Origin: Photobacterium leiognathi
GTDB lineage: Bacteria; Pseudomonadota; Gammaproteobacteria; Enterobacterales; Vibrionaceae
Reading direction: 5' to 3'
Length of the DNA: 64,000 nt
NCBI RefSeq assembly: GCF_030685535.1
Contig: NZ_CP131601.1
Span: forward strand, 3,205,132 to 3,269,131
Shown here: in pieces, positions 1 to 64,000 of the stretch
How positions within the stretch are numbered: position 1 is the first letter of the stretch
Layout: every line of letters begins with the position of its first letter
Notes under the pieces: generated by a model
Told to the model about the DNA's origin: nothing
The model's input: the letters and a program-made list of their open reading frames with translations, nothing else
Database searches by the model: none
Program-made: the position numbers and the translations under genes

Positions 1-234
1 AAAACATTCATCTTCAATCATTTCTTCAGCTAACTCTTCAAGATCGAAACGGTAAGCTGAGAACTGCGCTAAAATGTCCGCTTCATCTTGTAACGATTTA
101 TCACTGCGTACTTGTAACCATTCAAGGCTTACCCAGCAGGTAATTAATGCAAAGGCTTGCTGGGCGGGAAAGTTAACCGCTTGGCGAACAGCATCCCATG
201 CTTGAATATCTGAAAATAGAATATCTTGGTTCAT
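1..234 (-). CDS. DUF1488-type small protein (YrdB-like), 3' end outside window
   Basis: The frame opens with ATG at 234 and stays open for 78 codons to the left edge, so the C-terminus is missing. The protein starts MNQDILFSDIQAWD and continues with an alternation of aromatic and acidic residues (AYRFDLEELAEEMIED) that resembles the E. coli YrdB/DUF1488 family, whose role is unknown. It lies 5 bp downstream of aroE on the same strand, which is the yrdB position in E. coli (tsaC-aroE-yrdB). The family call rests on recollection of YrdB plus synteny. Confidence 0.7.
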   Translation of the reverse strand, partial: MNQDILFSDIQAWDAVRQAVNFPAQQAFALITCWVSLEWLQVRSDKSLQDEADILAQFSAYRFDLEELAEEMIEDECF

Positions 235-239
235 TACTT

Positions 240-1061
240 TTACTCTTGTAAGGTTCGGCGTAATTCGCGCTGTACTTGTTTTGCGCCAGGGCGAAGTCCA
301 CGCCATAACATAAAGCTTTCTGCCGCTTGTCCAACGAGCATACCTAGCCCATCTAGTGTTTTAATTGCGCCATGCTCTTTCGCCCAACGATTAAAAGAAG
401 TGATCGCTGAGCCATACACCATGTCATAGCAAGTAGTATTCGCACCAATCACTGTTGATGGTATTGCAGGTACATCCCCGGAAAGACTGGCTGAGGTTGA
501 ATTGATGATCACATCAAAGGTTTGATCTTCAAGTTCAGCTTGCTCTAATGCCGCTACATTGCCGTCAGATGAAAATAACTCTGCTAATTGTTGCGCTTTA
601 CTCAAGGTACGGTTAGCGATCACAAGTTGCTTAGGCTGCTGTGCTAATAGTGGCAATATCACACCACGGGCTGCGCCACCTGCACCTAATAATAAGATGC
701 GTTGCTCTTTTAATTCGACATGCTGATTGATGAGATCTTGCACCAAACCTTCACCATCGGTGTTATCACCTAACACGCCACCATCATCTAGTTTCTTAAG
801 CGTGTTAACAGCACCAGCTAAACGAGCACGTTCTGTCAGGGTGGTCGCATATTGATAAGCTTGCTCTTTAAATGGCACCGTGATGTTACAACCTTTACCA
901 CCATCATTAAAAAATGCATCTGCCGCTTGTACGAAACCATCAAGCGCTACTAGTTGGCTGGTGTATGTCATCTGCTGGCTCGTTTGACGGGCAAACAAGG
1001 TATGAATGAACGGAGATTTACTTTGTCCGATCGGGTTACCAAATACGACGTACTTATCCAT
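240..1061 (-). CDS. aroE: Shikimate dehydrogenase (NADP+)
   Basis: A 273 aa protein, the usual AroE length. It reduces 3-dehydroshikimate to shikimate in aromatic amino acid synthesis. The N-terminal substrate motif [10 protein letters not shown] is present (residues 8-17), followed by the NITVPFKE segment with the catalytic lysine (about residue 65), the GDNTDGEG loop (about 98), the Rossmann glycine motif [10 protein letters not shown] (about 125) and the NRT NADP-discriminating loop (about 150). It precedes the yrdB-like gene and follows hemF with a gap of about 60 bp, so it may share that transcript. Confidence 0.97.
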
Positions 1062-1123
1062 ATACGAATTCTCTCTTTATATAAGCAGGCTCTATCACTC
1101 CGTGATCTGAGCTAAATGATTGT

Positions 1124-2595
<1,472 letters not shown>

Positions 2596-2789
2596 AGTAT
2601 CCTCGTTTCTTCTTGGGCTAACATTGTTGTTTTACTTTCTCAAAATCATTCTACCTACTCCTTAGTCACAACTCCATGCTAGGTTATAAGACAGTCAATA
2701 TTCATGACGCAAACGTTTTCCTTTGCGATAAATCACCGTATAATGCCGACATCAACACGATGTTAAGTTATGACCTGAAGGAGAATGAG

Positions 2790-3278
2790 ATGAAAGTTGG
2801 AATTATCATGGGTTCAAAATCTGACTGGTAAACCATGCAACATGCCGCTGAGATGCTTGATCGTTTCAATGTTCCTTATGAGACAAAGGTCGTTTCAGCT
2901 CACCGCACCCCACATTTACTGGCTGAATACGCAGAAAGTGCACAAGAGCGTGGTATTAAAGTGATCATCGCAGGTGCTGGCGGCGCGGCTCACTTACCTG
3001 GTATGACAGCTGCTTTTACTAGCGTACCTGTATTAGGTGTACCAGTACAATCTCGCGCCCTAAAAGGTATGGACTCACTGCTTTCGATTGTTCAAATGCC
3101 AAAGGGGATTGCAGTAGGTACATTGGCGATTGGTGATGCAGGTGCTGCCAATGCTGGCCTATTAGCCGCACAAATTATCGGTACGCAAGATGAGCAAGTA
3201 CTTGCTGCCATTGATGCTTTTCGTAAAGAGCAAACAGAAACCGTACTGAGTAATCCAAATCCAGCTGAGGACGCATAA
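2790..3278 (+). pseudogene. purE: N5-carboxyaminoimidazole ribonucleotide mutase with in-frame stop at codon 14
   Basis: A good ribosome site (AAGGAG) precedes ATG 2790. The frame reads MKVGIIMGSKSDW and then TAA at 2829-2831, where PurE proteins have Pro (WPTM). It continues in the same frame as a normal Pur[23 protein letters not shown] and [10 protein letters not shown] are all intact. PurE converts N5-CAIR to CAIR in purine synthesis. An ATG follows the stop by 3 nt (2835), so reinitiation is conceivable, but that product would lack the GSKSDW substrate loop. The change from the expected CCA to TAA needs two adjacent substitutions. Its stop overlaps the purK start (TAATG). Either a real null allele or a sequence error. 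Confidence 0.85.
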
Positions 3279-4396
3279 TGAATAACGTGCTCGTCCTTGG
3301 AGCAGGTCAACTAGCCCGTATGATGGCACTGGCTGGCGCACCGCTTAACATCAATGTGATTGCCTATGATGTGGGTAGCGATAAGGTGGTTCACCCACTA
3401 ACCCTACAGGTTATGGCGGACTCTTTAGCTCAAGCCATTAATGAAGTTGATGCCATCACCGCTGAATTTGAACACATTCCTCACGATATTTTAGATAGTT
3501 GCGCCGCTAGAGGAAAATTCTTCCCAACGCCTGATGCAATTAAAGCAGGTGGCGATCGCCGACTTGAAAAAGCGTTACTGGATAACGCAGGCGTGCGAAA
3601 TGCTAACTACCATGTGATCCGTGAGCGTGCTGATCTGTTAACAGCGATTGAAAAGATCGGCTTACCGCTGGTGCTAAAAAGTGCCTTAGGTGGTTATGAC
3701 GGTAAAGGGCAGTGGCGCTTAAAAGAAAGCACACAAATTGATGCGATCTGGCCTGAAATGGCGCAATGTATTGCCGATTCTGCTAATCAAGCGATTGTGG
3801 CAGAGCAATTCATTCCTTTTCAACGTGAAGTCTCATTGATTGGTGCCCGCAATCGTAGCGGTGATATTCAAGTATTTAACTTAACAGAGAATATTCACAC
3901 TGATGGCGTATTAAGCCTATCTACCGCAATTGTGGGTGACTCACCGCTGCAAGCACAAGCCGATGACATGTTCCGTGCCGTAGCAAATAGCCTTGATTAT
4001 GTTGGCGTGTTAGCTATCGAGTTTTTTGATCTTAATGGTGAGTTATTGGTAAACGAAATTGCACCACGGGTTCATAACTCAGGCCACTGGACACAACAAG
4101 GAGCTGAAACCTGCCAATTTGAAAACCATTTACGTGCGGTATGTGACTTTCCACTTGGCAACACGCAATTAACTCGACCAAGTGCGATGATCAATATCTT
4201 AGGGTTAGACAGCGTGCCAGATGCAGTTTATGCCCAAGAAGGTTGCCATGTTCATTGGTACGGCAAAGAAAAACGAGCAGGCCGTAAAATGGGGCACATT
4301 AACGTGTGTGCTGATACCCCAGAGCAACTGCAGTACCGTTTGATCATGTTATCGAGCTTACTCGATGAGAACGATTTCCCAGCGCTACCTCGCTAA
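3278..4396 (+). CDS. purK: N5-carboxyaminoimidazole ribonucleotide synthase (ATP-grasp)
   Basis: A 372 aa ATP-grasp enzyme that makes N5-CAIR from AIR, ATP and bicarbonate, feeding PurE. It begins with the Rossmann-like [13 protein letters not shown]; the ATP-grasp core shows [13 protein letters not shown] (about residue 130), [18 protein letters not shown] and the metal-binding [24 protein letters not shown] near residue 260. The start overlaps the purE stop, so the genes are translationally coupled. It is intact although purE carries a stop codon. Confidence 0.97.
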
Positions 4397-4421
4397 ATAC
4401 ACCTATATAAAAACCGACAAA

Positions 4422-4446
4422 AAAGCCTGCAATCTATGCAGGCTTT
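4422..4446. terminator. Bidirectional rho-independent terminator between purK and the zinc-ribbon gene
   Basis: Perfect stem AAAGCCTGC / GCAGGCTTT with a 7 nt loop, with A and T tracts on the two sides. It separates two convergent transcripts. Confidence 0.85.
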
Positions 4447-4451
4447 GTTTT

Positions 4452-5027
4452 TTATTCTGTTTTATCTAAGCTTTCAAGCTCTTGGTAAGCATGGCATTTT
4501 CTATCAGCACATTGCAGCTTCACACCGCTAGCTAATTTCTTTTCAATTAACAAACCAAAGCCACATTGCTGGCAAGTCCCAACAACAGGTTTGTTATTCA
4601 CCGCAAAACGACAACTTGGATACTGATCACAGGCATAGAATACTTTGCCATAACGGGATTTTCGCTCCGTTAAATGGCCTTTGTGACATTCAGGACATTC
4701 AACATCCGTATTCTCCGCTTTCTTTTCCGTTGATGCCAAATAATGACAAGCAGGGTATGCCGAACAACCAATAAACATCCCATAACGACCTTGACGTAAA
4801 ACCAACGGGCTTTCACATTCAGGGCAAGGCATATCTAACTCTTTCACCACATGACCATCATTGTGATTTAATGGCTGAATGTAATCACACGTTGGGTAGT
4901 GATCACAGCCAAGAAACGGACCACGCTTACCAAAGCGCATCACAAGCTCACTACCACACTGTGGACAAGGCGAGTGTGCTAACGCTTGTTCATGGGCTGA
5001 AAATAAAGGCGTGTTATTGGTTTTCAT
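4452..5027 (-). CDS. Multi-zinc-ribbon protein related to the topoisomerase I C-terminal domain (YrdD-type)
   Basis: A 191 aa protein built of four cysteine-rich zinc ribbons of the topoisomerase IA C-terminal type. Each of the first three has CPxC, a Gly-rich turn (for example GKRGPFLGCDHYP) and a second CxxxPxC-like pair; the fourth begins CQQCGFGLL and ends CADRKC. No topoisomerase catalytic domain is present. The E. coli homologue YrdD occupies the same neighbourhood (dprA-smg-yrdD-tsaC). A DNA or RNA binding role is a reasonable inference from the fold, but the function is not established. Confidence 0.88.
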   Translation of the reverse strand: MKTNNTPLFSAHEQALAHSPCPQCGSELVMRFGKRGPFLGCDHYPTCDYIQPLNHNDGHVVKELDMPCPECESPLVLRQGRYGMFIGCSAYPACHYLASTEKKAENTDVECPECHKGHLTERKSRYGKVFYACDQYPSCRFAVNNKPVVGTCQQCGFGLLIEKKLASGVKLQCADRKCHAYQELESLDKTE

Positions 5028-5091
5028 TGGGTGTGCTCAACAAGAAAAAAATCGCAGATACAATAACGGGCCACTCAATGGCCCGCTGCGT

Positions 5092-5568
5092 TTAATGAAT
5101 AGTGCCTTCTTCATCCGCACCATATAGCAGCTCTTCCATTTGGCTATACGCCGTTTCATTGCCCGGCGCATTAAAGAGTACCATTAAGATGATCCATTTC
5201 AGATCATCTAACGAAAACTCATTGGTATCGAGCTCCATAATACGATCGATCACCATTTCACGTGTATCAGAACTCAATACATGGATTTGCTCAAGATACA
5301 TCAAGAAGCCACGGCAAGTCACATCCATGCGGATCATCTCTTGCTCGGTATAAACACGCATCGATGTTGCTGCACAGTTATTCACATAAGGGGTATGCTC
5401 AGTTTCTTGCAGCGCTGCCAGTTGTTCTAACCAACTAAGAGCTTTATAAATATCATCTTGATGGAACCCTGCACGAATTAACTCTTCGGAAAGTTCATCT
5501 TGATCAAACATCAACTCAGCATCACTTTGGATGTAAGTCTCAAACAGGTACATAAGAATGTCCATCAT
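5092..5568 (-). CDS. smg: Smg family protein of unknown function
   Basis: A 158 aa acidic protein of the Smg (DUF494) family, always found next to dprA. It begins [18 protein letters not shown] and contains the typical [23 protein letters not shown] helix pair and a C-terminal acidic stretch. Its start overlaps the dprA stop by 4 bp, so the two are translationally coupled. Length equals the E. coli protein. No biochemical role is known. Confidence 0.94.
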
Positions 5569-6671
5569 GACTCGCTCCTCCTCGTTCTGATATAACCACC
5601 TGGCACTGCACTGACCAAACCAAGTAACTCCAACTCTAACAGCTGGGTTAATATTTCGTGGACAGGCTGTTCACAGCGTTCAGCAACTACATCTACGGGT
5701 GTTGCTTCGGTGCCTACGTTAGCCAACAGCGCTGGAAATGGCAATTCTTCATTTTCAGGTTGTGGCAAAGGCAAGCCTATTTGATTATTTATTGCGCACT
5801 CAGTAAGGGTTCCTACTTCATTAAAAATATCGAGGGGACTTTCTACCAGTGTAGCACCGGATTTTATCAAGGCATTACAGCCCTTACTTTGCGTGTTATA
5901 GATAGAGCCAGGGATGGCAAACACTTCACGCCCTTGCTCTAGCGCGTAACGTGCAGTGATGAGTGAACCACTTTTTTCAGCTGCCTCTACGACTAATACG
6001 CCGGTCGATAAGCCACTGATCACTCTATTTCGTCGAGGAAAATTTTGTGGTCTTGGTTTTTCATCAGGCCAGAATTCTGATACCAACGCCCCTTGCTCGA
6101 CAATATCATTGGCTAACTTTCGATGCCGGGCTGGATATACCTGATCTAAACCAGAGCCCAGCACGGCAATGGTGGCACCACCAGATTTCAATGCCCCTAA
6201 ATGGGCTTGGCCATCTATTCCTAAAGCTAAACCGCTGGTCACCACGTATTCTGCTTGTCCTAACGCATAACCAAAATTAAAGGCCGCTTCTCTGCCATCA
6301 ATGGATGCCGAACGACTTCCTATAATCGCAATTTGCGGCTTAGATAAATAGGAAGCATCTCCTCGAATAAACAACAAGGGAGGCGGTGACGAGATTTGTT
6401 TGAGTAAATAAGGATAGTGAGGGGAATCGAATGTCAGTATTTGCTGAAATGGTCGTTCATGCCAAGCCAAAACTTGATCAATTCGACGCTGATCTGGTGA
6501 CACTATAGCAGTGGCTTGTTGTTCACTTAGCCCTAACTGGCGTAATTGTTCAAACGGCAGTGCTACACAGTCAGCAGCAGAAATTTTACTTAATAATTTA
6601 TTAATACGATGACCCCCTAATGTTGGAGTCATCGCTAGCACTAACCAAGGGTAGAGTGCGTTAGTCATCAA
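5565..6671 (-). CDS. dprA: DNA processing protein DprA/Smf
   Basis: A 368 aa protein that loads RecA on incoming single-stranded DNA in natural transformation. The Rossmann-like DprA domain shows [10 protein letters not shown] (about residue 114), [58 protein letters not shown] and the [30 protein letters not shown] motifs. The last 60 residues form the winged-helix domain. It lies 3 bp after the LysM gene stop and overlaps smg. Its context matters because comM, another transformation gene, is disrupted in this genome. Confidence 0.96.
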
Positions 6672-6674
6672 TAC

Positions 6675-7736
6675 TTATCGCGTTGGTGGAACCGCGATAA
6701 CCCCCGGTTTAAACGGCTCTAAACTTTGCATCACCACCGCTAAACTAAAACGCTCATAAGGACGCAATACCATTAGTTTACCAACAGACACTTCACCTAA
6801 CTGAGTTGAGCCAGCAAACGGATTATCTTTGTAATGGTAACTGCCTTTTTTGCCTTGCACTTTGGCGCCAGGTTTAAACAGATCAAATACGTAGCCCGAC
6901 TCCACACCATCTAAATGACCACGATCTAGCACTACAACATCAAAACTAGAGATATAACTGCGCCCTTCTAGTTGACCAATCACGTTGGCTGTCATAGATT
7001 CTGGCGGCGTTGAGGGTGAGAACGATAAATTAGGCTCACCACTCACAAGTAGAGGTAACAATATGTCGTTTTGACTGATTTCTTGACGGTAAGTATCTAC
7101 ACGCAATTGGCTCGTTGTTTCATCTGCTGCTGTTACAGTTAAATCCGCAATTTCTTTTAGCGTCATCACTTTCGCTTCAACCGCAGGTTGCGTTTCCGTT
7201 GCTGCATCGTCACGCTCAAAAGTTTCTTCAATACGGTAAACACGCCATTGGGTAGTTGGTGCTAACGGTTGATCAGCCCATACAATATCACCGACAGAAA
7301 GATAACCACGCTCATCACTAGCGCCTAACACCTGAGGCTGAGATTTAGCAGATTCTTGGCTGATCAATTTATTTTCAGCCACGTACTCCAGCATTAAGTA
7401 TCCCGGTAGTGTCGTAATAGGATCACGGATAACTCGCGCTTTTGGCGAGAGTTTTACATGCTTTTTCAAACTCAGTTTTGGCTGTCCATTAACCCAGATA
7501 AGGTGGAGGCGATCACCAGGGTAAATAAGGTGAGGGTTTTTAATGTAGCTATTCTTTTCCCATAATTGTGGCCATGACCATGGATTTTCGAGAAATACTC
7601 CAGAAATATCCCATAACGTATCACCTTTCTTGACGATGTAGACTTCTGGTATATCTTTTTTAAGTAATGGGGATGGCGCAGCAAACAGAGAGGGGATAAA
7701 AAGCATAAAGCTAAGAATAATGCCCAATTGCTTCAT
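6675..7736 (-). CDS. Exported LysM-domain protein
   Basis: A 353 aa protein with a probable signal peptide (MKQLGIILSFMLFIPSLFAA, cleavage near residue 20). A LysM peptidoglycan-binding domain follows (YIVKKGDTLWDIS to GDRLHLIWV, about residues 32-83). The rest has no motif I recognise. LysM proteins of this size upstream of dprA are common in Vibrionaceae. It probably acts at the cell wall in the periplasm, but no enzymatic domain is visible. It is divergent from def. Confidence 0.88.
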   Translation of the reverse strand: MKQLGIILSFMLFIPSLFAAPSPLLKKDIPEVYIVKKGDTLWDISGVFLENPWSWPQLWEKNSYIKNPHLIYPGDRLHLIWVNGQPKLSLKKHVKLSPKARVIRDPITTLPGYLMLEYVAENKLISQESAKSQPQVLGASDERGYLSVGDIVWADQPLAPTTQWRVYRIEETFERDDAATETQPAVEAKVMTLKEIADLTVTAADETTSQLRVDTYRQEISQNDILLPLLVSGEPNLSFSPSTPPESMTANVIGQLEGRSYISSFDVVVLDRGHLDGVESGYVFDLFKPGAKVQGKKGSYHYKDNPFAGSTQLGEVSVGKLMVLRPYERFSLAVVMQSLEPFKPGVIAVPPTR

Positions 7737-8093
7737 GAGATCGCTTCCTTGGATAACACAACCGAATCGTAAGGCTCCGCCTTACAACAAATAAAATACG
7801 TTTATCGTCTCAGACTGGCATTAGCTTGTTGATATGTCGACTGTTTAACGATGAGCAAAAAGCGCTTTTCGGTTCACGTCACTATTTATAGAAAACTGTT
7901 GCAGCTCAATAACGTCAAGTTTGCTAACGGCTAACACTAATCCCTTTCATCATAAAATAGTGCCATGCTGCTTTTCATTTCCTTATTCCTAGCCCACAGC
8001 AAAAAATTCGGTACTGTTATTTGATCTGTAAAATGACTAGAATTAGACCAACAGCGATTTATTTTTAGTTACCGTTAACGAATTCGAGTCCTT
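7737..8093. other. Divergent intergenic region, LysM gene / def
   Basis: 357 bp without a coding frame that I believe. It must contain the promoters for the LysM-dprA-smg transcript (minus) and the def-fmt-rsmB-trkAH transcript (plus). AT-rich stretches occur near 7940-8070, but I could not assign a convincing -35/-10 pair. Confidence 0.5.
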
Positions 8094-8603
8094 ATGTCTG
8101 TATTACAAGTTTTAACCTTTCCGGACGAGCGCCTACGTACTGTCGCAAAGCCTGTTGAGGCAATAACACCTGAAATCCAAACAATTATCGATGATATGTT
8201 GGAAACCATGTACGACGAAGAAGGCATTGGTCTTGCGGCAACTCAAGTCGATATTCACCAACGTATTGTGGTGATTGATACTTCTGAAACGCGCGATCAA
8301 CCTATGGTACTGATCAACCCAGAAATCACTGAAAAACGTGGTGAAGATGGGATTGAAGAAGGATGTCTTTCTGTTCCTGGCGCACGTGCATTAGTCCCAC
8401 GCGCAGCAGAAGTGAGCGTAACCGCCTTGGATCGTAACGGTGATACCATCAGCTTTGATGCAGACGAGCTACTGGCTATTTGTATTCAACATGAATTAGA
8501 TCACCTAGCTGGTAAGTTATTTGTGGACTACTTGTCACCGCTAAAGCGTCAGCGTATCAAACAAAAACTAGAAAAAATTAAACGCCATAACGAAAAAAAC
8601 TAA
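8094..8603 (+). CDS. def: Peptide deformylase
   Basis: A 169 aa metalloenzyme that removes the formyl group from nascent proteins. All three family motifs are present: GIGLAATQV (about residue 43), EGCLSVP (about 88, metal-ligand Cys) and [12 protein letters not shown] (about 131, HExxH with both His ligands and the catalytic Glu). It is followed by fmt after 16 bp, the classic def-fmt pair that adds and removes the formyl group. Confidence 0.98.
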
Positions 8604-8619
8604 TTATTTAGAGGTTACC

Positions 8620-9564
8620 TTGAGCAAACCATTACGCATCGTTTTTGCCGGTACTCCTGACTTCGCCGCCCGTCACTTGGCGGCGTTGTTGTCTTCACAG
8701 CACGACGTTGTTGCTGTTTACACTCAACCGGATCGCCCAGCAGGCCGTGGTAAAAAGCTAACGGCAAGCCCTGTAAAAGCCATTGCACTTGAAAATGATA
8801 TTCCGGTTTACCAGCCTGTTTCACTTCGCAATGAAGAAGCACAACAAGAGCTAGCAGCAATTGATGCAGACATCATGGTAGTTGTAGCTTATGGTCTATT
8901 ATTGCCACAAGAAGTGTTAGATACACCGCGTTTAGGTTGTATTAACGTACACGGTTCTATTCTGCCTCGCTGGCGTGGTGCGGCACCTATCCAACGCTCT
9001 ATTTGGGCTGGTGACACCGAAACAGGTGTGACCATCATGCAGATGGACATCGGCCTTGATACTGGCGACATGCTAAAAGTGGCAACTTTGCCAATTGAAG
9101 CGACAGATACCAGTGCAACCATGTATGAAAAGCTGGCTGATCTTGGCCCAGATGCACTCATTGATTGTTTATCTGATATTGCTGATGGCACAGCCGTGGC
9201 AGTTAAACAAGACGATGAGCAAGCAAACTACGCCAAAAAGCTAAGTAAAGAAGAAGCGTTGATTGACTGGACAATGAATGCAGCTGCGATTGAGCGTTGC
9301 GTGCGTGCATTTAACCCATGGTAAATGAGTTACTTCACCGTGACAGAGCAAAACGTCAAAGTATGGCAAACAGCGGTAGAAGCCGATAACCAAGGTAAAG
9401 CGCCAGGTACAATTTTATCTGCGGATAAACAAGGTATCTTGGTGGCGACAGGTAATGGCGCACTTCGCCTTATTTCGCTTCAACCTCCAGGCAAAAAAGC
9501 CATGTCAGCGGCGGATTTACTAAACTCGCGTCGAGAATGGTTCGAACCTGGCACTCAGCTATAA
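8620..9564 (+). pseudogene. fmt: Methionyl-tRNA formyltransferase split by an in-frame TAA
   Basis: The frame starts at TTG 8620 (ribosome site GAGG) and encodes a normal Fmt N-terminus: [14 protein letters not shown], the folate-binding and catalytic [20 protein letters not shown] segment, and the [15 protein letters not shown] motif. After FNPW, a TAA at 9322-9324 stands where Fmt has Pro. The same frame continues with MSYFTV through [27 protein letters not shown] to the normal end at residue 314. The stop cuts the C-terminal tRNA-binding barrel rather than a domain boundary. An ATG follows the TAA at once, so a separate C-terminal fragment could be made. As in purE, the expected TGG-CCA reads TGG-TAA. 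Confidence 0.88.
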
Positions 9565-9572
9565 ACACCAAT

Positions 9573-9602
9573 GCCAGTGTTCAGTCACTGGCTTTTCTTT
9601 TT
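9573..9602 (+). terminator. Rho-independent terminator after fmt
   Basis: Stem GCCAGTG / CACTGGC with a 6 nt loop followed by a T-rich tract (TTTTCTTTTTT). It lies between fmt and rsmB, so rsmB may depend on readthrough or its own promoter. Confidence 0.75.
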
Positions 9603-9654
9603 TAAGTTCCAACATTGTTATCGCCAGCACTAACGGCGTGTTCAGGAAACAGCT

Positions 9655-10935
9655 ATGAATGTAAGAGCCACCGCGGCCAAAGTTATTTATCAGGTCGTCG
9701 ATCAAGGGCAGTCATTATCCGCCGCGCTTCCCGCTGCGCAACAAGATATCAGAGAGCGTGACCACGCTTTATTGCAAGAGATCTGCTATGGCGTTCTTCG
9801 CTGGCTTCCACGTTTAGAGTCCATCACTCAAGCGTTAATGGATAAGCCGTTAAAAGGTAAGCAACGTGTTTTCCACCACCTTATTTTAGTGGGTTTGTAC
9901 CAGTTAGGTTACATGCGTATTCCCGCTCACGCGGCCGTTGCTGAAACGGTAAATGCGACGAAAACACTTAAAAAGCCACAACTTCGTGGTCTTATTAATG
10001 CGATATTACGTAATTATCAGCGTCAGCAAGAAGAGCTCGATACCAAGGCGATCAGCCATGACGCAGGTAAATTGGGTCACCCAAGTTGGCTGCTGAAACT
10101 GTTAAAAGAAAGCTACCCTGAGCAATTTGAAGCGATTTGTGAAGCCAACAACACCAAAGCGCCAATGTGGCTACGTGTAAACCGCCAGCACAATACTCGT
10201 GATGCTTACCGTGCACTACTCGATGCCGAAGGTATTGCGACAGAATTACACTCACAAGCGGCTGATGCACTACGTTTGCTATCACCTTGCGATGTGACCA
10301 AACTACCAGGTTTTAGTGATGGTTGGGTATCGGTACAAGATGCCGCGGCACAATTGGCTGTGGATTACTTACAGCCACAAGCAGGTGAGTTAATCCTTGA
10401 TTGCTGTGCAGCCCCTGGTGGTAAAACAGCTCACATTATGGAGCATGTGCCATCAACTAAAGTGGTAGCCATTGATTGCGATGAAAACCGTCTTAAGCGT
10501 GTGCATGAAAACCTAGCGCGTTTAAACCTTGATGCGACAGTACTGTGTGCTGATGCTCGCTACCCAGAGCAATGGTGGAAGGGCGATAAATTCGATCGTA
10601 TTTTGCTGGATGCACCATGTTCAGCGACAGGCGTTATTCGCCGTCACCCAGATATCAAATGGCTACGTCGCGGTGAAGATATTGCGGCACTGGCAACACT
10701 TCAGGCAGAAATCTTTGATGCAATGTGGCTGCAATTAAAACCGGGTGGTACGTTGGTTTACGCTACTTGCTCTATTACGCCACAAGAAAACTGCGATCAG
10801 GTAAAAGCTTTCTTAGCACGAACGTCAGATGCGACATTAATTGGCAGCGATCCTGCGAAACCAGGTCGTCAAATTCTGCCCGGAGAAGAAGCAATGGATG
10901 GTTTTTATTACGCAGTACTGACAAAAGCAGAGTAA
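9655..10935 (+). CDS. rsmB: 16S rRNA (cytosine-967-C5)-methyltransferase RsmB
   Basis: A 426 aa protein with an N-terminal NusB-like RNA-binding domain (about residues 1-140) and a C-terminal SAM-dependent m5C methyltransferase domain. The latter shows [22 protein letters not shown] (SAM motif I), [18 protein letters not shown] (motif IV with one catalytic Cys) and [11 protein letters not shown] (motif VI with the other). It methylates C967 of 16S rRNA. It lies between fmt and trkA as in E. coli and Vibrio. Confidence 0.97.
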
Positions 10936-10950
10936 GCACTCTTTTTTAAT

Positions 10951-10985
10951 AAAAGCGGAACTTGGCGACAAGATTCCGCTTTTTC
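10951..10985 (+). terminator. Rho-independent terminator after rsmB
   Basis: Stem AAAAGCGGAA / TTCCGCTTTT around a 13 nt loop, ending in a T run. It lies in the 123 bp before trkA. Confidence 0.75.
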
Positions 10986-11058
10986 GTACTTTATAACGCC
11001 GATCAGAACGTTGTTATTCAAACACGGAACTCTACAGGCATTACATCAGGCATAGACT

Positions 11059-12435
11059 ATGAAAATTATTATTCTCGGTGCCGGACAAGTTGGCGGTACT
11101 CTTGCTGAAAACTTGGTTGGTGAGAATAACGATATCACTATCGTTGATAAGGATCCCGAGCGTCTACGTGAGCTGCAAGACAAATACGATCTTCGTGTTG
11201 TACAAGGTTTTGCTAGTCACCCTCGCACCTTGCGTGAAGCAGGAGCACAAGACGCCGATATGTTAGTATCTGTCACGAACTCCGACGAAACTAACATGAT
11301 CGCATGTCAAATTGCGTTTTCTTTGTTTAATACACCTAACCGTGTTGCACGTATCCGCTCTCCGGAATATTTGCGAGAAAAAGAGCAGTTATTCCAATCC
11401 GATGCTGTTCCTGTCGATCACTTGATCGCACCAGAAGAGTTGGTGACCGATTACATTGAAAAACTGATCGAGTACCCGGGCGCATTACAAGTCGTCAGTT
11501 TTGCTGAAGACAAAGTCGGTCTGGTTGCGGTAAAAGCCTACTACGGTGGTCCACTGGTCGGTAACGCACTCTCTGCACTGCGTGAGCACATGCCACACAT
11601 TGATACTCGTGTTGCAGCTATTTTCCGTCAAGGTAAGCCTATCCGCCCACAGGGTACTACGATTATTGAAGCCGATGATGAAGTGTTCTTTGTCGCTGCC
11701 AGTAATCATATTCGCTCAGTCATGAGTGAGCTCCAGCGCTTAGAGAAACCTTACAAACGCTTGATGATTGTCGGTGGTGGTAACGTTGGTGCTGGTTTAG
11801 CGCGCCGTTTAGAGCAAAACTACAGCATTAAACTGATTGAAAGAAATCAGGAACGTGCTGAGAACTTGTCTGAAATGCTGCAAAACACCATCGTTTTCTG
11901 TGGTGATGCATCCGATCAAGAGCTGTTGAGTGAAGAGCATATCGAGCAGATCGATGTCTTCATCGCCGTCACCAACGATGATGAAGCCAATATCATGTCG
12001 GCGATGCTAGCCAAACGCATGGGCGCGAAAAAAGTAATGGTGTTGATCCAGCGCGGTGCTTACGTCGATTTAGTGCAAGGTGGCACTATTGATATTGCGA
12101 TCTCGCCACAACAAGCAACCATTTCAGCGCTGTTAACCCATGTGCGTAAAGCCGATATCGTTAACGTATCGTCACTACGTCGCGGTGCGGCAGAAGCCAT
12201 TGAAGCCATTGCTCACGGTGATTCAACCACATCGAAAGTCGTTGGCCGTGCAATCAGCGATATCAAGCTGCCACCGGGTACCACCATTGGTGCAGTCGTT
12301 CGTGGCGAAGAGGTTTTGATCGCCCATGACCGTACTGTGATTGAACAAAACGATCACGTGGTGATGTTCCTTGTTGATAAGAAGTACATCCCTGATGTTG
12401 AACGCTTATTCCAACCAAGTCCTTTCTTCTTGTAA
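11059..12435 (+). CDS. trkA: Potassium uptake regulatory subunit TrkA
   Basis: A 458 aa cytoplasmic NAD(H)-binding protein that gates the TrkH potassium channel. It has two RCK modules. Each starts with a Rossmann glycine motif: [17 protein letters not shown] at the N-terminus and [18 protein letters not shown] at about residue 234. RCK_C domains follow, the second ending near the C-terminus ([18 protein letters not shown]). trkH starts 5 bp after its stop, so the channel and its gate are cotranscribed. Confidence 0.98.
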
Positions 12436-12440
12436 TTATC

Positions 12441-13886
12441 ATGGTTAATTATCGTCCCATACTGTTTGTTCTAGGGTTAGTGCTATCTAAGCTAGCCCTG
12501 TTCATGTACGTGCCGACATTAGTCGCCTTTTTTACAGGTACAGAAGGGTTTATTGATTTCGCTACCGCGGTATTGATCACCCACTCTGTGGCCTTTTTAT
12601 TTTTAACCTTAGGCAAGACTCCTGAATTCAAACTCAGTGTGCGTGATATGTTTTTGATCACTACCTTGGTTTGGACCGTTGCTAGTGCCTTTGCCGCTTT
12701 ACCATTTGTATTTATCAACCACATTAGCTTCACTGATGCCTACTTTGAGACCATGTCAGGGATCACCACCACAGGCTCTACAGTGTTAAGTGGTTTAGAT
12801 GATATGGCACCCAGTATTTTGCTGTGGCGTTCAACCTTACAGTGGTTAGGCGGGGTGGGATTCATCGTGATGGCAGTAGCTATTCTACCGATGCTGAACG
12901 TCGGTGGTATGCGTCTGTTCCAAACTGAATCTTCAGATTGGTCAGATAAAAGCTCACCACGAACCAAAAGCGTAGCGAAGAATATCGTTAATGTTTATCT
13001 CACTTTAACCCTGCTTTGTATCATTTCGTTTATGTTTGCAGGGATGAATACCTTTGATGCTATTAACCATGCTTTCACTACCATTTCGACCAGTGGATAT
13101 TCAACCTCAGACGGCTCAATGAATCACTTCTCGCACAGCGCACAGTGGGTTGCTACTGTCTTTATGTTTGCAGGTGGTTTGCCATTTTTGCTGTTCGTCC
13201 AAGCGTTGAAAAAGCGTCATCCCAAAACCTTATTTGGCGATGCACAGGTAAAAGGCTATGCCTTGTTTGTAACCGTCGCGAGTTTGATTGTGGCAGCCTG
13301 CTTGATCTTCAATAAAGATTATTCAATGATGGATGCGCTACGTTTGTCGTTTTTCAACATTATTTCTGTTGTAACAACCACAGGGTTTGGCTTAGGTGAT
13401 TTCACTGCATGGGGACCACTGCCGAGCATTATTTTTGCTTTCACGCTATTAGTGGGTGCATGTTCAGGCTCAACCAGTGGCGGTATTAAAATCTTCCGTT
13501 TCCAGATCGCTTTTGCCTTATTACGTAAGCAAATCATGCAATCTATCCACCCATCAGCGCTGTTTATCCAGCGTTACAATGGGCGTCCAGTGACAGAAGA
13601 AATTGTCCGCTCAGTGGTCGCTTTAGTACTGACGTTTATAATGACGATCATCTTTATTGCGGCAGTACTTGGTCTGCAAGGACTTGATCCGATCACCAGT
13701 ATTACTGGTGCTGTGACAGCTGTGGCGAACGTTGGTCCGGGTATGGGTGACATCATTGGTCCTACTGGTAACTTTGCCAGCCTACCAGATCTGTCTAAGT
13801 GGACATTAAGCTTAGGAATGTTGATGGGGCGTTTGGAGATCCTAACTGTATTAGTAGTGTTTTCTCCGGCGTTCTGGCGAGATTAA
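12441..13886 (+). CDS. trkH: Potassium transporter membrane subunit TrkH
   Basis: A 481 aa inner-membrane K+ channel subunit with about ten hydrophobic segments. The four pore-loop repeats each contain the expected Thr/Ser-Gly filter sequence: ETMSGITTTGSTV, TTISTSGYSTSD, ISVVTTTGFGLGDF and AVANVGPGMGD. It pairs with TrkA encoded directly upstream. Length agrees with E. coli TrkH (483 aa). Confidence 0.98.
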   Translation: MVNYRPILFVLGLVLSKLALFMYVPTLVAFFTGTEGFIDFATAVLITHSVAFLFLTLGKTPEFKLSVRDMFLITTLVWTVASAFAALPFVFINHISFTDAYFETMSGITTTGSTVLSGLDDMAPSILLWRSTLQWLGGVGFIVMAVAILPMLNVGGMRLFQTESSDWSDKSSPRTKSVAKNIVNVYLTLTLLCIISFMFAGMNTFDAINHAFTTISTSGYSTSDGSMNHFSHSAQWVATVFMFAGGLPFLLFVQALKKRHPKTLFGDAQVKGYALFVTVASLIVAACLIFNKDYSMMDALRLSFFNIISVVTTTGFGLGDFTAWGPLPSIIFAFTLLVGACSGSTSGGIKIFRFQIAFALLRKQIMQSIHPSALFIQRYNGRPVTEEIVRSVVALVLTFIMTIIFIAAVLGLQGLDPITSITGAVTAVANVGPGMGDIIGPTGNFASLPDLSKWTLSLGMLMGRLEILTVLVVFSPAFWRD

Positions 13887-13902
13887 TTGAAAGTATAAAA
13901 AC

Positions 13903-13932
13903 AAAAGAGAGCGCAGTGCGCTCTCTTTTTTT
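13903..13932. terminator. Bidirectional terminator between trkH and the hemolysin III gene
   Basis: Perfect stem AAAAGAGAGCGC / GCGCTCTCTTTT with a 3 nt loop, serving two convergent genes. Confidence 0.9.
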
Positions 13933-13948
13933 ATCTTAAATATTTAAA

Positions 13949-14611
13949 TCACGACACTGGATTAACGTAAAAATAAATCGCGCAGAAATGGCAAATCGAG
14001 CCACCTAATACAAACAAATGCCAAATCGCATGATTGTAGGGAATGCGTTTATTAACGTAAAAAATCACCCCAAGTGAGTAGATAACACCACCTAATGCCA
14101 GCAGCACCAAACCACCTGTAGAGAGCGAAATTGCTAACTGATAGATCACAATCAGCGATAACCACCCCATGGTGAGATAGGTGATCAAAGAGAGCTTTTT
14201 AAACCGATATACAAAAGCAATTTTGGCAATAATCCCGATCAAAGCCAGAGCCCAAATCACCGTCATCAAACCGATAGCTAAAGGAGTGCGTAAAGCAATC
14301 AATAAGAAAGGGGTATAAGTACCTGCAATCAATAAATAAATCGCACAGTGATCAAAGGTCTTCAATGCACGCTTGGCTTTCGGCGAAGACACGGAGTGAT
14401 ATAAGGTTGATGCCAGATAGAGCAGTATCATACTCACGGCATAGACGGTATAACTCACAATGCTTAACGTATCGGCATTCAGCGCAAATGCTTTCTCTAG
14501 CAAGAGATATAAACCAAACAAACCAAACAGTAAGCCAATACCATGACTAATACTGTTTGCTGCTTCTTCTGCAACTGAATACCCCGATTCGGTTGCGACT
14601 GCTTTACCCAT
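13949..14611 (-). CDS. Hemolysin III / YqfA-type PAQR-fold membrane protein
   Basis: About 220 aa with seven predicted membrane spans and the family hallmarks: ANSISHGIG near the N-terminus (metal-site His), STLYHS after the second span (Ser and His), and [18 protein letters not shown] at the C-terminus with the remaining His residues. These residues form the zinc site seen in the PAQR/CREST superfamily. I chose ATG 14611 because GAGGAAG stands about 8 nt before it; an in-frame ATG at 14635 would add eight basic residues. The cellular role is not established despite the name. Confidence 0.88.
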
Positions 14612-14742
14612 TGTTCTTCTTCCTCTACCCGACATGACATCATGACTTTGTAATTATTCACTCAGCTTACACTTGTAAGCTGAAAATTAGCAAGAGAGGA
14701 TGTGTGATATTTGTATTTCCGATAGTAAAAGTTGTAAGCAAT

Positions 14743-14768
14743 AAAAAACGGAGCATTTAGCTCCGTTT
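14743..14768 (-). terminator. Terminator of the GntR-family gene
   Basis: Stem AAACGGAGC / GCTCCGTTT with a short loop, and a T run on the minus strand. It lies 7 bp beyond the gntR-family stop codon. Confidence 0.8.
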
Positions 14769-14774
14769 CTCTGA

Positions 14775-15455
14775 TCACTTATTTAATAAGGATAATGTGG
14801 CTTGGCGTGCAGCATCAGGATCGCGGGCAATAATGCTATCGACAATCTGCTGGTGAGCATCAAGTTTTAAAATGCGCTTACGTGTTACGACACGGAAGTA
14901 ATTTTCAAACACTGCTTTAAATAAGTTACCAAATGGACTGATAAAGTGATTACCAGAAGCAAAATAGATCAACTGGTGGAATCGCGTATCCACTTCAATC
15001 CAATGTTCTTGATCGAAGTTTTCACCCATTTGGTGCATTTCTGCTAGTAACTCTTGCAACTCTCGACGTTCTTCATCAGTTGCATGAATTGCCGCTAATG
15101 CGGCCGCTTCTGGCTCTAACATCAAACGTGCTTGCTGATATTCTGTCAGTAACTCAGAATCAGCATCGAAATCTAACCAAGCTAATAAATCTTGATCTAA
15201 GTAATTCCAGTTCTTTTTTGGCATCACGCGCGTACCAATGCGCGGACGTGGCAATACCATTCCCTTGGCAGCCAACATTTTGATTGCCTCACGAACAGCT
15301 GTACGGCTTACACCATACATTTCACCTAATTCGACTTCACCCGGCAAAATATCACCTGGTGCCGTTTCGCCCGCCAAAATACGACGACCGATAGATTCGG
15401 CTAATCGATAAGATAAGTTTCGGTTGGCAACAATACGTCGCTGCTCCTGCTCCAT
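14775..15455 (-). CDS. GntR/FadR-family transcriptional regulator (FCD domain)
   Basis: About 226 aa. The N-terminal winged helix shows GDILPGEVELGEMYGVSR followed by TAVREAIKMLAAKGMV; the C-terminal FCD ligand-binding domain spans about residues 85-220 with a conserved Arg-Glu-His pattern (ARLMLEPEAAALAA, DTRFHQLIYFASGN). The NWNYLDQDLLAWL segment resembles sugar-acid regulators such as DgoR. I chose ATG 15455, preceded by GAGAGGA, over an upstream ATG that would begin inside the putative operator. No metabolic gene is adjacent, so the regulon is unknown. It is probably autoregulated through the inverted repeat just upstream. Confidence 0.9.
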   Translation of the reverse strand: MEQEQRRIVANRNLSYRLAESIGRRILAGETAPGDILPGEVELGEMYGVSRTAVREAIKMLAAKGMVLPRPRIGTRVMPKKNWNYLDQDLLAWLDFDADSELLTEYQQARLMLEPEAAALAAIHATDEERRELQELLAEMHQMGENFDQEHWIEVDTRFHQLIYFASGNHFISPFGNLFKAVFENYFRVVTRKRILKLDAHQQIVDSIIARDPDAARQATLSLLNK

Positions 15456-15484
15456 ACATCCTCTCCCAAGGCTTTCTTTTATAA

Positions 15485-15508
15485 TATGGATGTTCCATAC
15501 AATATGGA
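15485..15508. promoter_or_regulatory. Inverted repeat upstream of the GntR gene, likely its operator
   Basis: A perfect inverted repeat TATGGA-TGT-TCCATA lies at 15485-15499, with a third half-site TATGGA at 15503-15508. It sits about 30 bp upstream of the regulator's start codon, a position suited to autorepression. The match to this regulator is inference. Confidence 0.6.
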
Positions 15509-15802
15509 CTGTGTAACACAAACGGCGTATTACAACATAAACAAATGTGAATACATCGAGCTAAGTAGCTTTATACAGCTATTTTTTTGCGTTGTGCTGA
15601 TTCATCCGTCTCAACGCTTCAATATTAGCATTTTACTGGCTACTTTTTGCTCGACTTTTGAAATCGCTATTGCTATTCTCAGCACAAATTGATTAATAGC
15701 CAAGCGATATTCTGATGGATGGGGTAAACCCAGTAGGGAATGTTCCCTTCAGTTATCAGCTTACAACTTCCGGCCAAGGATGAGCCTGACAATAGGTGAT
15801 TT

Positions 15803-16003
15803 ATGCGACCAGCATCTCCCGTCAGGTATGCAAGTACCCATCGTAGTCCTTCTCGTTACCGAACAACCGCGCATGCGCCACATTTTAAAACGAAAAAAGC
15901 AGCCGTTACTGAAATTTCGTTAACCAATAACGATATCGCATTAAAACGCGAGCAGTTTGACGAACAAACTCTGACATCACCACTCGCTAAAAAGACGGCG
16001 TGA
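15803..16003 (+). CDS. Small basic protein of unknown function (66 aa)
   Basis: A short frame with a plausible ribosome site (AGGTGA, 5-6 nt before the ATG), ending 22 bp before a good terminator. The product starts MRPASPVRYASTHRSPSRYR, is rich in Arg, Ser and Thr in its first half, and is more ordinary in its second half. I do not recognise it. The leader (15715-15802) holds two short stems, GGG-TAAA-CCC and GGGAA-TG-TTCCC, so the transcript may instead be a structured RNA. Confidence 0.45.
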   Translation: MRPASPVRYASTHRSPSRYRTTAHAPHFKTKKAAVTEISLTNNDIALKREQFDEQTLTSPLAKKTA

Positions 16004-16024
16004 TCATAAATAAATCATTTCTAT

Positions 16025-16050
16025 AAAGCAGCCTCCGCTGCTTTTTTTTA
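16025..16050 (+). terminator. Terminator after the 66 aa frame
   Basis: Stem AAAGCAGC / GCTGCTTT with a 4 nt loop and a run of eight T. It shows that a plus-strand transcript ends here. Confidence 0.85.
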
Positions 16051-16177
16051 CTTTCTTTTGTCATTGCTAAGCATAACAACAGATTGTATCCCTACCGACT
16101 TTGTTATAGTTTATCCCTATTAAAATTATGACAATTAAATCGTGTAACGATTACTCAGCCCGAAACACGGAGTAACT

Positions 16178-16444
16178 ATGAAAACGCATCGCGTTAATGA
16201 GCTCATCGAACTTATTCACCCTGAGTGGCAAAAAGATCCCGATCTAAACTTGGTTGAATTTATTCTAAAACTTGCCAAAGAAGCCCAATACGACGGTCCT
16301 TTAGAATCACTTACTGATGATGTACTGATTTATCACCTAAAAATGCGTAACAGTGATAAAGACGCGATGATCCCAGGTATTGCAAAAGATTGCGAAGATG
16401 ACTTCAAAACAGCAATCTTACGTGCTCGCGGTATCATTAAGTAA
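16178..16444 (+). CDS. yihD: YihD family protein (DUF1040)
   Basis: An 88 aa protein with the family start [25 protein letters not shown] and the conserved core [14 protein letters not shown] near residue 48. E. coli YihD is almost the same length and lies near srkA and dsbA; here those genes are about 22 kb away. Function unknown. It is a monocistronic unit, with a terminator upstream and one downstream. Confidence 0.92.
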
Positions 16445-16477
16445 CCCGACAATTATCGTACAAATTACCCAGTATTC

Positions 16478-16507
16478 AAAAAGCCAGTTTTCACACTGGC
16501 TTTTTTT
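16478..16507 (+). terminator. Terminator after yihD
   Basis: Stem AAAGCCAGT / ACTGGCTTT with a 6 nt loop followed by a T run. Confidence 0.85.
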
Positions 16508-16642
16508 GTGTCCAATATCCTCAATCACGAGATTCACCCTATATCCTTCTGCCTTTATTAGGCTTTATAGTTATTTTTAGATAAAAATTATGCCATTTGT
16601 GCATATTTATCATTGATCGATTACATTTTAAAAAGTTATACT

Positions 16643-16681
16643 AAGTTTCAAATCGAAACTTAAAGTATCATTTCAAAACTT
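16643..16681 (+). promoter_or_regulatory. Putative DeoR-type operator before the regulator-glmS operon
   Basis: Perfect inverted repeat AAGTTTC-AAATC-GAAACTT at 16643-16661, followed by a further half-site (TTTCAAAACTT) directly before the start codon. The TTTC...GAAA form is typical of DeoR/GlpR-family operators. Its place upstream of a DeoR-type gene suggests autoregulation of the operon that includes glmS. The assignment is inference. Confidence 0.6.
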
Positions 16682-17455
16682 ATGTCTAAGCGTAATACTC
16701 AGCAACGTCGCCACGCCATTGCGGCGATGGTCAGTGCTGAAGGTGAAGTCAGTGTTGATGTATTGGCTAGCCACTTTTCTACTTCCGAAGTTACTATCCG
16801 TAAAGATCTCGCGGCATTAGAAAGCTCTGGTTTATTGCTACGTCGTTATGGTGGCGCGATTTCAATGCCAAGTGAAATTGTCTCTACTGATTCTGCTGAA
16901 AAAGTTTCAGAACGAAAGCAAGCGATCGCATTAGCGGCTTCTGAGCTTATTCGCGATCACAATCGCATCATTGTTGATTGTGGTAGTACAACAGCAGCAT
17001 TAATTAATTTGCTAGGCACTAAGCAAGGGCTAGTGGTTATGACGAACTCTTTGCAAGTAGCGAACGCATTAAATGCATTAGAGAACGAACCTACGCTGTT
17101 GATGACTGGCGGTACATGGGATCCCCATTCTGAATCTTTCCAAGGTAAAGTCGCAGAATCAGTACTGCGATCTTACGATTTTGATCAGCTCTTTATTGGC
17201 GCGGATGGTATTGATATTGCTCGTGGTACTACGACCTTCAATGAGCTAACAGGATTAAGCCGTGTGATGGCTGAGGTATCGCGAGAAGTCGTGGTGATGA
17301 TTGAGTCATGCAAGATTGGACGAAAAATTCCTAATTTAGAGCTGGCATGGCAAGGAGTAAGTACTCTTATCACTGATGACGGCATGAGTGATGAAGATAC
17401 AACAGCAATTGAGCAACAAGGTGTACGAGTGATCCGTGCCTGTTGTGAACGATAA
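16682..17455 (+). CDS. DeoR/GlpR-family regulator linked to glmS
   Basis: A 257 aa protein with an N-terminal DeoR helix-turn-helix (VDVLASHFSTSEVTIRKDLAALESSGLLLRRYGGA read in two parts, residues 23-57) and a C-terminal sugar-phosphate sensor domain showing IVDCGSTTAALINLL, LLMTGGTW and QLFIGADGID. It is 23 bp upstream of glmS on the same strand, an arrangement common in Vibrionaceae. It probably senses an amino-sugar phosphate and controls glmS expression; this is inference from context. It starts close to the half-site repeat, so its leader is short. Confidence 0.9.
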   Translation: MSKRNTQQRRHAIAAMVSAEGEVSVDVLASHFSTSEVTIRKDLAALESSGLLLRRYGGAISMPSEIVSTDSAEKVSERKQAIALAASELIRDHNRIIVDCGSTTAALINLLGTKQGLVVMTNSLQVANALNALENEPTLLMTGGTWDPHSESFQGKVAESVLRSYDFDQLFIGADGIDIARGTTTFNELTGLSRVMAEVSREVVVMIESCKIGRKIPNLELAWQGVSTLITDDGMSDEDTTAIEQQGVRVIRACCER

Positions 17456-17478
17456 CAAGTAGTAAAGGATAGACCGTT

Positions 17479-19311
17479 ATGTGTGGGATTGTCGGTGCGG
17501 TAGCACAGCGTGATGTGGCAGAAATTTTAATCGAAGGTTTACGTCGTTTAGAATATCGTGGTTATGACTCAGCAGGTATTGCCGTTGTTGAAGATCAGCA
17601 ACTTCAGCGTGTGAGACGAATGGGTAAAGTACAAGCCTTAGCTGAAGCCGTTGAGGCAACGCCTTTACTTGGCGGTACAGGTATTGCACATACGCGTTGG
17701 GCAACCCATGGCGAGCCATCAAAATCTAATGCTCACCCGCACACTTCTGGCGAACAAATCGCTATTGTTCATAACGGTATTATTGAAAATCACCAAGCAT
17801 TACGTGAGCTATTACAACAACGTGGTTACGTGTTTAGCTCTCAAACCGATACTGAAGTGATTGCTCACTTGGTGGAATGGGAACTGCGTTCTGCTACGTC
17901 GTTACTTGAAGCAGTACAGAAAACAGTAACACAATTAGAAGGTGCTTACGGCACTGTTGTGATGGATAGTCGCGATCCCGAGCGCATTGTCGTAGCACGC
18001 TCTGGCAGTCCGTTAGTGATTGGTTTGGGTGTGGGTGAGAACTTCATTGCTTCTGATCAATTAGCGTTATTGAATGTGACGCGACGCTTTATGTTTTTAG
18101 AAGAAGGTGATGTTGCCGAAGTCACTCGTCGCTCTATTTCGGTATTTAATCAAGCGGGTGAGCAAGTTGAACGTGCGGTGACAGAATCGAATGTTCAACA
18201 TGATGCGGCTGATAAAGGTACTTTTCGCCACTATATGCAAAAAGAGATCTTTGAGCAGCCAAGTGCCTTGATCAACACCATGGAAGGTAGGATCAGCAAT
18301 GATAAAGTGATCATTGAAAGTTTTGGCAGCGATGCGAAAACGATCTTTGATAAAGTCGAGCATATCCAGATCATTGCCTGTGGTACTTCATACAACGCGG
18401 GTATGGTCGCGCGTTACTGGTTTGAATCCATTGCTGGTATTAGTTGTGATGTTGAAATTGCGTCAGAGTTTCGATACCGCAAGTTTGTTACCAGACCAAA
18501 CAGCTTATTGCTGACCCTATCTCAGTCTGGTGAAACAGCAGATACTTTAGCCGCCCTTCGATTAGCACAAGAGAAAGGCTATATGGCAGCGATGACGATT
18601 TGCAACGTGGCGGGCTCATCATTGGTGCGTGAATCTGATTTAGTCTTTATGACTCGTGCTGGGGCTGAGATTGGAGTGGCATCGACCAAAGCTTTCACTA
18701 CTCAATTAATTTCGTTGTTGATGTTGGTAACGGCATTGGGTAAACAGCAAGGGAAAATTGACTCCCAAAAAGAGCGTCAAATTGTTCATGCAATGCAGCA
18801 ATTGCCAAGCTACATAGAAAAAGCACTGACCCTTGATAACCCGATAGAGCAATTAGCGGAAGAGTTTAGCGACAAACACCACGCACTCTTTCTTGGTCGT
18901 GGTGAGTTCTACCCTATTGCAGTGGAAGCCTCACTTAAGCTTAAAGAGATTTCGTACATTCACGCTGAAGCTTATGCTGCTGGTGAGTTAAAACATGGCC
19001 CATTAGCACTGATTGATGCCGATATGCCTGTGATTGTGGTTGCACCAACTAATGATTTATTAGAAAAGCTTAAATCCAATATTGAAGAAGTACGGGCTCG
19101 CGGTGGTTTACTGTATGTCTTTGCTGATAGTGAAGCAGGTTTTGAAGCAACGGAAGGGATGAAAATCATCACCATGCCAAGTGTGGATGAAATTATCGCC
19201 CCGATTTTCTACACCATACCGATGCAGTTGCTCGCGTATCATGTTGCTCTTATTAAAGGTACTGATGTTGATCAGCCACGAAATTTGGCAAAAGCGGTGA
19301 CTGTTGAGTAA
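17479..19311 (+). CDS. glmS: Glutamine-fructose-6-phosphate aminotransferase (isomerizing)
   Basis: A 610 aa enzyme that makes glucosamine-6-phosphate from fructose-6-phosphate and glutamine, the first step of UDP-GlcNAc synthesis; GlmU in this window does the last two steps. The N-terminal Ntn glutaminase domain starts MCGIVGAV, with Cys2 as nucleophile, and has [12 protein letters not shown] and [10 protein letters not shown]. Two SIS isomerase domains follow ([37 protein letters not shown]) and the C-terminus ends [13 protein letters not shown]. It is complete. Its 3' end is the conserved attTn7 region, and no Tn7-like element is inserted there. Confidence 0.98.
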
Positions 19312-19330
19312 TTAAAATCGAGCATCACTG

Positions 19331-19358
19331 AAAAGACGCAGCAATGCGTCTTTTTTAT
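19331..19358 (+). terminator. Terminator after glmS
   Basis: Stem AAAAGACGCA / TGCGTCTTTT with a 4 nt loop and T run, 19 bp beyond the glmS stop. Confidence 0.88.
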
Positions 19359-19557
19359 TTTTACTGATTATCATCTTTGTTGCGAAATACAAAAATGTCT
19401 GCATTTCCATACAATGTGCAATTCAAATTAAGAATAATCTTCTACTCTAATTTTATCTGTTTGTTTTTAAAAAATAAAAAAAGCTGACAAATTGGCTCAT
19501 CATCTGCACAGCTGTAAATAAGCATAATATTCTTCGCAGTGTGATTGGAGGAGAAGC

Positions 19558-19935
19558 ATGACCGAGCCTAAGACCAAAATTGCCGCACGGATCAAAGAAG
19601 CAAGAGAGTGGAAAGGTTTGACTCAAGTGCATATGGCTCAGCAATTAAAAGTTGCTCGTCAAACCTATCTTGATTTGGAAACAGGAAAAACAGAGCCGAA
19701 AGTTCGTCTACTTTCTGAAATATCGGAAATTACTGAGCGTCCACTGACGTGGTTTGTTTATGGTGATGAAGGAATAGAGATATTAGAAAGCGAATATAAA
19801 GAAGAGATAGATCGACTATTACAATTTTTCAGTCGCTTACCTCACTCTGCTCGCCATATTATTTTGCAGCAATGTATTAATCTCGCCAGTTTTATGGCGG
19901 AGTACACACGTGCGCTGACACATAAAAATAAATAA
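19558..19935 (+). CDS. Cro/CI-type HTH regulator, paralogue 1
   Basis: A 125 aa protein. Residues 8-65 form an HTH_3 domain (KEAREWKGLTQVHMAQQL, then VARQTYLDLETGKTEPK). The remaining 60 residues are helical and lack a protease or known ligand domain. A strong ribosome site (GGAGGAG) precedes the ATG. It is a clear paralogue of the next gene: EAREWKG, ARQTYLDLE and GKTEP are shared. Targets unknown. Phage, plasmid and toxin-antitoxin regulators can look like this, but no partner toxin is adjacent. Confidence 0.85.
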   Translation: MTEPKTKIAARIKEAREWKGLTQVHMAQQLKVARQTYLDLETGKTEPKVRLLSEISEITERPLTWFVYGDEGIEILESEYKEEIDRLLQFFSRLPHSARHIILQQCINLASFMAEYTRALTHKNK

Positions 19936-20099
19936 ATTATCATCGATTTTAGTGTCTTATTTGCTGTTCATTTCTGGCTTTTGATTGCCTTGTTTTATTT
20001 GCACTAATGATGCCTTGTCACACTTTTACATTGATACCCATAGACATATTTTGGGGTGAAGAATAACGTAGCAAACTACTTAGATTTAATACGGTATTG

Positions 20100-20495
20100 A
20101 TGTCTATTATGAGTGACGTACCCCCTACTAATAAGATAAATAATACCGACCAGCAAATGGTACAATTGGCGCTGAAAATTCGTGAAGCGCGAGAGTGGAA
20201 AGGGATCACCCAAGTCGCCATGGCAAAGCAGCTTGGTGTGGCTCGTCAGACGTACCTAGATCTAGAATCAGGTAAAACTGAGCCAAGAGTGTTGATGTTA
20301 TTAAATATAGCTAAAATCACCGGACGGTCGCTGAGTTGGTTTCTTTATGATGACGGTAATCCCGAGTATGGTGATATTAACCGTTTATCGATGCTATATG
20401 CGCAAATGCCTTCTCCATTGCGCTATAAGATGGTAGAGCAAAATATCAACTTGATCTCATCTTGCCTTGAATATGCACTTGATAAACATCAGTGA
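20100..20495 (+). CDS. Cro/CI-type HTH regulator, paralogue 2
   Basis: About 131 aa, with the same architecture as the preceding gene: HTH_3 domain at about residues 25-80 (IREAREWKGITQVAMAKQLG, ARQTYLDLESGKTEPR), then a short helical tail (LRYKMVEQNINLISSCLEYAL). The two tails also align (both have a Q-x-x-NL segment), so the pair arose by duplication of a whole gene. ATG 20100 is the chosen start; a second ATG 9 bp later is possible. It ends at a strong terminator shared with ilvA. Confidence 0.84.
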   Translation: MSIMSDVPPTNKINNTDQQMVQLALKIREAREWKGITQVAMAKQLGVARQTYLDLESGKTEPRVLMLLNIAKITGRSLSWFLYDDGNPEYGDINRLSMLYAQMPSPLRYKMVEQNINLISSCLEYALDKHQ

Positions 20496-20515
20496 ATGTC
20501 GATTAATGGGATAAT

Positions 20516-20544
20516 AAAAAAAGCAGCGTTCGCTGCTTTTTTTA
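20516..20544. terminator. Bidirectional terminator between HTH paralogue 2 and ilvA
   Basis: Stem AAAAAAGCAGCG / CGCTGCTTTTTT with a 2 nt loop. It also ends the ilv operon on the minus strand. Confidence 0.88.
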
Positions 20545-20562
20545 TTTAAATGCTCAGTGCTT

Positions 20563-22116
20563 TTATTGCGCGAGAAAAAACTTATAAGCGGGGTTTTCTG
20601 TTTCATCTTGCCAGTGATAGCCCAATTCTCGTAGATGGCTGGTAAAAGACAATAGATCTTTATCTTCTAATTCAAAGCCACAAAGCACACGACCATAATC
20701 AGCGCCGTGATTACGGTAGTTGAATAAGCTGATATTCCAGTGACTGCCTAAGGTTTTTAAGAAACGAATAAGCGCGCCTGGGTATTCTGGGAACTCAAAA
20801 CTGTATAAACGCTCTTTTAATGGTTTTGATGGCCTGCCCCCGATCATATAGCGAACGTGTACTTTCGCCATTTCATCATCGGAAAGATCGACCACCGGAT
20901 AGCCGCCTTTTCGTAGATCTTGGATAATGCCATCAAGCTCTTCTTGACCTTGCATTAAACGGACACCAACAAACACATTTGCCAGTGAATCATCGTTATA
21001 ACGGTAGTTAAACTCGGTAACAGCACGTCCACCAATAAGGTGGCAGAAATCAAGAAAAGCACCAGGACGTTCAGGAATGGTGACGGCTAACAGCCCTTCT
21101 CGTTTTTCACCCAGTTCGCAGCGCTCTGATACATAACGTAAACCATGAAAGTTTAAGTTTGCGCCCGATAATATGGCAGCGAGTTGCTGATCTTTAAGTT
21201 GATGCAATTCTACGTACTTTTTAAGCCCAGCTAATGACAAAGCCCCTGAAGGCTCAGCTATCGCTCGGGTATCTTCAAAGATATCTTTAACTGCCGAGCA
21301 AATTTCATCACTGCTTACTGTCACTACATCATCAAGGTATTGCTGACATAAACGGAAGGTTTCGCTACCAATACGTTTTACTGCTACACCATCAGCAAAC
21401 ATGCCGACTTGATCCAGCGTGACGGGTTGGCCTGCATCAAGCGCTGCTTTTAAACAGGCTGAATCTTCAGCCTCGACCCCAACCACTTTAATTTCAGGCA
21501 GTAACTGTTTGAGTAAAACGGCAACGCCTGCCGCTAAACCGCCACCACCTCTCGGTACAAAAACACAATCAAGATGACCATTTTGTTGCACCAACTCAAT
21601 ACCGATTGTGCCTTGTCCTGCGATCACCGATGGGTGATCGAAAGGTGGAATAAAGGTGTAACCATGTTGATCTGCAAGTTGTTCGGCATAGCCTTTAGCT
21701 TCATCAAAATTACTACCATGAAGCACCACATGACCACCAAAACTGCGCACCGCATCAACTTTGATATCAGGTGTCGTACGTGGCATCACAATCGTCGCTT
21801 TAACGCCGAGTTGTTGGCTCGATAAGGCTAAACCTTGTGCATGATTACCTGCTGATGCAGCAATAACACCAGCGGCTTTTTGCGGCTCTGTGAGTTGCGA
21901 CATCATGTTATAAGCGCCACGCAACTTAAACGAGTGAACTGGCTGGCGATCTTCTCGTTTTAGTTGGATCTGATTCGCTATCCTTGCGCTCAGACGAGAC
22001 ATATTTTGCAATGGAGTGACTTGCGCCACCTCATAGACTGGCGCTCGAAGGATATTGCGAAGATAGTCGGCTCCGCTAAGTAGCACTTCATCCGTGGCCT
22101 GTTTCACTTCGCTCAT
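20563..22116 (-). CDS. ilvA: Threonine dehydratase, biosynthetic (IlvA)
   Basis: A 517 aa PLP enzyme that deaminates threonine to 2-oxobutanoate, the first step of isoleucine synthesis. The PLP-binding motif SFKLRGAYNMM carries the catalytic Lys near residue 62; the phosphate loop GGGGLAAG lies near 190. Two ACT-like regulatory domains follow, consistent with isoleucine feedback control (LAVTIPERPGAFLDFC at about 345 and SFEFPEYPGALIRFL at about 440). It is the last gene of the ilv operon, 5 bp after ilvD, and is complete. Confidence 0.97.
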   Translation of the reverse strand: MSEVKQATDEVLLSGADYLRNILRAPVYEVAQVTPLQNMSRLSARIANQIQLKREDRQPVHSFKLRGAYNMMSQLTEPQKAAGVIAASAGNHAQGLALSSQQLGVKATIVMPRTTPDIKVDAVRSFGGHVVLHGSNFDEAKGYAEQLADQHGYTFIPPFDHPSVIAGQGTIGIELVQQNGHLDCVFVPRGGGGLAAGVAVLLKQLLPEIKVVGVEAEDSACLKAALDAGQPVTLDQVGMFADGVAVKRIGSETFRLCQQYLDDVVTVSSDEICSAVKDIFEDTRAIAEPSGALSLAGLKKYVELHQLKDQQLAAILSGANLNFHGLRYVSERCELGEKREGLLAVTIPERPGAFLDFCHLIGGRAVTEFNYRYNDDSLANVFVGVRLMQGQEELDGIIQDLRKGGYPVVDLSDDEMAKVHVRYMIGGRPSKPLKERLYSFEFPEYPGALIRFLKTLGSHWNISLFNYRNHGADYGRVLCGFELEDKDLLSFTSHLRELGYHWQDETENPAYKFFLAQ

Positions 22117-22121
22117 GATGA

Positions 22122-23963
22122 TTATCCTTCTAGTTTAGACTTATCGCGAACAGCGCCTTTATCAGCACTAGTCGCTAAGTTGGCATAAGCCTTAAGGGCA
22201 AAAGATACCTGACGTTCACGATCGACTGGCTTCCAACCGCGTTGCTCTGTTGCTTCACGACGTACCGTGAGGGTTGCATCATCGACATTTAGTTCAATGC
22301 TACGGTTTGGAATATCAATTGCGATGATATCGCCATTTTCGATCAGGCCAATCGTGCCGCCATTTGCCGCTTCTGGTGATACGTGACCAATAGAAAGACC
22401 GCTAGTACCGCCAGAGAATCGACCATCAGTGATCAAGGCACATTCTTTACCTAAGCCCATAGATTTTAAGTAAGTGGTTGGGTAGAGCATTTCTTGCATG
22501 CCTGGACCGCCTTTTGGCCCTTCGTAACGAATCACTACCACATCGCCTGCTTTGACTTTGCCACCAAGGATGCCTTCTACTGCCGTTTCTTGGCTTTCAA
22601 AGACAATCGCAGGGCCCTTAAAGGTTAAACAGCTTTCATCAACCCCAGCGGTTTTAACGATACAGCCATCTAGCGCCATGTTGCCAGAAAGTACCGCAAG
22701 GCCACCATCTTGGCTAAAGGCAAATTCTTTACTACGAATACAGCCGTTTTCGCGATCATCATCAAGGGTTTCCCAGCGGCAATCTTGTGAGAATGCTTGT
22801 GTGGTACGAATGCCAGCAGGGCCAGCGCGGAAGAAAGTTTTCACTTCTTCTGAATCGGTCACTTTGATGTCGTATTGGCGGAAACTTTCGGCAAAGGTTT
22901 CACCTAGCACGTTGTGACAGTCGCTATGGAATAAGCCAGCACGATCCAACTCACCAAGAATACTGTAAACACCGCCAGCACGGTGCACATCTTCCATGTG
23001 GTACTTCTGGGTAGATGGCGCCACTTTACATAAGTGTGGCACACGGCGTGACATGCGATCGATATCTGCCATGGTGAAGTCAACTTCGCCTTCTTGTGCT
23101 GCAGCTAATAGGTGTAAAACGGTATTCGTTGAACCGCCCATTGCGATATCAAGTGCCATCGCATTTTCAAAGGCCTTTTTATTGGCAATATTGCGTGGCA
23201 ATACGGTTTCATCGTCTTGCTCATAGTAACGCTTAGTTAGACCAACAATACGTTTACCCGCGTTAATAAATAGCTGCTCACGATCAGCGTGGGTGGCTAG
23301 CATTGAACCATTACCTGGCTGACTTAAACCAAGTGCTTCGGTTAAACAGTTCATCGAGTTCGCAGTAAACATGCCTGAACATGAACCACAAGTTGGGCAT
23401 GCTGAACGTTCGATCTGCTCACTTTGTTCATCAGATACTGTTGGATCGGCACCTTGGATCATCGCATCAACCAAATCGAGTTTGATCACCTGCTCTGAAA
23501 GTTTGGTTTTCCCCGCTTCCATTGGGCCGCCGGAAACAAAAATCACAGGGATATTAAGGCGCATAGATGCCATTAGCATTCCCGGGGTAATTTTGTCACA
23601 GTTCGAAATACACACCATGGCATCGGCACAGTGGGCATTAACCATGTATTCAACTGAATCTGAGATCAGTTCACGTGATGGCAGTGAATACAACATACCA
23701 CCATGACCCATTGCAATGCCGTCATCAACAGCAATGGTGTTGAACTCTTTGGCAATACCGCCCGCTTCTTCAATTTGCTTGGCAACCAGCTGACCTAAAT
23801 CTTTTAAGTGGACGTGACCTGGAACAAATTGGGTAAAGGAGTTAACAACAGCGATGATAGGTTTACCGAAATCTTCATCTTTTACGCCAGTGGCACGCCA
23901 AAGCGCACGAGCACCAGCCATATTTCGACCATGGGTTGTGGTTGCAGAACGGTATTTAGGCAT
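22122..23963 (-). CDS. ilvD: Dihydroxy-acid dehydratase
   Basis: A 613 aa [Fe-S] enzyme that dehydrates dihydroxy-isovalerate and dihydroxy-methylvalerate in branched-chain amino acid synthesis. It starts [20 protein letters not shown], preceded by AAGGA; upstream in-frame codons are not part of the family. Cluster cysteines are visible in [12 protein letters not shown] and [37 protein letters not shown] is near the C-terminus. It is complete, unlike ilvG and ilvE upstream. Confidence 0.97.
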
Positions 23964-24041
23964 AACAGAAAATCCTTTTTGAGCACTGCCGCCAAGGTTC
24001 GGCGGCACTTTTGATATGTGTTGAGTGGCGATGAAGCGGGA

Positions 24042-24974
24042 TTATTTCTCTGGGTAGACGTAATCTAGCCAGCCCCATTTGTCTTCTGTTTCACCATTAA
24101 ACAAGCCGAAGTAAGCTGCTTGTAGCTCTTTTGTCACCTATCCACGTTTACCAGAGCCGACTGTGATTTGATCCACACTGCGTACCGGTACGATTTCAGC
24201 TGCCGTCCCTGTCATGAAGATTTCATCAGCGAGGTATAGCGCTTCGCGAGCAATATTTTCTTCACGCACTTCATAACCACGCTCTTTCGCTAAGATCATG
24301 ATGGTGTCACGGGTAATACCCGGTAAGATCGCACTGGTCGTTGGTGGGGTTGAAAGAACGCCATTACGTACCACAAAAATGTTCTCGCCAGCACCTTCAG
24401 ATAGGTAACCATCCACACTTAGCGCAATACCTTCGGCATAACCATGACGACGTGCTTCACTACCAACCAGTAGTGATGATAGGTAGTTACCACCTGCTTT
24501 CGCTGCGGTTGGAATGGTATTTGGTGCGGCACGATTCCAACTAGAAATCATCGCATCAACGCCATTTTCAAGTGCTTCTTCACCAAGATAAGAGCCCCAA
24601 GGGAAAGCGGCAACAATCAAATCCATTTTGGTATCAACAGGAGGACATACACCTAGACCCACATTTCCCACATAACCGAGTGGGCGAATGTATGCAGAGT
24701 CTAGCTTGTTGACACGGATCGTTTCACGGCAGATCTCCATCAGTGCATCACTGCTATATGGAATAGGGAAACGGTAAATTTTCGCTGAGTTTAGTAAGCG
24801 ATCCATGTGCTCTTTATGACGAAAAACAGCCGGACCTTTCGGTGTGTTGTAACAACGGATCCCTTCAAAAACCGAGGTGCCGTAGTGCATAGCATGGGTT
24901 AGAACGTGAACATTAGCATCTGCCCAAGGCACGATTTCACCGTTAAACCAAATATAATCTGCAGTATTTGCCAT
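24042..24974 (-). pseudogene. ilvE: Branched-chain amino acid aminotransferase with in-frame TAG near the 3' end
   Basis: The frame matches IlvE from its start (YIWFNGEIVPW) through HAMHYGTSVFEGIRCY, the PLP-lysine region TAAKAGGNYLSSL, SEGAGENIFVVR and EIFMTGTAAEIVPVRSVD. At 24138-24140 a TAG replaces the Pro expected in the G-P-V-T-K motif, and the same frame then continues VTKELQAAYFGLFNGETEDKW to a natural stop at 24042. About 32 C-terminal residues of roughly 310 would be lost. IlvE does the last transamination for Ile, Val and Leu. The full-length frame totals 310 codons, the normal size, so only this codon is wrong. Confidence 0.87.
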
Positions 24975-24995
24975 GTTGAATTCCCTTCTAAAAAT

Positions 24996-25244
24996 TTAAT
25001 CCTGTAACTGTAGGTTTGATGTTTCGACTTCAATAACATCCCACAGTTTTTCAATTTGGTTGATAAGCGTTGTGATTGGACGATCACTATCGACGATAAT
25101 TTCGATTCTGGCTATCTTGCTGTGATGATTTTGCGTGGCATCGACTTTCTTGATAATAAAACCGCGGTGGCGGATCACACGCAAGATACGCTCAAGTAAT
25201 ACTGGCTTATCGTTTGCCGTAATGTTGAGTAAAAATCGTTCCAT
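24996..25244 (-). CDS. ilvM: Acetolactate synthase II small subunit
   Basis: An 82 aa ACT-domain protein, the regulatory subunit that pairs with IlvG. It begins MERFLLNITANDKPVLLERILRV and contains the RHRGFIIKKVDA strand typical of the family. Its start overlaps the ilvG stop (TAATG), as in E. coli. It is intact although its partner gene has two frameshifts. Confidence 0.94.
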   Translation of the reverse strand: MERFLLNITANDKPVLLERILRVIRHRGFIIKKVDATQNHHSKIARIEIIVDSDRPITTLINQIEKLWDVIEVETSNLQLQD

Positions 25245-26892
25245 TAGGTATTCTCCAGCATATCTTGGTTTGCCGCACCCGGTGGTACTAGCGGCCAGAC
25301 ATTTTCTTCTTCATCAATTAGCACATGCAGTAAATAGGCTGTTTTGCTTGCTAGCATTTCTTCAAGAGCAGGTGCGACTTCTTCTTTACGGGTGATGGTT
25401 TTACCCGGAATATCAAAAGCTTTCGCCAGCATTACAAAATCAGGGTTGTCATCTAAAATTGTTTCGCTGTGGCGACCATCGAAAAACAGCGACTGCCATT
25501 GGCGAACCATGCCTAAACGCTGATTATTAATAAGTACCATTTTCACTGGAATATTACGGCGTTTGAGTGTGCCTAGCTCTTGCACGTTCATCATGAAAGA
25601 GCCATCATGGCATGATCAGAATCGATTGATCATCAGGTCGGGCGACACTTGCTCCCATCGCTGCTGGCAAGCCAAAGCCCATGGTGCCAAGTCCTGCTGA
25701 AGTGATGTAGTTTTGTGGTGCTCGAGGTTGAATATGCTGTGCTGCCCACATTTGATGCTGACCAACATCGGTTGAGATCATGCTGCTGTCAGGCATCATA
25801 TCGGATAACTGTTTTAGCATTAGTGGTGCATAGATCAGATCGCCTGGATGGTCGTAACGCCATTTACCTATTTTACGAACATGCTCGCTGTGAGTGAGCC
25901 AGCGGCTGATATCTTGGCTTAGTTCAAGCTGCGGTAGGATGACATTTATATCACCACGCAGTGGTGCATCAGCATGACGTAATTTGCTAAATTCTGCCGC
26001 ATCAATATCGATATGAATAACTTTGGCGTGTGGAGCGAAAGTATCGAGTTTTCCAGTTACGCGATCGTCAAAACGCGCACCCACCACGATCAATAAGTCT
26101 GCCTCTTGTACCACTAAGTTTGCAGCTTTGGTACCGTGCATACCTAGCATACCCAGAAAGTGTGGATCATGACGTTCAATTGAGCCTAAGCCTTTTAGCG
26201 TACTCACTGATGGCATTGGGTTTAGTGCTAAAAACTGGCGTACAGTGTCTGTTGCGTGAGCAATTTGTACCCCGCCTCCGACATATAAAACTGGACGATG
26301 ACTTTGATCAAGTAGCTGTTGCGCAGCTTGAATGGCTTCTGCTGTAGTGGTCGGAATTGCAGGACTATCAATAACTGGTAGTAATTCGGTAGGTGCTTGT
26401 GCAAGTTGCACATCTTTTGCTATATCGACAATAACTGGGCCTGGACGCCCTGCTTTTGCAACAACAAAGGCTTCAGCCAATGTAGGTGCAAGCTCGTTGA
26501 TATCGGTCACTAGATAGCTGTGTTTGGTACACGATAACGACATACCGATCACATCCATTTCTTGGAAAGCATCAGTACCAATATGAGAGCTAGCAACCTG
26601 TCCAGTGATGGCAACTAGTGGTACAGAATCCATAAAGGCATCTGCAAGGAGAGTTTACAAGGTTAGTTGCGCCAGGACCTGATGTTGCCATGCAGACAGC
26701 GACATCTTGTGTTGATCTTGCCATGCCGATGGCTGCCATTGCCGCCCCTTGTTCGTGGCGACAAAGAATGTGCTCAACACCGCCGTCATATAGTGCGTCA
26801 TAAATTGGCATGATGGCACCGCCAGGGTAACCAAAAACGGTTTTTATCCCCTGCTGTTGTAGTGCTTGTACAACTAATTCTGCCCCTGTCAT
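25244..26892 (-). pseudogene. ilvG: Acetolactate synthase II large subunit with two frameshifts
   Basis: The three frames together give a complete IlvG: an N-terminal ThDP domain ([23 protein letters not shown], then [16 protein letters not shown] and SGPGATNLV), a central part ([12 protein letters not shown] to [13 protein letters not shown]) and a C-terminal ThDP part (MMNVQELGTLKRRN, NNQRLGMVRQWQ). The first break is at about 26647-26656, where 7 nt stand for an expected 6 (T-G between LV and LADAF). The second is at about 25605-25614, where 2 nt seem to be missing before the DGSF metal-binding motif. IlvG with IlvM makes acetolactate and acetohydroxybutyrate. ilvG is also frameshifted in E. 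coli K-12, but only once. Confidence 0.88.
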
Positions 26893-26956
26893 CGCAGCTC
26901 CTTGCTTGCTTTGATAGATCGTGTAGAAGTGATTAATTCACTCAAATCCATTTGTT

Positions 26957-26995
26957 GAAAAAAGCCCCCGAACTTCTCAGTGCGGGGGCTTTTTG
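26957..26995 (-). promoter_or_regulatory. ilv operon attenuator hairpin
   Basis: On the minus strand, a GC-rich stem (AAAGCCCCCG / CGGGGGCTTT on the plus strand) is followed by a T run. It lies between the leader peptide stop and ilvG. Together with the Leu/Val/Ile-rich leader peptide this is the classic translation-coupled attenuator of ilvGMEDA. Confidence 0.88.
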
Positions 26996-27010
26996 TTTGC
27001 ATTCTTTGCG

Positions 27011-27100
27011 CTATTTTACGCCAGCAAATCCCCGCAGCGGTGACAGAATCACCACAATGACGTTAATAATGAGTACTAGGGATGTTGTTGCTAAACGCAT
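27011..27100 (-). CDS. ilvL: ilvGMEDA leader peptide
   Basis: A 29-codon frame starting at ATG 27100 (MRLATTSLVLIINVIVVILS and on to GVK). Of the first 19 residues, 12 are Leu, Val or Ile, including the runs LVLII and VIVVIL. It has the composition and position of E. coli IlvL, and its stop is 16 bp before the attenuator stem. Ribosome stalling on these codons under branched-chain amino acid shortage should prevent terminator formation. It is too short to be called automatically. Confidence 0.88.
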   Translation of the reverse strand: MRLATTSLVLIINVIVVILSPLRGFAGVK

Positions 27101-27286
27101 GTATATTTGTCCAACTTTTGTTGTCTACTTGTTGCTATATGTTAGTGGTAACACAGACATCTATCGCATGACAAGCAAAAAGTGTGGTTTTTTTAGCAAA
27201 CAAGCTGCATTTACAGGCATCTTATGAAACCCAAAAGCAATATTTCATTAACTAATGATTTTTTATCTCTGTGGGATGATGTATCG

Positions 27287-28199
27287 ATGACACTTGCAAT
27301 TGTTCATAGCCGAGCCTGTGTAGGTGTGCAGGCACCACCGGTTACGGTTGAAGTACATTTAAGTAATGGTCTACCAAGTTTTACGTTAGTGGGATTGCCT
27401 GAGACCACGGTCAAAGAGGCCAAAGATCGGGTTCGTAGCGCGATTATTAATGCTAATTTTGAGTTCCCTTCTCGGCGTATTACCGTCAACTTAGCCCCTG
27501 CTGATTTACCGAAAGAAGGCGGACGGTTTGATCTGCCCATCGCCCTCGGTATTCTCGCCGCTTCTGGGCAAATTCCGTCTGATAAGCTAAGCGATCATGA
27601 GTTTATTGGTGAGCTTGCACTCTCCGGTGAGTTGCGCCCTGTTAAAGGGGCTTTACCAGCGGCATTGGCGGCACTGAAAGCCAAACGTTGTTTTGTGGTG
27701 CCTGATCGCAATGGCGATCAAGTGGCGTTAGTGGGTAAAGAGACCCATAAATCAGCAGCAAGCTTACTGGCGGTTTGTGGTTATCTTTGTGGGCAACAAC
27801 AATTAGAGTTGCAGTTTGCAGAGTATCGCAATCAAACCGATGAGCATAATGATCGAGACATGCAAGATATCATCGGTCAGCAGCAAGGAAAGCGGGCGTT
27901 AGAAATAGCCGCTGCGGGCGGTCATAATTTACTGTTTTTAGGGCCGCCAGGAACGGGTAAAACTATGCTTGCCTCAAGGTTGTGTGATTTACTGCCGCCA
28001 ATGAGTCATGAAGAAGCACTAGAAACAGCAGCCGTTACTTCGCTTACTCAGCAATCATTACATCAAGGTAATTGGCTTAAACGCCCGTTTCGTACCCCAC
28101 ACCATTCAAGTTCGATGGCGGCTTTAGTGGGCGGTGGCTCAGTGCCGAAACCGGGAGAAATTTCACTTGCTCACAACGGCTTACTGTTCTTAGATGAAA
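27287..28199 (+). pseudogene. comM: comM (YifB-type Mg-chelatase-like helicase), 5' part, cut by element
   Basis: The frame starts at ATG 27287 (MTLAIVHSRACVGVQAPPV), the family's normal start. It carries the N-terminal domain (GLPSFTLVGLPETTVKEAKDR), Walker A (FLGPPGTGKTMLASRL, about residue 229) and the RTPHHSSS segment, and reaches NGLLFLDE, the Walker B end. After codon 304 (GAA, 28196-28198) the sequence becomes foreign and a stop follows at 28276 after 25 unrelated residues. ComM is a hexameric branch-migration helicase needed for efficient natural transformation. Its 3' part is at 37331-37945 in register. Confidence 0.93.
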
Positions 28200-28291
28200 G
28201 ATTAGTAATCCTAATGACTAAAAGTTATCAAAACAGTATCAAGTTTATGAATATGAATAATTTAAATGGCTTTTAGTGCATTTTATTTACG

Positions 28292-28338
28292 TTGACAATA
28301 ATCACTTTGACTTCTACGTTTTTTATTAGTTGTCAATT
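28292..28338. repeat. Left-end inverted repeat, candidate recombinase arm sites
   Basis: TTGACAATA at 28292-28300 and TTGTCAATT at 28330-28338 face each other (shared heptamer TTGACAA and its complement). The same nonamer TTGACAATA recurs at the right end (37294-37302). Repeats of this kind at both ends of a tyrosine-recombinase element are plausible arm-type binding sites; this is inference. Confidence 0.55.
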
Positions 28339-28352
28339 TATGAGGTTTGGTT

Positions 28353-30698
28353 GTGAATGTAAAAATACTAAATGAGCTTTCTTTATTAAAAACTGCACTG
28401 TCAGTCGAATACTCTAACTACCTAACACTTGCTGCTGAATCCTCAATCAATCCAATGAAAATTCAGGCAGTGTTGAATGTTTATGCAGCTTACTGCTACT
28501 TGGTTAAGCAAGGTAACTACAGTGCATTAGAAATACTGAATGATTCAAGCTCACTTAATGCACACTTCCAGTCGCTCATTGGCTTTGTTTATAACTGTGA
28601 TGATACCACTATCAAGCGTAGATATAATATTGGTAATCAACTCAAAAAATTTTTCCGCCACATTGCGCAAGATAAACATTTAACTCTTGATGAAGTAAAG
28701 CTTTCGGATCTAAAAATCACAGAAGACGCTTCGAGTTGTCTAGCTCAGTTCAGAGAGCTTAATATAGATAAATCAAAATCTGACTATCTTGATGGTTGGC
28801 AGGTGCTATCAAAAGAAGGCAAAGAACATGAGGCTCATCTGGATACGCTTTATGTTAATTTTGGTGAGGCGTTTACCAACAAGGTTCATCTTGCTCTAAA
28901 AAACTATGCTTTTACACAAAAATCATCATCTCTTACTCGTGCATTAATAGAACTCAAAAAACTATTTGTGGGTTTCTCCACTGTTTATAGCGACCGAGAA
29001 TGCCTGACAATAGAAGCCCTTTTAAGCCGTAATCATGTGCAGCTATTCTTCCATAAGGTGTTTAAAGTGCTATTTGTGCGCTCTCAAGCAGCCGATAACT
29101 GCCCAAAAGATTTTCATGCTAAGTGGCGAAATGCCATTAACTATTATACCGAGTGCTTTATCAACACGGGTGTTTTTGCTGAACCTCACAAACCATTCAT
29201 CGTTCCAGACTGGAAAGACCCAAAAGATGCAGCACCCACCTTTTCAATTGGTGGCAATGCTACGCAGCCAGAAAACCTTCGATGGTTTGCTAACATTCCA
29301 CTCAAAATTAAAGATGAAGAGGCTGTTTCAATTATTCAGCAACGTGTAGACCGAGACATGGCGCATGTCAGGCATGTGTGTCTCTTGAAGTTTTTGGAGC
29401 TTTTAGATCGAGAGGATAGGAATATAGCCTTTCAGAGCACTGGCTCTGTCAAGCCTCTAGATAGTAGCAATAGCAACAATTATCAATATAGAAACTTTGT
29501 CGGTGAAGATAAGTTAGATAATACAGTAGCAACCTTTTATGCGCATGGCATCGCTGCAAAAGGCGCTTCCTATTCCTCATTTTTGGGATTTTATGGAAAT
29601 GTTAGTCAGCTCAACACAGAGTTAAATTTACCAAGCAAATCATCGCTGAATGTTCTTTTGACGCTTCTTGTGATGGAGCATCCTCTGATAACACCTTCTT
29701 GGTTAGCAAAATGGGACTTATTTGATGTAAATGGCAATATGGTGGGCTATAAGCAAGTTGGTAATCAGCACATTGCGGTCAGTCACAAATCACGCAAAGG
29801 GTCTACCAATGCGCAGCAAGAAGTAGTGCTCAATGAGTTTTCTAAACCTATAGTTGAGTTCTTGGTGCGCCATACTCGCATGAGCCGTGAATACCTGAAG
29901 CAAAAAGGGAATGTGAATTGGCGAAAGATGATTTTGACTGCAACCACTACCAGTGTGATATGTCCAAGCAATCTCAATACCACTCTTTATTCAGCAAATG
30001 ATTTTTATAATTGGCTTCAAGATGAAACACTCTTTGATAAGAGCAGCGACATAACCTTGGAAGATGCTCAAGCCATTTCCGATATCCATTCGTTACGTTC
30101 CATTAGACGACACCGAGGCTTTCAAATTTATTTGGAAACACATTCAATGGATGCTGTTGCCGAGGCGCTTGGTCATGAAAAGAAGGATGTAAACCTACTG
30201 ACATCTTACCTTCCTAAGCCGTTAATGGACTTCTTTAATGCACGTTGGATACGTCAGTTCCAGAACGCTATTTTACTTGAAGCCATGAAAGATTCAGTGC
30301 ATCGACTTGATGCTGTGAACATGAGCGCTCAGGACATTGAGGAGTTCTTGAGTAATCACGGCATAAGCAACATTCCAGAGCACTTCGATCATGGTTTTAC
30401 TCAACAGACGACTACTGACAGTGAAGTTTCAGAATCATTAGGGTTTGACCAGTTAACATACACTATATCGACATCACTTTTGCAGTTGTTGATGGCGATA
30501 CGCTTTGTTGTTGAGAGTAGTGATGATGAGGAATCTTTTTTAGATATTGTGGCTCACTGGTATCAATCAGCGGTGTTTGTTTTAGATACCCTGAGTTCAG
30601 GCAAGCATAGTGCGGATGATGATTTGATGGGAATGCTTGATATTGCAACCAATAACAAACTAAATACTGACTCAATTAAAGGGGCGCTACTATGTTAA
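28353..30698 (+). CDS. Large tyrosine-recombinase-like protein, first gene of the element's recombination operon (GinA-like)
   Basis: About 781 aa from GTG 28353, which has GAGG 7 nt upstream; an in-frame TTG lies 6 bp earlier. The N-terminal 550 residues match nothing I recognise. The C-terminal part (about 585-650) has the catalytic box II of tyrosine recombinases: IHSLRSIRRHR (H-x-x-R form), ALGHEKKDV (the LGH motif) and LLTSYLP, with the likely nucleophile Tyr. I could not place the first catalytic Arg with confidence. It overlaps the next gene by 7 bp. In GInt islands all four gin genes are reported as needed for integration and excision. The residue placement is by eye. Confidence 0.75.
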   Translation: MNVKILNELSLLKTALSVEYSNYLTLAAESSINPMKIQAVLNVYAAYCYLVKQGNYSALEILNDSSSLNAHFQSLIGFVYNCDDTTIKRRYNIGNQLKKFFRHIAQDKHLTLDEVKLSDLKITEDASSCLAQFRELNIDKSKSDYLDGWQVLSKEGKEHEAHLDTLYVNFGEAFTNKVHLALKNYAFTQKSSSLTRALIELKKLFVGFSTVYSDRECLTIEALLSRNHVQLFFHKVFKVLFVRSQAADNCPKDFHAKWRNAINYYTECFINTGVFAEPHKPFIVPDWKDPKDAAPTFSIGGNATQPENLRWFANIPLKIKDEEAVSIIQQRVDRDMAHVRHVCLLKFLELLDREDRNIAFQSTGSVKPLDSSNSNNYQYRNFVGEDKLDNTVATFYAHGIAAKGASYSSFLGFYGNVSQLNTELNLPSKSSLNVLLTLLVMEHPLITPSWLAKWDLFDVNGNMVGYKQVGNQHIAVSHKSRKGSTNAQQEVVLNEFSKPIVEFLVRHTRMSREYLKQKGNVNWRKMILTATTTSVICPSNLNTTLYSANDFYNWLQDETLFDKSSDITLEDAQAISDIHSLRSIRRHRGFQIYLETHSMDAVAEALGHEKKDVNLLTSYLPKPLMDFFNARWIRQFQNAILLEAMKDSVHRLDAVNMSAQDIEEFLSNHGISNIPEHFDHGFTQQTTTDSEVSESLGFDQLTYTISTSLLQLLMAIRFVVESSDDEESFLDIVAHWYQSAVFVLDTLSSGKHSADDDLMGMLDIATNNKLNTDSIKGALLC

Positions 30699-33103
30699 GT
30701 GTTGCTATCGACAATTCCTCTATTGCTAACCTCATTGAAAACATCGTGGAAGACCATTCAGTTCTAAATGGTTTAAGTGCCGAGACTCTTGAAGATATTA
30801 TCAATTTTTCAGTAGCAAATGATGACTATCGAGCATTAGATATCATCACGAATATCCATACTGGCATCTACGGTTACGATGACCGACAGCCCGATTGGTT
30901 AGAATCCAGCTTTCCTGAAAACAAGTGGGTACTAACATTTGGCAAAACCCCAAAAACGATACATTGGGGCACGGTTTACTTAGATGACGGTAAGAAACTC
31001 ACGGATAAAAAACACCAAAAGCTGTTAAACAGCTTTAAATACTGGATTACGGCAGCAGATAATCCACTTGAAAACGGTGGGAAGGTTATCTGTCCAAGAA
31101 CTGCAAACCAAAAAGTTAACAGAGTTATCGCTCTCATCAATGCGGTCTTACTACACTCGAAAGAGTTGAAGCTAGCAAAATATCACCTTCTGAATGTGAA
31201 TGATGACTTTTGGTTGAACATCTTGACGAAAGTCGCCGAGCACGGAAATTTTCAAGGTGTGTATGAAATTGATAAACATACCAACGTATTACTGAATAAC
31301 GCTTCTCAAAGCATTTCTGATAGAGATGCACAAGCGTTTAAAGAGAAGTTTCCCTACGTTACACAGGACATCGTGCAAGATGAAAGTTTCTTATTTCTGT
31401 CCGAGAGAGAGAAGGCGTGTGCTTGGCTTTATGAGCAAAGTTATTATCACTCTGGAGAATACATAAAATACAGTGGCAACGGTGCTGTGCTGGGTGAGTT
31501 GTTGTTTAAAGGTAAGATGCTTTACCACGACATCAATATTCCCAACTACGCAGAACTTCACCTCAAAGCGCCAAGGCGAAACTTAGAGTATCGAGCGGTT
31601 GAGAATAATGACACCTCAACAGGCACGAATCAAAAGACTATCTCAAAATGGATTGAAGCAATTCGATTGATTCATACCAACCTTGAGCGTGAAGATGCGG
31701 CAACCCCTTCAATCTTGTCCGAGCGTGTCAGCTCAGGTCACATTAGCCAGTTAGTTAGCTTTAAAAAAGTAGGACGCACCCGCACCTTGCCGCCAACCTT
31801 TGTGTTTAATTTAATTCGTCAGTGCTATGAGTTTGCCAAAGAGCACTTACCTATAGAGGAAGGCTCTACTACTTTACTCGATGAAACATTAAGTGTGCTG
31901 TCTACAGCAAGAAGTAAATCTACTGAAATAAACTCCAACACACTCCGCCCACGAACACACGCTCTAGCTTGGAATGAAGAGTTGCATCGAGAGATGTCTA
32001 GTTCGGAGCAAGGGTACTGGTTTCAAACGGAGGCAATCAACTGTCTGAGTAGTGAATACCTTAAAAAAGGGGTAACGCAGATTCAAGGCTTTGCAGAAAG
32101 TGTGGAGAGTCGCTTTGAGCGGATTCGAGCTAATGAGAGCTTGTTTGATTTGTTCTCTGTACTGCAAGGGGCAATACAAGTCTTAGTGGGTGCAATCATG
32201 GCTCGAAGACAAGATGAATTAATCAAGTTGAAGTCACATGGCAACCTTTCACCTAATGTAAGTCCCTTTTCAGAAGCGGGTGCAAAAACAGAGTACAACC
32301 TGATTTTTAAGGTAAAAAAAACTGGCTCAAAAGGGGTGAACGCAACAATAGAAAGACCAATTCCCTTATCTATAGCAAGGTTCATTTGGCAACTGGAGCA
32401 ATTTAACATCAAAGCGAGTGAGTTGGGGTTATGCAAAGGAAAGTTATCTTTGTTTAACAACCTCAATTCAAGGAACTCGCAGTTAAGTCAGGTTGTTCAC
32501 ACGACATATAATACTCATCTTGATGCCTTATGCGATTACTTAGAAACGGACTTGGTGGAGTACGACAACGGTGAGTATCGCCGTAATTATGTCCGTCAGC
32601 ACCAATTGAGACGCTTCTTTGCTATGGCATTCTTTTGGTCAAAAGGATTTGATGGAATGGATGCTCTACGCTGGATGCTCGGACATTCAGATATGGAACA
32701 CTTATACCATTATATCTCTGAGTCGGAAACTGGGGCGGTACTAAACGGAGCTAAAGCCAGTGTAATTGTCCGTGGTGTGGTCGATTCCACTTCTGAACTT
32801 GCGAAGCTAGAAGGAATCGAAGAGGTTCGCAAAATCATTGCAGAACGCCTGACAGGTGATAGTTCAACACCCATCATGATAGAGTCAGTGAGTGAAGCCG
32901 CAGAAGATTACGATGATGAGTCTTATCTAACTGTCCCTCACATAAGCCAACTTCAAAAAGAGCAGGACATCGAAACAGAGGTTATTCAGCTTTTAGAAGA
33001 AGGTCGAATCACGCTTGAGCCAGAGTTCTTTACCATTGAAGATGCTGATGGAAATACAACTCAAACCTTTAATCTAATTTTAAAAATCAAAGACCTTGAT
33101 TGA
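30692..33103 (+). CDS. Large tyrosine recombinase, second gene of the recombination operon (GinB-like)
   Basis: 803 aa. The C-terminal third is a recognisable tyrosine recombinase catalytic domain: box I Arg in GAIMARRQDELIKLK (about residue 505), HQLRRFFAMAFFWSKG (box II H-x-x-R, about 637), WMLGHSDMEHLYHYI (LGH and the nucleophile Tyr, about 665). The N-terminal 480 residues are unusually long for this superfamily and have no motif known to me. The start codon overlaps the end of the preceding gene (ATGTTAAG), showing translational coupling. The pattern agrees with the large second recombinase of GInt and Tn554-type elements. Confidence 0.82.
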   Translation: MLSVAIDNSSIANLIENIVEDHSVLNGLSAETLEDIINFSVANDDYRALDIITNIHTGIYGYDDRQPDWLESSFPENKWVLTFGKTPKTIHWGTVYLDDGKKLTDKKHQKLLNSFKYWITAADNPLENGGKVICPRTANQKVNRVIALINAVLLHSKELKLAKYHLLNVNDDFWLNILTKVAEHGNFQGVYEIDKHTNVLLNNASQSISDRDAQAFKEKFPYVTQDIVQDESFLFLSEREKACAWLYEQSYYHSGEYIKYSGNGAVLGELLFKGKMLYHDINIPNYAELHLKAPRRNLEYRAVENNDTSTGTNQKTISKWIEAIRLIHTNLEREDAATPSILSERVSSGHISQLVSFKKVGRTRTLPPTFVFNLIRQCYEFAKEHLPIEEGSTTLLDETLSVLSTARSKSTEINSNTLRPRTHALAWNEELHREMSSSEQGYWFQTEAINCLSSEYLKKGVTQIQGFAESVESRFERIRANESLFDLFSVLQGAIQVLVGAIMARRQDELIKLKSHGNLSPNVSPFSEAGAKTEYNLIFKVKKTGSKGVNATIERPIPLSIARFIWQLEQFNIKASELGLCKGKLSLFNNLNSRNSQLSQVVHTTYNTHLDALCDYLETDLVEYDNGEYRRNYVRQHQLRRFFAMAFFWSKGFDGMDALRWMLGHSDMEHLYHYISESETGAVLNGAKASVIVRGVVDSTSELAKLEGIEEVRKIIAERLTGDSSTPIMIESVSEAAEDYDDESYLTVPHISQLQKEQDIETEVIQLLEEGRITLEPEFFTIEDADGNTTQTFNLILKIKDLD

Positions 33104-33114
33104 GGATTGGGACA

Positions 33115-33645
33115 ATGAAAGTTTTAGAGAAAAACCAAACGAAAATACTTGAAATAGAAAAGCTGTTGAGGGAAATAATCACATCTCCCGCTGAGTTTAA
33201 AGATGATGAAGAGTTGATTAAGGCTCTTAAATCACAATCTGGTATCGCTAAATATCAGAATCAAGAGCGTAATATCACATCATGCTCATTAAACACGGTC
33301 AAAAGCATCTCAGAAGCACTTCTGGAAAGAGGCTTCTTATCATTAGATGAGCTTCGTATTAATGCAAAACTGGCGGTAGAGGCTGTACATCACAATGAGA
33401 AAGCTTCTAAAGGAAACAAGCAAACTGTCGTGGGTTTAAAGCACAAAGTCGCTGAGCTTGAATCAGAGCTAGATGCAGCGCAGCGCAGCAATTCGTTACT
33501 GACCGTTATGGTTTCAGAGTTGCGTTCTAGATTAAAGCAACTAGCGAATCATGAAGGAACAGTAGAAGAACGACAGGAGCTTTATCGAGAGCACAATCGG
33601 AAGATTGAAGCGCAGATGAACTTCACTTTGAATGGAGAGCTATGA
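33115..33645 (+). CDS. Small coiled-coil accessory protein of the recombination operon (TnpC/small Gin type)
   Basis: 176 aa from ATG 33115, which has GAGGATTGGGA upstream. Residues 95-165 form a strong coiled coil (VVGLKHKVAELESELDAAQ, LLTVMVSELRSRLKQL). No catalytic motif is seen. Its position between the two later recombinases and its composition resemble TnpC of Tn554, a small orientation or accessory factor, and the small helix-rich protein of gin operons. It overlaps the next gene by 4 bp (ATGA). It probably bridges or positions the recombinases on DNA; that is inference. Confidence 0.7.
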   Translation: MKVLEKNQTKILEIEKLLREIITSPAEFKDDEELIKALKSQSGIAKYQNQERNITSCSLNTVKSISEALLERGFLSLDELRINAKLAVEAVHHNEKASKGNKQTVVGLKHKVAELESELDAAQRSNSLLTVMVSELRSRLKQLANHEGTVEERQELYREHNRKIEAQMNFTLNGEL

Positions 33646-35012
33646 TGGCGGTTCGTAAGCTTAAAAACTTTGAGCAATGGAGTCATCTTGGGTTTGATGG
33701 GAAGCTTGTCTTTCGTAAGCCACTGGATATTCCTTTCGTAACCTACAGTAATCATACTCCTTGCTATGAAGCCAATGCCTACATCCATAGTTTGATTGTG
33801 AGAAACTTAAAAAGTGACACCATTCGAGGGTATGCCCACGATATCATCCACTTGGTTCATTTTATTGAAAAACAGCCACTATTGAGTCGGTTTAGTCAAC
33901 TTACTGACGCAACATTCACTCTTTTCGTTCAATCACTACAGGCGGAGAGAACACCACTTGGCGAACTGAAGCGCAAGAATAACTCCGTTATAAAGATTGC
34001 GCATACCTGTTTGGATTTTTTGCAGTTTATCCAAGAGTTTCATGATTTGAGTGCTTTCATTGGCAAAGATAAAGGTAACTCAATTCAGATACTTGAAAAA
34101 CATTACAAGCGCAAACAGGAAGGCTATAAAGGGTTCATTGAAGGCACTAAAATTACGCATTCTGCTGTACCAACTAAAGACGAGATAAAGAAACGTCACC
34201 CTGTTTCAGAAGATGATGCCTTGCGTGTTTGGGAGCTTATAAAGACCCAGAAAAATAAAGATAAGCGCAGAAGGGATATGGCGTTATATACTGCAATGGA
34301 GCAGTTAGGTGGTCGAGTGTCCGAGCTTCATTTGATTAAAATGACCGATTACGAGGAAGCTAGACGCACAGGTATGCTCACTCTTACCACTTTGAAACGT
34401 AAAGATGATAACACCACTCGAAAGATACCTGTCCCACACCTTTTGTTATCTGTGATAGCGGATTACATTAAAGTTCGTAAGAAAGTCGTGAGGAAGAAAA
34501 AAGCCCAACATGATTATCTATTTGTCAGTTTAAAAACAGGCTTACGCTTATCCGCAGATTCATGGACAACGTACATGAACTCATGGAAAAAAGAGCTTGG
34601 TATCGAGGGAGAGTTACACCCGCACTTATGGAGACACGCATTTATAACAGATAAGCTCAAAGAGCTTATTCTTGCCACTAAAGAAGTGAATGATAAGGAC
34701 GATTTCCGAAAGCACTTACTTCACACGCAAACGTTTAAAATGCAGCTTCAACAGTGGACAGGCCATACAAATCTTAGCTCTTTAGATACTTATATTGACC
34801 TCGCATTTGCAGATATTCACGGCTACGCAGAGGTTTATAATGCAGTATCTCTAAAGTCGAGTGTTGACCTAGCAAAGCGTCAGATTGAGTTGTTAGAAGA
34901 GCAGATAGCAAGGAAGGAGTTAACGCCTACCGCAGCACTCGGTGAAATGAAGAAACTATTGGGAGCTTTTCAATCTGATATAGATAAAAGCATTGTTCCT
35001 TCGTCACAGTAA
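33642..35012 (+). CDS. Tyrosine recombinase, fourth gene of the recombination operon
   Basis: 456 aa, of ordinary integrase size. It has an N-terminal SAM-like core-binding domain (about residues 40-150) and a full catalytic set: LGGRVSELHLIKM (box I Arg, about 222), HPHLWRHAFITDKL (box II H-x-x-R-H, about 322), QQWTGHTNLSSLDTYIDLA (His plus nucleophile Tyr, about 363). Of the three recombinases this is the most canonical and probably provides strand cleavage. The C-terminus is a helical tail (KRQIELLEEQIARKE). Its start is coupled to the preceding gene, so the four genes form one operon with no gaps. Confidence 0.88.
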   Translation: MMAVRKLKNFEQWSHLGFDGKLVFRKPLDIPFVTYSNHTPCYEANAYIHSLIVRNLKSDTIRGYAHDIIHLVHFIEKQPLLSRFSQLTDATFTLFVQSLQAERTPLGELKRKNNSVIKIAHTCLDFLQFIQEFHDLSAFIGKDKGNSIQILEKHYKRKQEGYKGFIEGTKITHSAVPTKDEIKKRHPVSEDDALRVWELIKTQKNKDKRRRDMALYTAMEQLGGRVSELHLIKMTDYEEARRTGMLTLTTLKRKDDNTTRKIPVPHLLLSVIADYIKVRKKVVRKKKAQHDYLFVSLKTGLRLSADSWTTYMNSWKKELGIEGELHPHLWRHAFITDKLKELILATKEVNDKDDFRKHLLHTQTFKMQLQQWTGHTNLSSLDTYIDLAFADIHGYAEVYNAVSLKSSVDLAKRQIELLEEQIARKELTPTAALGEMKKLLGAFQSDIDKSIVPSSQ

Positions 35013-35124
35013 AAGTTCATCCTCAAGCGGTCATGTAACACGTCTTTGGATAAAAAACTGTTAGGCAATTTGCTTATTTAGGCTGGTAGTATTAAGAAAA
35101 GTAAGTGTAAAGAACATTCTAATA

Positions 35125-35152
35125 ACTATCTTATTGTATACAACGAGATAGT
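35125..35152. repeat. 28 bp nested palindrome between recombination operon and cargo
   Basis: The arms ACTATCT / AGATAGT enclose the perfect 10 bp palindrome TTGTATACAA, separated by 2 nt on each side. No T run follows, so it is not a simple terminator. It lies in the 264 bp non-coding gap between the convergent recombination and cargo operons. It could be an operator or a recombination or replication site; nothing in the sequence decides this. Confidence 0.65.
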
Positions 35153-35276
35153 CAAAATGACCAGCTTGTTGTTGGACAGATACGCGTTAGACTTAAGCTC
35201 TGAAAGTGATTCTTAAGTGAGTCATCTAGAGGTTTTAGTTTTGAATCGACTCAACTGAGATTTCTAGGAAGGGAAA

Positions 35277-35678
35277 TTAAGAAGAGGCTTGTTCAGATTT
35301 TATAAGGTGCGGATTTGAGCTTATTTCACTGCGAGCAACTATGAGTTTGGTATGTTGCTTCTTCAAAACATCTATATCTTCTTGTGAATACCCCGCCTTT
35401 TTCGCTGCAGCAATACTTTTCTCTAATTTCTTAATATCACCATCAAATCGACGAATCACTTTAAGCTCTTCAAGAGGTCTGACTCCAATTGCGGTAAAGG
35501 CATATTCCAATAACCAAAAAAGCGCACCAATTAAAGCAGGCACAGCAGTAGAAACAAGTGCTGCATTCTCAGGATTCCCCCAAGCGTTATACATAGCAAT
35601 AATTGCAGTTGAAGCGCCACCAATAGACAGACCAGGCGATAAGGCTTTGCTTGAGTTGTTCTTAGGCTGCTCAGCCAT
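35277..35678 (-). CDS. Cargo gene 3: small membrane protein with two hydrophobic segments and a helical tail
   Basis: 133 aa. Two hydrophobic segments (about residues 14-30, GLSIGGASTAIIAMYNAWG, and 42-63, ALVSTAVPALIGALFWLLE) are followed by a charged helical cytoplasmic-type tail (IKKLEKSIAAAKKAGYSQED). I recognise no family. Its start lies 8 bp inside the end of cargo gene 2, so translation is coupled. Small two-span proteins like this can be pore-forming effectors or holin-like, but no sequence motif proves it. Confidence 0.7.
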   Translation of the reverse strand: MAEQPKNNSSKALSPGLSIGGASTAIIAMYNAWGNPENAALVSTAVPALIGALFWLLEYAFTAIGVRPLEELKVIRRFDGDIKKLEKSIAAAKKAGYSQEDIDVLKKQHTKLIVARSEISSNPHLIKSEQASS

Positions 35679-35949
35679 TTTTATTGACCTTCAAAACGGA
35701 ATGCTTTTCTATGTGTCCAGTAGCCTTCAGAATCACATCAGCTATTTCATCTGTATTATCAAGCTTTATAATTCTTGTCGTTGAATGGTAGTTATCTCCT
35801 TCAACTTTAAGCTTTATAGTGGTGGCGGGAACAAGATAAAGAGCTATAGCACGACCCAGTAAACGACAGATACGAGCAATCCACGGAAGAGACATGAAAA
35901 TCCCTACCGTCAGAAATAAGCTCATAATTGTGTCGTGCTCTAAATTCAT
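35671..35949 (-). CDS. Cargo gene 2: 92 aa single-span membrane protein
   Basis: 92 aa with one hydrophobic N-terminal segment (TIMSLFLTVGIFMSLPWIA), a second weaker one (LLGRAIALYLVPATTI) and a polar C-terminal half with beta-strand-like alternation. No recognised domain. The first ATG is 4 bp beyond the stop of cargo gene 1, so all three cargo genes behave as one operon. Unknown function. Confidence 0.65.
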   Translation of the reverse strand: MNLEHDTIMSLFLTVGIFMSLPWIARICRLLGRAIALYLVPATTIKLKVEGDNYHSTTRIIKLDNTDEIADVILKATGHIEKHSVLKVNKNG

Positions 35950-35953
35950 AGTA

Positions 35954-36823
35954 TTAACCTAGCTGACGAATCACTTCTTCAATAGTGTAACGTGTATTCA
36001 CAGAACCATCAGGTTTTGTTGTCTTAACTGTTTTCATCATCACTAAACAAGGCTTAGTTTTTGAAAACTCTTCATAGCCTTGATTAATTCGGCTGATAAA
36101 GGCTTCATGATTCATACGAACTGATTCAATCTCACCATTCGGTAATTTAAACTTCCAACCTGTAGCTGACTCGAAGTTTACCTGAGAAAAGTGAATTGTC
36201 ATCTGATTTGTTTCTTCTTCCACTTGCTCAAGAGTTTTCTGAGGTAGCTTTCTGAAAGCTGCTGCATCTTCACTAACTACAACTATTACCTCATCATCAT
36301 TTTCATTTTTGATGATTAGCTTTGCATCGTCCTTGTTCTCAATTGGTGTTGTGAATACTGTTTCTATATCCTTGCGAACATCTTTATTTAACAGTATTTT
36401 AGCAATATTCGGTTCAAGTTCATGCTCTTCGCCATCTTTGGTTTTAAGAATCACCTTGCCGTCACGTTTCAAACTACCAACGATTTTTCGACCCTTTAAC
36501 GCTTCCATTGCCCCCAAAACAGTATTAGCACAACCTACACCAACTGCAGTTGATATACCTAAAATTTGCAACACGTCGGCTCCACCAGTGTTTAGCCATG
36601 TTACAAATTCAACCATAAACGAACCTTCTTGATGTGCTCGAACCTTCACTTGAAGATCAGACTGCTCACCATTAATAAGCCTATTGGAGCTTTTTATCGC
36701 ATTCGACAAACTTAAGATCGAATGTCCAAGAGTCTCAGCATCAATTGTATGGTTAGCTGTTTCTTCCATATCATACGACAGTTTGAATACTTGTTTACTT
36801 GGCTCATTACTACTAGGTGCCAT
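35954..36823 (-). CDS. Cargo gene 1: 289 aa protein of unknown function with a central hydrophobic segment
   Basis: First gene of the three-gene cargo operon, with AAAGG 8 nt before its ATG. Residues 12-75 look like a compact alpha/beta domain (FKLSYDMEE, LSLSNAIKSSNRLINGEQ, VRAHQEGSFMVEFV). Residues 80-107 are hydrophobic (VLQILGISTAVGVGCANTVL) and may be a membrane segment or buried helix. A charged region follows, then a C-terminal domain with GWKFKLPNG and RYTIEEVIRQLG. I recall similar uncharacterised proteins in other genomic islands but cannot name a family. Base composition is lower in GC than the chromosomal genes around it. It is likely the sensor or regulatory part of the operon; this is inference from order only. 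Confidence 0.68.
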   Translation of the reverse strand: MAPSSNEPSKQVFKLSYDMEETANHTIDAETLGHSILSLSNAIKSSNRLINGEQSDLQVKVRAHQEGSFMVEFVTWLNTGGADVLQILGISTAVGVGCANTVLGAMEALKGRKIVGSLKRDGKVILKTKDGEEHELEPNIAKILLNKDVRKDIETVFTTPIENKDDAKLIIKNENDDEVIVVVSEDAAAFRKLPQKTLEQVEEETNQMTIHFSQVNFESATGWKFKLPNGEIESVRMNHEAFISRINQGYEEFSKTKPCLVMMKTVKTTKPDGSVNTRYTIEEVIRQLG

Positions 36824-37330
36824 AACTTAACCTTTGTCATTAATTTTTCTTGTTATAATAAACAGAACCTCCTTTTTTGTATAATATTTTAGACACTTAC
36901 AATAGAAAAAAGCTCGTTTACTTCTCGATTTATGATTGTAAAAGCTATAAAGAACGCACAGATGGTATCGGTTCGAGCAATTTCCATCGTTGAGCACACT
37001 TTTGGCTTCATTCTTTCCCTTTCAAGAGTTGGAGAAAGCTTTCGTCTCTAACAAGGAATGGGAGCTAATTGTTTTAGCTGGTAGTTTTGCTATCTATCTG
37101 AATTAGTAGTTGCACCAAACGATTAAGAGAATATTCATTCATGAGGAGGGGCTAGATAAAGAAGTCCGATTGAACGGATAATATAGCGAGTTTTCCGGCT
37201 AAATAGAAAAATGAATGGCCTACCGTTCCACTAGTATCTAAAGCAATACGCTCCACTAAATCGAACTACACTAATAATATTCAAAGTCTCGAATTGACAA
37301 TATTTATTATTCAAACTCGATATTAGGAAA
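36824..37330. other. Non-coding right end of the element
   Basis: About 507 bp without a credible gene. The cargo promoter should be in its left part, where AT-rich sequence (near 36840-36900) precedes cargo gene 1. The last 80 bp contain TTGACAATA (37294-37302), shared with the left end, and ATTAGGA at the tip (37323-37328 region), which is the complement of TCCTAAT near the left tip (28209-28215). It corresponds to the AT-rich 3' end expected of a GInt. Confidence 0.6.
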
Positions 37331-37945
37331 ATGCCTGAGTTTGAGCGCAAAGTGCTCGATTCATTACGGGAGCCGCTTGAGTCTGGGCACATTGTAATTT
37401 CTCGCGCCAGCAGTAAAACGACCTTTCCTGCCCGCTTTCAGCTGATTGGTGCCTTAAATCCTAGCCCGTCTGGTTATTACGATGGCAATCAAACACGTAC
37501 CAATCCTCAAGCGATATTGCGCTATTTAAGCCGTTTGAGTGGACCATTACTTGATAGGTTTGATATGTCGATTGAGATCCCAGCCTTGCCTCGTGGCACA
37601 TTGACCGAAGGTGGTGATCGGGGCGATACGACTGCTGTGATTAAGTCTCGGGTCGATCAGGCAAGAGTGCGAATGTTAGCGAGAAGTGGCAAAGTGAATG
37701 CGCTGCTATCAACCCGAGAGCTCGATCAACATTGTCCATTACAGCAAGCAGATGCGGCTTTTTTAGAAAACGCACTGCATCAGCTAGGACTATCTATTCG
37801 GGCGTATCATCGGATTATTAAAGTGGCACGCACAATAGCGGATTTAGCTGGTGAAACTAGTATTGGTCGAGGGCACCTTGCTGAAGCATTGGGGTATCGT
37901 TCGATGGATAGACTCTTAAAGCAGATCAATAGCCAAGTGGTGTAG
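37331..37945 (+). pseudogene. comM: comM, 3' part, right of the element
   Basis: 205 codons that resume at MPEFERKVLDSLREPLESGH, exactly in register with codon 304 of the 5' part. The segment contains the second half of the ATPase core (RFQLIGALNPSPSGYYDGN, LDRFDMSIEIPALP with the Arg finger region) and the C-terminal Mg-chelatase domain (LSTRELDQHCPL, SIRAYHRIIKVARTIADLAG). An ATG happens to stand at the junction, but there is no ribosome site. A strong terminator follows. Confidence 0.93.
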
Positions 37946-37967
37946 CTAGACGTGGTTATAAGGTAAG

Positions 37968-37992
37968 AAAAAAGGGCCATTCGGCCCTTTTT
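37968..37992 (+). terminator. Terminator after comM (bidirectional, also after dsbA)
   Basis: Stem AAAAAGGGCC / GGCCCTTTTT with a 4 nt loop, between convergent comM and dsbA. Confidence 0.87.
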
Positions 37993-38012
37993 GTAATATA
38001 GAGGTTGTGCGA

Positions 38013-38615
38013 TTACTTTTTCAGTAAGTAGTTAACTAGCTCAAAGTACTCGTCAGCAGATTTGATCTTACCTGTTTTCACTAGGTATTTATTGTTGACT
38101 ATCACAGCAGGCACGCCTGTTAGACCTGCATCTTCAAAGGCTTTATCAAAACGGCTTACCATAGAGTTAACGGCAAAGCTGTTGAATGCGCCATCAAACT
38201 CAGCAGCAGGAACACCTTCATCGATGAAGATTTGGCGCACTTCTTCTTCATTGCGTGGTGGTTTGTTTAGTGTGTGAATGCGGTTAAAGAACACTGGCAC
38301 CATTTTATCTTGTACACCCAGTACCACAGACGTTGCGAACGCTTTGCTCATCACTTTGCCCATTGGGCCACCCATGAAAGACACATGCATTTTTTGTAGC
38401 TTAGCATTTTCAGGTAGCTTTGTTTTTAGCTGCTTGATCATTGGCTCAAATTGGTAACAGTGTGGGCAGTACAATGAGAAGAACTCGGTCACAATAGGGG
38501 TTTCAGACTTAGGTTGATCGAGAACTTGGTAGTAATCGCCTTCTGTGAATTTTGCAGCATGTACAGAAAACGACAGTAATGCAGCGCTGGCTAACGTAAG
38601 TAACTTCTTGAACAT
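38013..38615 (-). CDS. dsbA: Periplasmic thiol:disulfide oxidoreductase DsbA
   Basis: A 200 aa protein with a signal peptide ([20 protein letters not shown], cleavage after HA). The thioredoxin-like domain has the CPHC active site in [14 protein letters not shown] (about residue 49) and the cis-Pro loop [12 protein letters not shown] near residue 168. It introduces disulfides into exported proteins. It lies downstream of srkA, as in E. coli, with a 73 bp gap. Confidence 0.97.
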
Positions 38616-38688
38616 TGGTATGACTCCCTGATTGTCCTTGTCATGGCTATAGATATAACCTGAGTTTTTATATTAATGATTGTTGTTA

Positions 38689-39675
38689 TTACCACTGAGG
38701 CATAAGTTGCAATGGTGCTTCATTCAGTGATGCAATTTGTTCTTTAAATGCAAGTACTTGCCCTTCCCAATATTTTGCATCAGCAAACCATGGGAATGCA
38801 CGTGGAAACGCAGGATCTTGCCAGCGTTTTGCTAACCATGCCATATAATGCACCATTCTAAGACCGCGTAAAGGCTCAATTAGTTGCAATTGGCGCTGAT
38901 CAAACTCTGCAAATTCACCATACGCTTCCAATAAGGTATCAAGCTGGGCTAATTGATCGGCACGCTCACCGTTAAGTAGCATCCATAGATCTTGGATCGC
39001 CGGACCATTACGGGCATCGTCAAGATCGACAAACATTGGCCCATCACGCCAGAGAATATTTCCCGGATGACAATCACCATGAAGACGAATAGCTTGCCAA
39101 TCCGTTGACCAATATTGCTCAAGAACACTAATTAACGTATCAAGATCAGCGAAGAATGTGGCTTTTAGGTGATCGGGAATAAACGGGCTATTCGCCAATA
39201 ATTGACGTGGCTGATAAACGTACTCTTCCAATCCCATGGTTGGACGATGTTGGAACGCTTGGCGTTGCCCGACTTGGTGAATGCGACCTAAATAGCGACC
39301 TACCCACTCAAGCTGATCGAAATTATCAACTTCAAATTGGCGTCCACCGACACTTGGAAATAGTGCAAAACGGTGACCATTGAAGTTATGTAGCGTTTGT
39401 CCATTGATCGCAATTGGTGCAGCTACAGGAATGTCGGCTTCCACTAACTCTTGGGTAAATTGATGCTCTTCGGCAATTTGCTCATCGCTCCAACGTCCAG
39501 AGCGATAGAATTTGGTGACGTAACGCGCCCCATCTTCCGCTTTAAATTGGTAAACCCTATTTTCATAGCTGTTAAGTGCAAGTAATCCAGATTCCGCGCG
39601 AACCTCAATACCATCTAATGCATCAAGTAGTAACTCGGGAGTGAGATCTGAAAAACAAAAATCGTTTTTTTCCAT
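38689..39675 (-). CDS. srkA: Stress response kinase A (YihE/SrkA)
   Basis: A 328 aa aminoglycoside-phosphotransferase-fold kinase. It shows YVTKFYRSGRW (ATP-binding Lys), the catalytic loop LHGDCHPGNILW with its HGD motif (about residue 200) and the metal-binding FVDLDDARNGP. E. coli YihE is a Ser/Thr kinase that counters stress-induced death. It is directly upstream of dsbA; the two are the classic srkA-dsbA pair of the Cpx regulon. Confidence 0.95.
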   Translation of the reverse strand: MEKNDFCFSDLTPELLLDALDGIEVRAESGLLALNSYENRVYQFKAEDGARYVTKFYRSGRWSDEQIAEEHQFTQELVEADIPVAAPIAINGQTLHNFNGHRFALFPSVGGRQFEVDNFDQLEWVGRYLGRIHQVGQRQAFQHRPTMGLEEYVYQPRQLLANSPFIPDHLKATFFADLDTLISVLEQYWSTDWQAIRLHGDCHPGNILWRDGPMFVDLDDARNGPAIQDLWMLLNGERADQLAQLDTLLEAYGEFAEFDQRQLQLIEPLRGLRMVHYMAWLAKRWQDPAFPRAFPWFADAKYWEGQVLAFKEQIASLNEAPLQLMPQW

Positions 39676-39785
39676 GGAGCAGCCCTAAAGACAGAGAGTA
39701 AGCCGCTAGTGTACCTTAATCTCTGTATTGCGAAATCAAAAGGGTCATTACCTGACCCTTCCAAATAGTATGTTTAGTCATTAGT

Positions 39786-40667
39786 TTAGCGAAGCTTACC
39801 AATAAATCGACTTTCTGTGCTTAACGAATGTTGCTCATCTCCTTGCCCAGTTGAGAGTACAAAGCGAATGTTTATGATCGGCTCTTTTAGATCGTAAGGG
39901 TCGACCCCTAAACTGATCGGCAAGCTCACAATATTACCGACATCAACGGTGATCACTTGCGGACCATACCATTGAATATCATCAATCCCTTCCGCAGTTA
40001 GGGTAAAGGTGGTGTCTTGTTGGAACTTATTGATGATCTTCAGGGTATAGGTATTTTCAATTAAGCCTTGGTCGTTTTCTTTAAACAGCTGGGTGCGATC
40101 GCGGATCACATCCAAACCCATTGGCTGAATAGTATTAAGTAATACGAAAAATAGCCCAATCATAGCTACCAGAACCGAGCCATATCCGATTAATTTTGGT
40201 CGTAAGACTTCGGTTTTCTGCCCTGCTAATTGGTGCTCTGTGGTATAGCTGATCAACCCCTTTTCATAGCCCATTTTATCCATGGTTTGATCGCAGGCAT
40301 CAACACAGGCACCACAGTTAATGCACTCGTATTGCATTCCTTCTCGAATATCAATGTCTGTTGGGCACACTTGGACACAAAGGTTGCAGTCAATACAGTC
40401 ACCAAGCCCTTGCTCGGCAGGGGTCGTTTTACGAGAGCGAGGGCCGCGTTTTTCACCGCGTCGAGTGTCATAGCCGACAATGTAGCTGTCTTTATCAAAC
40501 ATAGTGGATTGGAACCGAGCATAAGGACACATGTGGATACAGACAATAGATCGCATCCTATCTGCATTAACGTAAGTACAAATGGTGAAAAAAAGTACCC
40601 AGAAGGTTATCCAAGTCGATGATTGCCAAGTGAAGAACTCTACAAGTAGGGTTTTGATTAAAAGAAA
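39786..40667 (-). pseudogene. ccoG: Remnant of CcoG-type ferredoxin-like cytochrome oxidase accessory protein, 5' end lost
   Basis: The frame is open from about 40667 and matches CcoG from LLVEFFTWQSSTWITFWVLF onward, through MRSIVCIHMCPYARFQS, the two 4Fe-4S ferredoxin motifs CIDCNLCVQVCP and CINCGACVDACDQ, a membrane span (SVLVAMIGLFFVLL) and the C-terminal Ig-like domain. About 180 residues of the usual 470, holding the first membrane spans and the CPQT cysteines, are missing. A stop codon is at 40668-40670, and the glmU terminator lies just beyond. This looks like a 5' deletion. Many Vibrionaceae have a second intact copy, which cannot be checked here. Confidence 0.82.
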
Positions 40668-40698
40668 TCAATGTTGAAGCTGGTGTTTTTTTGGATAA

Positions 40699-40731
40699 TA
40701 AAAAAGCAGGTCAAATAGAGCCTGCTTTTAG
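40699..40731 (-). terminator. Terminator after glmU
   Basis: Stem AAAAGCAGG / CCTGCTTTT with a 10 nt loop, T run on the minus strand, 18 bp past the glmU stop. Confidence 0.85.
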
Positions 40732-40748
40732 AATTAAAATAAAAATGA

Positions 40749-42107
40749 TTATTTCTTTGTTGGTCGCTTCCAGCCTTGAATTGTACGAGCTGGTGCACGA
40801 GTGATCACTAACTCACCTTCGCCAATATTACGATTAATTGTTGCGCCAGCACCGATGGTTGCACCACTGGCAACTTTCACTGGTGCAATAAGCTGTGTGT
40901 CAGAGCCAACAAACACATCATCACCAATTTCAGTTTTAAACTTGTTTGCGCCATCGTAGTTACAAGTAATAGTACCTGCACCGATATTTACGTTAGCACC
41001 AATTTCAGCATCGCCTAAGTAAGTTAAGTGACCCGCTTTTGAGCCTTCGCCTAAACGTGCCTGCTTCATTTCAACAAAGTTACCTACATGCGCTTGTGTT
41101 TGTAACTCTGTGCCTGGACGTAGTCGCGCAAATGGACCTACAGTACAAGACTCACCAACCGTTGCACCTTCAATCACAGAGTACGGGCTGATCACAGTAT
41201 TGTCGTCAATTTCACAATCTTTTAGTACACAGCCAGCACCGATAACCACGTTATCACCAATGCTAACACTGCCTTCAATCACCACGTTTACATCAATTTC
41301 AACGTCAGTACCGCATTGCAGCTCACCACGTAAATCAAAACGCGCAGGATCGCGTAGCATCACACCTTGCTCAAGTAGGCGCTCAGCCTGCATTGCTTGG
41401 AAAGCACGCTCTAAACGCGCAAGCTGTACGCGGTTATTCACACCTTCAACTTCAATCGCAGCCACAGGATGTACCGCTTCAACGGCACGACCTTCATTGT
41501 GGGCAATTTCTATGATGTCCGTTAGGTAGTATTCACCTTGCGCATTGTCATTTTTAAGTGCAGATAACCAGCGCTTCAAGTCGCCACCGTTAGCAACCAT
41601 AACACCAGTGTTGATTTCTTTGATCAGCTTCTGCTCTTCAGTTGCATCTTTTTGCTCAACGATAGCAACAACAGGACCGTTACGACGAACAATACGACCG
41701 TAACCTGTTGGATCATCAAGCACAACCGTTAGCAGCGCAATACCGCCGTCAGGTTGTGCATCAAGTAAGTTTTCAAGTGTTTGTGCGCTAATAAGTGGCA
41801 CATCACCATAAAGAATTAATGCTTTCTCATCATCTGCAAGGTTAGGTACTGCTTGATTAACAGCATGACCAGTACCTAATTGCTCTGCTTGCAGCACCCA
41901 GTTAACACTTTCTTGTGCTAACACTTGCTGCATCTTGTCACCACCATGACCGTAAACTAAGTTAATAGTTTGCGCACCAAGATCATTACATGTGTCAATC
42001 ACATGCTTAACCATCGGCTTACCTGCCAAAGTGTGAAGCACTTTAGGCAAATTAGAATACATGCGGGTACCTTTACCCGCAGCTAAAATCACAGCACTAA
42101 AGCTCAT
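40749..42107 (-). CDS. glmU: Bifunctional UDP-GlcNAc pyrophosphorylase / GlcN-1-P acetyltransferase
   Basis: 452 aa from ATG 42107 ([16 protein letters not shown]). The N-terminal uridyltransferase domain shows the AAGKGTRM nucleotide loop, [10 protein letters not shown] and LYGDVPLI; the C-terminal left-handed beta-helix consists of hexapeptide repeats ([19 protein letters not shown]) with the acetyltransferase [12 protein letters not shown] and [13 protein letters not shown] motifs. It completes UDP-GlcNAc synthesis begun by GlmS. It lies downstream of the atp operon, as in E. coli, but after a terminator. Confidence 0.97.
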
Positions 42108-42306
42108 GATGGGATATCCCTCTTGATGCATAAATTCATAATCTTTCTCTATTGTACCGCCTACTTAGAACAGTTTTAAGTGCTAGCGCTTATTTCTCAC
42201 CGACAAATAACATGCTCTCGTCGCAATTTAGTTCATTAATAAAAAGAAAATAAGCAGGTACGGTTTCTCGCTAGCGGCGAGCGTATAGGTAACAATAGAG
42301 CAAATA

Positions 42307-42337
42307 TAAAAAAAGCGACCACAATGGTCGCTTTTTT
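42307..42337 (-). terminator. Terminator of the atp operon
   Basis: Stem AAAAGCGACC / GGTCGCTTTT with a 5 nt loop, T run on the minus strand, about 20 bp after atpC. Confidence 0.88.
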
Positions 42338-42355
42338 ACTTTCTTTAGCGTCAGA

Positions 42356-42778
42356 CTAGCGTGCGCGTTTTGTTAACTCAATAACGCGTAGCTGAGCAAT
42401 GGCTTTCGCCAGATCACTCGCTGCCTGCGCGAAGTCAATATCGCCATGCTGATTGTGGATTCGCTCCTCAGCTTGACGTTTCGCTTCTTCTGCTTTCGCG
42501 GCATCCAGATCGACACCACGAATAGCAGTATCGGCTAATACCGTCACTGCAGCAGGCTGAACTTCAAGCATACCGCCAGAAAGATAAATCACATCTTCCT
42601 CACCACCTTGCTTGGTAATACGTACCATACCCGGAGTGATAGCAGTCAGTAGTGGGGTGTGACCTGCGTGAATACCCAGTTCACCTTCGCTACCCGTTAC
42701 CTGAATATTTTCAGCACGACCAGAGAACAGACGTTTCTCAGCACTGACTACTTCCAGATGGAAAGTTATCGCTGCCAT
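42356..42778 (-). CDS. atpC: ATP synthase epsilon subunit
   Basis: A 140 aa F1 subunit that links the rotor to the catalytic head and inhibits ATP hydrolysis. It shows the N-terminal beta-barrel ([34 protein letters not shown]) and two C-terminal helices ([14 protein letters not shown]). It is the last gene of atpIBEFHAGDC. Confidence 0.97.
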
Positions 42779-42795
42779 GTCGCCTCCTAATTAGC

Positions 42796-45101
<2,306 letters not shown>

Positions 45102-45145
45102 CGTTACTCTCCGTTAGAAGGTGATCGCAAGCGATCACCAACCAA

Positions 45146-46687
45146 TTACCAAGTCTGGGTCGCTTTGAAATCTTCTAGCAGTTTCGCGAACTGCGCAGCG
45201 ATTTCGTCGTTCCAAGCACCCGTTTCATCGATCTGAGCAACTAGCTCAGCAAACTGACCTTTCGCGTAAGAAAGTAACGCTGCTTCGAAATCAGCAAGCT
45301 TAGTTAGCTCAACATCATTCAAGTAGCCTTTTTCAGCTGCAAAGATAACAACCGCTTGCTCAAATACAGACATTGGCGCGTATTGTTTTTGCTTCATCAG
45401 TTCAGTTACTTTCTGACCATGATCTAGCTGTTTCTTAGTTGCGTCATCAAGGTCAGACGAGAACTGTGCGAATGCCGCTAGTTCACGGTACTGTGCAAGT
45501 GCGGTACGGATACCACCAGACAGTTTCTTGATGATCTTGGTTTGGGCAGCACCACCTACACGAGATACAGAGATACCTGGGTCAACCGCTGGACGAATAC
45601 CGGCGTTGAACAGTTCTGTTTGTAGGAAGATCTGACCATCGGTGATAGAGATAACGTTAGTCGGTACGAATGCCGATACGTCACCCGCTTGGGTTTCGAT
45701 GATCGGTAGTGCCGTTAGCGATCCTGTTTGACCTTTCACTTCACCGTTAGTGAATTTCTCAACGTAGTGCTCGCTTACACGAGAAGCACGCTCTAGAAGA
45801 CGTGAGTGAAGGTAGAAAACATCACCAGGGAATGCTTCACGACCTGGTGGACGCTTAAGCAATAGTGAGATTTGACGGTAAGCAACAGCCTGCTTAGACA
45901 GGTCATCGTATACAATCAGTGCATCTTCGCCGCGGTCACGGAAGTATTCACCCATCGCACAACCAGAGTATGGTGCTAGGTATTGCAGTGCCGCAGCTTC
46001 AGATGCTGATGCTACAACAACGATGGTGTTTTCCAGTGCGCCGTGCTCTTCAAGCTTACGAACTACGTTAGCGATAGTTGAAGCTTTACTGGTAATAGCC
46101 ACATACACAGAGTAGATACCAGAGTTTTTCTGGTTGATGATGGCATCGATTGCCATCGCAGTTTTACTGGTTTGACGGTCACCGATGATCAGCTCACGCT
46201 GAGCACGGCCGATAGGGATCATTGAGTCAACTGCTTTGTAACCAGTTTGTACTGGTTGATCAACAGATTTACGATCGATTACACCCGGTGCAATTACTTC
46301 AACAGGAGAGAATGTCTCTGTTTCAATTGGACCTTTACCGTCGATTGGCTGACCTAGTGTGTTCACAACACGACCAAGTAGCGCAGGACCTACAGGTACT
46401 TCAAGAATACGACCAGTACCGGTTACCTTCATGCCTTCCTGTAGAGAAGCATAAGGGCCCATCACAACAGCACCTACCGAGTCACGCTCAAGGTTAAGTG
46501 CCAGTGCGTATAGTCCGCCTGGTAGTTCAATCATTTCACCTTGCATTACGTCAGCAAGGCCATGGATACGAATAATACCGTCGCTTACAGAAACGATAGT
46601 ACCTTCGTTACGCGCTTCACTTACAACGTTGAAGTTTTCAATACGTTGCTTGATCAGTGCGCTAATTTCCGTGGAATTAAGTTGCAT
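45146..46687 (-). CDS. atpA: ATP synthase alpha subunit
   Basis: 513 aa from ATG 46687 ([19 protein letters not shown]); a further upstream ATG is not family-like. It shows the P-loop [13 protein letters not shown] (about residue 169), [14 protein letters not shown] [14 protein letters not shown], and the arginine-finger region [16 protein letters not shown] with Ser-Arg before it. It is the non-catalytic nucleotide-binding F1 subunit. One difference from most bacteria is GDRQTSK instead of GDRQTGK, which also occurs in Vibrionaceae as I recall. Confidence 0.97.
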
Positions 46688-46703
46688 GCTCCAATTCCCC
46701 AAA

Positions 46704-47237
46704 TCAAGACTGCAAAGTATCGCTCAGACGGTTCAATTTGCCCCGTACAGAGTTGTCGATAACAAGGTCTCCAGCTCTAATTACAACCCCGGCAATCAGG
46801 GTCTCGTCTACACTGTAAGTCAGCATAACTTTACGCGCTAAACGCTGCTCAAGTTTCGCGCTAATGGCGTCTAGTTGAGACTCATCTAAAGCAACGGCAG
46901 AAACCACTGTTGCTTGGATGGTGTGTTCATGTTCATTTTTCATAAACATAAACTCTTCACAGACATCCGGTAGCGCCTTAAGGCGTCCATTTTCAGCCAT
47001 TACCTTTAAAAGGTTTTGACCAAATTCATCGAGTTGCTCACCGCATACTGAAACAAAAATCTCAGTTAGCTTTTCAGCAGCAAAACCGCTATCCAGAACA
47101 TCCTGCATAGTGTCGTTTTTTGCTACTTCACTAGCGAAAGTCAGCATTTCTGCCCACTGTGCTAGTGCGTTCTTCTCGACCGCAAAGTCAAAAGCTGCTT
47201 TAGCGTAGGGGCGTGCGATAGTAGTCATTTGTGACAT
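46704..47237 (-). CDS. atpH: ATP synthase delta subunit
   Basis: A 177 aa peripheral stalk subunit: [15 protein letters not shown] at the N-terminus and the family signature [20 protein letters not shown] near the C-terminus. Complete. It follows atpF with 16 bp spacing and joins the b subunit to F1. Confidence 0.97.
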
Positions 47238-47253
47238 AAGCTTGCCCCTTTAA

Positions 47254-47724
47254 TTACAGTTCTGCAGTGACTTTGTTAAGAATATCTGCTTGAGCGTCCG
47301 CATCGATCGAACGTTCAATGATCTTCTCAGCACCAATCACAGCCAGAGTTGCAACTTGTTTTCTTAACTCATCACGAGCACGGTTACGTTCAGCTTCAAT
47401 TTCCGCCATACCTTGCGCAAGAATCTTCTCACGCTCAGTTTGAGCTTCAGCTTTCGCTTCATCGATAATTTGAGCTTTACGCTTGTTTGCTTGCTCGATC
47501 AACTCACTCGCAGCGCGTTTCGCTTCTTTAAGTTGATCTGAAGCATTCGCTTGTGCAAGGTCAAGGTCTTTGGCTGCGCGATCTGCGGCAGCCAAGCCGT
47601 CAGCAATCTTTTTCTGACGTTCTTCAATCGCTTCCATAATTGGTGGTCATACATATTTCATGCAGAACACCACGAAGGCGAAGAAAGCGATAGCCTGACC
47701 CAGCAAAGTTGCATTCATATTCAC
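47254..47724 (-). pseudogene. atpF: ATP synthase b subunit with in-frame TGA at codon 26
   Basis: The natural start is GTG 47724, with AAGGAG 7 nt upstream, giving MNMNATLLGQAIAFFAF and the membrane helix. At 47647-47649 a TGA stands where AtpF has Trp in KYVWPP; the same frame then continues [19 protein letters not shown] to the normal end. Total 156 codons before the stop, as in E. coli. The change G to A turns TGG-CCA into TGA-CCA. A downstream ATG (47637) could give a soluble fragment lacking the membrane anchor, which would not assemble F1F0. Loss of ATP synthase would be a serious handicap, so a sequence error is quite possible. Confidence 0.88.
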
Positions 47725-47805
47725 AACGCATCTCCTTAAAAAGGGTTGCTAGAGTCCATTTGCTACTTAATGTCAGGTTTTAAGCAAACCTGACACTACG
47801 ATTTA

Positions 47806-48114
<309 letters not shown>

Positions 48115-48127
48115 TTACAAATAATCG

Positions 48128-48934
<807 letters not shown>

Positions 48935-48939
48935 TCATC

Positions 48940-49329
48940 CTATTTGTTGTTGTTAATGAATAAAACCGGTCCAAAAATATTAATACCAAGGGCCAGCAAA
49001 TAGGTTAGTTTGAGGGGAACAAGTTCCACCCCTATATACAGGTAAGCAATGGCAAAAAGGATGACTGTGATAAGAATTTTTAGCACTTCTCCGCCATAAA
49101 ATGACGCCATGACTAATCGTGCTTTCCTAGCACCACTAAACATGAAGGCACACATTGCGAAGACAGCATTGGCGATCACGAAGATGCCACCACCAATCAA
49201 TGCAGAGATTCCCCAGTCAACATTGACAGCAAAAACTGCCGTTAATGCCGTTGCTATCACGACGCCAGATTGTAGTAACAGCAACCGTTTTGCCAATTGG
49301 CGTCCCGGTTTAGCTAGCGTCGATACCAT
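48940..49329 (-). CDS. atpI: ATP synthase assembly protein AtpI
   Basis: 129 aa from ATG 49329 (MVSTLAKPGRQLAKRLLLLQ), with GAGGAA 9 nt upstream; longer in-frame starts are unlikely. Four hydrophobic segments. It heads the atp operon, as in E. coli, and is thought to help c-ring assembly. It stops 8 bp before atpB. Confidence 0.9.
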   Translation of the reverse strand: MVSTLAKPGRQLAKRLLLLQSGVVIATALTAVFAVNVDWGISALIGGGIFVIANAVFAMCAFMFSGARKARLVMASFYGGEVLKILITVILFAIAYLYIGVELVPLKLTYLLALGINIFGPVLFINNNK

Positions 49330-49506
49330 GTATTCGTTCCTCGAGTCCATTCCTTTACACGATCCGTGCTTGGGAAAACAGCGAAAATTATACGACTCAT
49401 AAAATTGATTGCAATCAAATAGCAGCAAAAAAAACAGTTAGATTTTACAACACTCTAACTTGATCACGATGATGTTATACTTTTAACAAAAGTTACACAT
49501 TCGACA

Positions 49507-50406
49507 TCACATGTTTCGCTCGAGCATTGCAATAATTTGCTCAAGTTTGTCTTGTTGATCAAAGTTAATAACGAGCTTTCCTTTACCAGTTTTGGTCTGA
49601 TTTATCGCCACCTTGGTGCCAAGTCGCTCGGTTAGCCTATTTTGTAACAGCGCGACCTGCTCGCTAACTGGCTTTGGTGACTTCGGTGCCGAAGGGTTTA
49701 ATAGGGTTTTAACCAGTTTTTCAGCTTCACGAACAGTTAACAAGTTATTGACAATTTTTTGTGCTGTAGATAACTGTTGTGCTTCATCAAGGGATAGTAA
49801 AGCCCTTGCGTGACCCATTTCGAGCTTTTTTTGCTCGACTAATTGTTTTACAGGCTCACTTAATTGGTTTAAACGCAATAAGTTAGAGACAGCAGCACGT
49901 GATTTACCCACCGCATCAGCAATTTGTTGATGAGTCAGTGAAAACTCTTGCTGAAGCCTTGCAAGCGCAACCGCTTCTTCGATGACATTGAGATCTTCAC
50001 GCTGAATATTCTCAATCAATGCGATAGCCATAGTAGCACGATCATCAACGGCTTTGACTAAACAAGGCACTTTAGTTAAACCAGCAAGCTTCGCGGCTTG
50101 CCAACGGCGCTCAACGGCGATGATTTCGAAATCGTTGTTCGCTAGACGACGAACAACGATTGGCTGAATAATACCTTGGGCGCGGATCGATTCAGCCAAT
50201 TCAGCCAAGGTTTCTTCTGTCATGGATTTACGAGGTTGATATTGGCCTGATTTCAGCGCATCAACAGCCAGTTCTCGTAACTCACCGTCAGTTTGCTCTT
50301 CAACAGATGGAGTCGCTTGATCGTTATGTTGCTTTGCTTGCGCAACCGCACTGGTTGACAACAACGCATCTAGACCTTTACCGAGGCCACGTTTATTAAA
50401 ATTCAT
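49507..50406 (-). CDS. parB: Chromosome partitioning protein ParB (Spo0J)
   Basis: A 299 aa CTP-dependent DNA clamp that binds parS near the origin. It shows the N-terminal KRGLGKGLDALL, the nuclease-like CTP domain (SGQYQPRKSM, then GIIQPIVVRR and ERRWQAAKLAGL), the helix-turn-helix (LTHQQIADAVGKSRAAVSNLLRL) and a C-terminal dimer domain. It lies 8 bp after parA. The usual box-II Gly-Glu-Arg-Arg reads VERRW here. Confidence 0.97.
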   Translation of the reverse strand: MNFNKRGLGKGLDALLSTSAVAQAKQHNDQATPSVEEQTDGELRELAVDALKSGQYQPRKSMTEETLAELAESIRAQGIIQPIVVRRLANNDFEIIAVERRWQAAKLAGLTKVPCLVKAVDDRATMAIALIENIQREDLNVIEEAVALARLQQEFSLTHQQIADAVGKSRAAVSNLLRLNQLSEPVKQLVEQKKLEMGHARALLSLDEAQQLSTAQKIVNNLLTVREAEKLVKTLLNPSAPKSPKPVSEQVALLQNRLTERLGTKVAINQTKTGKGKLVINFDQQDKLEQIIAMLERNM

Positions 50407-50414
50407 GAAAAACC

Positions 50415-51212
50415 TTATGCGTCCACTGGAGTGACAGTTTGTAATGCTAATTCGTCGCGGCGGATCATTTCGCCCGCTAAGGCTAAATATGCTTTAGCGC
50501 CACTTGAATATTTGTCGTAATACATTGCAGGACGGCCATGACTCGGCGCTTCTGCTAAGCGGACATTACGTGGAATAACGGTACGGTAAACTTTATCGCC
50601 AAAATGCTTTTTCAACTGCTGTGAAACTTCATTGGCAAGGCGATTGCGAGGATCAAACATGGTACGGAGTAACCCTTCGATCTTGAGCTCGCTATTGACC
50701 ACTGCGGTCAATTTACTAATGGTATCCATTAATGCGGTTAAGCCTTCTAATGCGAAATACTCACATTGCATAGGCACTAACACAGAATCTGCAGCCGTCA
50801 TGGCATTAATGGTTAAAAGGTTTAGCGATGGGGGACAATCGATAAAAATATAATCGTAATCATCACGTACGGTAGCCAGTGCTGAGCGCAAACGCACTTC
50901 ACGGGCAAACACTTCCATCAATTTGATTTCTGCAGCAGTGACATCACCATTAGCGGCTATCAAATGATAACCGCCAGTGGTGTCTTTAATAACAACGTCA
51001 TTAAATGGGGTTTCTTCGACCAGAAGATCATAAGCGGTAGCATCAACTTGGTATTTATCAACCCCACTTACCATGGTCGCGTTTCCTTGCGGATCGAGAT
51101 CAATTACCAACACTTTTCGTTGGGTGGCGGCCAATGATGCTGCCAAATTTACACAAGTGGTTGTTTTACCTACACCACCTTTCTGATTAGCTACTGCTAT
51201 GATTCTTCCCAC
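50415..51212 (-). CDS. parA: Chromosome partitioning ATPase ParA (Soj)
   Basis: A 265 aa deviant-Walker ATPase: IAVANQKGGVGKTTTCVNLA at the N-terminus, VLVIDLDPQGNAT, and FIDCPPSLNLLT (Walker B). It binds DNA non-specifically as an ATP dimer and moves ParB-parS complexes. Order mnmG-rsmG-parA-parB beside oriC is conserved in Vibrionaceae. Confidence 0.97.
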   Translation of the reverse strand: MGRIIAVANQKGGVGKTTTCVNLAASLAATQRKVLVIDLDPQGNATMVSGVDKYQVDATAYDLLVEETPFNDVVIKDTTGGYHLIAANGDVTAAEIKLMEVFAREVRLRSALATVRDDYDYIFIDCPPSLNLLTINAMTAADSVLVPMQCEYFALEGLTALMDTISKLTAVVNSELKIEGLLRTMFDPRNRLANEVSQQLKKHFGDKVYRTVIPRNVRLAEAPSHGRPAMYYDKYSSGAKAYLALAGEMIRRDELALQTVTPVDA

Positions 51213-51228
51213 AAGAAAACCTCAACAA

Positions 51229-51849
51229 TTAATCCTTTGCCGTTAAGACTACTAGATGACGCTCGCCTTCTAAATCAGGAACCTGTAAAGATTTCACCTC
51301 AACAACCGAGCACCACTCTGGCAGATCTGCCGCTTCTTGCTCGTTGTATTGGCCTTTCAATGCTAGGAACTGACCGCCAGACTTTGGTAGATGATGACAC
51401 CAGTTCACCATATCAGCCATCGATGCAAACGCACGACTTAACACTGCATCAAAGCCATCTTCTGCTTCAAATTCTTCAACGCGACTTTGTACCGTTGTCA
51501 CATTGGTAATTTTCAACTCATGGATCACTTGGCGGATAAAGCGAATGCGTTTACCTAAGCTATCTAGCAAGGTAAATGATTTATCAGGACACATAATAGC
51601 CAGCGGGATCCCAGGCAAACCAGGACCTGTACCGACATCAATATAATTTGTGCCACCTAGATACTTGCTGACCACAATACTATCCATAATATGTTTAACT
51701 AACATTTCGTTAGGATCACGGACAGAGGTCAGATTATACGCTTTATTCCACTTATGCAGCAGTTCGACATAACCGATCAGCTGGTCAAGTTGCTGTTCTG
51801 TGACCTGCAGGTCAGTTTGGGCGATAAGTTGTACCAATCGTTGTTTCAT
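51229..51849 (-). CDS. rsmG: 16S rRNA (guanine-527-N7)-methyltransferase RsmG (GidB)
   Basis: A 206 aa SAM methyltransferase with [23 protein letters not shown], the SAM motif [16 protein letters not shown] and the [12 protein letters not shown] segment. Loss of this gene gives low-level streptomycin resistance in many bacteria. It is 11 bp downstream of mnmG. Confidence 0.97.
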
Positions 51850-51859
51850 TGTTTACCCC

Positions 51860-53749
51860 TTATTCACCTTTTTTTAGCAAGCCGTGCTTTTTCAGATACA
51901 CAAGTAACAGAGAAATAGCAGCCGGTGTGATACCTGAAATACGTGATGCCATACCAATAGATTCTGGTTTTGCATCCGTTAGCTTCGCCACCACTTCATT
52001 AGATAGACCTTTAACTTGGCTATAGTCTAAATCAAACGGTAGTTTCGTTTTTTCATGGCGAAGTGATTTTTCAACTTCTTCACGTTGGCGATCGATGTAA
52101 CCTTGGTACTTGACCTGAATTTCAACTTGCTCGCGCGCTTCTACGTCTTCATGAGCTGGCGCAAAAGTTTCAATTGCTGTTAATTGCTCATAGCTCACTT
52201 CTGGACGACGAAGAAGATCCTCGCCACTTGCTTCACGAGTGATCGGTGCTTTTAGGATCTTATTAAGTTCATCAACATGATCCGATTTTGGATTGATCCA
52301 AATATCTTTCAAACGTTGACGTTCAAGCTCCATGTTTTCCAGTTTCTGATTAAAACGCGCCCAGCGCTCATCATCCACTAAACCTAGCTCGCGACCTTTT
52401 GGTGTTAAACGTAGATCAGCATTGTCTTCGCGCAATAATAGACGGTATTCGGCGCGAGAGGTAAACATTCGGTACGGCTCTTTAGTACCAATGGTCGATA
52501 GATCGTCGATCAATACGCCCATGTAAGCTTCGTCACGACGAGGGCTCCAGCCTTCTTTATCTTGTGCTTGAAGCGCTGCGTTCATACCCGCCATAAGACC
52601 TTGCGCTGCCGCTTCTTCGTAACCGGTAGTACCGTTGATTTGACTGGCGAAGAATAGACCATCGATGTACTTATTCTCGAAGGTTTGTTTTAGATCGCGC
52701 GGGTCGAAGAAATCATACTCAATCGCGTAGCCAGGGCGCACAATTGTTGCGTTCTCGAAGCCTTTCATCGAGCGTACAATTTGCATTTGCACATCAAACG
52801 GTAAGCTGGTGGAGATACCATTTGGATATAATTCGTTAGTCGTTAAGCCTTCTGGCTCGATGAAGATTTGGTGGCTGTTTTTATCAGCAAAACGCATCAC
52901 TTTATCTTCGATAGACGGACAGTAACGAGGACCGATCCCTTCAATCACACCAGCGTACATTGGGCTGCGATCCAAGTTATTGCGGATCACTTCATGGGTA
53001 CGCTCATTGGTGTAAGTAATAAAACATGGGATCTGACGTGGATGATCCGATTGCTTACCCATAAATGAGAAAGTCGGCGTTGGGTTATCACCGTGTTGTG
53101 CTTCTAGTACGCTGAAATCAACGCTTCGTGCATCAATACGTGGTGGTGTACCTGTTTTTAGACGATCTACACGTAGTGGTAATTCACGTAGACGATCAGC
53201 CAGTGCAATCGATGCAGGATCACCTGTACGACCACCGCTGTAATTTTCTAAACCAATGTGGATCTTACCGCCAAGGAAAGTACCTACGGTTAGTACCACG
53301 GTTTTACTACGGAACTTTAGTCCCATTTCCGTTACAACACAAGCTGCACGATCATTTTCCACAATCAGATCAGTCACTGCTTGTTGGAAAATCATTAGAT
53401 TTTCTTGATTTTCTAATACGTTACGTACAGCTGCTTTATATAAAGCACGGTCTGCTTGAGCACGTGTTGCACGTACTGCTGGACCTTTTGATGAGTTCAG
53501 CGTACGGAATTGAATACCGCCTTGATCAATGGCTTTTGCCATTAAACCGCCCAGGGCATCAACTTCTTTAACCAGGTGTCCTTTCCCGATCCCGCCGATC
53601 GCTGGGTTACACGACATTTGGCCCAACGTATCGATATTATGGGTCAACAGTAAGGTTTTTTGTCCCATTCGGGCTGCTGCCAATGCGGCTTCAGTGCCAG
53701 CATGACCACCACCCACAACGATGACATCAAATTTTTCCTGGTAAAACAT
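51860..53749 (-). CDS. mnmG: tRNA uridine 5-carboxymethylaminomethyl modification enzyme MnmG (GidA)
   Basis: A 629 aa FAD protein that works with MnmE (also in this window) to modify U34 of tRNAs. It begins with the FAD loop [21 protein letters not shown] and shows the family signatures [15 protein letters not shown] and [13 protein letters not shown] plus the second signature near residue 370 ([13 protein letters not shown]). Directly left of oriC and transcribed away from it, as in Vibrio and E. coli. Confidence 0.98.
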
Positions 53750-53837
53750 GGAACTTCCTCAGGTATTTAAATAGCCAGTGAGTTAACTCGAGCAAAGGGC
53801 GGACATTCTATCCTTTTTCTGTGCAAGAGAGAATCTT

Positions 53838-54140
53838 TCATCAAGATCATTTGATCAATGCAATTACGCTCTTTAAATATATATAAGATCTTTTTAAAGA
53901 GATCTTCTGTTAGATCTACTATTAGGATCACCTGATCGTGTGGATAACCGTTAAATGATCCTAATGATCATGCGTTTAGAGAGGATCATTTACTGTGGAG
54001 GAGCTTGGATCTGATCGGGTATAGGCTGGGATCAAAAACAGCACTTATTCACAGGGGGGAGGAGGTCTATAAGTTATTAAATGGATAACTATGGGTTGAT
54101 CACCGTTTTGATCTATAGTTATCCACAGAAAAAAGATCGA
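53838..54140. other. Chromosomal replication origin oriC
   Basis: Intergenic region mnmG-mioC, the oriC position of E. coli and Vibrio. It contains an AT-rich unwinding side with GATCT repeats (53860-53930), three good DnaA boxes, TGTGGATAA (53939-53947, R1-like), TTATTCACA (54045-54053, R2-like) and TTATCCACA (54119-54127, R4-like), plus TGGATAAC near 54083. About 16 GATC sites fall in 300 bp. The order and spacing parallel E. coli oriC closely (including AGGATCATTTACTGTG near 53983 and GTATAGGCTGGGATCA near 54020). Confidence 0.95.
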
Positions 54141-54176
54141 AATTAGTTATAATTCTGAGTAAAAATTGACGCTTTT

Positions 54177-54623
54177 TTACGCATCAAGCAGATTTACCCA
54201 CGAATTAAACCATTCTTCAGCTGGTTCTTCAGGCACTGGTGTTGATGAAACATCAATATCGAGACGCTCACCAAGCTGATTTGCACCTAGAGAAAGTAAC
54301 AATCCTTCTATTTTCTTACCTGCGGCACAGAAAGTATCGTAATTACTGTCACCAAGGCCAATAACGGCAAACTTAACACCGCTGAGATCCGGTTGTTGCT
54401 GCTCTAGCTCTTCGGCAAACGGTAAAAAGTTATCTGGATATTCGCCTGCACCGTGGGTTGAGCAGATGATCAGCCAAATATCGTCTTGATTTAGGCTTGA
54501 GAATTCAGCTTGGTTGATCACTTCTACTTGATGACCATTATCTTCTAATAATTCAGCCAAATGATCGGCAACATATTCGGCACCACCAAGAGTGCTACCT
54601 GTAATTAGGCTAAGCGTGCTCAT
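54177..54623 (-). CDS. mioC: Flavodoxin-like protein MioC
   Basis: A 148 aa FMN-binding flavodoxin: LITGSTLGGAEYVADHLAE forms the phosphate loop, ICSTHGAGEYPDN and VIGLGDSNYDTFC the other FMN loops. E. coli MioC is an electron donor for biotin synthase in vitro, and transcription from its promoter runs into oriC; here too it points at oriC. Complete. Confidence 0.95.
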   Translation of the reverse strand: MSTLSLITGSTLGGAEYVADHLAELLEDNGHQVEVINQAEFSSLNQDDIWLIICSTHGAGEYPDNFLPFAEELEQQQPDLSGVKFAVIGLGDSNYDTFCAAGKKIEGLLLSLGANQLGERLDIDVSSTPVPEEPAEEWFNSWVNLLDA

Positions 54624-54997
54624 AGTTATCCTTTATATAGAGAGAAATCGCTAGTTTGTGCGTATAAACGCGATCTCGCTGATGAACCATTGGGTATTGT
54701 TGGCCTCATTGAGGTAATGAAGCCTACGATGGGGCTTAGGTTATCGTCTATTTATACACTTATCTATGCTTTCGTGATATCCACCAGCAAATTTACTTAT
54801 ATTGAGAGGAAAAAGTGTGGGTATTTTTAGCAAATGATCAGTTTTATAAAGGAGATAGATGATCATTGAGTTGTGATCTTATTTTTGTGGATGAAATCGA
54901 GATGATGATCTTACCCACATGATCTTGATATCTTAATCACAAGCTTATGATCGTGAATATATGATGATCCAAGTGGATAAATCGAGAAGAAAACGAT
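54624..54997. promoter_or_regulatory. mioC upstream region with a second GATC cluster and DnaA-like boxes
   Basis: 374 bp without a gene. Between 54836 and 54968 there are seven GATC sites. DnaA-box-like sequences are TTACCCACA (54911-54919), TGTGGATG near 54886 and GTGGATAA near 54973. It is the mioC promoter region, which in E. coli carries a DnaA box and is under DnaA control. Confidence 0.6.
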
Positions 54998-55759
54998 CTA
55001 TTTTCTTAATGGGGTTAGATAGAGCTTACTGGTGTCTGGATGGCGTGAAATACGGATATTATCGTGATAAAGCTGGCGTAATTGGGCTGGAGTTAAGACT
55101 TGCTCTGGGGTGTCGAAAGCGATCAGTTCACCTTGTTGAAGTAGTAATAAGCGATCGCAAAACTCCAGTGCAGTATTGAGATTATGGAGTGCCACCAGCG
55201 CAGTTTTTCCTTGCTGGCATTGGGCTGTAATGATGTTCATTAGTTGAGATTCATAGTAAATATCAAGGCTAGCGGTTGGCTCATCAAGCAGCATTATATC
55301 GGCATTTTGCAGCAAAATACGGGCGAAATGGACTCGTTGTTGCTCCCCGCCAGATAATTGGTTAAGTGGCTGATCTAATAACGTTTCTATGTTTGTTTGT
55401 GCAATGATGCTGGCAAGTTCATCGGCGTTATTTTGATTGGGATGGCTATAGGCGCCATAACTAATGACATCTTTGACCAAGAAAGAAAATGCGGGCTCGC
55501 TATGCTGGGGAAGGTAGCTTAAATGCTGTGCACGATCTTGATGAGAATAGCTCGATAACGGTTTGCCTTGTAGCGAAATGCTACCACTCGAAGGGAAGAT
55601 ATAGCCTGATAAACACTTTAGTAGAGTGCTTTTACCTGCGCCATTTGGGCCGATAATACCCACCAGCTCACCAGGATATACTGTGAAGTCAATGTTATTG
55701 AGTAAAGCCTTGTTACCCTGAGTTAAAGACAATTGTGTCACGTCTAGGATCGTACTCAT
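54998..55759 (-). CDS. btuD: ABC transporter ATPase, BtuD/FecE type (cobalamin or siderophore import)
   Basis: 253 aa: Walker A GIIGPNGAGKSTLLKCL, Q-loop YLPQHSEPAF, signature LSGGEQQRVHFARILL, Walker B DIMLLDEPTASLD, H-loop LVALHNLN. It is in one operon with a FecCD-type permease and a periplasmic binding protein (4 bp overlap with the permease gene). The subfamily serves vitamin B12, heme and ferric siderophores. The adenosyltransferase-like gene beside the operon favours B12; that is inference. Confidence 0.85.
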   Translation of the reverse strand: MSTILDVTQLSLTQGNKALLNNIDFTVYPGELVGIIGPNGAGKSTLLKCLSGYIFPSSGSISLQGKPLSSYSHQDRAQHLSYLPQHSEPAFSFLVKDVISYGAYSHPNQNNADELASIIAQTNIETLLDQPLNQLSGGEQQRVHFARILLQNADIMLLDEPTASLDIYYESQLMNIITAQCQQGKTALVALHNLNTALEFCDRLLLLQQGELIAFDTPEQVLTPAQLRQLYHDNIRISRHPDTSKLYLTPLRK

Positions 55760-56790
55760 TGGGTAATTCCTTTGTACTGACTGCGGATCAATAAAACAAT
55801 AAAGTAGATACCGCCGATCACGGCAGTGATGATCCCCGTTTTTAATTCGTTAGGGGCAATAACGGTTCTGGCTAATAAATCGCAAAGTAGCAAGAACAGT
55901 GCACCGAACACAGCAGAAAAGGGGAGTAAGCGACGATTGTCAGGACCTAATACCAACCTGACTAAATGCGGCACAATTAAACCAATAAATCCGATAGGAC
56001 CTGCCACAGCAATAGCCATCGCGGTTAATAATGTGGTTAAACCGAGTAACAGTAATCGGCTACGTTTTACATTGACTCCCATACCATGGGCATTTTGCTC
56101 GCCTAGTGCCAGTAGGTTCAATATTTGCCCGTTACGAAGCAAGATCACTGCAGCAATTAATATTATCGGCGTTGGCCAGAGTAATTGCTGCCAGATCCGC
56201 GAATCTAATCCGCCCATGGTCCAGAACACAAATTCACTAACTTCATACTGCTGAGCGGTAAGTAATACGCCCATGGTTAATCCACCGAGTAGGCTTGATA
56301 CGGCGAGTCCTGCCAAGATTATAAACAGTCCTTGTTGGGCAGATTTGGCGGCCAGGAGGTAAACCAAAGCAGCACTGGCTAAAGCCCCCATTGTGGTAAA
56401 TAAAGGTAATCCCCCTAAACTGCTAGCACTGATCCCTGTCACTATTGCAACTACTGCGGCAAAGCTGCTACCAGCACTTATCCCTAGAATATCGGGGCTG
56501 GCTAATGGGTTTTTGAATAAGCCTTGGCTACACGCCCCCGCTAAAGCGAGTGCGCCACCAGCAAGAATGGCTGCGCAGGCTCGGGGTAGACGAATATGAG
56601 CGATAATGGCATTGGCGAGAGGATAATGCTCGGCGGCATATTGGCTACCATGGGTTAGGTAAGCGAGAAATAAGCCAGCGACATCATGCAGTGGTATCGA
56701 TACTGAGCCGATACAAAGGTATATCGCCAGTATTACGAAGAACAAGATGAATGTGAGTAACCACTGATAGCGGGATGCCAATTTATTCAT
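55756..56790 (-). CDS. btuC: ABC transporter permease, BtuC/FecCD family
   Basis: 344 aa from ATG 56790, with about ten membrane spans. Family signatures are RLPRACAAILAGGALALAGA, NPLASPDILGISAGSS, the coupling-helix region HGMGVNVKRSRLLLL and GPIGFIGLIVPHLVRL with GPDNRRLLP. It overlaps both neighbours, so btuF-btuC-btuD form one translationally coupled operon. Substrate assignment as for btuD. Confidence 0.86.
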   Translation of the reverse strand: MNKLASRYQWLLTFILFFVILAIYLCIGSVSIPLHDVAGLFLAYLTHGSQYAAEHYPLANAIIAHIRLPRACAAILAGGALALAGACSQGLFKNPLASPDILGISAGSSFAAVVAIVTGISASSLGGLPLFTTMGALASAALVYLLAAKSAQQGLFIILAGLAVSSLLGGLTMGVLLTAQQYEVSEFVFWTMGGLDSRIWQQLLWPTPIILIAAVILLRNGQILNLLALGEQNAHGMGVNVKRSRLLLLGLTTLLTAMAIAVAGPIGFIGLIVPHLVRLVLGPDNRRLLPFSAVFGALFLLLCDLLARTVIAPNELKTGIITAVIGGIYFIVLLIRSQYKGITQ

Positions 56791-57730
56791 GGGCTTGCTT
56801 TGTTTTATTGTCACCATAAACGTGGTGGTTAAGGTAGATGATCGCATCAACAATGTATTGGCTATCGGTTGAACGCAGTGATTGCGGTAAACAAATCACC
56901 TTGTTGTTTTTGATCGCTGTTAATTGTTGAAGTGAAGGATCGGCTAATAACTCTTGGCGAAACTGATTACTGTTATCGGTATTGTCTTTATCACAGGTAC
57001 CAGGAATGATGATCACATCTGGGTTTAAGACTAATAACTGCTCCTTGGCGAGAGGAACTTGTCCGTATTGATCACCTTGGACGTTAGCAACAACATTGGT
57101 TAAGCCTGCACGAACCATAATAGTATTAATGGTTGAGGCTTCATTACTCGCCGCGCCCCATGGAGTGTATTCCACCGCCGTTAATCTGTGTTTCGGTTTA
57201 ATAAGTTTGGTTGCTAGCTTGGTATTCATTTCATTAACTAGCTGTTGGGCACGTTCAGATTGGTTAACGAGTTTACCAAGCAACAAAATATTGTTCTCGA
57301 TATCGTGAATGGTATAGACGGTATTAAAGACAAACACGGTGATACCAGCTTGGCGTAAAACCTCTATTTTTTGTTGATCGCTCCAGTTTGCAGCAATAAG
57401 CAGATCCGGTTTATTGGCGATAGTACGCTCTATATTGAGATCCAATAAAGGGATTGAGCTTGGGATCTTATTTGCGATCAGAGAATAAGAGGGATCTTTG
57501 CTTAAACGACTCAAACTGGTGATCTGATTGGCTGGTAATAATTCTATCAATACTTGATCGCTAAACATGCTTTTTGATGAAACACGTAATGGTGCTTGTT
57601 TTAATGTCACCGTGTGGTTCGTTGCATCCGTGACAGTCAGAGGATAACGCGTTGCTTGTATAGCATGAGCGGAAAAAGGCATCACAAAAGCTGTGATAAG
57701 TGAAAAGGTATGAAAAAATTGACGTGTCAT
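56783..57730 (-). CDS. btuF: Periplasmic substrate-binding protein, BtuF/FecB family
   Basis: 315 aa from ATG 57730 (MTRQFFHTFSLITAFVMPFS), a signal peptide with likely cleavage after AHA. Two lobes of the helical-backbone type follow: TVTDATNHTVTLKQAP, the KPDLLIAANW segment and the second lobe with LLVLNPDVIIIPG. There is no lipoprotein box. It should deliver B12 or a related ligand to BtuCD. No cobalamin riboswitch is visible upstream (57731-57887). Confidence 0.82.
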   Translation of the reverse strand: MTRQFFHTFSLITAFVMPFSAHAIQATRYPLTVTDATNHTVTLKQAPLRVSSKSMFSDQVLIELLPANQITSLSRLSKDPSYSLIANKIPSSIPLLDLNIERTIANKPDLLIAANWSDQQKIEVLRQAGITVFVFNTVYTIHDIENNILLLGKLVNQSERAQQLVNEMNTKLATKLIKPKHRLTAVEYTPWGAASNEASTINTIMVRAGLTNVVANVQGDQYGQVPLAKEQLLVLNPDVIIIPGTCDKDNTDNSNQFRQELLADPSLQQLTAIKNNKVICLPQSLRSTDSQYIVDAIIYLNHHVYGDNKTKQAHE

Positions 57731-57887
57731 GATCATTAATCGCAAAGCATATAAAGACTGCTTACCGCTCTTCCTTGGGCTAGCAAAAGATGGCGCACAT
57801 AGTTAGTGATTTTGATTTAACTGTCAATTACAGTTCTTTGTCGTATTGTTAATATCGCAACCTTGCGAAATAAAGAGGATTGAGTAT

Positions 57888-58421
57888 ATGACGTTAAAAT
57901 ATTCTGGTGATATCGATGAATTAGCTTATCCCTTTATCTTTGAAGACTCCCCCTTATGTGATTTTGAAATTCTAACCGATGAGTTATGCACCTATACAGG
58001 GCTGGCATTATCTCAACTTGAAGAGGGAGAGCTCCGTCAATCATTAGAATGGTTACAACCACGTATCTTTCATTTAAATGGTTCTATTCGTGGTAAGTGC
58101 GGCATATTTGAAGCTGATATCGAAAAGCTTAAAGCTGATTATCATTACTTCCGTGAGCAGGTCAGTGATAGTAATAAACGCTTTGTTCTTCCTCGTGGTG
58201 TTGGGCAGGTCATACAACTACATCAGTGTCGAAGCTTGGCGAAGAAGGTTGTACGTCAATTAGTGTTAGTGGACGCTTCGGGAAAAAAGGTACCAGAGAC
58301 CTTACCTCGCTTTACTAACTTGTTAGTTAACTACTATTTTGCATTGACCCGAGTATTAAACCAGCAAGCGGGTATTGAAGAGCCAGAATACATTAGTATT
58401 AATTACCCAAAACCTGCGTGA
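57888..58421 (+). CDS. Cobalamin adenosyltransferase-like protein
   Basis: 177 aa from ATG 57888 (AGAGGAT upstream). It follows the pattern of PduO-type ATP:cob(I)alamin adenosyltransferases: TDELCTYTGLALSQL (the DELN-like loop), LQPRIFHLNGSIRG, RFVLPRGVGQ (compare FILPGGS), then LHQCRSLAKKVVRQLV and a final helix FTNLLVNYYFALTRVLNQQAG. Several usual residues differ, for example the Arg-rich ARTVCRRAER stretch is only partly kept, so activity is uncertain. It is divergent from btuFCD, which suggests a shared role in B12 uptake and activation. Confidence 0.72.
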   Translation: MTLKYSGDIDELAYPFIFEDSPLCDFEILTDELCTYTGLALSQLEEGELRQSLEWLQPRIFHLNGSIRGKCGIFEADIEKLKADYHYFREQVSDSNKRFVLPRGVGQVIQLHQCRSLAKKVVRQLVLVDASGKKVPETLPRFTNLLVNYYFALTRVLNQQAGIEEPEYISINYPKPA

Positions 58422-58440
58422 ATGAAATATAAAAAATAAT

Positions 58441-58476
58441 AAAAAACGTCATATATCAAAGATATATGACGTTTTA
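58441..58476. terminator. Bidirectional terminator between the adenosyltransferase-like gene and mnmE
   Basis: Twelve bp perfect stem ACGTCATATATC / GATATATGACGT with a 3 nt loop, flanked by A and T runs. Confidence 0.88.
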
Positions 58477-58502
58477 TTGTTTCTGTCAAAAATGGTTAGT
58501 AT

Positions 58503-59870
58503 TTACTTACCAATACAGAACGACGTAAAGATACGACCAAGTAAATCATCAGAGGTAAACTCACCTGTGATCTCACTTAGGTGCTGCTGAGCAAGACGTA
58601 GCTCTTCAGCAAGGATCTCACCTGCCATAAAGCCTTCAAGCTGCTCTTTACCAATATCGAGGTGCTCTGCTGCACGCTCAAGGGCATCTAGGTGACGACG
58701 ACGCGCCATGAAACCACCTTCTGTGGTACCTGAGAAACCCATACATTGTTTTAGGTGTTCGCGCAGTGCATCAACACCATCACCTGTGCGCGCTGATAGG
58801 CGAATTAGGGTTGGGTTGTTAGCATGGCAAATACCGGTTTGCTCGCCTGTTAACTCGGCTTTGTTACGGATCACCGTTAAGCCCATATCGGCAGGTAGAC
58901 GCTCAATAAAGTCAGGCCAGATCTCTTTAGGATCGGTCGCATCTGTGGTGGTGCTATCAACCATAAATAGCACGCGATCAGCATGTTCGATTTCATCCCA
59001 CGCACGCTCAATACCAATACGCTCTACTTCATCGGAAGCTTCGCGCAGACCTGCTGTATCGATAATGTGTAGCGGCATGCCATCAATGTGGATGTGCTCA
59101 CGCAGTACGTCACGGGTAGTACCAGCAATGTCTGTGACGATTGCGCTGTCTTTACCTGATAGAGCGTTCAACAGGCTAGATTTACCCGCATTAGGGCGAC
59201 CAGCAATAACCACCTTCATCCCTTCACGCATAATCGCGCCTTGGTTAGCTTCTTTACGTACATCGTTAAGACGCTCGATGATGCCATTGAGATCGCCACT
59301 TACTTTACCGTCAGACAGAAAATCAATTTCTTCTTCAGGGAAATCAATCGCCGCTTCTACGTAGATGCGTAAATGGATCAGCGCTTCAACAAGGTCATTC
59401 ACCTTTGTAGAAAATGCTCCTTGCAGTGATTTGAATGCGCTCTTAGCTGCTTCTTCAGAGCTAGCATCAATTAAGTCGGCAATCGCTTCTGCTTGCGCTA
59501 AGTCGAGCTTGTCGTTCATAAAGGCACGTTCAGAGAACTCACCTGGGCGTGCGGCACGAATACCGTCAATTTTTAAGATACGACGGATCATCATATCCAT
59601 CAGTACCGGGCCACCATGGCCTTGCAGTTCCAACACATCTTCGCCAGTAAAGGAGTTCGGGCCTTTAAAGAATAGCGCGATGCCTTGATCGAGTGCTGTG
59701 CCATCTTCATTCTTAAATGGCAGGTATTCAGCGTAGCGAGTTTTCAGTTCGCGACCTGCAACAGCAAGCGCAACCTCTTTGGCTTTAGGACCTGAAACGC
59801 GGATGATGCCGACGCCACCACGACCCGGCGGTGTCGCTTGAGCGACAATAGTATCGATGTGTTGATTCAT
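58503..59870 (-). CDS. mnmE: tRNA modification GTPase MnmE (TrmE)
   Basis: 455 aa from ATG 59870 ([19 protein letters not shown]); an upstream in-frame ATG is not family-like. It has the N-terminal folate-binding domain, the helical domain, the inserted G domain ([42 protein letters not shown] for NKxD) and the C-terminal FCIGK with the conserved Cys. It partners MnmG in wobble uridine modification. Confidence 0.97.
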
Positions 59871-59941
59871 AACCTTGGCTTTGCTTGATAAAAACACGGC
59901 AATTGTAAACTAGTGTTGTGTCTAACACCTAATTAGGCAAA

Positions 59942-59970
59942 TAAAAAAGGCGACTAAAAAGCCGCCTTAG
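59942..59970 (-). terminator. Terminator after the short yidC copy
   Basis: Imperfect stem GGCGaCT / AGcCGCC preceded on the plus strand by ATAAAAAA, giving a T run on the minus strand. It closely resembles the terminator after full-length yidC (60752-60783), including the ATAAAAAAGGCGAC start. Confidence 0.75.
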
Positions 59971-59983
59971 TGCAAATGATACG

Positions 59984-60676
59984 TTACTTCGACTTATCTC
60001 GGCTATGTAAGCCTTGTGCTTCGAGCTGACGGAAGATAATAGTTTGCTGAATAAGGGTAACGATATTTGAAGTGAGCCAATACAGCACGAGACCTGCCGG
60101 GAAGAACAAAAAGAACACCGTAAAGATAACAGGCATAAAGGTCATGATTTTTTGCTGCATTGGATCGGTAACGGTCGATGGGCTGTTCTTTTGGATAAAG
60201 AACATCGAGATCCCCATTAAGATCGGTAGTACGTAATATGGGTCTTGTGCTGACAAGTTTTGGATCCAACCAAAGAAAGGCGCATTACGTAGCTCTGTTG
60301 ACAGATTCAATACAGTATAGAGCGCAATAAAGATCGGCATTTGCAACAGTAAAGGTAAACAGCCACCTAATGGGTTGATTTGCTCTTTCTTGTACAGTGC
60401 CATCATTTCTTGGCTCATACGTTGGCGATCATCACCACAGCTTTCACGCAATGCTTGTAGCTTTGGCTGTAGCATGCGCATCTTTGCCATTGAAGTATAT
60501 TGCGCTTTTGTTAGCGGATACATTAAGCCACGGACAATCAGGGTCAAAATAATGATGGCGACACCCCAGTTACCCATGACGCCGTGGATGAGTGACAGTA
60601 AATCATGGAGAGGGTTGGCGATAAATGATGACCAACCATAATCAGGGGTTGCTGTTGTCGTTAAATCTGGATTCAT
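59984..60676 (-). CDS. Second, short YidC/Oxa1-type insertase without the periplasmic domain
   Basis: 230 aa that match the C-terminal 220 residues of the neighbouring full-length YidC almost throughout: IVRG (conserved Arg of the groove), [55 protein letters not shown] and [14 protein letters not shown]. It lacks the first membrane span and the large P1 domain, so it has five spans and looks like a Gram-positive or Oxa1-style insertase. Divergence from the parent is spread along the gene with the frame intact, so it is probably functional and not recent. No strong ribosome site precedes the ATG; a TATAAT lies about 45 bp upstream. Confidence 0.88.
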
Positions 60677-60751
60677 AATGTCGTGCCGAACTCCGCAAAC
60701 TAAAGATTAAATTTTAACCAATTATAGTCCGATGAACGTCCGAGTAATGCA

Positions 60752-60783
60752 AATAAAAAAGGCGACCCGGAGGTCGCCTTTTT
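60752..60783 (-). terminator. Terminator after full-length yidC
   Basis: Perfect stem GGCGACC / GGTCGCC with a 4 nt loop and a T run on the minus strand. It separates the two yidC copies into different transcripts. Confidence 0.9.
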
Positions 60784-60797
60784 CTAACTAGCTTGGA

Positions 60798-62432
60798 TTA
60801 CTTCGCTTTTTTACTGCTGTGTAAGCCTTTTTTCTCTAGTTGACGGAAAATAATGGTTTGCTGGATCAGTGTAACGATGTTTGACACTAACCAGTAAAGC
60901 ACTAGACCTGAAGGGAAGAACAGGAAGAAGAACGTAAACATCACCAGCATAAAGGTCATGATCTTCTGCTGCATTGGGTCAGTCACTGTTGACGGACTCA
61001 TCTTCTGGATAAAGAACATAGTGATACCCATTAGGATAGGTAGCACGTAGTACGGGTCTTGTGCTGACAAGTCATGGATCCAACCGAAGAATGGCGCGTG
61101 ACGCAATTCAACTGATTCCATTAGTGCCCAGTACAGCGCAATGAAGATTGGCATCTGTAGTAAGATTGGAAGACAGCCACCTAGTGGGTTTACCTTCTCT
61201 TTCTTGTACAGCTCCATCATCTCTTGGCTCATGCGTTGACGGTCATCACCTAGACGCTCGCGCATTGCTTGGATCTTAGGCTGAAGCATACGCATTTTAG
61301 CCATCGACGTGTATTGCGCTTTTGTTAGTGGGTACATAGCACCACGAACAATGAACGTTAGCACGATGATTGCGATACCCCAGTTACCCACGATGCTGTG
61401 AATAAATGAAAGTAGCTTGTGCAGTGGGCTAGCAATGAACCATAACCAACCGTAGTCTACCGTTAGGTTTAGGTTTTTTGCTGTTGCTGCCATTTCATTT
61501 TGCAGCTTAGGACCTACCCAAAGTGTCGCTTTGATTTCTTTACTCTGACCAGGTGCAACTGTTTCGATTGGCATGCGTACACCAATGTAGCCGTTACCGT
61601 TGCTGGTTGTAGAATAAACTTGAGAGGTTTGATCTGCACCATCGCGTGGGATCCAAGCAGAAACAAAGTAGTGCTGCATGATCGCCGCCCAACCTTCGTT
61701 CGCAGCAACATCAAGGTTCTTGTCCTTCATGTCGTCGAAGCTGTATTTCTTGTACTTAGTATCGTTTGCAGAATATGCGCCACCTAGGTAAGTAGGCATC
61801 GTTAGGCTACCGCCTGAATCACTTAGCTTATGACGAAGCTGTGCATACATTTGTACGCTTGCTGCTTTGTCTGTGTTATTCGCTACAGTGTAATCAACGT
61901 TAACCGCGTAATCGTTACGTTTTAGTACGAACGTTTTAGTGTAAGAAATGCCATCTTTAGTAAATGTCATTGGTACACGTAGTTCGTTTTGCTCTGGACC
62001 CATTACAAAATCTTTTGCTGTTACGCTGTATTGCGCACGGCCGTTTTGTTGTGAGTCAGCACCATTTGGACCAATAAGACCAGATTGCGCAATGTAATCA
62101 TGACCGTTGGTATCGCTCAGCAGTACAAACGGGTCTTTTGAACCTAATGTGTTGTTGTATTTTAGAAGTTTGGCATCAACTACATCACCACCAAGCGTAT
62201 CTACTGTTAATTCCAATACATCCGTTTTAATGGTAATTAAGTTTTGTGAACTAGTTTGGTCTGTTAGAGGCTGACCTTCACCTGAATGTGATGGGATATC
62301 ACTATTTTGTGAGGCTTGTTGCGCTACACCTTGGCCTTGAGGCTGAGGATTCTTGTCTGCATTCCATTGTTGGAAAAGTAAGAATGAGACAAAAAGTAGA
62401 GCAATTAACAGAATATTACGTTGGGAACCCAT
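60798..62432 (-). CDS. yidC: Membrane protein insertase YidC
   Basis: A 544 aa inner-membrane insertase. It has an N-terminal anchor ([19 protein letters not shown]), the P1 periplasmic domain (about residues 60-330), then the conserved five-span insertase core with [14 protein letters not shown] and the C1 loop [20 protein letters not shown]. It ends in a basic tail ([11 protein letters not shown]). It is 2 bp downstream of yidD in the conserved rpmH-rnpA-yidD-yidC series. Confidence 0.98.
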
Positions 62433-62434
62433 AG

Positions 62435-62692
62435 TTAATGTTCTCTGTCGTTATGCTTAGTTGGCGGAACGGGGTCGTAACCACCGTTATTTAAAGGGTG
62501 ACATTTTAATAGACGTTTCGCCGCTAACCAACAACCTTTTAATGCTCCATGCATTTTTACAGCTTCGATCGCATATTGAGAGCAGGTAGGGGTAAAACGA
62601 CAGCGAGGTCCAAGAAGCGGACTTATTGCCAGTTGGTAAAAGCGGACTAGTCCTACGACTAGCCACGCGAAGGGCGAGACAGGCGATGCCAT
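62435..62692 (-). CDS. yidD: Membrane protein insertion efficiency factor YidD
   Basis: 85 aa with the family hallmarks [20 protein letters not shown] and CSQYAIEA, three conserved Cys, and [12 protein letters not shown]. It overlaps the rnpA 3' end by 34 bp, as is normal for this cluster. It is a small amphipathic protein assisting YidC-dependent insertion. Confidence 0.96.
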
Positions 62693-63015
62693 AATTTATC
62701 TAACAACTTAAAGAGTTCTTCGTTGCTCAACTCGTTAGCTGATTTCTTGGCAATGACTACGAAATCTTTTGCTGGAAGCTGATGTTGTTTAAGACGGAAA
62801 CTTTCACGCACGATACGTTTAAAGCGATTTCGGTCGACAGCATTCTTAATCTGTTTTTTTGGAACAGCCAGACCTAGACGGGGGCAGTTTAGTTCGTTAG
62901 AACGAGCAAGAATAGTTAAGTGAGGAGAGCCAGCACGATGAGCTTGCTGGAAGACAGTTTTGTAATGTTCGGGAGTTAACAAGCGTAACTCCCGAGAAAA
63001 AGCGAACTTATTCAA
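62659..63015 (-). CDS. rnpA: Ribonuclease P protein component
   Basis: 118 aa. The RNA-binding signature [16 protein letters not shown] (RNR motif, about residues 58-73) is intact. It aids the catalytic RNA in 5' maturation of tRNAs. It follows rpmH by 14 bp and overlaps yidD. Confidence 0.97.
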
Positions 63016-63029
63016 AATAATCGTCGAGA

Positions 63030-63167
63030 TTACTTAGAAAGACGCTTACGGCCTTTAGCGCGACGTGCGTTGATTACAGCACGACCGTTCTTAGTAGCCA
63101 TGCGTGCACGGAAACCGTGAGTACGCTTACGCTTAAGAACAGTTGGTTGGAAAGTACGTTTAGACAT
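63030..63167 (-). CDS. rpmH: 50S ribosomal protein L34
   Basis: A 45 aa strongly basic protein: it begins [20 protein letters not shown] and ends with KGRKRLSK. It is the first gene of rpmH-rnpA-yidD-yidC and is divergent from dnaA. Found by reading the minus strand, since it is too short for automatic calling. Confidence 0.98.
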
Positions 63168-63931
63168 TTTGTTACCTTAAATTAACTGATCAGTTTTTAA
63201 GTTTGTTACCAGTCTTTGGCAATAATTTGCCAAACACCTCTAACAAAGAGGCGGAATTGTAATCACTGACCCTCAAAGAGTCAATAAATATACGTGTAAC
63301 TGGCAACGGGCGCTGAATTATACGTTTTGTAGCCATAAGCGCAAGGATCCTTAGATGATCATCTATCAATTTAATCGTTTTTTAGCAAAGGATCGTGCAA
63401 TCGGTCGTGATCGGGTGGGGCTTTTTGTGATAAATGCGCATTGATCATTACTGTTTTGTCTTATTTAATCGGCTTTAGCTGGATCTATCACCTGTCACGG
63501 TATGTTTGGGCTTAGATCTTTCCCATATAAAGTGATGAATTGAAAGCGAATGCTAAAAAGTGGGTAAATGGAACGATTTCGACAAGATTAGAAGAGTAAA
63601 AAGACTTAGTTTGGGGGGATTTTTGAGTAAATAGGTTACCCACAATAGAACATTTTACCTGTGGATGATAATTGAGCGAAAAAATATCGCTAAATTTAGG
63701 TAAAAACGCCAATAAATAGGTGATGAGGCGCATTTATTTTATCGGGGTGTGTTAATATAACTGTGAGTAACAACAGGTTAAATTGTGCTGATCTCCACTT
63801 TTTTGTGCGATCAGTGTGTATAACTTGGATCTTATTCACTTGATCTGCGATCTCTTTACTGGAGATCCTCTTCTCTCGGGTATAAAATTATAACCCTTTT
63901 TGTGTTTTGTTTATTAAGTGTGGAGTCTAAC
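63168..63931. promoter_or_regulatory. rpmH-dnaA divergent regulatory region
   Basis: 764 bp without a credible gene. It carries about 13 GATC sites, an exact DnaA box (TGTGTATAA, 63815-63823, complement TTATACACA) and weaker boxes (TTACCCACA near 63639, TGTGGATGA near 63660, TTATTCACT at 63832-63840). These fit DnaA autoregulation and SeqA/Dam control of dnaA. The rpmH promoter should lie in 63170-63300, which is AT-rich. Confidence 0.75.
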
Positions 63932-64000
63932 TTGTCATCTTCGCTATGGTTGCAGTGCCTTCAACGCCTTCAGGAAGAACTCCCTGCGACAGAATTCAGC
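63932..64000 (+). CDS. dnaA: Chromosomal replication initiator DnaA, 5' end only
   Basis: The first 23 codons, from TTG 63932 with GGAG 6-7 nt upstream, read [20 protein letters not shown] and then EFS, the DnaA domain I N-terminus that is nearly invariant in Vibrionaceae. The window ends within the gene. oriC is about 10 kb to the left. Confidence 0.96.

Follow-up and report, generated by a model that had tools for sequence, protein, structure and literature searches.

A three-gene operon carried by a comM-inserted mobile element of Photobacterium leiognathi is a probable anti-phage system related to MichelleMyBell gp29-gp30

An operon of three genes on a mobile element in Photobacterium leiognathi is probably an anti-phage system, a three-gene relative of the abortive-infection system formed by gp29 and gp30 of MMB, the mycobacteriophage MichelleMyBell (PMC11856565). 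We put the probability of this reading at about 60%. The element lies in a 64,000-nucleotide stretch of DNA (the window), whose numbering is used throughout. Phage defence is the probable function because gene 1 is related to part of a mycobacterial system that blocks phages, and because sister elements carry defence systems. The kind of system is already known, since gene 1 corresponds to a PADLOC candidate and is a remote homologue of gp29, whose system has been tested in mycobacteria; a search of open-licence PMC papers, a weak test of absence, found no description of the three-gene form.

Results

Organization of the operon

All three genes lie on the minus strand, gene 1 (289 aa) at 36823-35954, gene 2 (92 aa) at 35949-35671 and gene 3 (133 aa) at 35678-35277 in the list of open reading frames (ORFs). 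Genes 1 and 2 are separated by 4 bp (bases 35950-35953) and genes 2 and 3 overlap by 8 bp (bases 35671-35678), in agreement with the preliminary description of this DNA as holding three adjoining genes on one strand. That description also gave the trio as the element's only cargo and this too is borne out; from the stop of the last recombinase gene (35012) to where the 3' part of comM begins (37331), the list of ORFs of at least 60 aa contains, besides the trio, just two ORFs, both antisense to it and overlapping it. The source genome, in which the window lies at 3.2 Mb of contig 3, yielded one copy of the operon. A promoter-like site upstream of gene 1 (36883-36855) is at chance level, with 6 sites found against a mean of 6.4 in shuffles.

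Gene 1 belongs to a candidate defence family

None of the three protein families had been recognized in the preliminary description, but gene 1 matches three named models. It matches the PADLOC candidate PDC-S42 (model PDLC05015) with an E-value of 2e-34, with residues 9-286 of 289 aligned on positions 2-288 of 302, PHROG 3243 (phrog_3243) at 4e-71, and the NCBIfam family NF053583 (LAPAL_fam) with 213.8 bits, which passes the NCBI curated cut-off of 60 bits. The PDC-S42 model also matches all 29 aligned gene-1 proteins (E ≤0.01). The likeness to PDC-S42, in which the 'S' presumably stands for a single-gene candidate, extends over the whole length of gene 1, whereas neither gene 2 nor gene 3 hits any PADLOC model up to an E-value of 1. 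The full name of NF053583 is 'LAPAL motif-containing putative phage structural protein'. The LAPAL motif is absent from the window's gene 1, where the equivalent stretch, placed by eye, is DAETLGHSIL; several single-gene relatives read DVRDLAPALL at this position, also by eye. A search of open-licence PMC papers for PDC-S42 or the LAPAL motif by name found no literature. A Pfam assignment was rejected, as the match to DUF7946 is sub-threshold (E 0.053), and the best PDB match of the gene-1 profile in a sequence search has an E-value of 0.28.

The AlphaFold2 model of gene 1 (pLDDT 83.5) consists of an N-terminal alpha/beta domain, a glycine-rich hydrophobic hairpin (residues ∼84-109) and a C-terminal OB-like fold, for which fold comparison gave OB-like matches. 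The central hydrophobic segment noted previously is present at about residues 80-109, although its hydrophobicity is moderate (best 19-residue mean 1.57); since it is also glycine-rich, insertion of gene 1 into the membrane is plausible but not certain. Seven residues are invariant in the alignment (H25, G67, S68, G89, P160, W223 and F242), and by inspection they form no catalytic cluster. The alignments of all three genes, as well as the tree described below, leave out the near-identical loci L024, L025, L029, L032, L038 and L046 together with L050.

Relationship to MMB gp29-gp30

When the gene-1 model was compared with viral proteins in a fold search, a protein of mycobacteriophage Pipsqueaks ranked third (E 3e-7), and the depositor of a Vibrio phage carrying the trio labelled its gene 1 'MMB_gp29_gp30__gp29'. 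A gene-1 profile built from trio members only, run with hmmsearch against 3,679 sequences, matched gp29 with an E-value of 6e-16 (56 bits) and Pipsqueaks gp31 with 2e-11; a wider gene-1 profile matched gp29 at 4e-23, and hhalign of gp29 against three gene-1 profiles gave 97.9, 98.9 and 98.1% over 245-267 columns. By these profile comparisons, gene 1 is a full-length remote homologue of MMB gp29.

The gp29 and gp30 proteins have 310 and 67 aa, and their genes overlap by 41 bp and lie between the lysis genes and the integrase of MMB. The two systems are alike in that gene 1 resembles gp29 over nearly its whole length, and that in both an overlapping or adjoining downstream gene encodes a small membrane protein. 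They differ in that MMB has two genes where the trio has three, that gp30, with only 67 aa, has no significant match to the gene-2 or gene-3 profile, and that MMB acts in mycobacterial hosts whereas the trio belongs to Gram-negative hosts and is known from its genes alone. The idea that gp30 is a short gene 3, with a common proline in the second hydrophobic segment, was tried and rejected; hhalign returned one column with a score of 13.96, and 60 shuffled controls reached 13.03.

With an MMB prophage, plating of phage Tweety is reported to drop four to five orders of magnitude (PMC8549241). The defence is described as typical abortive infection, in which adsorption and injection still take place but phage production is thwarted (PMC6426606). 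One account of the system describes gp29 as toxic and gp30 as a putative membrane protein (PMC11856565). In the preliminary description gene 1 was cast as a sensor and genes 2 and 3 as its membrane effector, an assignment that is unsupported as written; if gp29 is the toxic partner, as it is called there, the roles would be reversed. Gene 1 would appear as likely to be the toxic part as the sensor, and the direction proposed earlier is possible.

In layout the trio also resembles Kiwa (KwaA-KwaB; PMC12904381), which pairs a membrane protein with a protein of ∼300 aa that may bind nucleic acid. It differs from Kiwa in having a third gene and no significant KwaA or KwaB match. The window's gene 1 has no match to KwaB (DUF4868) up to an E-value of 1; the KwaB model matches one of 29 aligned gene-1 relatives weakly (E 0.0013), and the best KwaA chain scores a weak 0.16 against the gene-3 profile. 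On these two weak leads only, identity with Kiwa is unsupported. In a search of 249 genomes KwaB had weak matches in 3, not enough to build an alignment, and no Kiwa chain was listed in the fold comparison of the gene-1 model, which counts neither way. KwaA has four membrane helices, whereas the gene-3 model has two.

Genes 2 and 3 encode small membrane proteins

Gene 2, in an alignment of 32 sequences, has one membrane segment with a near-invariant proline (Pro22) and a small C-terminal domain, and its earlier description as a membrane protein stands. The AlphaFold2 model of gene 3 (pLDDT 75.1) has a two-helix membrane hairpin (residues 15-33 and 36-64) and a C-terminal charged helical hairpin (residues 69-95 and 99-121). 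The two hydrophobic segments and charged tail ascribed to it are thus seen in the model, although a simple hydropathy count flags just one of the two hydrophobic helices. Both families are still without a name, with no match in PADLOC or NCBIfam up to an E-value of 1 and no convincing one in Pfam or PHROGs; the PHROGs that recur among their relatives are mostly unnamed. A Pfam identity for gene 3 was considered and dropped, as the matches were sub-threshold and scattered among 34 gene-3 sequences. The best PDB match of gene 2 in a sequence search has an E-value of 0.1.

The three genes recur as a unit

Recurrence of the three genes together had been set beforehand as a test that could refute the proposal. 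A trio was called when gene 1 was followed within 60 bp first by a protein of 65-100 aa whose N-terminal part holds a membrane segment and next by a protein of 100-180 aa with a hydrophobic segment, the limits of length, gap and hydrophobicity being set for this analysis. Both partners lie downstream of 36 of 52 distinct gene-1 proteins of at least 230 aa in the loci then at hand, and of 30 of the 31 that score above 150 bits in the gene-1 profile (some near-copies in both counts); none of 580 other ORFs of at least 200 aa in the fetched loci has both, with a gene-2-like protein following eight of them. The recurrence of the trio is beyond chance. The exception among the 31 closest proteins is L006, with gene 2 only, and no partner pair was called for the other 15 gene-1 relatives (45-122 bits or less), one of which, L051, lies on a contig that ends after 493 bases. 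The proteins of Listeria phage vB_LmoS_188 and Lactobacillus phage A2 are among these 15.

Protein searches gave 49 matches for gene 1 at E ≤0.001, eleven for gene 2 and five for gene 3, and the small partners diverge fast. Pairwise distances among the three proteins are correlated nonetheless (r 0.83, 0.81 and 0.76; 30 of the 36 trios, leaving out the six near-identical loci; 0 of 2000 permutations in each case), as expected if the three genes descend together.

Diverse mobile elements carry the trio

Carriers of the trio include a Vibrio phage of the PM2-like kind, known from an annotated record, a conjugative plasmid of Shewanella and a megaplasmid of Pseudomonas aeruginosa. Judged by eye from neighbouring genes, others are a PM2-like prophage (L002), Mu-like prophages and further tailed ones, and a contig on which an ArdC-like gene accompanies conjugation-like genes (L005); in L003 the trio adjoins filamentous-phage-like genes. 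A 29-row tree built from the joined trio proteins places the window copy in a pair with the PM2-like V. europaeus copy (support 95/92), and this pair adjoins copies from other carriers. On this tree the carrier labels require 14 changes, against a possible minimum of 10; they were set by eye from neighbour genes, those of L007, L014 and L019 being assumed from nearest relatives. The trio has evidently changed carriers, since the tree mixes carriers so labelled.

Three further observations concern carriage. Gene-1 relatives occur in 34 plasmid-collection records (L057, L113), 30 of them Pseudomonas and most equally identical to the query, and in the one record viewed IS6100 and IS26 lie beside the trio. 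At a site in an Escherichia coli C3728 prophage (L060:8199-9272), between holin and Q, a different hypothetical gene of 1,074 bp lies on the opposite strand; related lambdoid prophages have the trio there (L021), and the site is likely an accessory-gene slot. A tblastn search of the phage collection with the lambdoid gene 1 (L021) found nothing.

The NCBIfam name raises the question of whether the trio is a captured phage structural or lysis module. An endolysin-like gene lies just downstream of it in five loci (L007, L011, L012, L014 and L018), and in L102 the trio is within a tail operon. However, no virion genes were seen near the trio in the comM element, the conjugative Shewanella plasmid or the P. 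aeruginosa megaplasmid. By eye, the trio is also opposite in strand to lysis-like and Q-like genes in L021 and L037 and to the PM2-like structural genes of L002. We therefore regard a structural or lysis role as very improbable, and the 'phage structural' name of LAPAL_fam is perhaps misplaced, as the trio's carriers speak against it. There is no simple rule for its placement in prophages; L102 and the five endolysin-adjacent loci speak against one, as do L009 and L010, in which the trio is on the lytic strand.

In seven prophage loci (L012, L013, L016, L017, L018, L020 and L035) a repressor-like gene, by eye, precedes the trio on the same strand. Together with the hydrophobic segments in all three proteins, and a report that phage Charlie prevents DNA injection with a single membrane protein (PMC6426606), this would fit superinfection exclusion, in which the trio keeps the DNA of related phages from crossing the inner membrane and the cell survives. 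We consider this unlikely; the gene-1 homologue gp29 comes from an abortive system in which injection is described as proceeding (PMC6426606), and plasmids and the comM element also carry the trio.

Among ten genes chosen by eye near gene-1 loci elsewhere, eight match PADLOC models at E ≤0.001. These include AbiH and PDC-S15 in L009 (where another gene has no match), PDC-S15 and a SIR2-like protein in L003, an HNH effector-like protein in L056, which has a type I R-M pair by annotation, and methyltransferase and type IIG-like genes beside a single-gene relative in L095. In this last locus (L095:8325-16542) the relative lies directly before a PglX-like methyltransferase and two methyltransferase/type IIG-like genes. 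Gene-1 relatives without called partners also adjoin integrases in Listeria phage vB_LmoS_188 (L061:4995-5882) and Lactobacillus phage A2 (L062:4893-5795). The Listeria-phage relative is beside a gene annotated as a putative superinfection immunity protein, whose product has no PADLOC match at E ≤0.001.

The comM element and the cargo of its sister elements

The element (28199-37330) splits the host comM gene, which has a role in natural transformation, into a 5' part at 27224..28198 and a 3' part at 37331..37945, both on the plus strand and recognized from the ORF list and the sister elements; the interrupted locus spans 27224-37945. Four recombination genes lie on the plus strand: a large recombinase-like protein of 783 aa without a Pfam domain (28347..30698), a second of 803 aa with a sub-threshold Phage_integrase match near its C-terminus (30692..33103), a small protein of 181 aa that is coiled-coil-like by eye (33100..33645), and an ordinary tyrosine recombinase of 456 aa (33642..35012; Phage_integrase E 3.7e-14). 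The ends were placed by eye. The left end (28199..28218) consists of 9 bp that vary among sister elements, followed by ATCCTAATGAC, and the right end (37319..37330) is GATATTAGGAAA, which hardly varies among the four sister elements in which this end was seen.

The 803-aa recombinase gene is present in 30 of 329 family genomes, the window's own included, and 15 of the other regions were fetched (L144-L158). All 15 have the four genes in the same order (large, large, small, ordinary tyrosine recombinase), with the first gene cut by the contig end in L145 and split in L148, where ∼2.6 kb of other sequence interrupts the 783-aa recombinase gene (L148:15270-17842). Eight of the 15 have comM flanks, and the 9 left-end bases vary among the comM-inserted copies. 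The far end is unmapped in L155-L158 and several others. Compared by description, the element resembles SE (PMC10214605) in its set of four recombination genes, with tyrosine recombinases of both the large and the ordinary type plus a small protein, in having bases that vary next to its left end, and in having a preferred target site. It differs in gene order; the SE order intA-tfp-intB-srap is absent, and the ordinary recombinase comes last (783, 803, 181, 456 aa).

PADLOC matches lie beside the recombinases in all 11 sister elements scanned of the 15 fetched. In nine of these the best protein has an E-value of 7e-37 or lower, the cargo being type III R-M (L144), Dsr1 (L145), IetAS (L147), the candidate PDC-M18A (L148), Ppl (L152), Wadjet JetACD (L155), type I R-M (L156), a type I restriction enzyme (L157) and QatACD (L158); L146 and L153 gave weak matches (1.5e-15 and 1e-8). 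The scan did not extend to L149, whose ORFs resemble an efflux pump, to L150, or to L151 and L154, which are cut off by contig ends. Of the scanned cargo proteins 19 of 20 match at E ≤1e-5, in a sample that is not blind, since the 20 were picked with their sequences in view. By comparison, one of ten chromosomal genes of the window matches PADLOC, to the mad2 model (E 2e-27) over part of its length.

This cargo bears on whether the trio is a toxin-antitoxin-like module that maintains its element, with phage protection as a side effect. The trio genes adjoin or overlap, plasmids and prophages carry them, and gp29 is described as toxic (PMC11856565), all in keeping with such a module. The scanned cargo of the sister elements nevertheless matches defence models, the only models searched, and we think a maintenance role quite improbable.

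Discussion

In its main part, the proposal that a coupled membrane system defends against phages gains support from the homology to gp29, the defence genes of the sister elements and the recurrence of the trio, while the membrane insertion of gene 1 is only plausible. In the mechanism that we envisage for the trio as an anti-phage system, the three proteins would form one inner-membrane complex. Genes 2 and 3 would be membrane anchors with small inward-facing domains that hold gene 1, a latent toxic protein, at the membrane and keep it harmless. The trigger would be a signal of infection that arises once DNA has entered and that gene 1 may sense through its OB-like domain, and this signal would free or rearrange gene 1. 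Its glycine-rich hydrophobic hairpin might then damage the membrane, or the cell could be shut down in some other way, and phage production would stop.

A more specific version, offered tentatively and somewhat doubtful as it stands, is that the trio is a membrane-bound abortive-infection machine of three parts, with detection and killing both done by gene 1. With its OB-like domain and fusion-peptide-like hairpin, gene 1 would stay latent with its two small partners and insert on meeting phage DNA or a phage DNA-binding protein, and MMB gp29-gp30 would be a reduced, two-gene form.

The mechanism of gp29-gp30 is described as unknown (PMC11856565), and a three-gene relative in tractable Gram-negatives makes the question testable, helped by structural predictions for two parts of the trio. 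The results also widen the PDC-S42 candidate, and the NF053583 family with it, into a unit of several genes which moves among mobile elements of unrelated kinds. Finally, these observations point to a family of Vibrionaceae elements, which frequently sit in comM, as a carrier of exchangeable defence cargo.
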